Assembly: GCA_017454355.1 (NCBI GenBank)
Contig: JAFTDD010000049.1
Coordinates: 1 to 54,465, forward strand
Source: Muribaculaceae bacterium
GTDB lineage: Bacteria > Bacteroidota > Bacteroidia > Bacteroidales > Muribaculaceae
Length of the DNA: 54,465 bases
Direction of reading: 5' to 3'
Position 1 is the stretch's first letter; the number at the start of each line of letters is the position of its first letter. Position numbers and translations under genes: made by a program. The notes under the pieces are model-generated. The model was not told the origin of the DNA. It worked only from the letters and a program-made list of their open reading frames with translations, and did not search any database. Shown here piece by piece: positions 1 through 54,465 of the stretch.

Positions 1-53
1 CGTCTATTATTCTCATGAAAAATCCGTAAAATCTTTCTCGTAAAATATTGCAT

Positions 54-163
54 CCCGTGAATTTCCGTGAACTTTCGTGAAATATTTTTATGATGAAAAT
101 CAGTGAATAATCTCAATTTTGAAACATAAAAGTATTCACGGGAATTCACGTTAATTCACGGGA
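54..163. repeat. Two-armed AT-rich palindrome, CGTGAATT type
   Basis: The left arm reads CCCGTGAATTTCCGTGAA and continues with a second CGTGAA unit; the right arm carries the complementary TTCACGGGAATTCACG and a further TTCACGGGAG. The motif repeats about every 10 bp within each arm, so the arms can pair in several registers. Related copies lie at 5056-5190, 6524-6597 and 37540-37690. The function is unknown. Confidence 0.7.
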
Positions 164-260
164 GATATAAAGATAAAAATAGACGTAAATAGACGTAAAT
201 AGACGAGAGGTTGGAGAGTTGCGGAATTAAGGGATAAATTGATAGTTGTGAGAAATGTAG

Positions 261-313
261 GGGCAGAATTTATTCTGCCCGTTTGCGGCAGGCGGGCAGA
301 ATGAATTCTGCCC
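261..313. repeat. Paired GGGCAGAAT palindromes
   Basis: Two near-palindromes sit back to back: GGGCAGAATTTATTCTGCCC at 261-280 and GGGCAGAATGAATTCTGCCC at 294-313. Single copies of the same 20-mer family occur at 16015-16034, 30635-30654, 34375-34394 and 36436-36455, usually next to GTAGG or its complement CCTAC. A related pair built on GGACACAAT occurs at 39189-39243. This is a dispersed REP-like short palindrome. Confidence 0.7.
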
Positions 314-715
314 GCACCGGGGGGTAGCCTTAGCGGCTGGGGGCAGAGCCCCCAATGAGCGTTTCAGAGTGCAAACATAATATCTACAAGTTAGCGCTTA
401 TTCTTAGCACCAGTTGGCAGTATTATATTATCAATAAAACTCTTGAATTGAACGAATGTAGGGCCTGACCAAGGCCGGGCTCTACAAGGAGGGGATGTAT
501 GGGAGGCGCATTATAAATAGCAGCAAATAAAATATTTACGAATATTTACGAGAGATATATTTCCGGAAAATTATCGGTGATTATCGTGAGCATCCCCAAT
601 GAATGTAGAGCCTCGCCCCTGCTGCTCTCACATGGCATGGATGTCGGAATCCCAAAATTTTTTTCGGCAAAAACCGTCAGATTCCCACATTTTTTTCGTA
701 AAAAACCGGCGGATT

Positions 716-811
716 AATCAGCCAAAAGTGATGTTTTTGACCGACTTTTGGCTGATTGGATTGAAAACAAATCAGCCAAAAGTGATGTTTTTTGACCACT
801 TTTGGCTGATT
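716..811. repeat. Two tandem hairpins with identical arms
   Basis: Arms AATCAGCCAAAAGT (716-729) and ACTTTTGGCTGATT (744-757) form one hairpin; the same arms recur at 770-783 and 798-811. Loops differ slightly (both contain GATGTTTTTTGACC-like sequence). The two hairpins are direct repeats of each other separated by 12 bp. They could act as a terminator or protein site, but neither adjoins a recognised gene. Confidence 0.75.
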
Positions 812-880
812 TGTTTTGCGTCTATTGTCGTCAATAACGACGTCTATTTTTGTCAATTTTTTTATTTTAGACGTGAATTG

Positions 881-933
881 ACGTTGTCATAGACGTTAAT
901 AGACGCTAACCTCTAAAATTTACCGAACTATTG
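881..933. repeat. 53-bp repeat, left copy (inverted copy at right end)
   Basis: This block is the reverse complement of 54130-54182 with a single mismatch. It includes AGACGTTAATAGACGCTAAC and a tail ending in ACTATTG. A second shared stretch, 216-232 (GAGTTGCGGAATTAAGG), is matched inverted at 54264-54280. The two window ends therefore belong to the same repeat family in opposite orientation. Confidence 0.8.
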
Positions 934-1018
934 TAAAATTTTTTATGTTTCTTTTGTTTCTTATGTCTTTATGTCTAAGAAAATTTGCGGGAAACGAAGT
1001 TTTATGAATTATTTTTCG

Positions 1019-1026
1019 TATCTTTG
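1019..1026 (+). promoter_or_regulatory. Bacteroidota -7 promoter box (TATCTTTG)
   Basis: TATCTTTG matches the Bacteroidota -7 consensus TAnnTTTG and lies 53 bp upstream of the ATG at 1080. I see no clear TTTG at the usual -33 spacing, so this is assigned on the -7 box and its position alone. Confidence 0.55.
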
Positions 1027-1079
1027 CCACCAAATATACTATTGTTTAAGGCACGTACCGTTTTTTAACAGAACAGATT

Positions 1080-3800
1080 ATGAAACAATTTATTGCATTA
1101 TTGGCGATGGCCATGCTCACGGCGGCCGGAGCCATGGCCGAGACCATTTGGGTGAACGGCAACAAGATCACCGGCACGACAACGCTGAACACCGGTGGCG
1201 GCACCGTCTCCTATAATGCCACCACCAAGGTGCTGTCGATCAACAATGTGGTCTGCGACCGCTCGGGCAGCGGCAACAACGGCATCGACTGCAAGGACGT
1301 CACCAACCTCACGATCAACATGAGCGGCACCAATTCGTTGAAGGCCAACAACGCCAGTGCCGTGATTTGTGGCGGCCGGGTGACGATAAACGCCGAACTC
1401 GGCAGCGTCACCACGTTTACCAGTACCGCCGGCAGTCAGAACGCTATCGGCCTCTACAACTGCAGTCTGACGCTCACCGGCACCGGTCGGATCAATCTGG
1501 AATCGACCAACGGTTGCGCCGTCCAGGGGCGCGAGGGAACGAGCGATGTGACGATGGCCATTGCCTTCAGCACCATCACGAGTTCCGGTAACGACTTCTA
1601 CAACTTGAGTGAGTTGTCGATTGGCGGCTCGTCGACCTCGTGGGTGGACGCCGGCCTGAGGTCCTCCACCAATATCCTCTTGCAGCCTCACAGCAGCACG
1701 AGTGTCGCTCACATGAAGAGTATATCGCATTTTGTCAGCGGTACCAATGTGTCGGCCAAGATGGATGTTGTCACATCAGTCTCCAATCTGACCGAAGCGC
1801 AGTATGCCACCAAGCAGGTGCTCATCACCAATGAGGCGGTCGCCACACCCGACTATACCGAAATCGGCGACTTTATCTTCAAGTCGTCATCGAGCGACAA
1901 GGCCGTTATCGTGGGACTGAACGTCTCCGCCAAGTACACCGCCACCTCACTGCTCATCCCGGGGTTTGTCACTCTCAACGGCAAACGGCTTCCGGTAGCC
2001 ATCAACGAACGCGGGATTGCTGGACGACCCAATCTGACCTACGCCAGGGTAGCCTATGGCGTGACGGAAATCATGGATAACGCTTTCTTCAATTGCAAGA
2101 AGTTGCAGAGGGTGGACCTGCCAGGCTCGCTCACCACTGTCGGCGCCGACATCGTGCTTGGCACGGCTGTGAAGACAGTCTTCTGGACCACGCTCGACCC
2201 CTCGGCGGTGCCCAGCCTGTCGGCAACAGCCTTCCGCACCTACGACTACATGACCAGCAAGGTCACGGTCTATCTGCCCAACGCCGCGGCGGCGGCGCGT
2301 TACCCCACCAATGCCTCCCTATACTGCACCGCGCAAGCCAGTAAGGACTGCTATGACGTGACCATCGAGCACACGAGCACCTTCGACAAATACCGGTATG
2401 TGCTCACCAAGGCCGCCACCGCGTCGAGCAACGGTGAGATGGCACTGGTGGGACTCACGTCGGGCCAGAGCACAATCTCGCTCAACCTGAGCACCGCCAA
2501 CGCATTGACCGACTACCTGTGCAGTTACAAGTACGACGTGTCCTACGGCGACAAGCGCACCTATGACCTCACGGCCATCGCGCCCTATGCTCTGGAGAAC
2601 AATCCGAAACTTGTCTCCGCACTCATGCCGGCGTCCACCATCCGCTCCATCGGCGAGAAAGCCTTCAGCGGCTGCACCGCCCTGAAGACGGTCAACGTCG
2701 GCCAGGGGGTGAAATCAATTGGCGGCAACGCGTTTTGGGGGTGCACTGGCATCAACACCTTGACCTGGAATGCCGCCGCGATGCCCGACTTTGCCTCGAG
2801 CCCGTTCTCCTCGTCGGCAAGCGCGCTCACCACGGTCAACATCGGCAGCACGGTCACCACCCTTCCCAAGTATCTGTTGGCGGCTTGCGACGCCATCACC
2901 ACGGTCAACTGGGAGCCGGCCAACTACCCCGACTTCTACAGCACTGCGGCGGCACCGTTCTACAATTCGCGCAACAAGGTCACGACGGTGAATTTCAAGA
3001 GCAGTGTGCGGCACATCCCCGGCTACCTTTGCGCTGACTTCTCGGCACTCACGCAGCCGTCAGTTTCCGGCAACGTGACCAGCGTCGGGGCGTATGCCTT
3101 TTACCGCAGCGGTGTGACGTCCGTCAGCCTGCAGTCGGTACAGTCAATCGGCAATTTCGCCTTCGCCGGCACGCCGCTCAAGGCGGTGACGCTGCCGTCG
3201 TCGCTTACGTCGCTCGGCACGGCGGCCTTCAGCGGCTGCGCAAGCCTCGTCACGGTGACCAACAACTCCTCCATCAACGCGGTCAAGGATAATACGTTCT
3301 ACGGCTGCACGAGTCTCAAGTCGTTTGCCCTCAACGAGGGTGTGACGACCATCGGCCAGAGCGCGTTCTACAACTGCCGGGCGCTCACGTCGTTCAACCT
3401 GCCCTTCGGTGTGTCGTCCCTCGGCAGCAATGCTTTTGAGAACTGCACCGGCCTGACGCGTTTCTCGTCCTATCCCGCGTGTGCCGACATCTCGCTGGGC
3501 GCCAATGTCTTCTACAACTCCACCAGCGGCTGCACGCTCCATGTGCGGCCCAGCCAGTTGAACGCCTACAAGGCCGCCAACCAGTGGAAGGACTTCTTCG
3601 ACAAGGTGGGTGACCTTCCCGACGACGAGCACAACCCGTTCGACGTCAACAACGATGACGCCGTCGATGTGGGTGACGTCAACGCCATCCTCGAGGCCAT
3701 CCTCGCCGGCAACAACGACGCCAAGTTCAACGTCAACGGCGACACAGCCGTCGATGTGGGCGACGTCAACGCCGTCCTCGAGTACATCCTCAACAATTAG
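1080..3800 (+). CDS. BspA-like leucine-rich repeat surface protein with C-terminal dockerin-like repeats
   Basis: A 906-residue exported protein, probably displayed at or released from the cell surface. A signal peptide is visible at residues 1-20 (ends GAMA|ETIW). Residues about 20-240 are a low-complexity beta-rich region. From about 260 to 850 come many LRR_5/BspA-type units with the pattern 'I.. .AF..C..L..V.LP..V..IG', such as IGEKAFSGCTAL. The C-terminal 55 residues hold two dockerin-like calcium-binding loops, DVNNDDAVDVGDVNAIL and FNVNGDTAVDVGDVNAVL. BspA-type repeats are known in adhesins of Bacteroidales; binding of a host or food ligand is inferred. No cohesin is visible in this window, so what the dockerin docks to is open. 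A hairpin follows the stop codon. Confidence 0.88.
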   Translation: MKQFIALLAMAMLTAAGAMAETIWVNGNKITGTTTLNTGGGTVSYNATTKVLSINNVVCDRSGSGNNGIDCKDVTNLTINMSGTNSLKANNASAVICGGRVTINAELGSVTTFTSTAGSQNAIGLYNCSLTLTGTGRINLESTNGCAVQGREGTSDVTMAIAFSTITSSGNDFYNLSELSIGGSSTSWVDAGLRSSTNILLQPHSSTSVAHMKSISHFVSGTNVSAKMDVVTSVSNLTEAQYATKQVLITNEAVATPDYTEIGDFIFKSSSSDKAVIVGLNVSAKYTATSLLIPGFVTLNGKRLPVAINERGIAGRPNLTYARVAYGVTEIMDNAFFNCKKLQRVDLPGSLTTVGADIVLGTAVKTVFWTTLDPSAVPSLSATAFRTYDYMTSKVTVYLPNAAAAARYPTNASLYCTAQASKDCYDVTIEHTSTFDKYRYVLTKAATASSNGEMALVGLTSGQSTISLNLSTANALTDYLCSYKYDVSYGDKRTYDLTAIAPYALENNPKLVSALMPASTIRSIGEKAFSGCTALKTVNVGQGVKSIGGNAFWGCTGINTLTWNAAAMPDFASSPFSSSASALTTVNIGSTVTTLPKYLLAACDAITTVNWEPANYPDFYSTAAAPFYNSRNKVTTVNFKSSVRHIPGYLCADFSALTQPSVSGNVTSVGAYAFYRSGVTSVSLQSVQSIGNFAFAGTPLKAVTLPSSLTSLGTAAFSGCASLVTVTNNSSINAVKDNTFYGCTSLKSFALNEGVTTIGQSAFYNCRALTSFNLPFGVSSLGSNAFENCTGLTRFSSYPACADISLGANVFYNSTSGCTLHVRPSQLNAYKAANQWKDFFDKVGDLPDDEHNPFDVNNDDAVDVGDVNAILEAILAGNNDAKFNVNGDTAVDVGDVNAVLEYILNN

Positions 3801-3824
3801 TCCTCCCCATTCCACTGAAAAACA

Positions 3825-3869
3825 ATGCAAAATGTCTATCACGTAAATCCCGTGATGGACATTTTGCAT
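3825..3869 (+). terminator. Hairpin downstream of the LRR protein gene
   Basis: Arms ATGCAAAATGTCTATCACG and its complement CGTGATGGACATTTTGCAT surround a loop of about 7 bases, 24 bp after the stop at 3800. There is no clear T-run after it, so it may act as a mRNA 3'-end stabiliser as much as a terminator. Confidence 0.55.
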
Positions 3870-3889
3870 CGCCGCGTATCGCACGTGTT

Positions 3890-3990
3890 TTTTAACATAA
3901 ATATCCATTAATATTCATTAATCGTAGTCGCAGATTTGATATTTTGAATAAATATTAATGGATAATTAATGGATATTCATGTTAAAAATA
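3890..3990. repeat. Two-armed AT-rich palindrome, CCATTAAT type
   Basis: The left arm reads TTTAACATAAATATCCATTA with a second CATTAAT; the right arm is the complementary TAATGGATAATTAATGGATA followed by TTCATGTTAAAAA. It fills the gap between two convergent genes. Copies of this type recur at 13137-13248, 29510-29630 and 41261-41405. Confidence 0.7.
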
Positions 3991-4020
3991 AACAGCGGGA
4001 GGGGAGGGGGGAGGCCTGCC

Positions 4021-5028
4021 TCACAGCCAGCCGGCCGAGCGGTACCACGCGATGGCCTCGCGCAGGCCCGCCTCGAGGTCGTATCGCGCCTCGAAGCCAA
4101 AGTCGCGCCGCGCCGGCGTGATGTCACACTGCCAGTTGCGCTGCGCCAAGATGTTGTATTTGTCGCTGTTGAGCGTCACCGCCTTGCCTGTCCACCGCGC
4201 CCATCGCTCGCCGATGGCACACACGGCCTTGACGACCCATAGCGGACACTTCACCGGCAGCACCCACCGCTTGCCCAGCAGGCGGCACACCAACGTGCGG
4301 AACTCGGCCTGCGTGTAACTGCGCGGCTCGCTGATGTAGTAGGCGCGGCGCAGCGGGCCACGCTCCAGAGCGTCCATCACGGCGCGTGCCAAGTCTTTCA
4401 CGTAGATGAACGTCAGCAACTGTTTCTTGAAGCCCACGCCAAAGTCCACGCCACGCTTGATGCTCTTAATCATCAGGAAGTAGTCGCGCTCGTGGGGGCC
4501 GTAAACGCCCGTGCAGCGGAAGATGGTGTACGGCATCCCCTCCACTTGCTGCAGGTAGGTCTCCGCCTTGAGTTTCGACACGCCGTAGCGGGTGTTGGGC
4601 ATCGGGATGGATTGCTCGTCAAACGGAGAGTAGCCGTCCTCGTCGCCGGCGCCCATCACGCTCAGGCTGCTCATGAGCAGGAATACGCGCGGCAGCGCGC
4701 CCAGGTCGCGCAGCGTGTCCACCAACAGCCGCATGTAGCCATAGTTCACGCGCTCAAAGTCCAGATAGTTGGTGGCTTTGGTCAGCCCCAAATTGTGTAC
4801 AACGTAGTCCCACGGGCCGTGAGCCGTGAGGTGCTCGCTGATGGTCTTCTCGAGTGAAGCCTCGTCGGTGAAGTCGAGCACAATGAAATTAATGCGCTCG
4901 TCGGTGAGGAACTCGCGGCTTGTGGTGGCGCGCACAGCAGCCCACACTTCATGGCCGCGCTCCAGCGCCTCGGCCACCAAGTGTCCACCGATAAACCCTC
5001 CGGCCCCGGTTATCAATATCTTTGCCAT
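4021..5028 (-). CDS. NAD-dependent epimerase/dehydratase (extended SDR)
   Basis: A 335-residue cytoplasmic extended short-chain dehydrogenase. The Rossmann motif GAGGFIG (residues 8-14) binds NAD(P); the catalytic Tyr-Lys pair is in YGVSK at about residue 150, with the supporting Ser in LLMSSLSVMG. Relatives act on nucleotide sugars or related alcohols; the exact substrate cannot be read from the sequence. I prefer the ATG of MAKILITG at 5028 to one 12 bp upstream because it places the Rossmann strand at the very N-terminus. The gene faces the LRR gene across an AT-rich palindrome and lies just downstream of a GT9 glycosyltransferase in the same direction, so a surface-polysaccharide role is possible. 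Confidence 0.85.
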   Translation of the reverse strand: MAKILITGAGGFIGGHLVAEALERGHEVWAAVRATTSREFLTDERINFIVLDFTDEASLEKTISEHLTAHGPWDYVVHNLGLTKATNYLDFERVNYGYMRLLVDTLRDLGALPRVFLLMSSLSVMGAGDEDGYSPFDEQSIPMPNTRYGVSKLKAETYLQQVEGMPYTIFRCTGVYGPHERDYFLMIKSIKRGVDFGVGFKKQLLTFIYVKDLARAVMDALERGPLRRAYYISEPRSYTQAEFRTLVCRLLGKRWVLPVKCPLWVVKAVCAIGERWARWTGKAVTLNSDKYNILAQRNWQCDITPARRDFGFEARYDLEAGLREAIAWYRSAGWL

Positions 5029-5055
5029 CCTTTTAGACACAAGAACATAATCCTA

Positions 5056-5190
5056 ATCTCCCGTGAAATTTCGTGAAATCCCGTGAATTGAATAAACATT
5101 GAAGATAAAATGCAGAAAATAAAATATTTACGAAAATTTACGAAAATTCACGGGAGATTAATTTTGAGAACTTTCGGAGATTTTCGTGAG
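5056..5190. repeat. Two-armed AT-rich palindrome, CGTGAA/TTTACGAAA type
   Basis: The left arm has CTCCCGTGAAATTTCGTGAA and a third CCCGTGAA unit. The right arm has ATTTACGAAAATTTACGAAA followed by ATTCACGGGAGATTAA. Units recur about every 10 bp. It separates the epimerase and GT9 genes. Confidence 0.65.
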
Positions 5191-5203
5191 GATAGTCTCC
5201 CCC

Positions 5204-6334
5204 TCATTTAGGAGGGGGCGGGGAGGCTGCCAAAACCTCGGTGACGCGGTCGACGATGCGTTGCGGGTCGATGTCGAGGCAGCGGTAGTCACCGTAGCGG
5301 CATTTGTTCTCGCCATACACGCCGCAGGGGCGGCAGTCGAGGTCGTCGCGTTGCACGGCGTTGTCGTTGCTCTGTCCGTAGCCCATAAAGCCGCAGTGGG
5401 GATGTGTGGCGCCCCAAACGCTCACCACCGTCAGCCCCACGAGCGATGCCAGGTGCATATTGGCCGAGTCCATGCTCACCATGACGTCACAGCGGGCCAT
5501 CAGTTGCAGTTCGTCGGCCAACGTGTGTTTCACCTCGGCAAGCGACGTGGCGTTCTTCAGGCGGTGCGCAATCGGCCGCAGGGCGAGTTTCTCCTGTTTG
5601 CCGCCGCCAAGCAGGAAGATGTGTACGCCGGGGATGGCGGCGAGCCTGTCGATGACTTGCTCCATACTCTTGAGAGGGTATTCCTTGCCGCGATGTTGCG
5701 AGAACGGCGCGACGGCAATCCACCGCTCCCCCGCCGCCTTCTCCGGCACGATAGGCGATGACGCGAGTCCTCCCCCGTCCCCCTGGCCTCCCCCTTCCCC
5801 CTCCTGAAGGAGGGGGTGAAAGGTTGTGTCGGGACCTTGCTCCCCCTCCTTTAGGAGGGGGCGGGGGGGGAGGACGCTACATAACACCTCACGGTAGCGT
5901 TCCACGGTCGTCTTCAGTTGGTCGTGGCGGCGGCCGCGGATGCGGTCGCGCTTCTCGGCGTGCCCTTTATCGATGCGCGCCACGCGGCAGCCGGCAAGGC
6001 GCAGCCTCAGGTCAACGGCCCATGTGCGGATCACGCTGTGGAGGTCAGCCACGTGGGTGAAATTGTATTTCTCGTGCAGGCGTCCGGCCAGCCGCCACAT
6101 TGCCCAGAAGCCCATGCGGTCGCCGCGCACGTCAACCGTCTCAATGACGAGGTTCTCCGGCGCTTCGATCATCATTGTGGCCGGCCACGGCTGCGTGAGC
6201 ATCACAAAGCGCACATCAGGATTGGCGCGGCACACTGGATACAATGCCGGCACCGTCATCGCGATGTCGCCCAGCGCACTCAGCCGCATTACCAGCACCG
6301 TCGTCGATCCTCCTTTCTCACTACTCGAGTTCAT
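5204..6334 (-). CDS. Glycosyltransferase family 9 (heptosyltransferase-like)
   Basis: A 376-residue GT9 enzyme, expected to add a sugar to lipopolysaccharide core or a related glycolipid at the inner face of the cytoplasmic membrane. Family features are the N-terminal VLVMRLSALGDIAMTVPAL, the central WIAVAPFSQHRGKEYP and the C-terminal MVSMDSANMHLASLVG and VWGATHP. Oddities: residues about 150-190 are a Pro/Gly-rich insert encoded by two GC-rich palindromes (near 5790-5880) placed in frame between the N- and C-terminal lobes. The last residues (SPPPPK) and the stop codon are encoded by a third copy of that palindrome at 5198-5226. A good promoter lies upstream. The sugar donor is not determinable here. 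DUF4254, often found next to GT9 genes in this phylum, occurs 7 kb away. Confidence 0.87.
   Translation of the reverse strand: MNSSSEKGGSTTVLVMRLSALGDIAMTVPALYPVCRANPDVRFVMLTQPWPATMMIEAPENLVIETVDVRGDRMGFWAMWRLAGRLHEKYNFTHVADLHSVIRTWAVDLRLRLAGCRVARIDKGHAEKRDRIRGRRHDQLKTTVERYREVLCSVLPPRPLLKEGEQGPDTTFHPLLQEGEGGGQGDGGGLASSPIVPEKAAGERWIAVAPFSQHRGKEYPLKSMEQVIDRLAAIPGVHIFLLGGGKQEKLALRPIAHRLKNATSLAEVKHTLADELQLMARCDVMVSMDSANMHLASLVGLTVVSVWGATHPHCGFMGYGQSNDNAVQRDDLDCRPCGVYGENKCRYGDYRCLDIDPQRIVDRVTEVLAASPPPPK
5780..5880. repeat. GC-rich palindromes inserted in frame in the GT9 gene
   Basis: Two palindromes, CCCCCTCCTGAAGGAGGGGG and CCCCCTCCTTTAGGAGGGGG, lie about 30 bp apart within the coding sequence. 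A third copy (CCCCCTCATTTAGGAGGGGG) is at the 3' end of the gene, and a related CCCCTCCTTCCGGAGGGG lies inside the zinc-ribbon gene near 16270. The reading frame stays open through them. Confidence 0.75.
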
Positions 6335-6355
6335 TGTCGTATCGTTTTTTCACGG

Positions 6356-6387
6356 CAAAGGTACACACTTTTATTCTCTCCGCCAAA
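6356..6387 (-). promoter_or_regulatory. Promoter of the GT9 gene
   Basis: On the minus strand TTTG (6387-6384) and TACCTTTG (6363-6356) are separated by 20 bp, an exact fit to the Bacteroidota TTTG-N19/20-TAnnTTTG promoter. The ATG follows 21 bp later. Confidence 0.8.
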
Positions 6388-6523
6388 GATTTCGCCACTA
6401 TTCCCCATAAATTCAACCTTACCCTAAAATCCGCAAGATAGTTCCCGCCATCGCTTTTAAGAGTACTTGCCCCAACTCTCATGAGCAAGAGCGAGGATGA
6501 TGCCGGGATTTCACGCATAAAAT

Positions 6524-6597
6524 TATCCCGTGAATTTCCGTGAATTTCCCTGAAATAATTTATTCACGGAAATTCACGAAAATTCACGGGAGATTAA
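6524..6597. repeat. Compact two-armed CGTGAATT palindrome
   Basis: The left arm CCCGTGAATTTCCGTGAATT continues with TCCCTGAA; the right arm is TTCACGGAAATTCACGAAAA followed by TTCACGGGAG. The arms meet across a short AATAATTTA centre, making one of the cleanest long hairpins in the window, with 10-bp spacing of units. It sits at the 3' end of the second LRR gene. Confidence 0.75.
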
Positions 6598-6616
6598 ATC
6601 CCGGGGATATTTGCTG

Positions 6617-8206
6617 TCACTGTGCGTCAGGCTGCGGTTCGTCGCCGATAATCATGTTAAGGATGGTGTTCACGTCGCCAACGTCGATTTTGCCGTCGTA
6701 GTTCATGTCGCCATGCTTGTCAATGCCGACAAAGACAGGGCAAGAGGCCGTCGAGCCGTCGATTTTGGCGGTGGCGGTGACCTCCGCCAAGCCCGGGCCC
6801 ACGGCGGCGATGTTGCCATACTCATCGACAGTGACTATATTGGTGTCGCTGCTGCTCCAGGTCACCTTGATGCCCTCGGGGTAGGCGAATAGCCTGTAGG
6901 TGGCGTCCGGGTCAAGCCTGATGAGGCTCACCGCGATTGAGACGGGGCCGTCGGGACCGGGACTGGAATCCTCATCGGGGTCGGCCACCGGCTCGAGGAC
7001 GTCGGCGATGGTGCCGAATAGGCTCCACGGTTTCAACGCGCTGTAACTGTCGGCCGTGCCGCGCGGCACACGCAGGGTCGCCTCGGCAAGGGGCTCCTCA
7101 TCAAACGCGTTGACAGACGTTATCATATTACCGGGGTGATTCACCAGGCACGACACTGTCTTCAACGCGCCGCAGCCAGAGAAGGCGGCGTGCAGCCGCT
7201 TGGTGGACTCCGGCAGACTGATTTGCGTCAGGCCGGTGCAGTTGCCGAATGCGGTATCGTATATTTCGGTGACCGAGTTGGGTATCTCGACGCTCTTCAG
7301 CCCTGTGCAACCATTAAAGGCGCCTTCTCCGATTGTCTCCACCTGATTGCCGATGGTGACACTTTCAAGACCGCTGCACCCACAGAATGAGCCGACACCG
7401 ATTCGCTTGGCGGAGTTGGGGATGACAACGCTTTTCAGTACGATCATCATGTAGCAGATATGGTTAGGGATAATCTCGACACCATCGCCGAAAACAAACT
7501 CCGTAATCTTGCTCTTGTGGCCGAAAATCGGGGTGTGGCGGCCGATGTCAAACGGACCCGCAAACTGCTTCACATTCCATTGGACGCGTGACAACGCGGG
7601 GCAATTATTGAACGCTCCGTCGCCAATCTGGGTCACAGAGGAGCCAATGGTGAGGCTCTTCAGACCAGACATTCCGTTGAAAGAGCTTGCCCCGATTGAA
7701 GTCACCGATGCCGGAATCTCCAAATCGGTCACCTCAACACCGTTGACGAACAACCGGTGGGCGAGATAGAGCGGGTTGGAGTAGGGTTGGGGGTAGTTCA
7801 AATTTTCGGTCGCAAACTGAATATTACACCAACTCGCGAGATCCGTAATCTTTACCGCCGCAAGAGCGTTGCAGCCGACAAAGGCGCCGCTGTCAATCTT
7901 CTTTATTGAGTTGGGAATGCTGACGGCCGTCAACTTGTCGCAATTGGAAAAGCCTTCGTAGCCTATTGTGGAAACGGTGTAAGAAGCACCGTCATAGGTC
8001 ACCGACGAGGGGATGGAGAGCTCGCCGACAAACGGGTCCGGGTTGAGTCTGTCACCATACTCATTTCTTGCTTGGCTCACGCTCACCGTACCGTCGTCCA
8101 GCACATAGTAGTGCATACCGGCGATGTCAAACATCGTGGCGGCCGCAGCGGTGGCGACAATAGAGGCAACCGCCGCAAGAACAAGTGTAAGAATGGACCT
8201 TTTCAT
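6617..8206 (-). CDS. BspA-like leucine-rich repeat protein with Big_2 and dockerin-like C-terminus
   Basis: A 529-residue exported protein. A signal peptide covers residues 1-22 (MKRSILTLVLAAVASIVATA). Residues about 50-350 hold BspA/LRR_5 units, for example IGEGAFNGCTGLKSVEIPNS. Residues about 410-480 resemble a bacterial Ig-like Big_2 domain (VTWSSSDTNIVTVDEYGNIA). The last 30 residues carry one dockerin-like loop, DMNYDGKIDVGDVNTIL. I take the ATG at 8206 because it begins a classical signal peptide; an ATG 42 bp upstream would bury it. The architecture parallels the gene at 1080 on the opposite strand, so the pair may be paralogous adhesins. The ligand is unknown. Confidence 0.87.
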   Translation of the reverse strand: MKRSILTLVLAAVASIVATAAAATMFDIAGMHYYVLDDGTVSVSQARNEYGDRLNPDPFVGELSIPSSVTYDGASYTVSTIGYEGFSNCDKLTAVSIPNSIKKIDSGAFVGCNALAAVKITDLASWCNIQFATENLNYPQPYSNPLYLAHRLFVNGVEVTDLEIPASVTSIGASSFNGMSGLKSLTIGSSVTQIGDGAFNNCPALSRVQWNVKQFAGPFDIGRHTPIFGHKSKITEFVFGDGVEIIPNHICYMMIVLKSVVIPNSAKRIGVGSFCGCSGLESVTIGNQVETIGEGAFNGCTGLKSVEIPNSVTEIYDTAFGNCTGLTQISLPESTKRLHAAFSGCGALKTVSCLVNHPGNMITSVNAFDEEPLAEATLRVPRGTADSYSALKPWSLFGTIADVLEPVADPDEDSSPGPDGPVSIAVSLIRLDPDATYRLFAYPEGIKVTWSSSDTNIVTVDEYGNIAAVGPGLAEVTATAKIDGSTASCPVFVGIDKHGDMNYDGKIDVGDVNTILNMIIGDEPQPDAQ

Positions 8207-8420
8207 GATGTGAAATATTAAAGAAATTATTATATACAAAATGCACAACTTTGTTTCAAATCGCCTCGGCAGAGCGTTGCGCGAGATTACTTAAAACAAA
8301 CTTGCCCGTAACTGCCGCAAAAATAATACAATTTCTATAATCATCCAAATTTTCGAGAGAGAAATATCGAGCCCAGCGGAATTTAGGTGATATTATAATT
8401 AGGAAGTTGACTCGGAATTT

Positions 8421-8465
8421 GAAAAAGGGTGGCGGCCTGAGTTGCGGGCCATAGAGCCGCCACCC
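8421..8465 (-). terminator. Rho-independent terminator of the beta-helix/acetyltransferase cluster
   Basis: Reading the minus strand, GGGTGGCGGC (8465-8456) pairs with GCCGCCACCC (8436-8427) and is followed at once by TTTTTC. It lies about 80 bp after the stop of the acetyltransferase gene and is the best terminator in the window. The rest of the gap back to 8207 is AT-rich with no gene visible. Confidence 0.85.
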
Positions 8466-8543
8466 GCGCGGACAGAGGACAATCGCGTGTATGCAATTTC
8501 GCTCTACAATTCGTATAAGTCCCGTCCACGCCTTGCTAAAGTA

Positions 8544-9131
8544 TCAGGCCGTAAGGTCTCGCATGTGGTCAAGGTGACGTATCACGTTAGCGCGTTCACA
8601 GGCCACCACCGAGTTTGGTGGCACATCGCGTGTGACCAGCGCGCCGGCACCGACGAGCACATTGTCGCCGACGGTCACCCCACCGATGATTTTGGCTCCG
8701 CAACACACCTCAACATTGTCACCCAGCACCGGTGCCTCAAGGGCATGGTTGAAACCGAGCGTGACGTGGTGATAAATTTTGCAGTTTCGGCCGATACGCG
8801 CCGCCGAGATGATTGTGCTGAAGCCGTGCTGAATCAGCAGTCCGCCGCCGATGTCGGTGGTGGTGATATAGAGGTCGCGCAGCGGGCGCAGCCACCAGTT
8901 GAAAATGAAGCGTTTGGCACCCATGCGGCGATAAAGCACCGAGCGGAACTCATCACGGTTGGCCACTAACCAGCACAGCCCGGCGAAGCCGCCACCGATG
9001 TGCAGCCATCGGCACCACTGGTCGCGGTCTTCGGCCACAAGCGCGCGCTGCCGCGAGTTCATTATCAGCCACATTATAGCCACAATCGGAGCCAGCAGCC
9101 ATCCGTAAGTCCGCATCAAAATCCGTTTCAT
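8544..9131 (-). CDS. Serine O-acetyltransferase-like left-handed beta-helix protein
   Basis: A 195-residue cytoplasmic hexapeptide-repeat acyltransferase. The C-terminal half is a left-handed beta-helix with turns such as IGRNCKIYHHVTLG, LGDNVEVCCGAKIIGG and VGDNVLVGAGALV, ending in VTRDVPPNSVV, as in CysE/EpsC-type acetyltransferases. The catalytic His is probably in DIGGGLLIQHG or YHHVTLG. It may acetylate serine, or a sugar in a polysaccharide pathway. The start at 9131 leaves 4 bp after the beta-helix gene's stop (9136), which points to co-transcription; an ATG further upstream would overlap that gene. A strong terminator follows. Confidence 0.8.
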   Translation of the reverse strand: MKRILMRTYGWLLAPIVAIMWLIMNSRQRALVAEDRDQWCRWLHIGGGFAGLCWLVANRDEFRSVLYRRMGAKRFIFNWWLRPLRDLYITTTDIGGGLLIQHGFSTIISAARIGRNCKIYHHVTLGFNHALEAPVLGDNVEVCCGAKIIGGVTVGDNVLVGAGALVTRDVPPNSVVACERANVIRHLDHMRDLTA

Positions 9132-9135
9132 GCCG

Positions 9136-10755
9136 TCAAGAATTATAGAAACTGTTGTTGTTAACAATATAGATCCCGCAGTTGAGCCCTGACAGAATCC
9201 AGATGGCGGCAGTGGTGCCCTGCACGACATTGCCGGTCACCTCAAATCGCTCAAAATACATCGATGATAGCGGATCGCTTGAGTAGTGTGCTATTAGCAC
9301 ACCTTCATGATGTCCATGAGAATTTATGAACTGTATATCCACATTGTTGTTGGTGAATAGCAGTGTGCCGGTGGATGCGAACTCCTGCAAGAGCGTCTCA
9401 TAACTCTCGCTGATGAAAGTGTTGTTGTTGAACTTAAGGTCAGCGCGGTCGCAGTTGTTGCAATATGTTCTTGTGTCACCGCTGAACAAGTTGCCGTCGG
9501 CGATGATTGTGGCAACCAATCCGCTGCCGCTGGAGAACACGCCGATGTTCTTCAATCCCACGAAATGGTTGTTGTAAAGTTGCAGATGGTTGCTGTCGCC
9601 GTGAGGCCAGAAAAGAGCGGTACCGCGGCGTTTGTTATTCTCGATGTAGTATGGGCTGACGTAAGTATTGTCCACGACAACAGCCCGTCCGTTATACATA
9701 TTCAGGAATATAGTAGCCGAGTCGTTAAATTGATCTGTAGTGATGGCTAACGTTGAGAAGTTGTTGCCCACAATCTGAATAGCGTCGGTGCTACCCGAGG
9801 TATCCCTGACGCATATTACCTGGTAACTGCTGTTAGTGCCCACGTTGTTAGCGGTGCTGAGCACCCTATTGTTGCGGAACGTGATATTCTGGTGGGTGTC
9901 TATCGCATTGAAAGTGTAAGAAATCAAGCCTGTCATCGGGCTGTCAATCTTGATGTCGTTGTTGGTGAAGTGGATGTTCTTGAACTCAGTCGGCACATAA
10001 TGCTGGCTTGACGTGTTGGTCACGTTGTAGAAAGTGATAAAGATGGTGCACCTGATTGAGGTGTCTCCAAACGATGGACGCGCGTAAGTAATCTCATTAT
10101 CGGCTATAATGATATTCTCTTTGATTCCTGATATCGGAGCAGCAGTGTTGTCATCACCCGCCTCCCAAAAGGCTATAATCTCATCGTTGCCGTACTTGAC
10201 AAGGCGGTTGTGGGTAATGGCAACGTTGTGAGTGTCGCGACGCATCCAGATGACGCCACCTGTCAGGCAGTTGTTGTAGTTTATAAACTCGCAATCCTTG
10301 ATTGTGACATTGCTGCATACGCGCATATCAAGGTTGGTTATTGCGGCATTGTAACAATAACTCCTAATGCCGTGGATGTGGACATCATTGGAGTGGACAA
10401 TCTTCATCAGATGCCTCTCGTTTCCGGACCAGAGGATGCCTGTATGCTCCGATATGCAAACTTCAAGATTGCTGATATCTACGCTTATCTCTCCATTCTT
10501 TGATCCTTTGAACGTGAGATAGGTATCGTTGGCGGTAAAGGACGCGCCGCTGTCACACACAACCTTCGTCACATCTGCTCCTTCACCGTAAATAATGGTG
10601 TTGCATTGGAACACCACGGCATTGCTGATGTGGAAAGTGCCGGCACCGAAATGCACTATAATAGTGTCGGCGTTGCCAAGGGATGCGAGTGTGCCGGTGA
10701 GTTGTGATGTCACGTCCGCTCCCGATGTTGTAAAATTAAGACTTACAGTACTCAT
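9136..10755 (-). CDS. Right-handed parallel beta-helix protein without a visible signal peptide
   Basis: A 539-residue protein built of short beta strands with repeated Asn-rich turns (TIIADNEI, NIHFTNNDI, NITFRNNRV, ADLKFNNNTF, VTGNVV), the signature of a right-handed parallel beta-helix as in pectate lyases and phage tailspikes. The N-terminus (MSTVSLNFTTSGADVTSQL, then GAGTFHISNAVVF) resembles the cap of pectate-lyase-3-like proteins. No signal peptide or lipobox is visible, unlike most such enzymes in this phylum. It sits 47 bp after a small secreted protein and 4 bp before an acetyltransferase. No catalytic motif could be assigned, so polysaccharide lyase, epimerase or structural roles all remain open. 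Confidence 0.75.
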   Translation of the reverse strand: MSTVSLNFTTSGADVTSQLTGTLASLGNADTIIVHFGAGTFHISNAVVFQCNTIIYGEGADVTKVVCDSGASFTANDTYLTFKGSKNGEISVDISNLEVCISEHTGILWSGNERHLMKIVHSNDVHIHGIRSYCYNAAITNLDMRVCSNVTIKDCEFINYNNCLTGGVIWMRRDTHNVAITHNRLVKYGNDEIIAFWEAGDDNTAAPISGIKENIIIADNEITYARPSFGDTSIRCTIFITFYNVTNTSSQHYVPTEFKNIHFTNNDIKIDSPMTGLISYTFNAIDTHQNITFRNNRVLSTANNVGTNSSYQVICVRDTSGSTDAIQIVGNNFSTLAITTDQFNDSATIFLNMYNGRAVVVDNTYVSPYYIENNKRRGTALFWPHGDSNHLQLYNNHFVGLKNIGVFSSGSGLVATIIADGNLFSGDTRTYCNNCDRADLKFNNNTFISESYETLLQEFASTGTLLFTNNNVDIQFINSHGHHEGVLIAHYSSDPLSSMYFERFEVTGNVVQGTTAAIWILSGLNCGIYIVNNNSFYNS

Positions 10756-10802
10756 TGTTTAATGTATATTAAAAGATTGAATATGGCAATGTAAGACCGT
10801 GA

Positions 10803-11192
10803 TCACGGCACGTAGAAGGTGCCGGTGTATTCGTCGCCGCGCGAGGTGATGATGGTGACGGTGGCGGTGCCGCTTGACGTGACGGGGTCGAAATAGACTG
10901 TCTGCCAGCCGTAGCCCGCGACGGTCTCGCTGGCGACGGTCACACCGTAGTAGTCCTCAACCTCGACGTAGTAAGAGGCGAGGGTGTTGTCCCACCCGTA
11001 GATGCGCAACACCATCTCGTCACTATCAAAATAGACATCCGGTTGGTCGAGTGGCGTGACACCCTCAACCTTGCCGGGCCAACGTGGCGATTGCTGCATC
11101 GTTACCGGCTCGTTGTTATGGTCAAGCACGGCAGCACCACTTGGCAAAGCGCAATTCAAAAATAACAGTAATGTCACAAATAAAGTCCTCAT
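10803..11192 (-). CDS. Small secreted DUF3244-like protein
   Basis: A 129-residue protein with a signal peptide (MRTLFVTLLLFLNCALPSGA) followed by a single beta-sandwich-like domain. The pattern PDVYFDSDEMVLRIYGWDN, YYVEVEDYYGVTV and a closing GDEYTGTFYV resembles the DUF3244 family of small Bacteroidales exported proteins, whose function is unknown. I choose the ATG at 11192 because it starts the signal peptide. It is the first gene of a three-gene minus-strand run and is preceded by a TATTTTTG promoter box. Confidence 0.7.
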   Translation of the reverse strand: MRTLFVTLLLFLNCALPSGAAVLDHNNEPVTMQQSPRWPGKVEGVTPLDQPDVYFDSDEMVLRIYGWDNTLASYYVEVEDYYGVTVASETVAGYGWQTVYFDPVTSSGTATVTIITSRGDEYTGTFYVP

Positions 11193-11225
11193 ATAATATG
11201 ATGTTTTATTATCGTTTCGTGGCGG

Positions 11226-11233
11226 CAAAAATA
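11226..11233 (-). promoter_or_regulatory. -7 promoter box (TATTTTTG)
   Basis: TATTTTTG on the minus strand fits TAnnTTTG, 33 bp upstream of the ATG at 11192. No TTTG lies at the ideal -33 distance. Confidence 0.55.
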
Positions 11234-11319
11234 AGGCTTTTTTTCATGAAAAACTATAACCAATATAAGAAATGCTGAAAGCAACGGCTTAACACACTAA
11301 TTTTCAAGGACTTAAAAAG

Positions 11320-11351
11320 CAAGAAATGCACAGCCGCCTCCGACTGTGCAT
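11320..11351 (-). terminator. Hairpin after the TPR gene
   Basis: Arms ATGCACAG (11326-11333) and CTGTGCAT (11344-11351) around a GC-rich loop, followed on the minus strand by TTCTTGCTTTTT. It lies about 30 bp past the stop at 11383 and probably ends that transcript. Confidence 0.65.
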
Positions 11352-11382
11352 CCGCTTTTCTTATCAAATTTCGACTTTTTTG

Positions 11383-13092
11383 TCAATTTTTGAGAGTTGC
11401 GGCGCTCATCCGGCTTAGCCATTGCTCAAAACTCAGGCCCCCACAAAGAGTCTTTTTCAGGCGGCGCAACTTGTTGCCGGCACTGCGCACGTTGCTCAAA
11501 CCGGTGTACAAACACACCAATAAATCAGGAAACTTCATTGCCTTGAGCAGCAAGAACCGATAGTCGCCATCGGTAATATCCGGAATTGTGGCCTTGATAT
11601 TCTCTGTGAGGCCGGGGTACAATGAGTTCGCGACATTTTCCACCGTGAGCCAAAACTCATCGTTAGCCATATTAGCGGTATTGATGTGATAGTCCAATAT
11701 ACTATCGCTATCTGACTTCTTACCTCCGTTGGTTATTGACAAATTGATTGAATCCCTGAGCAAATTGTACTGAAGCCGCAATGATAGGCATAGTCTATCG
11801 ATGTCCGCTACCGTTTGCGAAGCTTCTGCTTTGGCCAAAGACAACTGATTGGATAAGGTTTCATACTCTTCCTCAAGTTGCGACAATTGCTCTTTGAGAT
11901 AATTCAAACGGTGAGCAGACTTGCGCCGATGAATAATTAGATACAGTAGCACCAAAGACAAGACCAAGATGCCTATAAAAACATATACAGTAGCCTGATG
12001 AAACAGCACATTCTTCTTGTCGTACTCATGAAACAAGGCGATTGCCTGCTGCTCGCCACGCGACACGTCAGCAAGAGTCTGATAGATAATGTGATTGTCA
12101 TTTACCCGATCTGCCTCGGCCATATACAGGCGAGCGTTAATACTGTCACCCCTTTCGGAAGCGATGTAGGACAACGCCTCGTAGTGGGCCGCACTATCGG
12201 CCGCACTTTTCAGATGGCTTCGTTCAAGATAAAACACAGCGCTATCCGGCCGATGTGACTTGGCATGAGCAATTGAGGCGAAAAGCGGCACCAACGGAAA
12301 GTCTACCATCGATACCTTGCGGCTTTCAACCTGATGGACATAACGCAGCGATTCGGCATAGTCGCCAACGCGATAATAATAGCCAACCAAGTAATTCTCA
12401 ACGGCGGCAATCAGGTAATCATCGCCGCTTGCAATCGCATCTTTATAGGCAATAGTCAAGTAATTTAAAGCGCTATCGAGATGTTGCGTCATCCGGTAGA
12501 TACCGCCTAAATCGGCAGTACAATATAACCGATAAGGCACATTCTCAAGACGTGAAAAATGTGATAATGCCTTACGGTAATAACTGACTGTCTTGGGATG
12601 GTTAATGGTGTTGTGATGATATATTCCGGCGATTTTCATGTCAAGATAGCCGCACGCATAGTGATTGGTTGTGTCACATAGTAATTCGGCACTCTTGTAA
12701 TAACGCAATGCCTGAGCGAGCGCGCTGTTGCTTTCGGCGGCGGCGCCGGCGTAGGTCAGGGCGCGCACGTGGCGGTCGCTGCCGGGCCGGGTGGTGGCGT
12801 AGTGGTCGACGGCACGCAGAATGGGGATGGTGTCGATGGGGTCGTCGGTGAGTTTGTAGAGGGCTTGGGTGTGGATCAGGGCGTAGAGGGCGCGGTCGCC
12901 GGCGGTGGAGAGGGCGGCGGTGTCGACGGCGCGCAGCACGCGCAGGGCACTGTCGGCGGCATCCACCTCGGGCGACAGCAGCCGCTCGGCCTCGAGCAGC
13001 GCCGGCACGGTGACCGTGTCACCACCGCCGCGACCGCAGGCCATCGCCGCGGCCATTATCACCAATAGCAGATATACCGGCACTCGTCTCAT
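11383..13092 (-). CDS. TPR lipoprotein-like membrane regulator with coiled coil
   Basis: A 569-residue protein of a kind common in Bacteroidota. The N-terminus is a lipoprotein-type signal with Cys at residue 19 (AAAMAC|GRGGG). Residues about 30-340 contain TPR-like helical pairs (ALRYYKSAELL, AVFYLERSHL). A transmembrane segment follows at about 370-390 (VYVFIGILVLSLVLLYLII). A coiled coil comes next (LKEQLSQLEEEYETLSNQLSLA), then a roughly 130-residue cytoplasmic C-terminal domain ending in helices that resemble a DNA-binding region (LSNVRSAGNKLRRLKKTL). This arrangement suggests a periplasm-to-cytoplasm signalling protein or membrane-anchored regulator, but the ligand and target are unknown. 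The start at 13092 begins the signal. Confidence 0.72.
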   Translation of the reverse strand: MRRVPVYLLLVIMAAAMACGRGGGDTVTVPALLEAERLLSPEVDAADSALRVLRAVDTAALSTAGDRALYALIHTQALYKLTDDPIDTIPILRAVDHYATTRPGSDRHVRALTYAGAAAESNSALAQALRYYKSAELLCDTTNHYACGYLDMKIAGIYHHNTINHPKTVSYYRKALSHFSRLENVPYRLYCTADLGGIYRMTQHLDSALNYLTIAYKDAIASGDDYLIAAVENYLVGYYYRVGDYAESLRYVHQVESRKVSMVDFPLVPLFASIAHAKSHRPDSAVFYLERSHLKSAADSAAHYEALSYIASERGDSINARLYMAEADRVNDNHIIYQTLADVSRGEQQAIALFHEYDKKNVLFHQATVYVFIGILVLSLVLLYLIIHRRKSAHRLNYLKEQLSQLEEEYETLSNQLSLAKAEASQTVADIDRLCLSLRLQYNLLRDSINLSITNGGKKSDSDSILDYHINTANMANDEFWLTVENVANSLYPGLTENIKATIPDITDGDYRFLLLKAMKFPDLLVCLYTGLSNVRSAGNKLRRLKKTLCGGLSFEQWLSRMSAATLKN

Positions 13093-13136
13093 ATCATATA
13101 TTTTTAGACAAGAGGACAATGCAAAAAGTCGCGGAT

Positions 13137-13345
13137 AATTTTTAACATGAATATCCATAAATTATCCATTAATATTAGACAGGAGAACAAGAGGTTTTAT
13201 GAGAACAAGAGTTTTTTCTAAATGAATAATGAATATTTATGTTTAAAAACACGTGCGATAGGCGGCTATTATTTACGTGGATTTACGAAAATTTACGAGA
13301 TATAATATTTTTCGGAAATTTTCGGAAATTTTCGAGAGGAGGCGG
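13137..13345. repeat. Two adjacent AT-rich intergenic palindromes
   Basis: 13137-13248 has arms of the AACATGAATATCCAT / AATATTTATGTTTAAA type around a core reading TTAGACAGGAGAACAAGAGG. The same core appears in reverse orientation in the copy at 29510-29630, so the element is a recognisable unit and not random AT-rich DNA. 13271-13345 follows with TTTACGAAAATTTACGAGAT and TTTTCGGAAATTTTCGGAAA, a 10-bp periodic array. It lies between divergent and convergent neighbours with no gene. Confidence 0.7.
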
Positions 13346-13346
13346 G

Positions 13347-13952
13347 TTATTTGGAGTTATAGAGGACGGGATTGGTGGAGGGGTCGTTGTACATTTTCAT
13401 TTGTCGGTAGACTTTCATGTACTTTCGTCCGGCGGCGATGTCGTCGAGCAGTTGGTCGATGGCGGTGGAGAGGTCGACGCGTTGCTCGAGCAGCACGGCG
13501 AGTTTGGCGCGGCAGCGGTCGAGGTGGGCGGCGTCGGCGTCGGAGCGCTCGGTCTGCTCGCGCATGTGCCAGATTTTGAGGGCGAGAATCGACAGGCGGT
13601 CGACGGCCCAGGCCGGACTTTCGGTGTTGATGGTGGCCTCGGGCAGTGGTGTCACGCCGGCGAACTGTTCGCGCCAGTAGGTGTCGATTTCCTCGACCAT
13701 GTCGGTGCGGTCTTGGTTGCTGCGGTCGATGCGTCGCTTGATGGCGAGGGCCTCCACGGGGTCGATATTCGGGTCGCGGATGATGTCCTCGAGGTGCCAC
13801 TGCACGGCGTCAATCCAGCACTTGGCGGCGAGGGTGGCCTCGATGGTGCCCGGGGTGCAGGGATTGGAGAATGGAGTGTCGACGTCGTCACTCTTGTGAT
13901 AGAGGGCGACGGTGGCGTCAAAGACGCTGTTTGCTTTTTCGCTGAATGTCAT
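13347..13952 (-). CDS. DUF4254 domain protein
   Basis: A 201-residue helical cytoplasmic protein. It matches DUF4254 over most of its length, with the characteristic stretches WIDAVQWHLEDIIRDPNI, DPVEALAIKRRID and SNQDRTDMVEEIDTYW. The function of DUF4254 is not established. In Bacteroidota it is often encoded beside glycosyltransferase family 9 genes, and a GT9 gene lies 7 kb to the left, so a link to lipopolysaccharide assembly is plausible but inferred. The start lies just right of the composite GGTTGAG repeat; no promoter box is obvious. Confidence 0.82.
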   Translation of the reverse strand: MTFSEKANSVFDATVALYHKSDDVDTPFSNPCTPGTIEATLAAKCWIDAVQWHLEDIIRDPNIDPVEALAIKRRIDRSNQDRTDMVEEIDTYWREQFAGVTPLPEATINTESPAWAVDRLSILALKIWHMREQTERSDADAAHLDRCRAKLAVLLEQRVDLSTAIDQLLDDIAAGRKYMKVYRQMKMYNDPSTNPVLYNSK

Positions 13953-13973
13953 AGTAGAATGATTTTATTGAAA

Positions 13974-14178
13974 GGTTGAGGGTTGAGTGGTTGAGTGGTT
14001 GAGTGGTTGAGTGGTTGAGTGGTTGAGTGGTTGAGCCATTTGCTATCGCAAATGGGAAGAAATGATTTGTTGTCGTAAGCGGCTACGCTAAGGCGAGACC
14101 CTACATTTATCCCCGAGCGCGCTAGCGCGAGGCTCAACCGCTCAACCGCTCAACCTCTCAACTATCAACCTCTCAACC
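13974..14178. repeat. Composite GGTTGAG repeat, copy A
   Basis: Tandem GGTTGAGT octamers (about eight units) on the left lead into the hairpin CCATTTGCTATCGCAAATGG (14036-14055). A variable middle contains CCCTACATTTATCCCCGAGC and GCGCTAGCGC. On the right are units reading CTCAACC, the complement of the left units. The whole can fold into a long hairpin of variable length. It fills the gap between the phospholipase and DUF4254 genes. Confidence 0.85.
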
Positions 14179-14185
14179 TTTCATG

Positions 14186-15028
14186 TTAGAAGTCGCTGAA
14201 GAAGGTGGGGCGGATGAGCAGGCCGATGCGCAGGCGCGAGTGGTATTTGTTGTAGTCGAGCAGGCACTCGCCGTAGCCGCCGTAGTATTGCAGCATGAGG
14301 AATTGGTTGGCCTTGCGAGAGAGGCGGAAACCGACGTCGATTTGGACATTGCCGCTGAAGGGGTTCCAGTTTTTGCGTTTGACGTAGGTGAAGTCAAACA
14401 CCCACCGCTGGTTGTTGGTGATGGCTTGGATACCCGCTTGGAAGAGGCCGCTATACTTGAGGATGTCGCGGTTGTTGGCGCCGTCCACGATGGGTATCCA
14501 CCATTTGCCGTGCACCATAAAGTTGCGGTCGATAAACGCGGCACCCGAAAGCGAGATTTTGTTCCATGAGCGTGAGGCCTCGCCGTCGCGTCCGTTACTC
14601 TCGTGCTCGAGGGTGATGGCCATCTTGCCGACAAGGCGTCCCTTGACGATAATCAGTCGCGCGATGCCGATGCCCGGGTTGAAGTTGAGGTCGTGGAAGG
14701 GCATCGACTCCTCAAAGATGTTCCACATCGCCTTTTGGGTGAAGTAGAGGTAGAGGTAACTGTCAAATGGCAGCACGCTCTTGGTCAACCGCTGCGAGAT
14801 GCTCACCTGGAACTTGACATCGCTATTGTATTTGGTGATTTTGTTGCCGATGGTGGTGCCAACGGTGAAGTAAGTGTCTTTGTAGAGGCTGAAGTAGGGG
14901 CGTTTGTCGTACTCGCGGCGTATGCTGTCGGCGTTGAATTTCTCTTGGTCTTTGAGCACCAGGATTTGAGCCGGCAGTGATAGGGCAGTGATAAGCGCTG
15001 TGACTACTATGGTGATAAGGCGGTTCAT
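14186..15028 (-). CDS. pldA: Outer-membrane phospholipase A (OMPLA)
   Basis: A 280-residue outer-membrane beta-barrel enzyme that hydrolyses phospholipids reaching the outer leaflet. A signal peptide spans residues 1-20 (ends LSLPA|QIL). The family motif EHESNGRDGEASRSWN contains the catalytic His (residue 142), Ser (144) and Asn (156), with the required spacing. YFTQKAMWNIFEESMPFHDL and YGGYGECLLDYNKYHSRLRIG are other conserved stretches, and the protein ends in Phe (FFSDF), typical of outer-membrane barrels. The gene is followed 12 bp upstream in the same direction by a secreted-protein gene at 15041, so the two may form one unit. Confidence 0.9.
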   Translation of the reverse strand: MNRLITIVVTALITALSLPAQILVLKDQEKFNADSIRREYDKRPYFSLYKDTYFTVGTTIGNKITKYNSDVKFQVSISQRLTKSVLPFDSYLYLYFTQKAMWNIFEESMPFHDLNFNPGIGIARLIIVKGRLVGKMAITLEHESNGRDGEASRSWNKISLSGAAFIDRNFMVHGKWWIPIVDGANNRDILKYSGLFQAGIQAITNNQRWVFDFTYVKRKNWNPFSGNVQIDVGFRLSRKANQFLMLQYYGGYGECLLDYNKYHSRLRIGLLIRPTFFSDF

Positions 15029-15040
15029 TTGGTCGTAAAA

Positions 15041-15715
15041 TTATTTGGTTATGATAAATTTTATTGAGCGTTGGCCATTGGTGGCGAGGTAGGCTCCGGG
15101 TGAGAGATGGCTTGCGGTCACTTGTCGCTCGCCGGAGGCCACGACGCGTCCGCCACTGTCGAGCACGATGATCGGGCCGCGGCCCGATACGGTGGCCGTG
15201 ACGGCATCGTAGGCCAGCGTGCTGTCGGCGTCCACCGTGTCAAGGCCGGTGCTGCCTGCCGGCAGGTAGATCACTTCGCCCAAGGTTGCATTGTCCTTCT
15301 TGTGGAAGATGAGCGGCTCGATGTGCTGGGCATCTTGCGCGCCGGTGCCCCATGTGTTGTTCTGTGCCCACACGGTGATTGTGCTGTTGTTGTATAACTC
15401 ATAAGGGACGCCGCCGTTGCCGTTGCCGTTGCCGGCCGGCGCGTCGCCGCTGCCGGCAATGGTGAGAACGTCGCTGCCTTCCTTGAGCAGCGTGCCGTGA
15501 ACGGTCAACGTCACGTTATCGGCCAGCAGCAACGTCGCCACACCGCCACAGTCCAGCACATCGCCGGCGGCAACAGTCACGTCGCTTGTGAGTTCGACAA
15601 CACCGTCGCCGCGGTTGACCGCGCCGGCAAGGTCTGCCACCGTGAGTGTGGCGGCATTAGCGTTAGTAAAAAGCGTTGCGCACAGTACGCACAATAGGCT
15701 ATAAATCGTTTTCAT
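15041..15715 (-). CDS. Secreted beta-rich protein with T9SS-like tail
   Basis: A 224-residue protein with a signal peptide (MKTIYSLLCVLCATLFTNANA). The body is rich in beta strands and includes a Gly/Asn run (GNGNGNGG). The C-terminus, PGAYLATNGQRSIKFIITK, resembles a T9SS type A sorting signal (PG.Y......K..I.K). I recognise no functional domain. The -7 box TACCTTTG ends only 4 bp before the ATG, so the transcript may be leaderless. The phospholipase gene follows 12 bp downstream. Confidence 0.7.
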   Translation of the reverse strand: MKTIYSLLCVLCATLFTNANAATLTVADLAGAVNRGDGVVELTSDVTVAAGDVLDCGGVATLLLADNVTLTVHGTLLKEGSDVLTIAGSGDAPAGNGNGNGGVPYELYNNSTITVWAQNNTWGTGAQDAQHIEPLIFHKKDNATLGEVIYLPAGSTGLDTVDADSTLAYDAVTATVSGRGPIIVLDSGGRVVASGERQVTASHLSPGAYLATNGQRSIKFIITK

Positions 15716-15719
15716 GCCA

Positions 15720-15727
15720 CAAAGGTA
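15720..15727 (-). promoter_or_regulatory. -7 box TACCTTTG directly before a start codon
   Basis: TACCTTTG (minus strand) ends 4 bp before the ATG at 15715. With transcription normally starting about 7 bp past this box, the mRNA would begin at or inside the start codon. No clear TTTG lies 19-20 bp upstream. Confidence 0.5.
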
Positions 15728-15876
15728 TGAATTTTTACTCGCATAGAAAAACTAACAACCAAAAACTAACAGCGAAAAACGACTGATAGCGTTTTTTGCA
15801 CGCTATTGTGGCACGAAATTTGCTAGTTAACGAGAAATAGACTATTTTTGCAGAGAAAACAACATAAACGTTTAGA

Positions 15877-16072
15877 GGTTGAGGGTTGAGGGGTTGAGCC
15901 ATTTGCTGTCGCAAATGGGAATAAACGCAGGGTCTCGCCAAGGACGAGGCAAGCCTCGTCCCTACAGTGTGGCCGTTCCGCGATGTCAAATCCATTATCC
16001 CCGAGCGCTTGTAGGGGCAGAATTTATTCTGCCCACTTCGAGGCTCAACCCCTCAACCTCTCAACGCTCAAC
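15877..16072. repeat. Composite GGTTGAG repeat, copy B
   Basis: GGTTGAGGGTTGAGGGGTTG leads into CCATTTGCTGTCGCAAATGG (15899-15918). The middle contains GGGTCTCGCCAAGGACGAGG and TCCATTATCCCCGAGCGC. The dispersed palindrome GGGCAGAATTTATTCTGCCC (16015-16034) is nested in it. The right arm returns as GGCTCAACCCCTCAACCTC. It occupies the divergent gap between 15715 and 16085. Confidence 0.85.
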
Positions 16073-16084
16073 TTTCCATGCATT

Positions 16085-17098
16085 ATGAATTCTGAATTGA
16101 TAAATTGCCCCTCATGTGAGGCCTCCATACCCGCCGATAGCGTGTTCTGTCCCAACTGCGGCCGGCCGCTCTCGCCTGCCGACCGTAAGGCTTCCCCTCT
16201 CCCCGAGCGGCCAGGCCAAGGCCGGACCCCGCAAGGAGGTGAGCCTGCGGTTGTTCAACCCTCCACCCCTCCTTCCGGAGGGGACGGTGGAGGACAAACT
16301 CGGCCCAAGCCTGCCGGAGGCACCTGGTGGGTCGATGTGCCGCAATGTGTCACTACCGCCGCAAAGGTGGCGCTGGCGGCCGCCGGAGTGGCCATCGTTG
16401 CCTTTGTGGTCTATTGGCTTATCCCCGACAAACTCGTCGATGTGGAGCACTTCGCCTCTGTCACCGAGCCTGCCGACTCGCTCACCGCCGTCTACCCTCA
16501 CGCCTCGCGTGTGGAACTCGAACTGGCCGTGCTGCCCTCCATCGACAACGACAGCATTGTGGCCTGCGCCACCGCGGCCCTCACCGGCGAGAAGTTGCCG
16601 CAGTTTGAGCACACAAACATTGCCGGCGACCACGTGAGCCACGGCAAACTGAATAGCGGCTACAAGAGTTCCTACTGCACCGGCGTTTTCGCTTGGGTGG
16701 ACGGACGCTGGACCTTCGGCACCGACCGTGCCGCCCGCGATATTCTCGCCGACGCCGCCGCGCGTGACGGTATGGGGTTCATGCAGGACTTGCTCATTCA
16801 CGACGGCATCGAGGTCAAGCACCGCCGCGCCTCAAGCGACCGCGTGGAGTGCCGCGCCCTGTGTGAGCGGCAGGGACGCCTGTGCGTCATCCAGAGCGAC
16901 AAAGCCATGCGCCTCGGCGACTTTGTCACCGCCCTGCTCGACTACGGCGTCGACAACGCTATCAGCCTCACCATGAGCAACGCCGGCAGTTCCGACCCAT
17001 GGAACTACGCTTGGTACCGCAACAACGAGGGTCTGGTCACCTATCAGCAAGAGCACGTCAACGACGGCTCAACCAATTGGCTCGTTTTTTACAAATGA
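16085..17098 (+). CDS. Zinc-ribbon membrane protein
   Basis: A 337-residue protein. An N-terminal zinc ribbon has two Cys pairs (CPSCEASIPADSVFCPNCG, residues 8-26). A Pro/Gly-rich linker at about 35-80 is encoded by repeat DNA that includes a CCCCTCCTTCCGGAGGGG palindrome. One transmembrane helix follows at about 95-117 (VALAAAGVAIVAFVVYWLI), and then a roughly 220-residue extracytoplasmic domain of unknown fold. I start at 16085 because the zinc ribbon follows at once; an upstream ATG at 15983 would translate repeat DNA. The function is unknown. A small lipoprotein gene follows 36 bp downstream on the same strand. Confidence 0.75.
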   Translation: MNSELINCPSCEASIPADSVFCPNCGRPLSPADRKASPLPERPGQGRTPQGGEPAVVQPSTPPSGGDGGGQTRPKPAGGTWWVDVPQCVTTAAKVALAAAGVAIVAFVVYWLIPDKLVDVEHFASVTEPADSLTAVYPHASRVELELAVLPSIDNDSIVACATAALTGEKLPQFEHTNIAGDHVSHGKLNSGYKSSYCTGVFAWVDGRWTFGTDRAARDILADAAARDGMGFMQDLLIHDGIEVKHRRASSDRVECRALCERQGRLCVIQSDKAMRLGDFVTALLDYGVDNAISLTMSNAGSSDPWNYAWYRNNEGLVTYQQEHVNDGSTNWLVFYK

Positions 17099-17134
17099 CC
17101 ATAACCTTAGTCTAACAATAAAACAAGAAATGAT

Positions 17135-17542
17135 ATGAAAACGATCAACAACTTGAAGATTACCGCCCTGCTGCTTGTTGTGGCACTCGCGCTCACCGGC
17201 TGCCGCTTGAACGATGACCGCGACTTTGACCAGATTATCGGCCATTGGGTGAGTGACTACACCTACGACGGCTACCGCACCTACGACGCGTGGGATGTCG
17301 AGGAATACTACTTCCACCGCAACGGCGATGGCGAGTATTCGTATGTAGATGAGTGGGGCGTATGGGTCACCTACCGCTTCACGTGGGATACCTATCGCGA
17401 CCAGACCATTGAGTTGCGCTTCCCGGACCGTACCGGCTATAGTTACGTGCAATACTACTACGAGTGGGACCGCGATGGCGACCTCTTGCTGAGCACCGAC
17501 CGCAATATGCGTGAGTATATGGCCTTCCGCTACATGCGTTAG
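17135..17542 (+). CDS. Small lipoprotein
   Basis: A 135-residue lipoprotein: the signal ends in the lipobox LALTGC with Cys at residue 23. The mature part is rich in Tyr, Trp and Asp (GHWVSDYTYDGYRTYDAWD), resembling small lipocalin-like 'IGHW...' domains. The product at 22406 has a similar plan. The function is not known. It lies 36 bp after the zinc-ribbon gene and is probably co-transcribed with it. Confidence 0.72.
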   Translation: MKTINNLKITALLLVVALALTGCRLNDDRDFDQIIGHWVSDYTYDGYRTYDAWDVEEYYFHRNGDGEYSYVDEWGVWVTYRFTWDTYRDQTIELRFPDRTGYSYVQYYYEWDRDGDLLLSTDRNMREYMAFRYMR

Positions 17543-17550
17543 CCGAAGAA

Positions 17551-17577
17551 AGGTTGAGCGGTTTAGCCCCCTCAACC
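17551..17577. repeat. Remnant of the composite GGTTGAG repeat
   Basis: AAGGTTGAGCGGTTTAG is followed at once by CCCCCTCAACCCT, a collapsed version of the left and right arms. It overlaps the recO stop codon (TCA of the plus strand at 17572-17574). Confidence 0.65.
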
Positions 17578-18303
17578 CTGAAAGATTTGTTTTAGCACAT
17601 CGAGGGAGCGCAGCGTGCCCAGGGCGGCGTTGTGCAACCGATAATAGGCGAGGATTGTGTCCAACACCTCGCCTCGTTGTTTGTGGTTGAACCGGAACAA
17701 ATGCAGGTTGGCCGTGGTCATGCGGTCCAGCAGGCGGATTACCGCCGCACGCTCCGGCTCGAGTGCGTGGCGCCCGGCGGGGTCGTCGGTAAACACGCCC
17801 TCCATCATGTCGAACCAGCGGCCTGTCGCATAGGTCTCCATATTCGGCTCGATGCCTAAATGCGCCCCAAGGCGGTAGAGGAACAGCAGGTGGAAATTGG
17901 CCACCGCGTCGCTGCGCAGGTGCTCCAACGTGAGCACCGAGGCCTCAATGAAGGCAAACAGAGCCTCGTTGCGCTCGTGCTCAACGATGGTGCGGCACAG
18001 CAGTTCGCTCACAAACATCGCGATGGCCACACGCGGCGGGTCGCTGTAGATGGCCTGCAACGGCTCGTAGCGCTCCATGTCGTGCATCGTGGCCAGTTCT
18101 GTGCCGGGCTTCAGGCGCGCCTCTAACTCGAGCAGCGACAGTGGCATGAGCAGCGCCTGGCGGCGACGGGCACCCGCTCCGCCGGTGCCCGCCGGCACCA
18201 GAAACGACATCAACCCGCGCCCGTCGGTATAGGCGTGGACGATGTTGTTGCGCTCGCTGTAGCGTATCAGCCGCAGCACCACGGCCCGCACTTTCTCGTA
18301 CAT
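17572..18303 (-). CDS. recO: DNA repair protein RecO
   Basis: A 243-residue recombination mediator that, with RecR, helps RecA load onto single-stranded DNA coated by SSB. The N-terminal OB fold is recognisable (VRAVVLRLIRYSERNNIVHA, then GRGLMSFLVPAGTGG), followed by a helical C-terminal domain (FVSELLCRTIVEHERNEALF). The usual zinc-finger cysteines of some RecO proteins are absent. I start at 18303 (MYEKVRAVV); a longer open frame upstream would translate GGTTGAG repeat DNA. The stop codon lies in a remnant of that same repeat. Confidence 0.85.
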   Translation of the reverse strand: MYEKVRAVVLRLIRYSERNNIVHAYTDGRGLMSFLVPAGTGGAGARRRQALLMPLSLLELEARLKPGTELATMHDMERYEPLQAIYSDPPRVAIAMFVSELLCRTIVEHERNEALFAFIEASVLTLEHLRSDAVANFHLLFLYRLGAHLGIEPNMETYATGRWFDMMEGVFTDDPAGRHALEPERAAVIRLLDRMTTANLHLFRFNHKQRGEVLDTILAYYRLHNAALGTLRSLDVLKQIFQG

Positions 18304-18321
18304 CGTTATCTCGTTTTCTCG

Positions 18322-18563
18322 TTGAGGGGTTGAGAGGTTGAGCGTTGAGGGGTTGAGGGTTGAGCGTTGAGGGGTTGAGAGGTTGAGCGTTGAGGGGGTG
18401 AGAGGTTTAGTGTTGAGAGGTTGAGCCATTTGCTATCGCAAATGGTAATAAATGTAGAGCCTGGCCGCCACGAAGTCCAATCCATTATCCCCAATCGCGC
18501 CAGCGATTGGCTCAACCCCTCAACCTCTCAACCTCTCAACCCTCAACCCTCAACCTCTCAACC
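18322..18563. repeat. Composite GGTTGAG repeat, copy C
   Basis: The longest copy. About a dozen irregular units (GGTTGAG, GCGTTGAG, GGGGTTGAG) lead to CCATTTGCTATCGCAAATGG (18426-18445). The middle includes TCCATTATCCCCAATCGCGC and AGCGATTGGCTC, and the right arm has repeated CCTCAACCTCTCAACC units. It lies between recO and the large TerD-like gene. Confidence 0.85.
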
Positions 18564-18568
18564 ATCCA

Positions 18569-20845
18569 TTACAGCAGCAGCGCGGCCACGGCGGCCGTGT
18601 CGAGCGCCCACTGGGCCGTGTAGGCCTCGGTGGCGCCTTCCGGGGTCTCCACCACCTTCATGCCTTGTGCCTGGGCACGCAATGCCAGCAGGCGGCCGAT
18701 AGACACCTTTGAGGCCAACTTCTTGACGTAGGCGTCCACCGTGGCGAAGTCGAGCGACAGCACATTCTGTCCGCCAAAAGGCAACTCTAACCACACAATC
18801 TCGCGCGCGGCGACGTCCAGCACGCCAAACACCAACCCCTTGTCGCTACTCTCGGTCACGCGCACCATGTGCTGCACCGTGCTCGGGTCATAGGCCACGC
18901 CGGTCTTTTCGTTGACCTCCATCTTGTTGGCACTGTCCATCCACCCTATCACCAGGCCGGGATTAATCATACCGGTGCTATAGGCATTGCAGGTGAAAGC
19001 CACGTAGCGGGCACCGGCCTCTGCCAGCACCGGCAAGTCCAACTCGACATACTCTGCCGTGCCCACCTGATCCGGAATGTTGATGATGTCGCCGCTATGT
19101 TGCGCGCCAATGGCCGTCAGGTTAAAATAGGCGCAGTCCTCGCGGCTGTTCTCGTATATAATCGCCGCGCTCAGGTCCATATCGAGGTGCTGGGCCGGCA
19201 TGCCCTTGCCCCACTGCATGAACAGGCGCACTTTGTCGCCCTCCACCGGGAAGCGCATGCCCTGCAGGGCGGCGTTCACGTCCTGGATGGTTGCCGAGCG
19301 GTCGCCAACGGCCATCGGCACATTGTAGAGTTGTGGGTCGATATAGACGGTGCCCTCGGCATGAGGCAGTGCCGCAAACCGAGCCCGCATCGTGTCCTCA
19401 TACACCTTGCCCACTGCCCGTGCCATCGCCTCGCGCTCGGCCTTGTCGTGCAACGCCAGCCGCGGGTTGGGCGGCAACTTGGCCGCTGTCGACATGGGCG
19501 GACGCACAACGCGGTAGCTGGTGTGGGTGAAGTATGCGTCGGCGTACGAGCCCAGCGTGAGCAGCAGCCGCGGCGGCAACTGCGGTGCCACCTCCTTGAA
19601 GGCGTCCAGCACCGGCTCGGGACCGAGCCACAGCATGTTGGCAAACAGAGTGCGGGCCATCACGCCCGGCCGTTGTTTCAGCAGCGTGAGGGCGCGGGCG
19701 GCGTCATTCGCCTCGCGGGCGGCGCTCACTTTGCCGGCCCACACCTCGTAGCGCTTGTTGTAGAACCGGTCGAGCAGTTCGCGCAGGCGCTCCATTCCCG
19801 GGCGGCGAGCCATCTCGGCCAAGCGCAACGCGCGGATAAAGCGCACCCACATCTCTCGCCGCGGGTGCATCGCCTCGCAGGCCGCCTCCACCGGCAGCGT
19901 CTGGCTGTTGAGCCAGCCGGCCACGCGGCGGCACCACCGGCGGTCATACTTCAGCCGCAACTTCTTGCGCTCAATCTTCAGGAACAAGGCCTGCCGGGCA
20001 AGCGAGGCGGTGTGGTGGGTGCCGGCGCGCAGCGCCCGACGCAGCAGCGTCGACGGCCTGACAAGTTGCAGCAGCCCAGTGTGGTCGTACCACAAGTAGC
20101 GCAGCACGTCGGTGGGTGTCGACATCAGCGCGCCAGCCTCGGCGTCTTTATCCTGCTCCACTAGCGTGTCAATCACCAGCATCAGCGTCTCCTTCATGGA
20201 AATATTTACGCCGGCGGGCAACGGACGCAGCGCGATGAGCGTCTTGAGGCTCTCCACCTGCGTCGCGTCAAGAGCCACAGGACTGCCGAGCAGCGCCTTG
20301 TAGTGGGCCTCGATGTCGCTGTCGCCCCATAGTTCCAGAGTGCGCAACTTGCTGCCTTGACCCTTGTAAATGTTAGTGTCAAACGTGAACGGCGTGCCGC
20401 AGAACGGGCAGCCGTTGTAACGCTCCAGCGGGAAAGTGCCCTCGGGAATGAGATGGCCGCAGGGTAGAGTCACGCCCTGGATAGAAGCGCTCTTGTCCTT
20501 CGCAATCGAATTCCACACGTTGGCGATGTAGGTCAAGAGATGGTCGGAAAAAGTCTCGCCGGTGGGTGTCTGCCACCCCTTGACCATCGGAGCCCAGTTC
20601 AGGCCGATGCCCATCACCTCGTTGATCACGCTCAGCAACTCCACCTGCCTGTCAACGTCCATGGCGTTCAACGCATGCAGCAGCGGCTCGCTCACGGCAA
20701 AGCCCGCCTGGCGCAACTGCTTGACCAGCGCCAGCGTGGAGTAAGTTATATCGGCGCGTGTCGCCATCTCTGTCTCGGGCACGTACACCGCGCCTGCCCG
20801 CAGGCTCACGCGCAGTAACTGGTTGTATTCGTTGTTATTATTCAT
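18569..20845 (-). CDS. Large zinc-binding protein with TerD-like C-terminus (MXAN_6230/SCO0854-like)
   Basis: A 758-residue cytoplasmic protein. Residues about 128-155 hold a RING/zinc-ribbon-like half site (CGHLIPEG and CPFCGTPF). Residues about 190-480 are a long helical region rich in Arg and Leu. From about 540 the sequence resembles the TerD fold: VRLFMQWGKGMPAQHLDMDL, SAAIIYENS, AQHSGDIINIP and AEYVELDLPVLAEAGARYV. From memory of the MXAN_6230/SCO0854 RING-domain family, this pairing of zinc site and TerD-like domain is its hallmark. TerD domains bind calcium and occur in stress and phage-resistance clusters. The exact role is unknown, and no other ter genes are nearby. A possible promoter is TTTG (20941-20938) with TACCTTTA. 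Confidence 0.68.
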   Translation of the reverse strand: MNNNNEYNQLLRVSLRAGAVYVPETEMATRADITYSTLALVKQLRQAGFAVSEPLLHALNAMDVDRQVELLSVINEVMGIGLNWAPMVKGWQTPTGETFSDHLLTYIANVWNSIAKDKSASIQGVTLPCGHLIPEGTFPLERYNGCPFCGTPFTFDTNIYKGQGSKLRTLELWGDSDIEAHYKALLGSPVALDATQVESLKTLIALRPLPAGVNISMKETLMLVIDTLVEQDKDAEAGALMSTPTDVLRYLWYDHTGLLQLVRPSTLLRRALRAGTHHTASLARQALFLKIERKKLRLKYDRRWCRRVAGWLNSQTLPVEAACEAMHPRREMWVRFIRALRLAEMARRPGMERLRELLDRFYNKRYEVWAGKVSAAREANDAARALTLLKQRPGVMARTLFANMLWLGPEPVLDAFKEVAPQLPPRLLLTLGSYADAYFTHTSYRVVRPPMSTAAKLPPNPRLALHDKAEREAMARAVGKVYEDTMRARFAALPHAEGTVYIDPQLYNVPMAVGDRSATIQDVNAALQGMRFPVEGDKVRLFMQWGKGMPAQHLDMDLSAAIIYENSREDCAYFNLTAIGAQHSGDIINIPDQVGTAEYVELDLPVLAEAGARYVAFTCNAYSTGMINPGLVIGWMDSANKMEVNEKTGVAYDPSTVQHMVRVTESSDKGLVFGVLDVAAREIVWLELPFGGQNVLSLDFATVDAYVKKLASKVSIGRLLALRAQAQGMKVVETPEGATEAYTAQWALDTAAVAALLL

Positions 20846-21235
20846 CTTATCTGTAGTTAGTTGATGGCTTATACTCTTGTTCTATAGTGTCATGTCTTGT
20901 TTTGAGGCATAAAGGTAGCAACAATTTTTTATATAGCCAAAAAAATGGCGAATTGCCGCCACAAAATATTGAATCGGCAAGCGCTTTTCCCCCGAAAACT
21001 TGCTGATTTGGTAAGATGCTTTTTGTTTCAAATTCTGTGGATTCTCCCGATAAACCAAGTTGAAAAACATTGTAAATCCGAAGTGCTACTCCCGATTTGC
21101 ATTGTAAATCCGAAGTGCTACTCCCGATTTGCATTATTTTAAGTGTTGAAAACCAAAAAAGTACTTTTTTTACCATAAAATTTTCATATTTCAAAATAAA
21201 TGTCTAATTTTGTGTCAACATTAATTCAATATGCG
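20846..21235. other. Divergent regulatory gap with a 32-bp tandem repeat
   Basis: This gap separates the TerD-like gene (minus) from the first ATPase (plus). At 21068-21099 and 21100-21131 the same 32-bp unit occurs twice in tandem (begins CATTGTAAATCCGAAGTGCT, ends CCCGATTTG) and is followed by the first bases of a third unit. The rest is AT-rich; no gene is visible. Confidence 0.8.
21205..21212 (+). promoter_or_regulatory. -7 box TAATTTTG of the DUF4143 ATPase
   Basis: TAATTTTG fits the -7 consensus and lies 23 bp before the ATG at 21236. It overlaps the codons after an ATG at 21200, which argues that 21236 is the real start. Confidence 0.65.
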
Positions 21236-22378
21236 ATGCTGAAACGGATACTCTCTCTTGGTGAAATTGAGGATTGCAGCCTCTTCCTTTGGGGCGCGCG
21301 CCAAACGGGAAAAAGTACTTTGCTCAAGCAACTGTTTCCCAAGGCGCGCTATTATGACTTGCTCAATGCCGATATCTACAGGCTATTGTCACGTAGGCCA
21401 TCATTGTTGCGTGAGCAGGTCGCGGCATTGCCGCCAACAGTGATTGTAATTATTGATGAAGTGCAGAAGATTCCTGACTTGTTGGACGAAGTGCATAGCC
21501 TGATTCATGATACAGGAAGGCGTTTTATTTTGTGTGGCTCCAGCGCCCGTAAATTGCGCCGCACCGGAGCAAACTTGCTTGGCGGCAGAGCGTTGCCATG
21601 CACTTTGTTGCCGTTGGTCAGTGCTGAGATTCCTGATTTTGACTTGTATCATGCGCTCAACTACGGCTTGTTGCCGCCACATTATATCTCTAAAAATCCC
21701 GCACGGCGCCTCCAAGCCTATATAGACGATTATATTCAGCAGGAAATTGTGGCAGAGTCCGTCATTAGAAATTTGTCGGCTTTCTCAAGATTCCTCGAGG
21801 TGGCGGCGCTCACCGATGCCGAAATTGTCAACTACACTTCAATTGCGGTAGAGTGTGGCGTGTCGGCAAAGACGGTGAAAGAATATTTCACAATTCTGGA
21901 TGAAACATTATTCGGATTTATGGTGCCGGCTTATGTGAAAACAGTCAAGCGGCGCCTTATGCAAGCACCCAAGTTCTACTATTTCGATGTCGGTGTGCCT
22001 AACTATTTGTTACGCCGCACGCCGATAGAGCATGGCTCGGCAGACTATGGTCACGCGCTTGAACACTTGATTATACAAGAAGTCAGGGCCTTTCTTGAAT
22101 ATAGCCATTCGCGTGACAAACTGTCTTATTGGCGAACGGCAACAGGATTGGAGGTGGACTGCATTATTGGTGACGCTAAAGTGGCTGTTGAGGTTAAGGC
22201 TGCATCAGAAGTGCGTCGTGGCCAACTCAAAGGTCTCAAGGCTTTTGCGGAAGAACACCCGTTGTCCAAATGTATTGTGGTGTCTCAAGAGCCATTTGCG
22301 AGGATGACAGATGGCATCGAAATTATTCCTGTCAACGAGTTCCTTTCACGCTTATGGGCCGGCGATATCATCTCATAA
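21236..22378 (+). CDS. AAA ATPase with DUF4143 domain
   Basis: A 380-residue AAA ATPase of the DUF4143 group. Walker A is GARQTGKS (residues 20-27), Walker B VIIDEVQKI (about 78-86), and the sensor region is FILCGSSARKLRR. The C-terminal DUF4143 domain resembles a restriction-endonuclease fold, with YWRTATGLEVDCIIG and VAVEVKAAS giving a D...E-x-K nuclease-like motif. These ATPases are numerous in Bacteroidota; their cellular role is not settled. The start at 21236 fits the promoter position. A 32-bp tandem repeat lies upstream. Confidence 0.85.
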   Translation: MLKRILSLGEIEDCSLFLWGARQTGKSTLLKQLFPKARYYDLLNADIYRLLSRRPSLLREQVAALPPTVIVIIDEVQKIPDLLDEVHSLIHDTGRRFILCGSSARKLRRTGANLLGGRALPCTLLPLVSAEIPDFDLYHALNYGLLPPHYISKNPARRLQAYIDDYIQQEIVAESVIRNLSAFSRFLEVAALTDAEIVNYTSIAVECGVSAKTVKEYFTILDETLFGFMVPAYVKTVKRRLMQAPKFYYFDVGVPNYLLRRTPIEHGSADYGHALEHLIIQEVRAFLEYSHSRDKLSYWRTATGLEVDCIIGDAKVAVEVKAASEVRRGQLKGLKAFAEEHPLSKCIVVSQEPFARMTDGIEIIPVNEFLSRLWAGDIIS

Positions 22379-22405
22379 TGACATATAAACTCTACTGCCC
22401 TCAAT

Positions 22406-22828
22406 TCACGGGATGTGGGTGAACGTCAGCGTGCCGGTGGCGTCGCTCAACGTCAGCCGCCCGCTCTCGATGGTCCAGCGCCACTGGCTGTGGCGCGCGA
22501 AGCCGTACGGCGCGAAGTGCCACTGCTCATCGCTATGGTCCGGAAAGTCGAGCGTCAGCACTCCCCCACCCTCGCTCCAATTGCCGAAGACGGCGTCGTA
22601 ACTCGTCGTCTCGTTAAACACCACACGCAGGCACACAGTGCCACTCTGGAACTGCAGGAACTCGCTGCGGTCCGCGCCGGGCACGCTATAGTCGCCCGTG
22701 GCCTCCGTGAGCCCCCACGTGCCGAACCACGGACCGATGTCGCCGTTGTTGCGCGTGCAGCCCTCCCCTGCTATCGCCGCCATTATAACCACTATAGCGA
22801 CAACTGTCTTATATACTTTTGTCTCCAT
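22406..22828 (-). CDS. Small lipocalin-like lipoprotein
   Basis: A 140-residue lipoprotein with the lipobox AGEGC (Cys 24). The mature part has GPWFGTWGLTEATGDYSV, VLTLDFPDHSDEQWHF and a closing RLTLSDATGTLTFTHI, a plan seen in small lipocalin-like domains of the phylum. The function is unknown. It converges with the ATPase at 21236 across 27 bp. Confidence 0.7.
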   Translation of the reverse strand: METKVYKTVVAIVVIMAAIAGEGCTRNNGDIGPWFGTWGLTEATGDYSVPGADRSEFLQFQSGTVCLRVVFNETTSYDAVFGNWSEGGGVLTLDFPDHSDEQWHFAPYGFARHSQWRWTIESGRLTLSDATGTLTFTHIP

Positions 22829-22938
22829 CTACTGAAATGTTTACCGTTTACCGTGCGTTGCCTTCCGGTTATAGCAATTAAAGGAGTGGCGTGCAAAACG
22901 GAACGGCCGTTTTGTCTGCCGTTAACCATAAAAAGGCT

Positions 22939-24471
22939 TTAAAAACTGAAATCTCCGCTATAGGTCGCCGTCACCAGCCCGCCAACGTTGTTGCCCGCGA
23001 GCGTGCCGCGGTCAATACCCAGGCGGGCGCGCACCGCCAACCGCGGCATGCGCCTCGGCACGTAGGTGGCCTCGAGCAGGAAGCAGTCGGCTGTCACGCC
23101 TGTCACGCGCGGCACAAAAGGCGTGCCCCACGCCTTGCGGTGGCTATAGACGGCCCGGTAACGCCACTCGCGCGTCAACTCGCCCTCCACGGCCACGTGT
23201 ACGCCGCGCAGCAGGTTGTCGCGATACTGCATATAGCCGTCGCGGTTCCATAGCGGCGAACTCACCATCGGCGAGCCAATCGACAATCCGGCCGTGTGAT
23301 AGCCGTTGTAGGCGTGGTTATTATAGTAGTCGTCGGCACCCGTGGCCTGATTGGGAACCTGTGTGCCGGGATTGTCGGCCGGAGCCCAGTGCATCGGGCC
23401 GCTCTGGTTGGTCAGGTCGAGGTATTCCACCACGATGTTACTCACTGCGTCGTGCTCCCCGGCGCGGTACTCCAGGCCCCACAGGCCGTCCCAACCGTTC
23501 ATCTTGCCCAGGCTCGACCCGTCCTCAAACGGGTTCTGCAAGTAGGCGCGCAGCGTCTTGCCCGTCTGACCGATGTGCCAGTCCACGGCCACGTCCACGC
23601 TGCCCACGTGGTTGCCAACGCAGAACTTGTCCGGGTTGGTCGTGCCGCTCTCGCCGCCGGGAACAACACTCTTGAGGAACGTCTTGAAGTCGCTCTCCAT
23701 CTTCTCCACGCCTGTCACGTTGCCCTGCAGGTCATAACTCGTCTTGGTGCCGCCAAACTGGCAGTTGGTCTGCAAGCCGAGCGTCACCACCACCAGCTGT
23801 GACGGCTTGGAACGCAAATACAGCGACTTGTAACTCAGCCAATAGCCGGTTGTGACAAACCCGCCGCGACCCACGTAATGGTTCTCAATCCACGAGGCGT
23901 CGGTGCTGCAGTTGAAACTCAACTCCATCAACGCCTGCACCCACCCCCTGGTGAGCGGCACGTCGAGGAAGTCCCTGAAGCGTAGTCCCGCCCCCGGCAG
24001 CGGACGCGAGTTGCCGCTGCGCGTCAGGTCGCCGCTGCTGTTGCGGCCCACGGTCACCGGCCGCTGCTCGCGCTGACCGATGGTGAGCGTCATGCCGCGG
24101 TAACGGCCCGACACGTAGGCCTGTTGCAGCCACAAGGCCGCCGGCCGCTGCCAATTCACCGTCATCTGACCGGTGGAGCCATTGTAGCGCCCGTAACTCG
24201 CCTTGCGGTTATAACCGCCCCACACCTCCACGCCGGCGCCCCACGCCCAGCGCGTGCTGTCGCTCATGCTGTGGTGAGCCTCAAGGCCCAGCAGCGTCAT
24301 GCCGCCCGACGTGAAGCGCCCGCCCTCCATCGTCGCGATGTGGTATGGTGCCAAGCCGCCGTCGGCAACGCCCGCCGCCAGTGTCGCGCTGTAGTCAATG
24401 TCCACCTCGGCCGCCGACGGCAACGCCGCCGCGGCCGCTATTATGGCTATGATTATCCTGTTCTGTTTCAC
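22939..24471 (-). CDS. Wzi-like capsule-assembly outer-membrane protein
   Basis: A 510-residue outer-membrane beta-barrel candidate, related to the Bacteroidota 'capsule assembly protein Wzi' family. It has a signal peptide (KQNRIIIAIIAAAAALPSAA) and many amphipathic strands. GQREQRPVTVG, GWDGLWGLEYR, NHAYNGYHTAGLSIGSPM and a final Phe (SGDFSF) are visible. Wzi in E. coli binds capsule at the surface; the same role here is inferred. No ATG fits: GTG at 24471 or TTG at 24477 begins the signal peptide and lies about 20 bp after a TAATTTTG box, so I choose GTG. Upstream in-frame ATGs would read through the promoter. Confidence 0.75.
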   Translation of the reverse strand: MKQNRIIIAIIAAAAALPSAAEVDIDYSATLAAGVADGGLAPYHIATMEGGRFTSGGMTLLGLEAHHSMSDSTRWAWGAGVEVWGGYNRKASYGRYNGSTGQMTVNWQRPAALWLQQAYVSGRYRGMTLTIGQREQRPVTVGRNSSGDLTRSGNSRPLPGAGLRFRDFLDVPLTRGWVQALMELSFNCSTDASWIENHYVGRGGFVTTGYWLSYKSLYLRSKPSQLVVVTLGLQTNCQFGGTKTSYDLQGNVTGVEKMESDFKTFLKSVVPGGESGTTNPDKFCVGNHVGSVDVAVDWHIGQTGKTLRAYLQNPFEDGSSLGKMNGWDGLWGLEYRAGEHDAVSNIVVEYLDLTNQSGPMHWAPADNPGTQVPNQATGADDYYNNHAYNGYHTAGLSIGSPMVSSPLWNRDGYMQYRDNLLRGVHVAVEGELTREWRYRAVYSHRKAWGTPFVPRVTGVTADCFLLEATYVPRRMPRLAVRARLGIDRGTLAGNNVGGLVTATYSGDFSF

Positions 24472-24491
24472 AATCAAGTAATTTCGGCCTG

Positions 24492-24519
24492 CAAAATTAC
24501 TAAAAAATCCTGAAACAAA
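24492..24519 (-). promoter_or_regulatory. Promoter of the Wzi-like gene
   Basis: TAATTTTG (24499-24492, minus strand) fits the -7 box and TTTG (24519-24516) lies 16 bp upstream, slightly short of the ideal 19-20. Its position favours the GTG start at 24471. Confidence 0.6.
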
Positions 24520-24596
24520 ACCATTCCCTCCATCACATTGCCCCCTTCTCACTCATAATTGCTCCGTGATGTAGATTGGAGGACGGTATTTTCCGG

Positions 24597-25388
24597 CTAT
24601 TTGGCGTAGATGACTTTGTGGTTATGGATGTATGGAACACCGGTTTTAGGCCCGCTTATCTTGCGTCCCAGCAGGTCATAATAGCCGCACTCGTCTTCTT
24701 TCAAAGTGTTCTTCACCTGAATGGTGCCGTTTGTTTGCAACTTCTCGACGAGTTCCTGATAGTTCTCTGATTGAAAAACCATTTTCCCGGATGTGCTGTC
24801 ATACAGCGCAATCAGTCCAACTGTGCAAGGGCAGATGCAGTCCGGTTCCATATTTGTAAGAGGCTCGTACAGGTTGCCGTTTCCGTAATCAAAACCTATG
24901 CCCTCAATCAGGTTGCACGGCATGCCGGCCGCAACTATGTATCTCCTGTGACCACGTCCTGCGTATTCAACGTCTTCTGCTTCTGTAACCTGCAGGTTTC
25001 TGTATCTGTTGTAACTGTTTTGGTAAAAGAGTGGAGCGTTCTCAAAATCATAGAACTGCTGCTCGGCGGTCTGGTCAATCGTACGCAGGCAGTAGACCGC
25101 CTTGCCGTCATCCTCGCGCATATAGGCAACCGGGTCGTCTTGTTCAACGTCAAGAGTGCCGGTATAGCGGTATAGGTTGTGGTATATTTTGCCGTTGATC
25201 TCGGTGGTGCCTCTGAACTCCAGTTTGTAAGTGGTGTATGAGTCATTCCCGTCCAACTCGTTGATGTTGTTGTAAAGGTATTCCCAAACGACACCCTCGC
25301 GCACAAGGGGTGTATACTCATATTCGGCTGCGGCAATCTTTGCTGCCGATAGAGCCGTTGCAATAATCAGCAGTATAGTCTTCTTCAT
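24597..25388 (-). CDS. Secreted protein with T9SS-like tail
   Basis: A 263-residue protein with a signal peptide (MKKTILLIIATALSAAKIAA) and a C-terminus that reads YYDLLGRKISGPKTGVPYIH and ends KVIYAK, close to T9SS sorting tails of the 'YDL.GR.V...' type. The body is a lipocalin-like or DUF-type domain with VREGVVWEYLYNNI, LYRYTGTL and EGIGFDYGNGNLYEP; the Cys cluster CICPC is notable. The function is unknown. It starts 13 bp after the stop of the C13 protease gene, so the two are likely co-transcribed and secreted by the same route. Confidence 0.78.
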   Translation of the reverse strand: MKKTILLIIATALSAAKIAAAEYEYTPLVREGVVWEYLYNNINELDGNDSYTTYKLEFRGTTEINGKIYHNLYRYTGTLDVEQDDPVAYMREDDGKAVYCLRTIDQTAEQQFYDFENAPLFYQNSYNRYRNLQVTEAEDVEYAGRGHRRYIVAAGMPCNLIEGIGFDYGNGNLYEPLTNMEPDCICPCTVGLIALYDSTSGKMVFQSENYQELVEKLQTNGTIQVKNTLKEDECGYYDLLGRKISGPKTGVPYIHNHKVIYAK

Positions 25389-25401
25389 AACACTGAAACT
25401 T

Positions 25402-27513
25402 TTATTTCATTACCTGTTTGCTTTCTATTAAAACACCTTGTTCTATTAAACTGACAGAAATCGGCCCGGAAGGGAATTGTGTTGTGTCTACAGTAATAGA
25501 TTCTGTAGAGCCATTAATGGAAATGGTTGATTGAATTGCAGGATTTATAATAGATGTTAAATTAATTTGAGTGTCATTGCTAGTTTGTTCTTTAAAATGA
25601 ATGGCAATATAATTGGTTCCATTTTGTAAGGACGATATACCATTATGACCGCTTGAAAATAGTGGAGGGTAATGTGCAAATCGGTATGTCAAATTTGCGG
25701 CGTTATTATGATTAAGAACTAAAACGCTGTCATTAGCAGATATACTATTCAAGTCAATGCTTGCAGAGTCATTAATTACAGCAAGCAAACTTATTTTTGG
25801 TGATTGTAATTGTCCTGCCAAAAATTTATTGTATAAAGAAGCTGGAAATGACCAATGGATTTTAGCTAATCCCACATGCCCGGCAGGAATAGTAGATTGA
25901 ATCTCTACACTACCGGCGTATCCGCCCAATATGCTGTTGTTTATTCCTTCCCATGCACTTGTTGGCGCTTTTAACTTCTCTGCCCAAAAAATATGTAGAT
26001 ATTTGCCGCTACCATTGTAATCTTCATGTCCCCTGTTTCGAATGCGAACATATGTATATGCAGAAGAATTTGCGGTAAATTCATCCAATGTGACATGGGT
26101 GGAATCCGTTAGACTTGATAAGGTGAGTGTGCCTCGCTTCTTAAGCCAAATGTCAGGACTAGCACTTATATTGGTTGTTGTATTAAACTCCTTACCAGTG
26201 TCGTCGCTATTATCTTTGACGTACAAAGAGACTGCTTTGGGGAGTGAATTAAATGCCCAGTCATCTCCAGTAGCAGCCGTCACGGAACTGTATAATGGCG
26301 TTTGAACGATATTGGTACTGTTAAAGTGAAGTTGATTATAGTAATTGGCAATGTAGAAGGCTTCTCTCATAGAAGTAACGCCGTTCTTATCAGAATCGGC
26401 TAAATTTGCGCCGTTATGATAGAAATAACCGGCAATAGCGTCAGTAAAGTAACCCAGAAAGTACCCTCTGCCAGATGGACCTGCCGTACTATAAGAAACC
26501 TCATTACCAGAGCAAGAAGTCATAATAACTCTACCTGGAGAAGCTATGGCGTCTACAAAACCTCCGGAGTAACATTGCCCCATTATGATGTTAATTGAGC
26601 CAATTGATGTAAAGTTATCTAGTAATGAGGACATGTCTGTTTTGGTAATTCGCCCTCTATTCCATGCGCAGATATAGGAATTTGAAACCTTGTCGTAAGA
26701 AGCCCCATGATCTGTGACGTATAAAAACAAATGTTCAGATTCTGTTAAAACGTTGGCAAGAGAGTCCATTACACTAGTAAATGATTCTCTCGTGCCGTCG
26801 TAATTGATGTCAATGGTGCTGTCATTATCTAAATCTAAGTTTTGTTTTATAAGAGAAGGACTGTTGTATGAACTTAGATTTGTATCATAAGCAGTCTCTC
26901 TACCTCCAGCCGATAGAACAGTAATGTTGGATTTTGGTACTCCATAAATATTGACTAGGGTTTTGTAAATATATGAAAGATTATTCCAATATCTAATGTA
27001 ATTGTTTGCAGCGTTGTATCCACCATTATATAAAACAACGTGGATGTGTTGTGCGTCATTCGCATTTATAATAATTGGGGCATGCTCAAATTGCTCTATA
27101 TCAATTGCTGGCATTAGAGTTTGAATTGGAACTTCAGAGAAGGCCTCCATATTTAACTCGGGGGGCATTTGGCCAGAAAAGGCTTGATACTTAATTGTGT
27201 CTGATTCTGTTGTCTTTGAAATGTAATAGTACGAGCAAGGATGGCACCAATCGGCTTTTGGAAGCTCATCAACAAAAACAAGCCATTTGCTTGATCCATC
27301 GGTTAGCCAATTATTTTGTTCAAGCACTTCTGAAGGGACGTTACAGCACAAAGAGTCGGTTTCAATTTGAGTTACTGAAGTTGAGTAGAAGGACATGGAA
27401 TCTGTGAAACCGTACAGCTCGAATACAAATTGTTCTGCTTCTTGTTGGCTAACGGTGGCTGCATTCATGGAAAACCCAATTATGCTACAAAAGAGTATAC
27501 ACTTTAATTTCAT
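25402..27513 (-). CDS. Legumain-like clan CD cysteine protease (peptidase C13 family) with T9SS tail
   Basis: A 703-residue secreted protease. After a short signal peptide (MKLKCILFCSIIGFSMNA) comes a roughly 130-residue pro-region. The catalytic domain follows at about 150-360, with the His in FLYVTDHGASYD and the Cys in INIIMGQCYSGGFVDA, the arrangement of clan CD (legumain, gingipain) peptidases. C-terminal beta domains follow, and the tail FPSGPISVSLIEQGVLIESK closely fits a T9SS type A signal. Legumain-type enzymes cut after Asn; specificity here is unproven. The gene is more AT-rich than its neighbours, which may mean transfer. It has an excellent promoter. Confidence 0.85.
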   Translation of the reverse strand: MKLKCILFCSIIGFSMNAATVSQQEAEQFVFELYGFTDSMSFYSTSVTQIETDSLCCNVPSEVLEQNNWLTDGSSKWLVFVDELPKADWCHPCSYYYISKTTESDTIKYQAFSGQMPPELNMEAFSEVPIQTLMPAIDIEQFEHAPIIINANDAQHIHVVLYNGGYNAANNYIRYWNNLSYIYKTLVNIYGVPKSNITVLSAGGRETAYDTNLSSYNSPSLIKQNLDLDNDSTIDINYDGTRESFTSVMDSLANVLTESEHLFLYVTDHGASYDKVSNSYICAWNRGRITKTDMSSLLDNFTSIGSINIIMGQCYSGGFVDAIASPGRVIMTSCSGNEVSYSTAGPSGRGYFLGYFTDAIAGYFYHNGANLADSDKNGVTSMREAFYIANYYNQLHFNSTNIVQTPLYSSVTAATGDDWAFNSLPKAVSLYVKDNSDDTGKEFNTTTNISASPDIWLKKRGTLTLSSLTDSTHVTLDEFTANSSAYTYVRIRNRGHEDYNGSGKYLHIFWAEKLKAPTSAWEGINNSILGGYAGSVEIQSTIPAGHVGLAKIHWSFPASLYNKFLAGQLQSPKISLLAVINDSASIDLNSISANDSVLVLNHNNAANLTYRFAHYPPLFSSGHNGISSLQNGTNYIAIHFKEQTSNDTQINLTSIINPAIQSTISINGSTESITVDTTQFPSGPISVSLIEQGVLIESKQVMK

Positions 27514-27549
27514 GATAAAACGAATGTATTAAATGACACATCTTTTTTG

Positions 27550-27581
27550 CAAAATTATACATTATTTTAAAAAGCCACAAA
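27550..27581 (-). promoter_or_regulatory. Promoter of the C13 protease gene
   Basis: On the minus strand TTTG (27581-27578) and TAATTTTG (27557-27550) are 20 bp apart, an ideal Bacteroidota promoter, with the ATG 36 bp further on. The gap to 27828 beyond it is AT-rich with no gene visible. Confidence 0.8.
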
Positions 27582-27828
27582 TGTTCTTAATAATTTATAA
27601 CTAAAACATACACAAATTAACATAATATATTCGGCAAATAATCAAATTCTGTCATACAAATCAAGTCTGCAAGGTGATTGGCATCGGCCAGCCTGGTTAG
27701 TTCGGTGGCTGACTGACGTAAGTTAACATAGTTATTGGTATCTCGAGTAGGCGTGTATACTCATATTTTCAGTCTATCGACGTTGTGGATTGCGTTTGGT
27801 TCCCGTCCGTAAAGATACAAAAGAAGTA

Positions 27829-27879
27829 GCTATCGCCGGCGGAATGTGCGATTTTTTTGGACATTCCGCCGGCGATAGC
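27829..27879. repeat. Hairpin element, downstream copy flanking an ATPase gene
   Basis: Arms GCTATCGCCGGCGGAATGT (27829-27847) and ACATTCCGCCGGCGATAGC (27861-27879) form a perfect 19-bp stem; the loop contains GATTTTTTTG. It starts 12 bp beyond the ATPase stop codon at 27891. A near-identical element in the same orientation lies upstream of the gene at 29356-29404. Confidence 0.85.
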
Positions 27880-27890
27880 GTTGTTTTGTT

Positions 27891-29309
27891 TTACATGAAA
27901 AGTTGGTCAAGCGTTACAATGTTCTGAAAATCATCAGAATATGCGTTTCTAACAACACTAGACGACGCAATCAGTATGCTGCGCACCGCATCACGCGTCT
28001 TGGTCTCGTGTCTGAATAGCGCAATCTTGTTGTGCATGCTCGCGTTGTCTTCGGCCGTGAGGCGAATGCTGCCCTTTGAGTATTTGATTTCACATAGGTT
28101 GATTGTTTGGTCCTTGCGCTCGATAACCAAATCAATCTGCCCTCCACTGCCGGTTGGCCTCTCATCGCGCGAAAACCAAGAATATACAATCGTGCTGACG
28201 CCAGATATGCCTATGGCGGCCTTAATCTGCTCTATATGAGACATACACACGCGTTCAAAGGCCAATCCACACCAAGTGTTGAAGGTTGGTGTTTCCTGCA
28301 ACTCCATCCAATAGTCGCGGTCAATAACGTTGTTGCCGGCAATCATCTTGAAATAAAACAGTGTGTAGAAGTCAATCAGTTGATACACTGCCTGCTTCGT
28401 TTTCATGGCAAAAGAACTGTATTTCCGGATGAAACCGCAACTCTCAAGGTCATTAAGTACACGTGTCAGGTTGCCGTTATCCGCAATCTTGCCATGCCTG
28501 ATTAGTTCCTCGCGGGTCATACCGGCACGTATGGTGCCCAAGATTTTTATCACCTTAAGATAAGGTTCCGGATGCCTGAAGAGCGACGCGTAGAGTTGGT
28601 CAAACTCATCAAATAATTCGCCGTCACGATGGAATATCAAGGCATCGATGTTTTGAGCCAAACTCAGGCGGTGGTTCAACTTCTGCCAATAATATGGTAT
28701 TCCGCCGAAAATCATGTAGGTCTGCAGCACCAAGTCGTGTGTGAAGCCCAATCGGCGGCTGTCGCTATAAGTCTGGCATTCGCCCAATGTGAAAGGCTTG
28801 ACATTGATTTTCACCGACACGCGGTTATGCAGTCCGCCGTGGTTCTTGATGATTTTGTTGATAATCCACGATGTCGCCGAGCCGCACACGATTAGTAGAA
28901 CATCCTTTCGCCCCGAGGCCCAACCGTTCCAAAAGTGTTCCAATGCCGTCACGAAGCCTGACTTGTGAGTGTCCATCCATGGCATCTCATCGATGAAAAT
29001 CACCTTTTTGCTTGACGGTGATTGCCTGATTAATTGTTTGAGCAAGTCAAACGCTTCAATCCATGTGTGCGGTCTAGGGCATTTGGCAAGTCCGTTGTCA
29101 ACAAGCGACGAGCGCCATGAGTCAAGTTGAGACCGCAGTGGCGCGTGAGCCAGACCCGCGTGCTCAAAAGTGAATTGATAGTTAAACGTCTCGCGAACGA
29201 GAAACGTTTTCCCGACGCGGCGGCGGCCATACACAGCCACAAACTCGCTGTATTCCGATTCGTATGCCTCGAGCAGACGCGCCTGCTCCTGTTTTCTGCC
29301 TATTAACAT
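27891..29309 (-). CDS. AAA ATPase with DUF234 C-terminal domain
   Basis: A 472-residue ATPase of the archaeal-type/DUF234 group. The N-terminus reads MLIGRKQEQARLLEAYES; Walker A is YGRRRVGKT (residues 28-36) and Walker B KVIFIDEMPWMD (about 103-114). The middle holds a winged-helix region (MTREELIRHGKIADNGNLTR). The C-terminal DUF234 region resembles a nuclease fold, with GSGGQIDLVIERKD and NLCEIKYSKG giving a D...E-x-K motif. The role of these ATPases is unknown. The gene lies between two copies of a hairpin element (27829-27879 and 29356-29404), an arrangement not seen for its relative at 21236. Confidence 0.86.
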   Translation of the reverse strand: MLIGRKQEQARLLEAYESEYSEFVAVYGRRRVGKTFLVRETFNYQFTFEHAGLAHAPLRSQLDSWRSSLVDNGLAKCPRPHTWIEAFDLLKQLIRQSPSSKKVIFIDEMPWMDTHKSGFVTALEHFWNGWASGRKDVLLIVCGSATSWIINKIIKNHGGLHNRVSVKINVKPFTLGECQTYSDSRRLGFTHDLVLQTYMIFGGIPYYWQKLNHRLSLAQNIDALIFHRDGELFDEFDQLYASLFRHPEPYLKVIKILGTIRAGMTREELIRHGKIADNGNLTRVLNDLESCGFIRKYSSFAMKTKQAVYQLIDFYTLFYFKMIAGNNVIDRDYWMELQETPTFNTWCGLAFERVCMSHIEQIKAAIGISGVSTIVYSWFSRDERPTGSGGQIDLVIERKDQTINLCEIKYSKGSIRLTAEDNASMHNKIALFRHETKTRDAVRSILIASSSVVRNAYSDDFQNIVTLDQLFM

Positions 29310-29335
29310 GATGTCCTGTTGTTGTTATCCGCCCG

Positions 29336-29343
29336 CAAAGTTA
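29336..29343 (-). promoter_or_regulatory. -7 box TAACTTTG of the DUF234 ATPase
   Basis: TAACTTTG (minus strand) fits TAnnTTTG, 26 bp before the ATG at 29309. The upstream hairpin (29356-29404) lies where the -33 element should be, so it may shape this promoter. Confidence 0.65.
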
Positions 29344-29355
29344 CAAAAAAATCGA

Positions 29356-29404
29356 CTATCGCTGGCGGAATGTGTGATTTTTTTGCACTTTCCGCCGGCG
29401 ATAG
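29356..29404. repeat. Hairpin element, upstream copy flanking an ATPase gene
   Basis: Arms CTATCGCTGGCGGAATGTG (29356-29374) and CACTTTCCGCCGGCGATAG (29386-29404) with loop TGATTTTTTTG. It is a direct repeat of the element at 27829-27879, with a few changes that keep most of the stem paired. It overlaps the promoter region of the ATPase gene. Confidence 0.85.
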
Positions 29405-29509
29405 CCACTTTTTATCATTAATAGCCATTAATAATTGGACATAAGGACAAAAGAAACATAAGGATTGAGACCGCTTCAAAAAGAGAACAATCACATACCG
29501 CAAGTTGTT

Positions 29510-29735
29510 TTAAACATGAATATCCATTAATATCCATTAATTATTTAGAAGAATAGTCTCATGTTCTCATAAAAACTTATGTCCTCCTGTCTAAAATTAA
29601 TGGATAATTAATGGATATTCATGTTAAAAAATTAACCGCCACTTTTGCAGTGGACTATGGTATTATTTCTTATGTTTCTTTTGCCCTTTTGTCTAAATTA
29701 ATGGATATTCGTGGTAATTCGTGTTAAAAATTCTG
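29510..29735. repeat. AT-rich palindrome of the CCATTAAT type, plus a partial copy
   Basis: The left arm is AACATGAATATCCATTAATA followed by TCCATTAATT; the right arm is TTAATGGATAATTAATGGAT then ATTCATGTTAAAAA (to 29630). The core contains CTCATGTTCTCATAAAAACT and TCCTCCTGTCTAAAA, the reverse complement of the core at 13137-13248. A further right half lies at 29694-29735. With the hairpin at 29356 and the vapB promoter at 29802, this accounts for the 527-bp gap; no gene is visible. Confidence 0.75.
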
Positions 29736-29801
29736 CGACAGGCGGTTACTGTCTGTTCTCCCTAAGTCATGATAATTTTTGCTGTTGTGGATATTTATTT
29801 G

Positions 29802-29809
29802 TAATTTTG
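29802..29809 (+). promoter_or_regulatory. -7 box TAATTTTG of the toxin-antitoxin operon
   Basis: TAATTTTG fits the -7 consensus, 27 bp before the ATG at 29837. A TTTTTG lies about 20 bp upstream, near the expected -33 position. Confidence 0.7.
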
Positions 29810-29836
29810 TCGCGATAAACCGACAAAGTTGTTATT

Positions 29837-30130
29837 ATGAACGGGAATGTGATGAGGACGCCGTCGCCAATGGCGGCTCCATATTGGGGAATTCTTCAGG
29901 GCTTGAGCAAGCCTCTGAAGCTTGAACTTGTGGTATTACTAAGCGAGTCAATGACGTTTGGTGACGATAATGCGACTGAACTTGAAATGACTGAAACAAG
30001 CAAAGATAAATTGTTTGAAAGCCTATGTGGCTGTTGGGCTTCAGACCCGGAAGATGCCGCCCGAATGGAGGCAGCGGTAAAAGAGTGCCGCGAGCATGAT
30101 GTCCTACGTGAAGTGAATTTGGATGACTGA
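29837..30130 (+). CDS. Putative antitoxin of a VapBC-type pair
   Basis: A 97-residue small acidic protein 5 bp upstream of a PIN-domain gene on the same strand. The segment GLSKPLKLELVVLLSESM looks like the N-terminal helix common to Bacteroidota antitoxins in this position ('L....KLELI..LS.S'), and the C-terminal half (DPEDAARMEAAVKECREHDV) could wrap the toxin. No AbrB or RHH DNA-binding motif is clear. The assignment as antitoxin rests mainly on position and size. Confidence 0.72.
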   Translation: MNGNVMRTPSPMAAPYWGILQGLSKPLKLELVVLLSESMTFGDDNATELEMTETSKDKLFESLCGCWASDPEDAARMEAAVKECREHDVLREVNLDD

Positions 30131-30135
30131 ACATT

Positions 30136-30552
30136 ATGGAGAAGTATATCCTTGATACCTGCACTTGGATTGAGTGGTTTCAACAACGTAATGGTGTTCC
30201 TGAACATGTGCGTTCGGCAAAACGACAGAACCTATATGTATCTGAAGTGACATTAGCTGAACTTACATTCGGTGCCTACAATAGCGATGAGTACGAGCGC
30301 CATATTAAGGAGCCCGATTTTTTAAGAATGACGACGAATGTTCTTCCGATAAGCGATGTGTTTGAAGAATATGCTATGATTCGGTGTGCTCTGAAGAAAG
30401 TGAAACGAACTCTCGACAAGGAAATCGGCAACTTTGATATTCTTATTGGGGCTACAGCACTGCACTATGGACTTACGGTTGTGACCGACAATGTGAAACA
30501 TTTTGAGGCAATGCCCGGCATCAATGTTGTCAATTGGATTGAGCGCGGATAA
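30136..30552 (+). CDS. vapC: PIN-domain ribonuclease toxin, VapC type
   Basis: A 138-residue PIN-domain protein. The first acidic residue is Asp 7 in YILDTCTWIEWF, a Glu is in SEVTLAELTFGAY at about 44, and further acidic residues lie in EIGNFDILIGATAL and VVTDNVKHFEAM, the usual metal-binding set of VapC RNases. VapC toxins cut RNA, often tRNA, when their antitoxin is lost; the target here is unknown. The last five codons (IERG and stop) lie inside a 122-bp repeat whose second copy is at 36339, downstream of an IS. Confidence 0.85.
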   Translation: MEKYILDTCTWIEWFQQRNGVPEHVRSAKRQNLYVSEVTLAELTFGAYNSDEYERHIKEPDFLRMTTNVLPISDVFEEYAMIRCALKKVKRTLDKEIGNFDILIGATALHYGLTVVTDNVKHFEAMPGINVVNWIERG

Positions 30553-30660
30553 AGGCCTCTCCCCTACTCTGATTAAAAACTAACGTCCTGCCACTCAAAT
30601 CCAATGAGTGGCAGGACGTTGCCTTGTTTCCGGTGGGCAGAATAAATTCTGCCCCTACAC
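30538..30660. repeat. 122-bp direct repeat, copy 1 (with terminator-like hairpin)
   Basis: It begins in the last codons of vapC (ATTGAGCGCGGATAAAGGCC). It contains a hairpin with 16-bp arms AACGTCCTGCCACTCA (30582-30597) and TGAGTGGCAGGACGTT (30605-30620), and ends in the palindrome GGGCAGAATAAATTCTGCCC (30635-30654). Copy 2 at 36339-36460 has about three differences. The hairpin may terminate the vapBC transcript. Confidence 0.88.
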
Positions 30661-30684
30661 GCTACCTGAAAGATATGCATTCGC

Positions 30685-30990
30685 CTATTCGTGCATATTC
30701 TGTGCGTGGCAAGCATCGACCACGGTTATTGTATCATCATTAATGGTGTAAGCGTAGTACCACTTCTCGGTGTTCGCCATATAGTATCCTTTTCATCGGC
30801 TGATGGTCGGCACGCGGCGTGGTAGCGTCCGTTCAATGGCATAGATGGCAAAGAAGGCATCGCGCACGTTTCGTTCCATGTCCTCAAACGAATACGTGTG
30901 GCGATATTTCTTGCCCAAATCTTGTCCAAAAAAGAATGTGTAGTGGACAAAATCGCGCGATTTTGTCCACTACACAATCAATTTCGGAAT
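30685..30990 (-). pseudogene. Broken RelE/toxin-like gene with an in-frame stop
   Basis: On the minus strand one frame reads DFVHYTFFFGQDLGKKYRH, TYSFEDMERNVRDAFFAIYA and IERTLPRRVPTISR, then TGA (30795-30793), then KGYYMANTEKWYYAYTINDD and TITVVDACHAQNMHE before TAG at 30687-30685. The C-terminal part looks like the end of a RelE/ParE-like toxin ('YY.AY.I..D.I.V.DA.H..NM'). A Trp codon (TGG) changed to TGA would explain the break. The N-terminus is also disrupted by a TAG close to a perfect palindrome. The family call is tentative. Confidence 0.55.
30937..30976. repeat. Perfect 40-bp palindrome
   Basis: The left half is TGTGTAGTGGACAAAATCGC and the right half is its exact reverse complement, meeting at GC|GC with no loop. 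It lies 24 bp after the stop of the large secreted protein (31001) and in the 5' part of the broken toxin-like gene. It could serve as a terminator hairpin or a binding site for a dimeric protein. Confidence 0.85.
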
Positions 30991-31000
30991 CTCTTCAGGC

Positions 31001-34000
31001 TCACTTCACCACCTTCACTGACGTGACGCTGCCGTCGGAGTAGCGCGTCACGACGATGGTCACGCCTGCCGTCGGAGCCGTGAGTTGCTGGCCCTTGAGG
31101 TTGTAGTAGCGCGTGTCGATCACCGTGGCATCGGCAGTGACAGTCGCGACGCCGGTTGTGGTGGCATCCTCGGCATCGGCGAGCACGCGAGCCACGATGT
31201 TCTGGAAGTCATATTCGAAACTCGACCGGGCGCGACGGGGAGCGTTTTGCCAGGGCTCTTGCAGCATAACGGCTGCCGTGACGCTCACGTAGGCACCGTT
31301 GGTGAAGCCCATCACCGAGGGATCGTTGTTTAAGAAGTCGAGGTTGATGCTCTGTCCCTTGCCGCCATTGTTGCCGCTGTAGCCTCGCAACTGGCCGTCG
31401 TAGTACACACCCTTGAACTTCACCACCTGGCTGAGTTTGGGCATCTCGAAACTCTTGCTCAAGTCAATCTCGATGATTTCGGGAATTTGAGGCTCGTCTG
31501 AGTAGATGTTGTTGTAGAAGTCATTTATAACGATGGTGGGAGCCGTGTCCTTGTCGGAAACACTCTCGCAGAACATTTCACTCAGGTTGACGCAATAACC
31601 CGGTTGCAGATCTTCCGTGTTATAACCGCCTTCGAGGCACACCCAGTCCTCGCCGTTGCTCACGTACGCCTCTTGGCTGTTGGGACGGATTGCCGCCACG
31701 AAGAGGTCGTCTTCGATCTGGCCGCTGATGCCCTCAAGGGCGTCGGCGAGGTGGATGAAGCCGAGGCCGACCACCGAGAGCGTCGGATTGCCGTCGCCCT
31801 CGGTGATGACAAACTTGTAGTTGCCGTCGCTCTTGATGATGAAGTTGGAGCCGTTGTCGCCCTTGGTCAAGGGGATGTCGCTGCACCAATCACGGTGAAT
31901 CTCGTAGGTGTCGCCCTCGCCGCCGGTGTCGCCGCCGTACCAGTATGCCTCATGGTCGCGGAACTTGAACTGGTCGTTCTCGCTAATGGTCAGCACAAGG
32001 GAGTGGGTGCCATCGCCACCCGCGGTCATCAATTCCGGTCGCCACCCGTTGAAGTCGCCACAGATATAGAAGCCGCCGGTGGGGAAGCCGGTGACAAAGA
32101 GCATCTCGCTATCGAGCGTCAGCGTGTACTCTGACGGCAACTCGACACAGAAGTTCTTCTTGTCGGCATTCGACGTGATGGCAACGTTGTTGCCGTTGGC
32201 TGTGAACACCATGTGCGGGCTGTCGCCGCCGATGTTCGCGCCAATCCAATTGCCGTCATGGTCCTTGATGAGGAAGTCGCCGCAGAGCGTCATCGTCAGC
32301 GACAACTCGCCGTCTTTCATCACAAACGGCACCATGCTGTCCTCGTCCCAGTCGTTGAAATCACCAATCAGGAAATACAACTTCGGCTCGAAGTCTCCCT
32401 GGATGTTGATATTGAGACAATTGGGCGACACCGTGAAGGTGAACCGGCCGCCACGGTCAAAGTATATGTCCTTGTTGTTGAAACCCAGGGCGATGTTTCC
32501 GAGCACCTCCTCGTTCACGTGATGCATGTCGCCGTCTGCCTGCGCGCCATACCACACGTCGGCCACGCTGGAGAGGCTGCTGCGCAGGACCACCTGGAAG
32601 CGATATCCCGCGGGGATGTCGGTCTGGCCGAGCACGTAGTTGCCCGTCGACTCATCCTTCGTCAACTGGAAGTTGAGTTCGTTGCCTTCCCACTGGTCGT
32701 CGGTGGCGCCCATGAGCCACACGCTGAAAGTCTCCACCGGCCAACCGCTGACGGTCAGTTCGCCGTTCTCGATGGTGAGCGTGTACTCGCTCTCGTCCTT
32801 GACGTAGATGTTCTTCTTGTTCGGTGCCTGGAGGTCGGTGAAGAGCCTCACACTGGGCCAATCCTCATGCAACCAATAGTGATTCTCGTCGGTGGCGCCG
32901 CCAAGCAGATTGCCATAGTTGTCCACGATGAGGAACTCGCCCGAGAACGTGTGGGTGAGTGTCGACACGCCGTCGGCCTTGACAAACGGCACATTGTCGC
33001 CGTCCCTGCCCCAGTTGTTGAACTCGCCCGTCAGGAAGTAACTCGGGTCGTTCTCGTAGATGCCGTAGATGCGTATCGAACTGAAGTCCTGCTCCAGCCA
33101 GAACGAGAACGTGCCGTTGCCGGTGAAGGTGAAGTCGTCGCCCGTGGTCGTCATCAGGTCAAACTCGTCGCCTGAGTCGGGCACCTCGGTCACGCCGGTG
33201 CCCGATGTGCCGCCATACCACGCGTCGGCAACGCTGCTCAGGCTGCTGTGACGCAGCACCTGGCAGTTGAATCCGGCGGGAATGGGCACCTGCTTATTGG
33301 TGAAGAAGCCGGTCTCGGAGTCAAGCGTCAGCGGGATGATGGTCGCGTTGCTCATGTCCCATCCCGGCCGGGTGGAGCCGACAAGGCTCGCGGTGATGAC
33401 TTCCACGGGCCAGTTGCTGACGGTGAGTTCGTTGTCGTCTGTCACGACAAACGAATAGTAACCTTCATCGGCCAGGTAGAGGTTCTTCTTGTCCTGCGCG
33501 TCGGTGGCGAGTTGCAGGGTGGGGTTGTCCCGGGTGATGGTGTAGTACTCACCGTCGGTGACGCCTCCCAGGTAGTTATAGTCCTGGTCGACAATCAGGA
33601 ACTGCCCGCTGATGGGTTGGTCCCAACCCTCCTCGAGATCCAGCGTGTACTCACCAACCCATGCCGTGAACTGCTTCTCGCCCCAGTTGTTGAACTCGCC
33701 CGTGAGGTAGCGGGCCTCCTCAAACACGCCCTCGAACTGGAACTGCAACTGATCGATGTCGTCGTAAGTCATGGTGAACGTGAACTCACCCGTGTGCCCG
33801 ATGAGGAAGTTGGGCGCCCCGTCACGGATGTCGCATTCCACAACGGTGCCCGGCGCCGCGCTTTTCAGCGTCTCGACGCCATCGGTTGTCGAGCCGTACC
33901 ACTCGTCCCATTCCTCGCCATTGAAGTTGATGTGAAGTTTCAACTTGAACTCCGTGCCTCCGTAGATTGTGACGTCGCTCAGTTGCCACACGTCATCGCC

Positions 34001-34156
34001 AACCTTGCTGAACTGCTCCATCGGCTCGTCCCAATGGTTGTCCGACCCGTACAGGGCAATGCCCGTCACTGCCGGAGCCAAGGACTTGGCACCGGCGACA
34101 ATGCCAATGGCCGACATCACCGCCACCAGCAGCATTCTGTAGCATCTCGTTATCAT
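31001..34156 (-). CDS. Large secreted protein with repeated 'GEFNNWG' beta-sandwich modules
   Basis: A 1,051-residue exported protein. The signal peptide is MITRCYRMLLVAVMSAIGIV and on to AGA. Four modules repeat, each with a motif like LTGEFNNWG (about residues 152 and 375), LIGDFNDW (595) and ICGDFNGW (697), paired with WYG segments near 85, 314, 535 and 740. Such E-set/CBM48-like modules occur in starch-binding proteins of Bacteroidota (SusE/SusF), so carbohydrate binding is inferred. The C-terminus (RYYNLKGQQLTAPTAGVTIV, ending VKVVK) is T9SS-like. The start at 34156 begins the signal peptide and follows a good promoter by about 70 bp. Confidence 0.8.
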   Translation of the reverse strand: MITRCYRMLLVAVMSAIGIVAGAKSLAPAVTGIALYGSDNHWDEPMEQFSKVGDDVWQLSDVTIYGGTEFKLKLHINFNGEEWDEWYGSTTDGVETLKSAAPGTVVECDIRDGAPNFLIGHTGEFTFTMTYDDIDQLQFQFEGVFEEARYLTGEFNNWGEKQFTAWVGEYTLDLEEGWDQPISGQFLIVDQDYNYLGGVTDGEYYTITRDNPTLQLATDAQDKKNLYLADEGYYSFVVTDDNELTVSNWPVEVITASLVGSTRPGWDMSNATIIPLTLDSETGFFTNKQVPIPAGFNCQVLRHSSLSSVADAWYGGTSGTGVTEVPDSGDEFDLMTTTGDDFTFTGNGTFSFWLEQDFSSIRIYGIYENDPSYFLTGEFNNWGRDGDNVPFVKADGVSTLTHTFSGEFLIVDNYGNLLGGATDENHYWLHEDWPSVRLFTDLQAPNKKNIYVKDESEYTLTIENGELTVSGWPVETFSVWLMGATDDQWEGNELNFQLTKDESTGNYVLGQTDIPAGYRFQVVLRSSLSSVADVWYGAQADGDMHHVNEEVLGNIALGFNNKDIYFDRGGRFTFTVSPNCLNINIQGDFEPKLYFLIGDFNDWDEDSMVPFVMKDGELSLTMTLCGDFLIKDHDGNWIGANIGGDSPHMVFTANGNNVAITSNADKKNFCVELPSEYTLTLDSEMLFVTGFPTGGFYICGDFNGWRPELMTAGGDGTHSLVLTISENDQFKFRDHEAYWYGGDTGGEGDTYEIHRDWCSDIPLTKGDNGSNFIIKSDGNYKFVITEGDGNPTLSVVGLGFIHLADALEGISGQIEDDLFVAAIRPNSQEAYVSNGEDWVCLEGGYNTEDLQPGYCVNLSEMFCESVSDKDTAPTIVINDFYNNIYSDEPQIPEIIEIDLSKSFEMPKLSQVVKFKGVYYDGQLRGYSGNNGGKGQSINLDFLNNDPSVMGFTNGAYVSVTAAVMLQEPWQNAPRRARSSFEYDFQNIVARVLADAEDATTTGVATVTADATVIDTRYYNLKGQQLTAPTAGVTIVVTRYSDGSVTSVKVVK

Positions 34157-34228
34157 AATCAGTAGTATTTTATGACGGTAAAAATTTATTCTCTGCTTCA
34201 AGACCGTCGTCGTCTCGCCAATCGCTTG

Positions 34229-34254
34229 CAAATTTACACTATTTCCGCCACAAA
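34229..34254 (-). promoter_or_regulatory. Promoter of the large secreted protein
   Basis: Minus strand TAAATTTG (34236-34229) fits the -7 box and TTTG (34254-34251) lies 14 bp upstream. The ATG is 72 bp downstream, leaving a leader of about 65 bases. Confidence 0.55.
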
Positions 34255-34510
34255 AGCAACAATTTATCAAATTTAGTTGCGTTGGCGGGCAAGCGCTTGC
34301 TGGCCCGGATGTTACACCTACGGGTGAAATTAATGATAATTTGTGTTCAAATCCGGGAGGGTTTAGGCATGTAGGGGCAGAATTTATTCTACCCGATTGA
34401 CGACGGACGAGGGTGTGTCATAATTCTGGCACACCCTCCTTGTGTTTTCCTGTTTTTTTGCCTGATATGTTGTAAAACATAACAAAGCCTCTACTTTCCC
34501 AAGCGGAGGC

Positions 34511-34541
34511 TTTGCCATGTCAAAAAGTTTTTGTATCTTTG
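34511..34541 (+). promoter_or_regulatory. Promoter of the IS transposase
   Basis: TTTG (34511-34514) and TATCTTTG (34534-34541) are 19 bp apart, an ideal promoter. It begins inside the right arm of the 34484-34515 hairpin, so read-through transcripts could fold over the -33 region. Confidence 0.75.
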
Positions 34542-34564
34542 TGACATAAAACAAATTAAAAATT

Positions 34565-36127
34565 ATGGCCACAAAATTACACTTTCGTGAGCATATAAAC
34601 AAGCAATTGATTCTTTTTCCTGAAAGAATTGATAAGGATATCGCACCAGACGACCCGGTCCGTCTGGTCGATGCGGTTGTTGACGGTCTGGACATGAATC
34701 GCATCTATAGCTTATACTATGAGCGCGGCGCAAGTCCATACCACCCGAGGATGATGCTCAAGGTCATCATCTACGGCTACATGAACAACATCTACTCTTG
34801 CCGCAAGATCGAGGTCGCCCTCAAGCGTGACGTTCACTTCATATGGCTGGCCGGTTATGACCAGCCGGACTACAAGACCATCAACAACTTCCGCAACCGC
34901 GTCAAGGAAGAAATCGACAACGTGTTCACCCAGCTGGTGCTGATTCTGGCCGAGCGTGGTCTTGTGAGTCTTGATGTGGAGTACATCGACGGCACGAAGA
35001 TAGAGTCGAAGGCCAACAAATACACCTTCGTCTGGCGCAAGACCGTAGAGAAGAACCGCGCCAAGCTGATGGAGAAGATAGGAGTGCTGCTGAGCCAAAT
35101 CGATGATGCCATCGCCCAGGACAATGCGGACTCGCAGGAGAAGGTGGAATTCACCCCCGCTCAGTTGGGCGAGATCTGCGACGAGTTGCGCCAGTCGCTG
35201 GCCCGGGCTCCCGAGCCTGCCTGCAAGCAGGAGAAGGAGGCTCTCCGAAAGCAGGAGAAGGAAATAAAGCGACTTGAACAGATGGGCGACAAACTCAGCG
35301 AGTATGACGGTCGGCTCGAACAGATTGGCGAGCGCAACTCCATGTCCAAGACCGACCCCGACGCCACATTCATGCGCATGAAGGAGGACGCGATGAACAA
35401 CGGGCAGACCAAGCCCGGCTACAACGTTCAGATTGCCACCGAGAACCAGTTCATCACCGACTTCGGCCTGTTCCACAACCCCACGGACACGCTCACGCTG
35501 CCCACGTTCCTGTCCTCGTTCCGCAGCCGATACGGGCACATGCCCGACGAGTGCTGCGCCGACTCCGGCTACGGCAGCGAGGAGAACTACCGGTTCATGG
35601 AGGAACACTCCATCGAGGCTTTCGTCAAGTACAACTACTTCCACAAGGAGTTGAGAGACGCGTTCACAAGCGACCCCTTCCGCACCGGGAACCTCCACTA
35701 CAACGCCCACGGCGATTACTTCGTCTGCCCGATGGGGCAGCATATGACACGCGTGGGCTCACGCAAGTCAAGGACAGCAAGCGGCTATGTCAGTGACCTG
35801 GCGGTCTACCGTGCGCAGCGGTGCCGGGGCTGCCCGCTCCGTGGCTCGTGCCACAAGGGCGGTCAGGACAACCGCGAGATTGTGGTCAACCACCGGCTGG
35901 ACGGGTACAGGCGCAAGGCGCGGGAGAGGCTCACCTCGGAAAAGGGGCTCACGCACCGCTCAAGAAGACCCATAGAGCCCGAGGCCGTGTTCGGGCAGAT
36001 GAAATTCAACATGGCATACAGGCGCTTCCGCCACTTCGGACAGGACAAGGTCACAATGGACTTTGCCTTCTTAGCCATTGCATTCAACATCAAGAAATGG
36101 GCCGCAAAAACGGCAAAATCCGCCTGA
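34565..36127 (+). CDS. IS1182-family DDE transposase
   Basis: A 520-residue transposase. The N-terminal DUF772 domain has DKDIAPDDPVRLVDAVVDGL and YHPRMMLKVIIYGYMNNIYS. The DDE catalytic region follows: first Asp near VEYIDGTKIES, second in CCADSGYGSEENYRFMEE, Glu in PEAVFGQMKFNMAYRRFR. A Cys cluster (CRGCPLRGSC) precedes the last segment, as is usual for the family. The length is full and the frame intact, so the element may be active. It carries its own promoter and lies between matching terminal repeats. Confidence 0.92.
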   Translation: MATKLHFREHINKQLILFPERIDKDIAPDDPVRLVDAVVDGLDMNRIYSLYYERGASPYHPRMMLKVIIYGYMNNIYSCRKIEVALKRDVHFIWLAGYDQPDYKTINNFRNRVKEEIDNVFTQLVLILAERGLVSLDVEYIDGTKIESKANKYTFVWRKTVEKNRAKLMEKIGVLLSQIDDAIAQDNADSQEKVEFTPAQLGEICDELRQSLARAPEPACKQEKEALRKQEKEIKRLEQMGDKLSEYDGRLEQIGERNSMSKTDPDATFMRMKEDAMNNGQTKPGYNVQIATENQFITDFGLFHNPTDTLTLPTFLSSFRSRYGHMPDECCADSGYGSEENYRFMEEHSIEAFVKYNYFHKELRDAFTSDPFRTGNLHYNAHGDYFVCPMGQHMTRVGSRKSRTASGYVSDLAVYRAQRCRGCPLRGSCHKGGQDNREIVVNHRLDGYRRKARERLTSEKGLTHRSRRPIEPEAVFGQMKFNMAYRRFRHFGQDKVTMDFAFLAIAFNIKKWAAKTAKSA

Positions 36128-36338
36128 AACGGCGGGAATACACCTTCCACTGTCCTATTTTGCCACACAGTTCAAACTTTACACTCTGACAATCGGATAT
36201 TTTGGAAAAAAACAGAAAAACAAGCCGCCTGAAATATATCGCATTCTCAGGCGGTTTGTTCCCTATCAGGGAGAGTGAAATCGAATTATGACACACCCTC
36301 CTACATGTTACCTGCTACACGCCGCGTGAATGATATGT

Positions 36339-36460
36339 ATTGAGCGCGGATAAAGGCCTCTCCCCTACTCTGATTAAAAACTAACGTCCTGCCACTCAAA
36401 TCCCATGAGTGGCGGGACGTTGCCTTGTTTCCGATGGGCAGAATAAATTCTGCCCCTACA
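36339..36460. repeat. 122-bp direct repeat, copy 2
   Basis: This matches 30538-30659 with about three differences and starts with the same vapC-tail sequence ATTGAGCGCGGATAA although no vapC precedes it. It contains the hairpin with arms AACGTCCTGCCACTCA (36383-36398) and TGAGTGGCGGGACGTT (36406-36421). The bases just left of it (CTACACGCCGCGTGAATGAT) resemble those just right of copy 1. Confidence 0.88.
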
Positions 36461-36549
36461 TGCTACATGCTATGTGCTACATGCTACATGCTACATGCTA
36501 CATGCTACGTGCTACATGCTACGTGCTACATGCTACATGCTACGTGCTA
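36454..36549. repeat. CTACATG heptamer tandem array
   Basis: About thirteen copies of a 7-bp unit, CTACATG with variants CTATGTG and CTACGTG, run without interruption into the stop codon (CTA of the plus strand, 36547-36549) of the SPFH gene. Pure short tandem repeats of this kind readily change copy number. Confidence 0.9.
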
Positions 36550-37515
36550 CTTCACGGGGGGCTCGGGGGCGTTGAACAGTTCACGGATGCCGCCGATGCT
36601 GCCCAGCAGGTTGCTCGCCTCGAACGGCAGGAACACCGTCTTGGTGCGGTCGCCGCTGGCCACCTCCTCGAGCATTGTGATATACTTCTGCGCCAGCAGG
36701 TAGTTGGCCGGATTGGTGCTCTTGCCCACGGCCTCGGTCACCACCTCGATAGCCTTGGCCTCGGCCTCGGCGCGGCGGATGCGTGCCTGCGCCTCACCCT
36801 CGGCGCGTAAAATCTCGGTCTGGCGGTCTGCCTCCGCCTGATTGATGCGGGCCTCCTTCTGACCCTCACTCTGCAGGATTGCGGCAGCCTTCTGACCCTC
36901 GCTCGTGAGGATGGTGGCGCGCTTGTTACGCTCGGCCTGCATCTGCTTCTCCATAGCCTGCAGCACGCTTTGCGGCGGCTGAATGTCTTGCAACTCAACG
37001 CGGTTCACCTTGATGCCCCACTTGTTGGTGGCGTCGTCAAGAACGGCGCGTAACTTCGTGTTGATCGTGTCGCGGCTCGTGAGCGTCTCGTCAAGTTCCA
37101 GTTCGCCGATGATGTTACGCAGCGTGGTCTGCGTCAACTTCTCGATAGCGTTGGGCAGGTTGTTGATCTCATAAACTGCCTTGAACGGGTCAACAATCTG
37201 GAAGTAGAGCAGCGCGTTGATCTGCGTCTGCACGTTGTCCTTGGTGATCACATTCTGCTTGTCGAAGTCGTAAACCTGCTCACGGAGGTCGATGTCGGTT
37301 GTGTAAACATATCGTCCGGCGACCATTGTCACAAACTCCTTGGCGCGGTCCACAAACGGAATGATAACGTTAATGCCCGGCTTGAGCGTAGCGTGGTAGC
37401 GGCCCAGGCGCTCGATGATTTTTGTCTCGCTCTGCGGGATAATCACGATGGTCATCTTCACCACAATCAGGGCGAGAATCACAATTGCAATTAAAATAAT
37501 TAATGATGCATCCAT
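36547..37515 (-). CDS. SPFH/Band 7 membrane protein (stomatin/QmcA-like)
   Basis: A 322-residue membrane-anchored protein. One transmembrane segment lies at residues about 4-26 (LIILIAIVILALIVVKMTIV). The SPFH domain follows (SETKIIERLGRYHATLKPGI, then NVIIPFVDRA), and then a long Ala/Glu-rich coiled coil (EAEAKAIEVVTEAVG) and a short tail. SPFH proteins form membrane rings and scaffolds and often work with NfeD proteins, which is encoded 186 bp upstream in the same direction. The stop codon falls in a CTACATG array, so the exact C-terminus may vary between strains. Confidence 0.9.
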   Translation of the reverse strand: MDASLIILIAIVILALIVVKMTIVIIPQSETKIIERLGRYHATLKPGINVIIPFVDRAKEFVTMVAGRYVYTTDIDLREQVYDFDKQNVITKDNVQTQINALLYFQIVDPFKAVYEINNLPNAIEKLTQTTLRNIIGELELDETLTSRDTINTKLRAVLDDATNKWGIKVNRVELQDIQPPQSVLQAMEKQMQAERNKRATILTSEGQKAAAILQSEGQKEARINQAEADRQTEILRAEGEAQARIRRAEAEAKAIEVVTEAVGKSTNPANYLLAQKYITMLEEVASGDRTKTVFLPFEASNLLGSIGGIRELFNAPEPPVK

Positions 37516-37539
37516 TTTATTGAAAGTTATTGGTTGTTT

Positions 37540-37690
37540 TTAGAACATGAATTATATTGAAATTTCCATAAAATATTTCTCCCGTGAATCATCGTGAAAT
37601 TACGTGAATTAAATTTGACGGATATTCACGTTAAATTAACGGGAGACTGAAAAATCATGAATAATTTATGGAAATTCATGTTTAAAATAA
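37540..37690. repeat. Nested AT-rich palindrome between NfeD and SPFH genes
   Basis: The outer arms are AACATGAATTATATTGAAAT and TTATGGAAATTCATGTTTAA; the inner arms are CTCCCGTGAATCATCGTGAA and GATATTCACGTTAAATTAAC followed by GGGAG. Two palindrome types are nested one inside the other. Confidence 0.65.
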
Positions 37691-37701
37691 TAATAGACAG
37701 G

Positions 37702-38154
37702 TCAAGCAGGGGTGACGGTGATGATGATAGACTCCATAGCCGTCACGCGCACACGCGCGCCCTTGTCGATAGGGGAGCCGTCGGCCGTGCGTGCCTTCCA
37801 GTCGTCGCCGTCGATGGCCACGCGGCCATAACCGCCGGCCTCGATGGCCTCGCTAACCGTTCCCTCGCGGCCAATCACCGCCTCGGCGTTGCTCGCGCGG
37901 TGGTCATCATTGCGATGAAGGTAGCGCAGTGCCGCAGGACGCACAAAAAACAACGTCAGCACCGACACGCAGGCAAACACTATCACCTGTACCGTGAACG
38001 ACATTCCGCATGCCGCAGCAAGCACGCTGGCCAACGCGCCAATCGCGAAACTCATAATGAAAAAATCGCCGCTGAAAACTTCTAAAATCAGTAGCACAAA
38101 AAACGCGGCTGTCCACATCTGCCACAAGTTCTCTTTAAAATATTCGATAATCAT
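37702..38154 (-). CDS. NfeD-like membrane protein
   Basis: A 150-residue protein with two or three hydrophobic helices in the first 75 residues (MWTAAFFVLLILEVFSGDFF, IGALASVLAAACG, VIVFACVSVLTLFFV). A C-terminal OB-fold-like NfeD domain follows (VIGREGTVSEAIEAGGYGRV, then IDKGARVRVTAMES). NfeD proteins associate with SPFH proteins; the SPFH gene follows downstream. A TATTTTTG promoter box lies just upstream of the start. Confidence 0.87.
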   Translation of the reverse strand: MIIEYFKENLWQMWTAAFFVLLILEVFSGDFFIMSFAIGALASVLAAACGMSFTVQVIVFACVSVLTLFFVRPAALRYLHRNDDHRASNAEAVIGREGTVSEAIEAGGYGRVAIDGDDWKARTADGSPIDKGARVRVTAMESIIITVTPA

Positions 38155-38176
38155 ATCTCAAATGGTTTTTACGCGA

Positions 38177-38184
38177 CAAAAATA
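38177..38184 (-). promoter_or_regulatory. -7 box TATTTTTG of the nfeD-like gene
   Basis: TATTTTTG (minus strand) lies 22 bp before the ATG at 38154 and fits TAnnTTTG. No clear TTTG at -33. Confidence 0.6.
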
Positions 38185-38612
38185 AACAATTTTTGCCGAC
38201 TTTCCTAATCCTATGCAATTTTTGTGCCACACTCCACAATTTTTTTTCAAACACGAATTATCATGAATTTATTCATAAATTTTATCCCTTTGAGGCTGCA
38301 AAATCCCGACTAAACCGATGGGGGAGTGTTCAAATTTTCAATTCTCACCGCGCCAAAACTGCCCTATGTGCCTGAAATCCCGTTCAATTAACCATTTTGG
38401 CGGTTTATCGCTAAAAAATCCGAAATGTGAACAAATGTGAATTTCTGTCTGAACGGCCTGCATTCCATCCCATAATCAGTAGGGCCTGGCCTTGGCCTGG
38501 CCGAATCCTGCGGCGAAGTTGTCGGCAGGGTAGGGGAGTGCTCTATGACTTGAACGATGTAATGCGTTTGCCTCATTGACCGCCTCCCCTCCTTCAGGAA
38601 TGGGGGTGCACA
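38185..38612. other. Gene-free gap with repeat fragments
   Basis: It holds one arm of an AT-rich palindrome (about 38250-38285, CACGAATTATCATGAATTTA), a GTAGGGCCTGGCCTTGGCC repeat fragment near 38480 resembling one at 458, and a degenerate CTCCCCTCCTTCAGGAATGG palindrome near 38583. A 62-codon open frame at 38388-38576 crosses the repeat fragment and shows no family features. Confidence 0.65.
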
Positions 38613-39065
38613 TTACTCGCGAGTGTGCGAGTCGATGATGATCGTCACCGGGCCGTCATTAATGAGGCTCACCTGCATGTTGGCGCCAAACACACCTCGG
38701 GCCACCGGTTTGCCCACCAGTTGTTCCACCTTCTCACAAAAGTGTTCATACAGCGGCTTGGCAACTTCCGGTCGCGCCGCGCGGATATAAGACGGACGGT
38801 TGCCCTTGCGGGTAGACGCGTGCAGTGTGAACTGGCTAACGGCCATTACCTCGCCGCCGGCCTGACGCACGTCGATATTCATTACGCCTTTTTCGTCGTC
38901 AAAGATGCGCATCGATGCCAGTTTTTGCGCCAACCAGTCAGCGTCCTCGCGTGTGTCGCCGTTCTCAACGCCCACCAGGCACATCATTCCGCCGGCGATG
39001 TGGCTCACCGGCTCTCCGTCGATAGCCACAACAGCCTCTCTAACCCTCTGTATTACCAGTCTCAT
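38613..39065 (-). CDS. dtd: D-aminoacyl-tRNA deacylase
   Basis: A 150-residue cytoplasmic enzyme that removes D-amino acids (and Gly from tRNA-Ala) wrongly attached to tRNA. It has full family length. MRLVIQRVREAVVAIDGE is the standard N-terminus. The active-site motifs are SQFTLHAST (about 80-88) and the Gly-cis-Pro motif in NDGPVTIIID at the C-terminus. It is on the minus strand between gene-free gaps, with no obvious operon partner. Confidence 0.95.
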   Translation of the reverse strand: MRLVIQRVREAVVAIDGEPVSHIAGGMMCLVGVENGDTREDADWLAQKLASMRIFDDEKGVMNIDVRQAGGEVMAVSQFTLHASTRKGNRPSYIRAARPEVAKPLYEHFCEKVEQLVGKPVARGVFGANMQVSLINDGPVTIIIDSHTRE

Positions 39066-39094
39066 ATCGTTCTCTTTTCATGTTATAGTTTAAT

Positions 39095-39357
39095 ATATCA
39101 TGAATTTCCATTAATTGTCCATGAATTTTTATCTCACGTAATTTGGGTTTCTAAAGTAGTAATAGTTTTGAATATCAGTGTTTTGTAGGGACACAATTCA
39201 TTGTGTCCGCCCCTGCGGCATGTGGACACAATGAATTGTGTCCCTACATTTTCTTGGATTATTACTTGATAATCACTATGTTCCATTTTAGAAACTTGTG
39301 TTATTGATTTTAATTATAATATTTAGAATAAATATTCATGGAAATTCATGTTAAAAA
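39095..39357. repeat. AT-rich arms around a GGACACAAT palindrome pair
   Basis: An outer pair, TCATGAATTTCCATTAATTG at about 39100 and AATATTCATGGAAATTCATG at about 39328, encloses two 20-bp palindromes, GGACACAATTCATTGTGTCC (39189-39208) and GGACACAATGAATTGTGTCC (39224-39243). The latter pair resembles the arrangement at 261-313 but with a different core. Confidence 0.7.
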
Positions 39358-41205
39358 TTAATCAGCGACTTTTTGCATTGCACTCAGTTCGTTATTCGTG
39401 TTTAAGGCGGCTGTCACGGCGGCTGCTTTGGCCGTGCCGATGACTGCGGCCAACTCATCAACTGACGCTTCGCGAATACGCTTCAAGCTCTTGAAGTGCT
39501 TGAGTAACAGTTCTTTAGTCTTTGGGCCAATACCGCTGATGTCGTCTAACGCGCTGTGAACCTGCGACTTGCTGCGTCGTTTTCGGTGGAACGTGATTGC
39601 GAAGCGGTGTGATTCGTCGCGCAGGCGTTGGATAACTCGCAGCGTCTCACTGTTGCGGTCGATGTTGAACGGCAGTTCGTCTCCCGGAAAGAAGATTTCG
39701 TCCATACGCTTGGCCAGACCCACCACGGCAATGCTGTCTTCACCTATCGCTTCGAGTGCGTCAATAGCCGCCGTCAGTTGCCCTTTGCCGCCATCAACAA
39801 CGATGAGGTGGGGGAGTTCTTGACCTTCTTCTTTGAGGCGCGTTACGCGGCGTGTAATCACTTCGCGCATCGAGTCAAAGTCATCGTTGCCGGCAGCCGT
39901 CTTGATGATGTAATGACGGTATTCTTTCTTGCTTGGTTTGCCGTTACGGAACACTACGCACGACGCCACGGCGTCGCTGCCCTGAATGTTGGAATTGTCG
40001 AAGCATTCGATGTGCCGTGGCAACGTGTCGAGGTGAAGGTCGCGCATCATTGTGGTCATGGTGCGTGTGGCGCGTTGTTCGGGGTTGAGTTTCTCCATCA
40101 TCTTCAACCGGTCCTGCTTCCGTTGCAACGCGTTTTTTATTGCTATATCCAGCAGTTTGCGCTTGTCGCCTCGTTGTGGTATGACGTACTCTACACCTTC
40201 GCTTTCAACATCAGGAAGAACATTGACAACGACCTCGCGTATACGGTCTCGCTGATACATTGTGGCGAAACGATGCCTGATTTCACTGATTGCCAGTGAC
40301 ATCAATCCTTGCGGTGTCGCCTCGTCGTCGTGGGTGTTAGTTTTATATTCAAGAGTAAGCGACTGTACCACCGAGCCGTTGCGCACGTGCATAAAGTTCA
40401 CGTATGCAGTGTCGTCGTCGATGTTTATTGCAAACACGTCGATGTTATGGACAGTAGGGGAGACGATACATGATTTCGTGCGAAGTTTCTCGAGCAGCAT
40501 CAGTTTGCGTTTCGCTACTTCTGCTTCCTCAAATTTGAGATCGCCGGCAAGCGTCATCATTTCTTCCTGCAGGTGTTCAGCCACGAGTTTAGTGTCGCCG
40601 TTGAGAATTCCTTTTATCTGTTCGATATATTGAGCGTATTGTTCTGCGCTAACTAATCCCTGACAACAGCCCTCGCAATTTTTGATGTGAAATTGCAAGC
40701 AGAGACGATGTTTTTTGGTCTCGATTGTTTCACGTGAAACATTGTGTCGACATGTCCTGATGGGGAATATCTGGTGTAGTGCAGTGACCAGTGTGTGAGC
40801 GATTTCTGCCTTAGGATACGGTCCGAAAAACAAGGCGCCGCGATGAACCTTTTCACGTGTGATAAACACTCGCGGGTATAATTCTTTTGTCACACAAATC
40901 CACGGGTAGGATTTGTCGTCCTTTAGCAGTACGTTGTACTTTGGCTGGTACTCTTTTATGAGATTGTTCTCCAGGTCGAGAGCCTCTTCCTCGGTATTGA
41001 CGACGGTGTATTCCATGTCGGCGATGTTGCTCACCAACCTATTGGTGCGCTCCACTTCGTGCTCGCGGTTGAAGTAGGAACTGACGCGCCGTTTCAGGTT
41101 TTTCGCCTTGCCGACGTAGATAATTGTGCCCTCACTGTTGTAGTATCTGTACACGCCCGGCGTTTCGGGTAACAGAGATATTTTCAGCCTCAGCCTCTCG
41201 TCCAT
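39358..41205 (-). CDS. uvrC: Excinuclease ABC subunit C
   Basis: A 615-residue nucleotide-excision repair nuclease that, with UvrA and UvrB, cuts on both sides of DNA damage. The N-terminal GIY-YIG nuclease is seen in PGVYRYYNSEGTIIYVGKAK (residues 15-34). A UVR motif lies near 215 (DLKFEEAEVAKRKLMLLEKL). The C-terminal RNase-H-like nuclease has ECFDNSNIQGSDAVAS and IVVDGGKGQL, and a helix-hairpin-helix pair ends it (DDISGIGPKTKELLLKHFKS). It is full length. A perfect parS sequence (40726-40741) is embedded in the reading frame at about residues 155-160, where it encodes VSRET. Confidence 0.96.
   Translation of the reverse strand: MDERLRLKISLLPETPGVYRYYNSEGTIIYVGKAKNLKRRVSSYFNREHEVERTNRLVSNIADMEYTVVNTEEEALDLENNLIKEYQPKYNVLLKDDKSYPWICVTKELYPRVFITREKVHRGALFFGPYPKAEIAHTLVTALHQIFPIRTCRHNVSRETIETKKHRLCLQFHIKNCEGCCQGLVSAEQYAQYIEQIKGILNGDTKLVAEHLQEEMMTLAGDLKFEEAEVAKRKLMLLEKLRTKSCIVSPTVHNIDVFAINIDDDTAYVNFMHVRNGSVVQSLTLEYKTNTHDDEATPQGLMSLAISEIRHRFATMYQRDRIREVVVNVLPDVESEGVEYVIPQRGDKRKLLDIAIKNALQRKQDRLKMMEKLNPEQRATRTMTTMMRDLHLDTLPRHIECFDNSNIQGSDAVASCVVFRNGKPSKKEYRHYIIKTAAGNDDFDSMREVITRRVTRLKEEGQELPHLIVVDGGKGQLTAAIDALEAIGEDSIAVVGLAKRMDEIFFPGDELPFNIDRNSETLRVIQRLRDESHRFAITFHRKRRSKSQVHSALDDISGIGPKTKELLLKHFKSLKRIREASVDELAAVIGTAKAAAVTAALNTNNELSAMQKVAD
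40726..40741. promoter_or_regulatory. parS: parS site inside uvrC
   Basis: TGTTTCACGTGAAACA is a perfect 16-bp palindrome and an exact match to the bacterial parS consensus (TGTTNCACGTGAAACA) bound by ParB. It lies in uvrC, where it encodes part of NVSRETI. A second identical site is at 42049-42064. Confidence 0.92.
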
Positions 41206-41260
41206 TTTAATTCCCCCGTCAATATTTCACATATAGCTAACTGCAAAAGTGTCGTAATTT

Positions 41261-41476
41261 TTTTAAACATGAATTGCCATTAATTACCATTAATTTTATA
41301 CAAGAGAACATGAGGACATGACGACATGAGAACATGAGATTGTTCTCTGACTAATTCATGATTAATTTATGGACAATTTATGGAAATTCATGTTAAAAAT
41401 TATTCTATGCAAGATGTGTTTTTTTTGCAGTGTTACATTAATGGATATTAATGGAAATTCGTGTTCTATCTTCGGT
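41261..41476. repeat. AT-rich palindrome of the CCATTAAT type
   Basis: The left arm is AACATGAATTGCCATTAATT then ACCATTAATTTTA; the right arm is TTAATTTATGGACAATTTAT then GGAAATTCATGTTAAAAA. The core carries AGAGAACATGAGGACATGAC and GAACATGAGA repeats, related to the cores at 13137-13248 and 29510-29630. A partial arm lies at 41440-41470. Confidence 0.75.
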
Positions 41477-42007
41477 TTAGAAGTCGAAAACAGTGGTTAC
41501 TTCAATTTCCTTTGGAAGCATATCGCGCCCGTGCAGGTCGCTCAATCCGCACACGAAGTTAATCATTACATCGCGAGGCTTCATGGATTGTACAAGTTCG
41601 AGCGCTGCGAGTATCGTGCCGCCGGTTGCGAGCAAGTCGTCATGGATGAGGACTACGTCGTCGTTGGTGATGGCGTCGCGGTGGATTTCAATCGTGTCGG
41701 TACCGTACTCCTTGTCGTAGGTCTTGCTGATTACTTCGGCAGGAAGTTTACCGGGCTTGCGAATGGGCACAAAGCCGGCTCCCAGTCTTGCCGCCAAAAT
41801 TGCGCCAAAGATAAAGCCACGACTCTCAATTCCCACCACTTTGGTGATGCCCTTCTCCTTGTACATCTCATAAAGCGCGTCACTAACCGTTGTGAGATGT
41901 TGAGGTGACTTCATCAGCGTTGTCAGGTCCTTGAACTGGATGCCTTCGATGGGGAAGTCAGGAATGTTGCGGACGGCCTGCTTGGCCTCTTCAATTCGGT
42001 TTCTCAT
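41477..42007 (-). CDS. apt: Adenine phosphoribosyltransferase
   Basis: A 176-residue purine salvage enzyme that makes AMP from adenine and PRPP. The PRPP-binding motif is VVLIHDDLLATGGTI (about 117-131), and the conserved segments FPIEGIQFKDLTTLM and VVGIESRGFIFGAILAARLG match the family. Length is standard. It is 70 bp downstream of mnmG in the same direction, with a parS site in the gap. Confidence 0.95.
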   Translation of the reverse strand: MRNRIEEAKQAVRNIPDFPIEGIQFKDLTTLMKSPQHLTTVSDALYEMYKEKGITKVVGIESRGFIFGAILAARLGAGFVPIRKPGKLPAEVISKTYDKEYGTDTIEIHRDAITNDDVVLIHDDLLATGGTILAALELVQSMKPRDVMINFVCGLSDLHGRDMLPKEIEVTTVFDF

Positions 42008-42048
42008 AATCTATTGTTTTTTCTTTGTTTTTACGTTCAAAACGTATT

Positions 42049-42064
42049 GTTTCACGTGAAACAA
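42049..42064. promoter_or_regulatory. parS: parS site between mnmG and apt
   Basis: TGTTTCACGTGAAACA, identical to the site in uvrC and to the parS consensus. It lies 12 bp beyond the mnmG stop (42077). Two perfect sites within 1.4 kb are far beyond chance for a 16-bp sequence. Confidence 0.93.
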
Positions 42065-42076
42065 CTATGAATTAAT

Positions 42077-43956
<1,880 letters not shown>

Positions 43957-43960
<4 letters not shown>

Positions 43961-44412
43961 CGCTGCCCAAACTCAAAGTTTAACGTTTCATCGTTGGGGA
44001 GCATAGCCAGCGCCTGTTCCTCGTGCGCCTCCATCACCTCACGCTCGCCCGGCCCCTTGTCGTTGATGCCACACAGGTGCAGCACTCCGTGCACGATGAC
44101 GCGCAGCAGTTCGCGGCGCGGGTCCACGCCCAATTGGGCGGCGTTGCTCGCCACGGTGTCGAGCGAGATTACCATGTCGCCGGCGATGCGTCGGCGAGTG
44201 CTGTAGTCAAAGGTGATAATGTCGGTGTAATAATCGTGTTGCAGAAACTCGCGGTTTACGGCCAGGATGTGCTCATCGTCGCAAAACAGATACGACAATC
44301 GCCCCACATTCTTGCCAAGACTGTGGGCCACACATTCAAGCCAGGCGGCTGTTGCCACCCGGTCAATCGCGGGCATAGCGACGCCTTGGGCGTCGAAAAT
44401 CACTTCTGTCAT
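43957..44412 (-). CDS. ybeY: Endoribonuclease YbeY (16S rRNA maturation)
   Basis: A 151-residue metal-dependent endoribonuclease for 16S rRNA 3'-end maturation and ribosome quality control. The metal motif is HGVLHLCGINDKG; the third His of the E. coli motif is absent, as I recall for Bacteroidota homologues (HG.LHLCG..DK). GRLSYLFCDDEHILAVNREF and DIITFDYS are further conserved segments. I start at 44412 (MTEVIFDAQ), 27 bp after a TACCTTTG promoter; an upstream frame would cross that promoter. It overlaps mnmG by 4 bp. Confidence 0.92.
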
Positions 44413-44438
44413 AGCCCTTGTTAGCACCATTTGCACCA

Positions 44439-44446
44439 CAAAGGTA
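44439..44446 (-). promoter_or_regulatory. -7 box TACCTTTG of the ybeY-mnmG operon
   Basis: TACCTTTG on the minus strand fits TAnnTTTG and lies 26 bp before the ybeY ATG at 44412. Confidence 0.7.
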
Positions 44447-44489
44447 CAAAAAATGTTTAGTCTACGGGGTATTTCAACGCAAAAATTTG

Positions 44490-44497
44490 TAATTTTG
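44490..44497 (+). promoter_or_regulatory. -7 box TAATTTTG of the DUF3667 gene
   Basis: TAATTTTG fits the -7 consensus, 23 bp before the ATG at 44521. It is divergent from the ybeY promoter 44 bp away. Confidence 0.65.
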
Positions 44498-44520
44498 CGT
44501 CTCCAAAACAGATTACTATT

Positions 44521-45516
44521 ATGGCGACAATCAAAGAACGATATGAGCGTTTCAAAACATGGAAGCGGTTCGGCACCGAGTTCAAGATTAAGAACCCGAC
44601 CGGCCACACGTGTGCGTGCTGCGGTCACGAGTATGAGGGCAACTTTTGCCCCGTGTGCGGCCAGAAGGCGGGCGAGCGGCGCATCACGTGGGCGATGTTG
44701 CGCGAGAGCGCGCTCGACCTCTGGGGCCTGGGCACGCGGTCGATGTTATACTCCATCTGGCAACTGCTGCTGCGGCCGGGTTACTTCATCGCCGACTATA
44801 TCACCGGCAAGCGGCAGGTGAGTTTTCCGCCCGTGAAAATGCTGTTTTTCGTCACCGTCATCGTCTTGCTGATCGAGAGCCTCTTTGGCATCGACACTCC
44901 GGATAAGGAGACCGCCAAGGCGGCTACCGATGCCAGCGACCTTACCGCTGTTGTCGATATCACCATCGACTGGCTGTCGGAGCATCCGGCCTGGGGAGCC
45001 TTGATTATGCTCTCGTTTTTCATCATCCCCACCTATCTCATCTGCCGCGAGTCGCCGCGCTGCAGCCGCCGCACTCTACCCGAGGGTTTCTTTATCCAAG
45101 TGTTTATAGCCGTACAGATGAGCGTGTGGGGTTTGGTAGACAGTCTGCTGCCGGACGCGCCGCGCCCGGAGTCGGTAGCGTATACCGTGATTGTGATGCT
45201 GGGACTGGTGTGGTTCCGTACTTACTATCAACTCTTCGGCTACAGCGTGTGGGGCACGTTGTGGCGCCTGATTGCGGTGTGGTGGAACGGGTTGATATTG
45301 ATTTTCACAGTCGCCTTTATCGAGATTGTGATTGACCGGATTAGGGTGCGGCAGGTAGAGTTGACCGGTGAAAAGATTGGCAGCATCATCATCGGTGGGC
45401 TCTTCATGGCAGCGATAGCGGGCGCCGGGCTGCTGATAGCATGGTACATCGACCACCGCCGCGCCAAGCGCGCCACGGCCCCGCAGGAGCCCTCTGTGGA
45501 GGAATTAGAAGGTTGA
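44521..45516 (+). CDS. DUF3667 zinc-ribbon membrane protein
   Basis: A 331-residue membrane protein. The N-terminal zinc ribbon has CACCGHEYEGNFCPVCGQ (about residues 31-48), followed by the family stretch GLGTRSMLYSIWQLLLRPGY and FIADYITGKRQVSFPPVKML. At least five hydrophobic segments follow (FFVTVIVLLIESLF, AWGALIMLSFFIIP, FFIQVFIAVQMSVW, LILIFTVAFIEIVI, IIIGGLFMAAIAGAGLLIAW). DUF3667 proteins are common in Bacteroidota and their function is unknown. A 46-bp tandem duplication follows the stop. Confidence 0.85.
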   Translation: MATIKERYERFKTWKRFGTEFKIKNPTGHTCACCGHEYEGNFCPVCGQKAGERRITWAMLRESALDLWGLGTRSMLYSIWQLLLRPGYFIADYITGKRQVSFPPVKMLFFVTVIVLLIESLFGIDTPDKETAKAATDASDLTAVVDITIDWLSEHPAWGALIMLSFFIIPTYLICRESPRCSRRTLPEGFFIQVFIAVQMSVWGLVDSLLPDAPRPESVAYTVIVMLGLVWFRTYYQLFGYSVWGTLWRLIAVWWNGLILIFTVAFIEIVIDRIRVRQVELTGEKIGSIIIGGLFMAAIAGAGLLIAWYIDHRRAKRATAPQEPSVEELEG

Positions 45517-45523
45517 CTGTCGG

Positions 45524-45615
45524 CCGTTGTCCATGCCGCGCGCCCTCGCGCCGGCCATTGTGCCGGCAACCGTTGTCCATGCCGTGCGCCCTCGCGCCGG
45601 CCATTGTGCCGGCAA
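45524..45615. repeat. 46-bp tandem duplication
   Basis: Two copies (45524-45569 and 45570-45615) differ at one base. Each begins CCGTTGTCCATGCCG and contains the internal palindrome GCCGGCCATTGTGCCGGC. It lies 7 bp after the DUF3667 stop. Confidence 0.88.
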
Positions 45616-45618
45616 CTA

Positions 45619-45653
45619 AAAAAGTCCCATGAATTAACGGATAATTCATGGGA
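45619..45653 (-). terminator. Rho-independent terminator of enolase
   Basis: On the minus strand TCCCATGAATT (45653-45643) pairs with AATTCATGGGA (45635-45625) and is followed by CTTTTTT. It lies about 30 bp past the enolase stop at 45681. Confidence 0.85.
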
Positions 45654-45680
45654 CACAATTAATGAACAGTCAGCCCAAAA

Positions 45681-47018
<1,338 letters not shown>

Positions 47019-47050
47019 TTAATAAATGGTTTGTCACTCACTTTACATCG

Positions 47051-47058
47051 CAAAGTTA
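47051..47058 (-). promoter_or_regulatory. -7 box TAACTTTG of enolase
   Basis: TAACTTTG (minus strand) fits TAnnTTTG, 62 bp before the ATG at 46988, so the mRNA would carry a leader of about 55 bases. Confidence 0.65.
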
Positions 47059-47142
47059 CTAAATTCTCCTGACTTATTCGCTAAACGCGCCTATATTTTT
47101 AGAAAAAAAAACAAATAGCGGTATTATATGGAAAAAAAGTAG

Positions 47143-47150
47143 TAATTTTG
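47143..47150 (+). promoter_or_regulatory. -7 box TAATTTTG of the radical SAM-GT4 operon
   Basis: TAATTTTG lies 59 bp before the ATG at 47210 and is divergent from the enolase promoter. No good -33 TTTG is seen. Confidence 0.6.
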
Positions 47151-47209
47151 CAACTTGTAGTGCCGTCGTGGCACCGAATGAGAAACCAACGCTCTATATC
47201 TAAATACTT

Positions 47210-48265
47210 ATGCCGAACATCCAACGTCCAACTGACGCATCGATTATAGTCACCTATCGTTGTCCGATGCATTGCAAGATGTGCAACATCTGGAACAACC
47301 CCACCGAGCCTAAGCGCGAACTGGTTGCGGCCGACTTGAAGTGCTTGCCGCAACTCAAGTTTATCAACATCACCGGTGGAGAGCCTTTCGTGCGCGAGGA
47401 CCTGCCCGAAATCATCGAGGAGTGCTATCGCCACACGGGCCGCATTGTTATCTCAACCAGCGGTTGGTTTGAGGATCGCGTTATTGACTTGGCCAAGCGC
47501 TTTCCCAACATTGGCGTGCGCATCTCCATCGAGGGTCTGTCGCAGAAAAACGATGACCTGCGCGGCCGTCAGGGTGGCTTTGACCGCGGCCTGCGCACCC
47601 TGCTCACGCTGCGCTCAATGGGAGTGAAGGACATCGGCTTTGGCTGCACCGTGAGCAACAATAACAGCACCGATATGCTGTCGCTCTACCGCCTTAGCCG
47701 CGAGTTGGGCATGGAGTTCGCTACCGCCGCTTTCCACAACTCGTTCTACTTCCACAAGTACGACAACGAGATTACCAACCGCGAGCGCGTCATCGCCGAC
47801 TTTGAGCAACTCATCGAGTGGCAGTTGCAGGAAAACCACCCCAAGTCGTGGTTCCGCGCTTTCTTCAACATGGGCCTGATTAACTACATCGAGGGTGGCC
47901 GCCGTATGCTGCCATGCGAGGCCGGAATGATGAACTTCTTTATCGACCCTTACGGCGAGGTGTATCCTTGCAACGGCCTTGAGGAACGATTTTGGAAGGC
48001 AAGCATGGGCAATATCCACGACACCGAGGACTTCATGACGCTCTGGACGAGCGAGCAGGCCGAGGCAGTCCGGGTCAAGGTGCGCACCTGCCCCAAGAAC
48101 TGCTGGATGGTGGGTACCGCCGCGCCCGTGATGAAAAAGTACGTCCGTCACCCGGCCGCATGGGCCTTGCGCAACAAGTGGCGCAGCCTGTTAGGCAAGA
48201 AACCGGTGCTCGACAAGCAATGGTACGACGTCGGCCAAGACCCACGGCAGGGTATGGGAAAATGA
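47210..48265 (+). CDS. Radical SAM protein with SPASM-like C-terminus
   Basis: A 351-residue radical SAM enzyme. The iron-sulfur cluster motif CPMHCKMC is at residues 18-25 (Cys 18, 22, 25), followed by INITGGEPFVREDLPE, the glycine-rich SAM-binding region. The C-terminal part has additional Cys residues (LPCEAG, VYPCNGLEER, TCPKNC), as in SPASM proteins that bind a further cluster. The substrate is unknown. Its stop overlaps the start of a GT4 glycosyltransferase by 4 bp (ATGA), so the pair probably works in one pathway, perhaps a glycan or glycolipid modification. Confidence 0.87.
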   Translation: MPNIQRPTDASIIVTYRCPMHCKMCNIWNNPTEPKRELVAADLKCLPQLKFINITGGEPFVREDLPEIIEECYRHTGRIVISTSGWFEDRVIDLAKRFPNIGVRISIEGLSQKNDDLRGRQGGFDRGLRTLLTLRSMGVKDIGFGCTVSNNNSTDMLSLYRLSRELGMEFATAAFHNSFYFHKYDNEITNRERVIADFEQLIEWQLQENHPKSWFRAFFNMGLINYIEGGRRMLPCEAGMMNFFIDPYGEVYPCNGLEERFWKASMGNIHDTEDFMTLWTSEQAEAVRVKVRTCPKNCWMVGTAAPVMKKYVRHPAAWALRNKWRSLLGKKPVLDKQWYDVGQDPRQGMGK

Positions 48266-49356
48266 AAGTTGTTGTGACAGGCACGCGCGGCATTCCGCGC
48301 ATCCAGGGCGGCGTTGAGACTCATTGCGAGCAGTTATATCCGCGGTTGGCAGCCCTTGGCGTGGACGTGACCGTGCTGCGCCGCTCTTGTTACGTGGAGC
48401 CGGACAATGTGGCCGGGGACTACAAGGGAGTTCATCTGGTGGACGTCTATGCCCCGCGCCGCAAGAGTTTCGAGGCTATTGTCCACACGTTCCTCGCCGT
48501 GATCAAGGCCTGGCGGCTGGGTGCCGACGTGGTGCACATCCACGCCATAGGCCCGGCGCTGATGACCCCGTTGGCGAGGCTGCTCGGCCTCAAGGTGGTG
48601 TGTACTAACCACGGACCCGACTACGACCGCCAGAAGTGGGGCACTGCCGCCAAACTGATGCTCAAGGCCGGCGAGTGGTGTATGGCCCGTTTCGCCCATC
48701 GCATCATCTCTATCAGCAACGTCATCACCGGCATCCTCCGCGACCGCTACGGCCGCACCGAGGGCGTTGAACTGATTTATAACGGCGTGGAGCGTCCCGT
48801 CAAGAGTTCCGCCACCGACTATCTCGACAGCCTCGGTCTGCAACCTGGCCGATATGTGATGGCTTTGGCGCGCTTTGTGCCCGAGAAACGGCTCGACCGG
48901 CTTGTTGAGGCCTTTGCCAAGCGCGACCGCGGCTCATGGCGCCTGGTACTCGCCGGCGACGCTGACCATGCCGACGAGTATTCTGACGGCCTGAAGCGCC
49001 TCGCCCAGCGGCACAACGTGGTGCTCACCGGCTTTATACGCGGCGAGAAACTCAATCAACTCATGAGCCATGCAGCCCTCTTTGTGCTGCCCAGCACCCA
49101 CGAGGGCCTGCCCATCTCGCTGCTCGAGGCGATGAGTTACGACCTGGATGTGCTCGTGAGCGACATCCCGGCCAACCGCCTGCCGCAACTCGACCAGCAA
49201 GGCGACTTCTTCCCCGTCGACGACAGCGACGCCCTCGAGGCCGCCCTCACGCGCAAACTCGCCGCCGGCTGCCCGCAGCGCCACTACGACCTCTGTGACT
49301 ATGACTGGGACAACATCGCCCGCCGCACTCTCGCCCTCTACCAGAGCCTGATGTGA
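48262..49356 (+). CDS. Glycosyltransferase family 4
   Basis: A 364-residue retaining glycosyltransferase with two Rossmann-like lobes (GT-B fold). The N-terminal VVTGTRGIPRIQGGVETHCE binds the acceptor side; the C-terminal lobe has GRYVMALARFVPEKRLDRLV and the family motif LPSTHEGLPISLLEAMSYDL, where the Glu residues bind the donor nucleotide sugar. The donor and acceptor are unknown; GT4 enzymes build surface polysaccharides and glycolipids. The start at 48262 gives an ATGA overlap with the radical SAM gene; a longer frame upstream would overlap that gene widely. Confidence 0.9.
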   Translation: MKVVVTGTRGIPRIQGGVETHCEQLYPRLAALGVDVTVLRRSCYVEPDNVAGDYKGVHLVDVYAPRRKSFEAIVHTFLAVIKAWRLGADVVHIHAIGPALMTPLARLLGLKVVCTNHGPDYDRQKWGTAAKLMLKAGEWCMARFAHRIISISNVITGILRDRYGRTEGVELIYNGVERPVKSSATDYLDSLGLQPGRYVMALARFVPEKRLDRLVEAFAKRDRGSWRLVLAGDADHADEYSDGLKRLAQRHNVVLTGFIRGEKLNQLMSHAALFVLPSTHEGLPISLLEAMSYDLDVLVSDIPANRLPQLDQQGDFFPVDDSDALEAALTRKLAAGCPQRHYDLCDYDWDNIARRTLALYQSLM

Positions 49357-49360
49357 CCCC

Positions 49361-49459
49361 CTAGGAATCCTAGAAACCCTAGGAATCCTAGAAACCCTAG
49401 GAATCCTAGACCCCTAGGAATCATAGGAACTCTAGTCACCCTAGAAAAACTAGTCATCC
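49361..49459. repeat. CTAG array left of der (9-bp units)
   Basis: Units of 9 bp, CTAGGAATC and CTAGAAACC, alternate from 49361 and become degenerate to about 49459. CTAG occurs at nearly every unit although this tetranucleotide is usually rare in bacterial DNA. The matching inverted array is at 51007-51126. Confidence 0.88.
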
Positions 49460-49485
49460 CACCCCTCCACATATAAAAAGCGAAA

Positions 49486-49509
49486 GTGTGCTTTTTCACA
49501 AAAGCACAC
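49486..49509. terminator. Hairpin between convergent GT4 and der
   Basis: GTGTGCTTTT (49486-49495) pairs with AAAAGCACAC (49500-49509) around a 4-base loop. It lies between the convergent GT4 and der genes; the A/T-rich stem lets it act from either side, but there is no separate T-run. The remaining bases to 49662 show nothing further. Confidence 0.5.
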
Positions 49510-49662
49510 CTCCTTCATAACCAAAATTCAAGTATAAAAATTTTCTGTTGCCTTAGATTACTATTGTTGACCAATTCTACCGCAAAGGTAGTGATTTTTA
49601 TCTGAACCTCCAAATTTTTTCCACAAAAAATACATATTTATGCACAAAACAGCACTTTTCTC

Positions 49663-50976
49663 TTATTTCTCGCGGAAAAACAGGTTGATTATCGTGCCGT
49701 GAAAATCCCAGTTCTCGCGTATCTTATTCTCCAGATAACGCTTGTACGGGTCACGAATCCATTGCGGCAAGTTGCAGAAGAAAAGGAACGTGGGCGTGAA
49801 CGCGTTCTTGAGCATCGTCACATATTTTATCTTGACATATTTGCCCTTGACGGCCGGCGGCGGGAACGCCGTGATGGCTGCCTGCATCACGTTGTTGAGT
49901 TGCGAAGTGGGTATCGTGCGGCGTCGGTTGTTATACACTTCAATCGCCGTCTCGAGCACCTTGTAGATGCGCTGCTTGGTGAGCGCCGAGCCAAAGATGA
50001 TCGGGAAGTCGGTGAACGGCGCGAAGCGCTCCCTGATGGTCTGCTCCATGTGCTTGATGGCCTCCTGGCTCTTGTTCTCCACCAAATCCCATTTGTTGAC
50101 CAACACCACAAGGCCCTTGCGGTTCTTCTGGATGATAGAGAAGATGTTCACGTCCTGGCTCTCGATGCCGCGCGTGGCATCGATGATGAGCACACACACG
50201 TCGCTGTTCTCGATGGCGCGGATTGAGCGTAGCACAGAGTAATACTCGATGTCCTCGTTCACCTTGCCGCGCTTGCGTATGCCGGCCGTGTCGACCAGAT
50301 AGAAGTCAAAACCGAACTTGTTGTAGCGTGAGTATATACTGTCGCGTGTGGTGCCGGCGATGTCGGTGACAATGTTGCGGTCTTGCTCCATCAGCGAGTT
50401 CACCAGCGACGATTTGCCGGCGTTGGGGCGCCCGACGATGGCAAAGCGAGGCAGCGTCTCGTCGGGTTGCACGTCGCCCTCGTCGGGCATCAACTCCACC
50501 ACACGGTCCATCAGGTCTCCGGTGCCCGTACCGTTCAGAGCCGAAATCGAGTAGGGCTGCCCGAGGCCAAGGCTGTAGAACTCGGCCTCGGCGTACATGC
50601 TCTCGTTGTTGTCGTCCTTGTTGGTCACCACGATTACGGGCTTGCCGCTCGTGCGCAGAATGCGGGCCACGTGGTCGTCAAGGTCGGTGATGCCGTTCTT
50701 GATATCGACCACAAACAAAATCACGTCGGCCTCCTCGATGGCGATGTGCACCTGCTTGTTGATTTCTCCCTCAAAGATGTCCTCCGAGTTGACCACCCAG
50801 CCGCCGGTGTCGACAACGCTCATCTCCATGCCGCCCCACTCGGTCTTGCCATACTGGCGGTCGCGAGTGGTGCCGCTGGTGTCGTCAACGATGGCAGCGC
50901 GGGTCTGCGTCAATCGGTTGAAAAGCGTGGACTTGCCCACATTGGGGCGTCCCACAATTGCTATCAGTCGTCCCAT
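49663..50976 (-). CDS. der: Ribosome-assembly GTPase Der (EngA)
   Basis: A 437-residue GTPase with two tandem G domains, needed for 50S ribosome assembly. The first P-loop is GRPNVGKST (residues 8-16), with TNKDD near 118. The second is GRPNAGKSS (about 182-190), with VNKWD near 295. The C-terminal KH-like domain ends the protein ([20 protein letters not shown]). It belongs to the conserved run DUF177-rpmF-fabH-era-der. Arrays of 9-bp CTAG units lie on both sides of the gene. Confidence 0.96.
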
Positions 50977-51006
50977 TTTTCGTTTTAGTTTCTTGTTTTG
51001 TTGTTT

Positions 51007-51126
51007 TTAGTTTTCCTAGTTTTTCTAGTTTTTCTAGTTTTCCTAGTTTTTCTAGGGTTTCTAGGGTTCCTAGGATTCCTAGGGTTTCTAGGGTTCCTAG
51101 GATTCCTAGGGTTTCTAGGATTTCTG
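51007..51126. repeat. CTAG array right of der (9-bp units)
   Basis: About twelve 9-bp units, grading from CTAGTTTTT to CTAGGGTTT, CTAGGGTTC and CTAGGATTC, fill the whole gap between era (stop at 51128) and der. Read on the other strand they give the CTAGAAACC / CTAGGAATC units of the left array, so the two arrays are inverted relative to each other. Confidence 0.9.
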
Positions 51127-51127
51127 G

Positions 51128-52030
51128 TTACTCGATATAGCCAAACTGGCGCAGTTTGGCGTCGCGGTTGCGCCAGTCCGGTTCCACCTTCACAAAGAGT
51201 TCAAGCATCACCTTCTTGCCAAAGAAGCGCTCGATGTCCTTGCGGGCCTCGATGCCCACGTGCTTCAGGCGGCGGCCGCCCGCGCCAATCACGATGCCTT
51301 TCTGCGTCTCGCGCTCCACATAGATGACCGCCATAATGTGGATGGCGCGGTCGCCCTCGTCAAACTTCTCGACAATCACCTGGGCGGCGTAAGGCACCTC
51401 CTTGTCGTAGGTGAGCAGCATCTTCTCGCGCACAATCTCGGTAACAAAGAAGCGCGAACTGCGGTCGGTCAACGCGTCCTTGCCAAAGTAGGGCGGGTGC
51501 ACGGGTAGCAACTCCACGATGCGGGCCATCAGATTGTCGACGTTAAAGTTCTCGGTGGCGCTGGTGGGAAACACTTCGGCCTTGGGCAGCAACGTTTTCC
51601 AGCGGTCCACAATCTCCACGAGTTGGGCGTTGCCGCGCTCGAGCAGGTCAATCTTGTTGATAACCAGCAGCACCGGCACCTCAAGGCGTGCCACGCGTGC
51701 CAGAAAGTCGGCGTTCTTGTCGGGCGTCTCCACCACATCGGTCACATAGAGCAGCACGTCGGCGTCCACCAGAGCACCAGTGCTCGACTCGAGCATGCTC
51801 TCCTGCAACTTGAATTGCGGACGCAGCACGCCCGGCGTGTCGCTGAACACGATCTGGTAGTCGTCGCCGTTGACGATGCCCATGATGCGGTGCCGAGTGG
51901 TCTGTGACTTGCTTGTGATAATCGACAGCCGCTCCCCAACCAGGCGGTTGCTCAGCGTGCTCTTGCCCACGTTGGGGTTGCCAACGATATTGACAAAGCC
52001 CGCGCGGTGATTATTCATTGCGCTATCCAT
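51128..52030 (-). CDS. era: GTPase Era
   Basis: A 300-residue GTPase for 30S ribosome maturation, which binds 16S rRNA. The P-loop is GNPNVGKST (residues about 14-22), the switch DTPGV is in VFSDTPGVLRPQFKLQESML, and NKID lies near 127. The C-terminal KH domain has KGIVIGAGGRRLKHVGIEAR and the end FVKVEPDWRNRDAKLRQFGY. It is full length. The array of CTAG units begins directly after the stop. Confidence 0.96.
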   Translation of the reverse strand: MDSAMNNHRAGFVNIVGNPNVGKSTLSNRLVGERLSIITSKSQTTRHRIMGIVNGDDYQIVFSDTPGVLRPQFKLQESMLESSTGALVDADVLLYVTDVVETPDKNADFLARVARLEVPVLLVINKIDLLERGNAQLVEIVDRWKTLLPKAEVFPTSATENFNVDNLMARIVELLPVHPPYFGKDALTDRSSRFFVTEIVREKMLLTYDKEVPYAAQVIVEKFDEGDRAIHIMAVIYVERETQKGIVIGAGGRRLKHVGIEARKDIERFFGKKVMLELFVKVEPDWRNRDAKLRQFGYIE

Positions 52031-52054
52031 GATACACTTGCTTATTCAGTTGCT

Positions 52055-52150
52055 TTATTATAAACATAAATTATCACAAATTATTCATAAATTATTTATC
52101 GTGGCGATAAATGAAAATTTATGAATAATTCGTGGTAATTCGTGTTTAAA
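52055..52150. repeat. AT-rich palindrome between fabH and era
   Basis: AAACATAAATTATCACAAAT and TATTCATAAATTATTTATCG pair with CGATAAATGAAAATTTATGA and ATAATTCGTGGTAATTCGTG followed by TTTAAA. The centre is TATCGTGGCGATA. No gene is present. Confidence 0.7.
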
Positions 52151-52167
52151 ATCTTCTTGACAGGCGT

Positions 52168-53151
52168 TTAGATGCTCCAGATGAGATATTGCGCACCCCA
52201 TGTGAAACCGGCGCCAAAGGCCGTCAGCACCAGGCGGTCGCCGCGGTGCAGCATGTCGCGCCTCTGGTCCAGACACAGGGGGATTGACGCGGCGCTCGTG
52301 TTGCCCACCTTCTCGATGTTGACCAGCACCTTGGCCGGGTCGATGCCCAGTCGCTGACCCACGGCCTCGATGATGCGCAGGTTGGCCTGATGAGGCACAA
52401 ACCACTCGAAGTCGTCGACGGTGAGGTTGTTGCGCTTCATAATCTCCTGGGTGGACGTGAGCATATCGGTCACCGCGTGGCGATAGACGGCGCGTCCCTC
52501 CTGATAGACGAAGTGCTCGCGGGCGTCAACCGTCTCGTGACTCGTGGGCTTGGCGCTGCCGCCGGCCTTGTAAATCAAGTGCTCAAGGCCGCAGCCATCC
52601 ACGTGGAACACGGCGTCGATGATGCCGTCACCGTCGGTGGTGGGCTCCATCAGCACCGCTGCCGCGCCGTCGCCAAAGAGCGGACACGTCGCGCGGTCCT
52701 CGTAGTTGACCATGCTCGACATCTTCTCGGTGCACACCACAACCACCTTCTTGTAGAGGCCGGCCTTGATGTAGGCGTTGGCGTCAAAACTGGCGACAAT
52801 AAAGCCGGCGCAAGCCGCCTGAATGTCGTATCCGTAGCACGTGCCGTCCATGCCGCAGTTGTGGGCAATCACGCTCGCCGTGCTCGGGAAGCGATAGTCC
52901 GGGTTGCTCGTCGCGCAAATCAGCAAATCAACCTCCTCGGGGCGGGTGCCGGTCTGCTCGAGCAACTTCTTCACGGCGATAATGCCCATGTGGCTCGAGC
53001 CAACGGGCTCCTTGAGGATGCGGCGCTCCTTAATGCCCACGCGCTGCATGATCCATTCGTCGTTGGTGTCGACCATCGTCGATAGTTCATCGTTGGTGAG
53101 CACATAGTCGGGCACGTAGGATGCGATACCCGTTATCTTGGCGTTAACCAT
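52168..53151 (-). CDS. fabH: 3-oxoacyl-ACP synthase III
   Basis: A 327-residue condensing enzyme that starts fatty-acid synthesis by joining acetyl-CoA with malonyl-ACP. The catalytic triad is Cys in DIQAACAGF (about 115), His in FVPHQANLRII (about 252) and Asn in VGNTSAASIPL (about 282). I use the ATG of MVNAKITGI at 53151; another ATG lies 21 bp upstream. It is followed by era in the same direction and preceded by rpmF, the conserved Bacteroidales order. Confidence 0.95.
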   Translation of the reverse strand: MVNAKITGIASYVPDYVLTNDELSTMVDTNDEWIMQRVGIKERRILKEPVGSSHMGIIAVKKLLEQTGTRPEEVDLLICATSNPDYRFPSTASVIAHNCGMDGTCYGYDIQAACAGFIVASFDANAYIKAGLYKKVVVVCTEKMSSMVNYEDRATCPLFGDGAAAVLMEPTTDGDGIIDAVFHVDGCGLEHLIYKAGGSAKPTSHETVDAREHFVYQEGRAVYRHAVTDMLTSTQEIMKRNNLTVDDFEWFVPHQANLRIIEAVGQRLGIDPAKVLVNIEKVGNTSAASIPLCLDQRRDMLHRGDRLVLTAFGAGFTWGAQYLIWSI

Positions 53152-53274
53152 TATCTTTTCTCGTTTTTTCAATTAAAAAAATCCCAAAATTAAACCGGCG
53201 CGATGACAAGTCATCAAGCGGTCAATTTCGGGATTAGTCCATTGGTCGGCCGGTTGACCGCGGTTGTCAATCAA

Positions 53275-53457
53275 CTACTCGGCGCTCTCGCCAATCACGT
53301 TCTTGCCGCGATAGTAGCCACACTCGGGGCAAACAGAGTGATAAACATGCCATGCGCCGCAGTTGCTGCACTGCGCGATGGTGGGAGCAACAGCCACGTC
53401 GTGGGTGCGACGCTTGGCCGTACGGGTCTTGGATTGTCTACGTTTAGGATGTGCCAT
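53275..53457 (-). CDS. rpmF: 50S ribosomal protein L32
   Basis: A 60-residue ribosomal protein. It starts MAHPKRRQSKTRTAKRRTHD and has a zinc-binding CSNCGAWHVYHSVCPECG (two CxxC pairs), then YYRGKNVI. It lies 9 bp after DUF177 in the same direction, the usual pairing, and 123 bp before fabH. Confidence 0.97.
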   Translation of the reverse strand: MAHPKRRQSKTRTAKRRTHDVAVAPTIAQCSNCGAWHVYHSVCPECGYYRGKNVIGESAE

Positions 53458-53466
53458 TGTTGTTTG

Positions 53467-54033
53467 TTATTTGTTGTTATTGTTTTCGATTAGGCCACGC
53501 AGGGCTTCCCATCGCGGGTCACCGCTATCGCCGAGGGGCGCCTCGGTGTTGTCGGCGTCATCGGCGGCGGGCAGCGTATCCTCGTCTACACTCATGCTCT
53601 CGAGCAGTTGACTCATCTGCGGGTCGCACTGCCCTTCGGGATGGCAGTGAACCAATGGAATAGAGAGCAACACTGTGTCGCGCATCAGCGGTGCCAAGTC
53701 AAGTTCTGTCCAACTCTCCGGCACCACAAGCACGTCCTCGTCGCTGTCGTCAAATTCCTCCCCGGCCATCTTGACGGTGACACGGTAGGGGACATCGACA
53801 GGCAACGTCAGGTCGTCCAGACAACGGTCGCAGCCCACGGTGATGTGGCCCGTGCACGTGAAATCGAGAACGAGGATATCCCCGGTCTTGCGAGTCACGT
53901 CAAGCACGACATTCACGTCGGCTCCTCGCAACTCCGATTGCGCGTCTGCGTTGAAAAAGGCTGTGTCAAGATGATAACTATAGTTCTCAATATCAGACAC
54001 ATTACCTTGCAACTTCAACTTGTATGAAGCCAC
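53467..54033 (-). CDS. DUF177 (YceD-like) protein
   Basis: A 188-residue cytoplasmic protein of the YceD/DUF177 family, which is encoded beside rpmF in most bacteria and is linked to 23S rRNA maturation in some. The family CxxC is in GHITVGCDRCLDDLTLPVDV (about 85-104), with VVPESWTELDLAPLMRDTVL and SIPLVHCHPEGQCDPQ further on. A TAACTTTG promoter box lies 31 bp upstream of the start, so this gene probably leads the rpmF-fabH-era-der transcript. Confidence 0.9.
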   Translation of the reverse strand: MASYKLKLQGNVSDIENYSYHLDTAFFNADAQSELRGADVNVVLDVTRKTGDILVLDFTCTGHITVGCDRCLDDLTLPVDVPYRVTVKMAGEEFDDSDEDVLVVPESWTELDLAPLMRDTVLLSIPLVHCHPEGQCDPQMSQLLESMSVDEDTLPAADDADNTEAPLGDSGDPRWEALRGLIENNNNK

Positions 54034-54064
54034 TTCCCTTGATAGTTTTGCGTTAAACCGGCCG

Positions 54065-54072
54065 CAAAGTTA
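54065..54072 (-). promoter_or_regulatory. -7 box TAACTTTG of the DUF177-rpmF operon
   Basis: TAACTTTG (minus strand) fits TAnnTTTG and lies 31 bp before the DUF177 ATG at 54033. Confidence 0.65.
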
Positions 54073-54129
54073 CTACTTTTATTGCTAATATTCAACTTTT
54101 TCCCAAACTTTTTTACTTTACCCGCTTTT

Positions 54130-54182
54130 CAATAGTTCGGTAAATTTTAGAGGTTAGCGTCTATTCACGTCTATGACAACGT
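54130..54182. repeat. 53-bp repeat, right copy (inverted relative to 881-933)
   Basis: Reverse complement of 881-933 with one mismatch. It contains CAATAGTTCGGTAAATTTTA and GCGTCTATTCACGTCTATGA. Confidence 0.85.
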
Positions 54183-54465
54183 CCATTTCCGTCTATTATT
54201 TTGACATAAGGGACACAAGAACAAAAGTGTTTAAAATAAATAATGGTTAGAAATTATGTTCTTCCTTAATTCCGCAACTCGATATTTATCTCTCGAAAAT
54301 TCTCGAAAATACTCGAAAAAATATTGTATCTCGTAAATTTTCGTAAATCTACGTAAATTTAATTTGGGTGATAATATTCTGTGAATAAAATATTTACGAC
54401 AATTTACGCAAATTTACGAGAAAATTATTTTCGATAATTTTCGGAAATTTTCGTGAGAATTTTCA
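54183..54465. other. Gene-free right end with AT-rich repeats
   Basis: It contains a GACATAAGGGACACAAGAAC core fragment (about 54204), the inverted 17-bp match to 216-232 at 54264-54280, and a two-armed palindrome from 54285 with TCTCGAAAATTCTCGAAAAT and TTTACGACAATTTACGCAAA. No gene is visible; the window ends within this repeat. Confidence 0.75.

Follow-up and report, generated by a model that had tools for sequence, protein, structure and literature searches.

The closest described counterparts of the locus considered here are the parS sites of chromosomal ParABS systems. The parS consensus that we find in this locus is used, with reference to Livny et al. 2007, in the available part of a Hi-C study of gut bacteria (PMC10197239), in which clusters of parS mark the origin whereas dnaA does not always do so, and the gut species covered there include B. 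caecimuris and M. intestinale, both of which are Bacteroidota. That parS can reside in coding sequence is already known, as according to the accessible portion of PMC4368675 nine of the ten Pseudomonas aeruginosa parS sites most likely lie within coding sequences. How parS sites came to be clustered in the course of evolution is named as an open question in the accessible text of PMC7333895, where the evidence cited comes from artificial insertions. A parS at a uvrC locus appears in the available part of a study on Borrelia (PMC9712426), in this case an artificially placed P1 parS and not a native one.

The window analysed here, i.e. the whole stretch of 54,465 nucleotides from a Muribaculaceae bacterium, contains the 16-bp palindrome TGTTTCACGTGAAACA in two exact copies, located by pattern search at 40726-40741 and 42048-42063, with no strand assigned to either. 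The initial annotation had described two perfect parS sites, and their exactness stands, but the second had been placed one base off, at 42049-42064. No third match was found in the window at up to three mismatches; shuffled versions of the window gave a mean of 0.27 matches at this tolerance, with two or more in 5 of 100 shuffles, and the real matches are exact. The first copy indeed lies within uvrC (39358-41205, minus strand; GIY-YIG, RNase H endonuclease and HhH domains), where it comprises the wobble base of codon 155 and the codons 156-160, which read GTT, TCA, CGT, GAA and ACA and encode V-S-R-E-T. The second copy is situated, as also annotated before, in the gap between mnmG (gidA; 42077-43960, minus strand) and apt (41477-42007, minus strand; phosphoribosyltransferase domain), i.e. 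after the 3' end of mnmG, and apt thus sits between both copies. In the draft genome to which the window belongs (G000; 2.7 Mb, 102 contigs, 89% complete), these two copies within 1.3 kb are the only matches at zero to two mismatches, and the 16-mer is thus few in number, clustered and rare elsewhere instead of being scattered. Ten more places in G000 have three mismatches, and a reversed control pattern gave 22 at up to three. Other features of the window are a long open frame at 34565-36127 that carries the transposase domains DDE_Tnp_1_6 and DUF772, a perfect inverted repeat with arms of 25 bases and a loop of 15 bases in the gap beside uvrC (39184-39248), and arrays of short tandem units (CTACATG, GGTTGAGT and CCTAGGAA-like) at 36456-36550, 13974-14035, 18320-18425, 49359-49447 and 51008-51125.

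The comparison covered 101 genomes, namely G000 and 100 relatives, and at least one exact TGTTTCACGTGAAACA is present in 59 of them, with the reversed control in 0 of 101. The uvrC regions were taken from 58 genomes of the genus with a usable uvrC (60 genes, three of them from bin G046) and from 35 genomes at the level of the order; G009 and G031, which gave no uvrC match, as well as G069 and G085 were left out. The genus genomes are draft bins, and absence of a site from one of them may mean a missing contig. In bin G046, three different mnmG-apt-uvrC regions are present on three contigs, which probably reflects a mixture of species. A site with zero to three mismatches follows mnmG in all 58 genus pieces that include this gene (L078 and L084 do not), 4-47 bases past the end of the mnmG alignment. 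Fifteen of these sites are exact, 40 have one mismatch, two have two and one has three; TGTTCCACGTGAAACA is the most frequent form (38 of 58). At the order level, 18 of the 35 pieces hold the mnmG end, the other 17 being unscorable, and all 18 have a site with at most three mismatches not more than 300 bases away. As the mnmG-side site is found in 58/58 genus pieces and 18/18 order-level pieces, it is probably ancestral, and the copy at 42048-42063 would then represent the old site of the Bacteroidales. In 20 further genomes, six of which represent sister genera, the mnmG-side site was in some cases found only at two mismatches, and G268 has no site at up to two mismatches near mnmG. When 20 genus genomes were scanned at up to two mismatches, 18 had a match (not G009 and G031), and all sites with zero or one mismatch lay within the cluster, except for one in the fragmentary G040.

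The second site is a matter of the genus. An internal site is present in 56 of its 60 uvrC genes, at residue 156 in 47, at residue 185 in eight and at residue 105 in one, and it lies 909-1470 bp from the mnmG-side site in the 54 pieces that have both. Of the 156-type sites, 43/47 are exact and 4/47 carry one or two mismatches; the single 105-type site is exact, and none of the eight 185-type sites is, six of them reading GTT, TCA, CAT, GAA and ACA, with L101 one base and L122 two bases off. In the window, the places equivalent to the 185-type and 105-type sites would be 40639-40654 and 40879-40894 by codon numbering (no strand), and neither is a parS there. L110, a uvrC fragment, was removed from all classes. 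The pieces of the four siteless genes carry the complete mnmG-apt-uvrC region, and a second site is therefore not needed throughout the genus. Outside the genus, an internal uvrC site at up to two mismatches was found in 0/35 order-level pieces (L152 has one place with three mismatches), in 0/6 sister genera and in 0/14 further genomes of the order. Among the genomes examined, the uvrC copy is thus found only in this genus. A species scan with one genome each, which may leave out the genome of the window, required an exact parS of the 156-type with the UvrC motif C-L-[QE]-[FY]-H after it and yielded 63 loci, 61 of which are the uvrC site (three from one bin). The records of these 61 are titled Muribaculaceae, Prevotellaceae, Porphyromonadaceae or Bacteroidales, they come, where a source is given, from roe deer, water deer, goat, sheep, water buffalo and horse, and they probably overlap in part with the genomes of our set (e.g. 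L203 with G025:C37, 261,309 bases).

The two remaining loci, L188 and L221, are not uvrC. L188 (titled Clostridia) has five exact parS within 1.35 kb (194-1544). L221 (Balneolaceae) has parS at 6074 and 6228, one directly after mnmG and the second within the following, rsmG-like gene (GidB Pfam match), where it is read as N-V-S-R-E-T, and the same frame is thus accepted in another gene. Of the three frames in which the palindrome can be read, one includes a stop codon and the other two give F-H-V-K and V-S-R-E-T, and the frame of the uvrC sites is V-S-[R/H]-E-T throughout, except for the degraded L128 with V-S-H-G-T. Siteless uvrC genes have other residues at the position, such as L-T-P-E-N, V-T-K-E-L or V-T-P-E-H. 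When 1779 positions were ranked by how good a starting point for the palindrome they offer in 11 chosen siteless genes (four from the genus, seven from the order), the three positions took places 8, 61 and 81; they have 8.4-9.6 mismatches on average, compared to a median of 12.

What keeps the 156-type site in place? The initial annotation had suggested that this stretch of uvrC is under a double constraint, and the codon usage bears this out. The codon test used 45 genes of the 156 class, after removal of the near-duplicates L116 and L117, and 285 columns that are degenerate in code and at least 95% conserved at the residue level. The five parS codons take ranks 1-5 of 285 for codon conservation, the fifth being tied with column 571; synonymous changes are absent from four of them and occur in one of 45 genes in the fifth. 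The other 280 columns have a mean major-codon share of 0.67, and only four reach 0.95. Moreover, each of the five is a minority codon in this set of genes (GTT 0.13, TCA 0.10, CGT 0.18, GAA 0.33, ACA 0.18), and the product of the five frequencies is 1.4e-4. The wobble base of the preceding codon 155 is T in 43/45 genes even though the residue may be N, H, I, S, A, V or L, and the two exceptions have C with the residues H and T; in codons of this kind, T makes up 17% of the wobble bases. Because minority codons and the wobble T are nearly fixed while residue 155 varies, the codon data argue that selection acts on the DNA at the 156-type site. In the 185 class (n=8), GTT, TCA, GAA and the preceding wobble T are fixed in 8/8, the third codon is CAT in seven and CGT in one, and the fifth varies in two, but as 63 of 481 columns lack synonymous variation in so small a set, this class is weak evidence when taken alone.

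One could suppose instead that V-S-R-E-T is kept for the function of UvrC and that the DNA match is a mere by-product. The peptide is indeed present in 46 of the 47 156-type genes and is located between C152 and C169, which are invariant in an alignment of 24 rows; the cysteines of UvrC presumably bind an iron-sulphur cluster. Such a protein-level constraint would account for conserved residues, but here the codons themselves are fixed, and minority ones at that, the base at codon 155 is held while its residue changes, and codons for V, S, R, E and T are variable in the rest of uvrC. In addition, the position is occupied by different residues in genes that lack the 156-type site, and the peptide turns up again at two other positions, so that we regard the probability of a by-product as practically negligible. 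It is similarly hard to believe that the uvrC site has no function and is decaying as a relic, an extremely improbable reading in our view. The siteless genes, the mismatches in a few 156-type sites and the inexact 185-type sites would fit such a decay, but the exactness of the large majority of 156-type sites does not, given that synonymous positions elsewhere in the gene vary. Selection on the DNA therefore remains our reading of the 156-type site. In a predicted UvrC structure (24 rows; pLDDT 83.6, pTM 0.54), residues 155-157 come just before a short helix (158-162). The 185-type position is at the beginning of a helix (187-201) and the 105-type position at the end of a strand, which may hint at a location of the sites in loops and where helices begin. 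Matches of UvrC to solved structures cover residues 1-100 and 383-596 only.

The identity of the 16-mer as parS can be judged by the protein that would bind it. The initial annotation had presupposed a parB gene, and one exists: G000 has one profile match to the ParB family, above the cut-off, with all three ParB Pfam domains and a GERR motif. Aligned to Caulobacter ParB, it has R173, F179, K184 and G201 (Caulobacter numbering). According to the accessible part of PMC7383237, R173 and G201 are absolutely conserved in ParB, Noc has Q and R at these positions, and K or R is found at position 184 in about 28% of ParB proteins. The cognate protein in G000 hence has the residues of parS-type specificity, and not the Q173 and R201 expected for Noc and its NBS. 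At its locus (L322:2173-5031, on G000:C47), the frames upstream of parB resemble, as named by eye, rpmA, rplU and surE, with no adjacent parA, and no ParA motif KGGxGK[ST] was found in 40 kb around it; in the parB loci of relatives, one of them from the genus, this motif lies just upstream of parB in 12 of 12. In G000, G025, G042 and G075, both parB and dnaA are on contigs other than that of the parS cluster, and as parB is elsewhere, there is no classical parAB-parS neighbourhood to point to. It is conceivable that another protein, either Noc-like or a regulator of mnmG-apt-uvrC, binds the 16-mer, as binding by ParB is predicted from sequence and the sites lie in and beside one gene cluster. 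Nevertheless, we hold this to be highly improbable, because the 16-mer is the exact parS consensus as used in the available part of PMC10197239 and is conserved in position, the sole ParB-family match in G000 has R173 and G201, and a promoter operator would hardly be expected inside a gene and at three different codons. The conservation throughout the genus, the rarity in the genome and a ParB with both specificity residues thus all agree with parS.

As to chromosomal position, the region had been proposed to lie near oriC, and this could be followed in relatives, as the GC skew of the window itself is flat around both parS copies. In the genus contigs G042:C29 and G025:C37, the minimum of the cumulative GC skew is within about 20 kb of parS, but in the stretch read of G075:C3 it is about 40 kb away, and G018:C3 gave no clear minimum relative to parS. 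For the complete 3.08-Mb genome G248, 20 evenly spaced 4-kb samples place the centre of the skew dipole at 1.71-1.85 Mb, with 0 of 2000 permutations as strong, and parS is at 1.804 Mb; in G272, 912 of 2000 permutations were as strong. The skew of relatives supports a possibly origin-proximal position of the parS region, with G248 and the two genus contigs in agreement, G075:C3 deviating and no clear signal from G018:C3 and G272. The use of dnaA as an origin marker was rejected: in G248, dnaA (at 0.7 kb) is separated from parS by about 1.27 Mb and lies towards the skew maximum, and together with the sampled skew origin this means that dnaA would mislead origin calling in that genome.

How did the internal site arise? 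As the positions 156, 185 and 105 are non-homologous, it must, judged by codon position, have arisen at least three times, and this holds under either history discussed below. In a quick protein tree of UvrC and MnmG, with the site columns removed, one branch sets the 156 class apart from all other genes (SH-aLRT 95) and another does so for the 185 class (SH-aLRT 100). The basal fork of the genus is open in this tree; L108, which is siteless, is located on it, and the remaining three genes that lack a site are beside the 185/105 group. With MnmG only, the 185 class holds (bootstrap 100) and the 156 class needs two changes, its group being on one branch side in 2% of 200 bootstrap trees, a bootstrap that is not fully settled. 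The class labels cluster strongly on both trees. Because the 156 group is unstable with MnmG only, the 156-type site may have been present in the ancestor of the genus and then been lost and replaced at 185 and 105, which would be a relocation instead of three gains on an ancestor with one site. The MnmG-only tree leans towards this history, which we consider doubtful but quite conceivable; the tree of both proteins argues against it by keeping the 156 group together, albeit with the open basal fork, and none of the six sister genera has a uvrC site at up to two mismatches. As for the driving force, we tentatively propose, with slightly less than even confidence, that selection in this lineage could act on the presence of an additional site for the loading of ParB, at a distance of about 1 kb from the first, that this additional site could have been gained at least three times by rewriting near-palindromic V/L-S/T-x-E stretches of uvrC, and that the spacing of the pair (0.9-1.5 kb) could matter for the assembly of the partition complex.

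Taken together, both 16-mers very probably are two parS sites of a single centromere cluster of the chromosome, of which the mnmG-side site is old and the second arose in uvrC, where selection at the DNA level keeps the 156-type. Judging by the homologous ParABS systems that have been characterised, ParB together with CTP would load as a clamp at each parS, spread across the approximately 1.3 kb between the sites and further, and thereby the partition complex would form that moves replicated origin regions apart. The second site is located within uvrC, at 0.9-1.5 kb from the mnmG-side site and at one of three non-homologous positions depending on the lineage. In every case it is read as V-S-x-E-T, where siteless relatives have, for example, L-T-x-E or V-T-x-E, and the 156-type is maintained by purifying selection on the DNA. 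Binding of ParB at these sites as well as a benefit of the second site are what we infer from the sequence data.

The genus thus offers natural cases in which an old site is accompanied by a nearby second one that was gained at three places in one gene. If the second site is indeed selected, the genus would be a natural experiment on the growth of centromere clusters, i.e. on the question raised in the accessible text of PMC7333895. The commonest form is held by selection at the DNA level, and five residues of UvrC are thereby fixed as well. A DNA-binding site can thus dictate part of a conserved repair enzyme, which is a trap when the conservation of the UvrC protein is read. In the literature found, covering titles and the openings of abstracts, with subscription papers mostly beyond reach, neither a parS in uvrC nor a turnover of intragenic parS is described, and no description was found of a single gene with parS at three codons in related lineages, beside an older site. 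With the parS of chromosomal ParABS systems, the locus shares the 16-bp palindrome, the few clustered copies, a canonical ParB and, to judge by some relatives, possibly the position on the origin side; it differs in having one copy inside uvrC, with alternative positions in relatives. The gut bacteria studied in PMC10197239 are similar in that Bacteroidota species are included and clusters of parS mark the origin, but sites inside uvrC are not mentioned in the available part of that work. The intragenic parS of P. aeruginosa also lie within coding sequence and are open to synonymous mutation, but in the genus described here, related lineages have the site in one and the same gene, at three positions that are not homologous, and this localises the gains.
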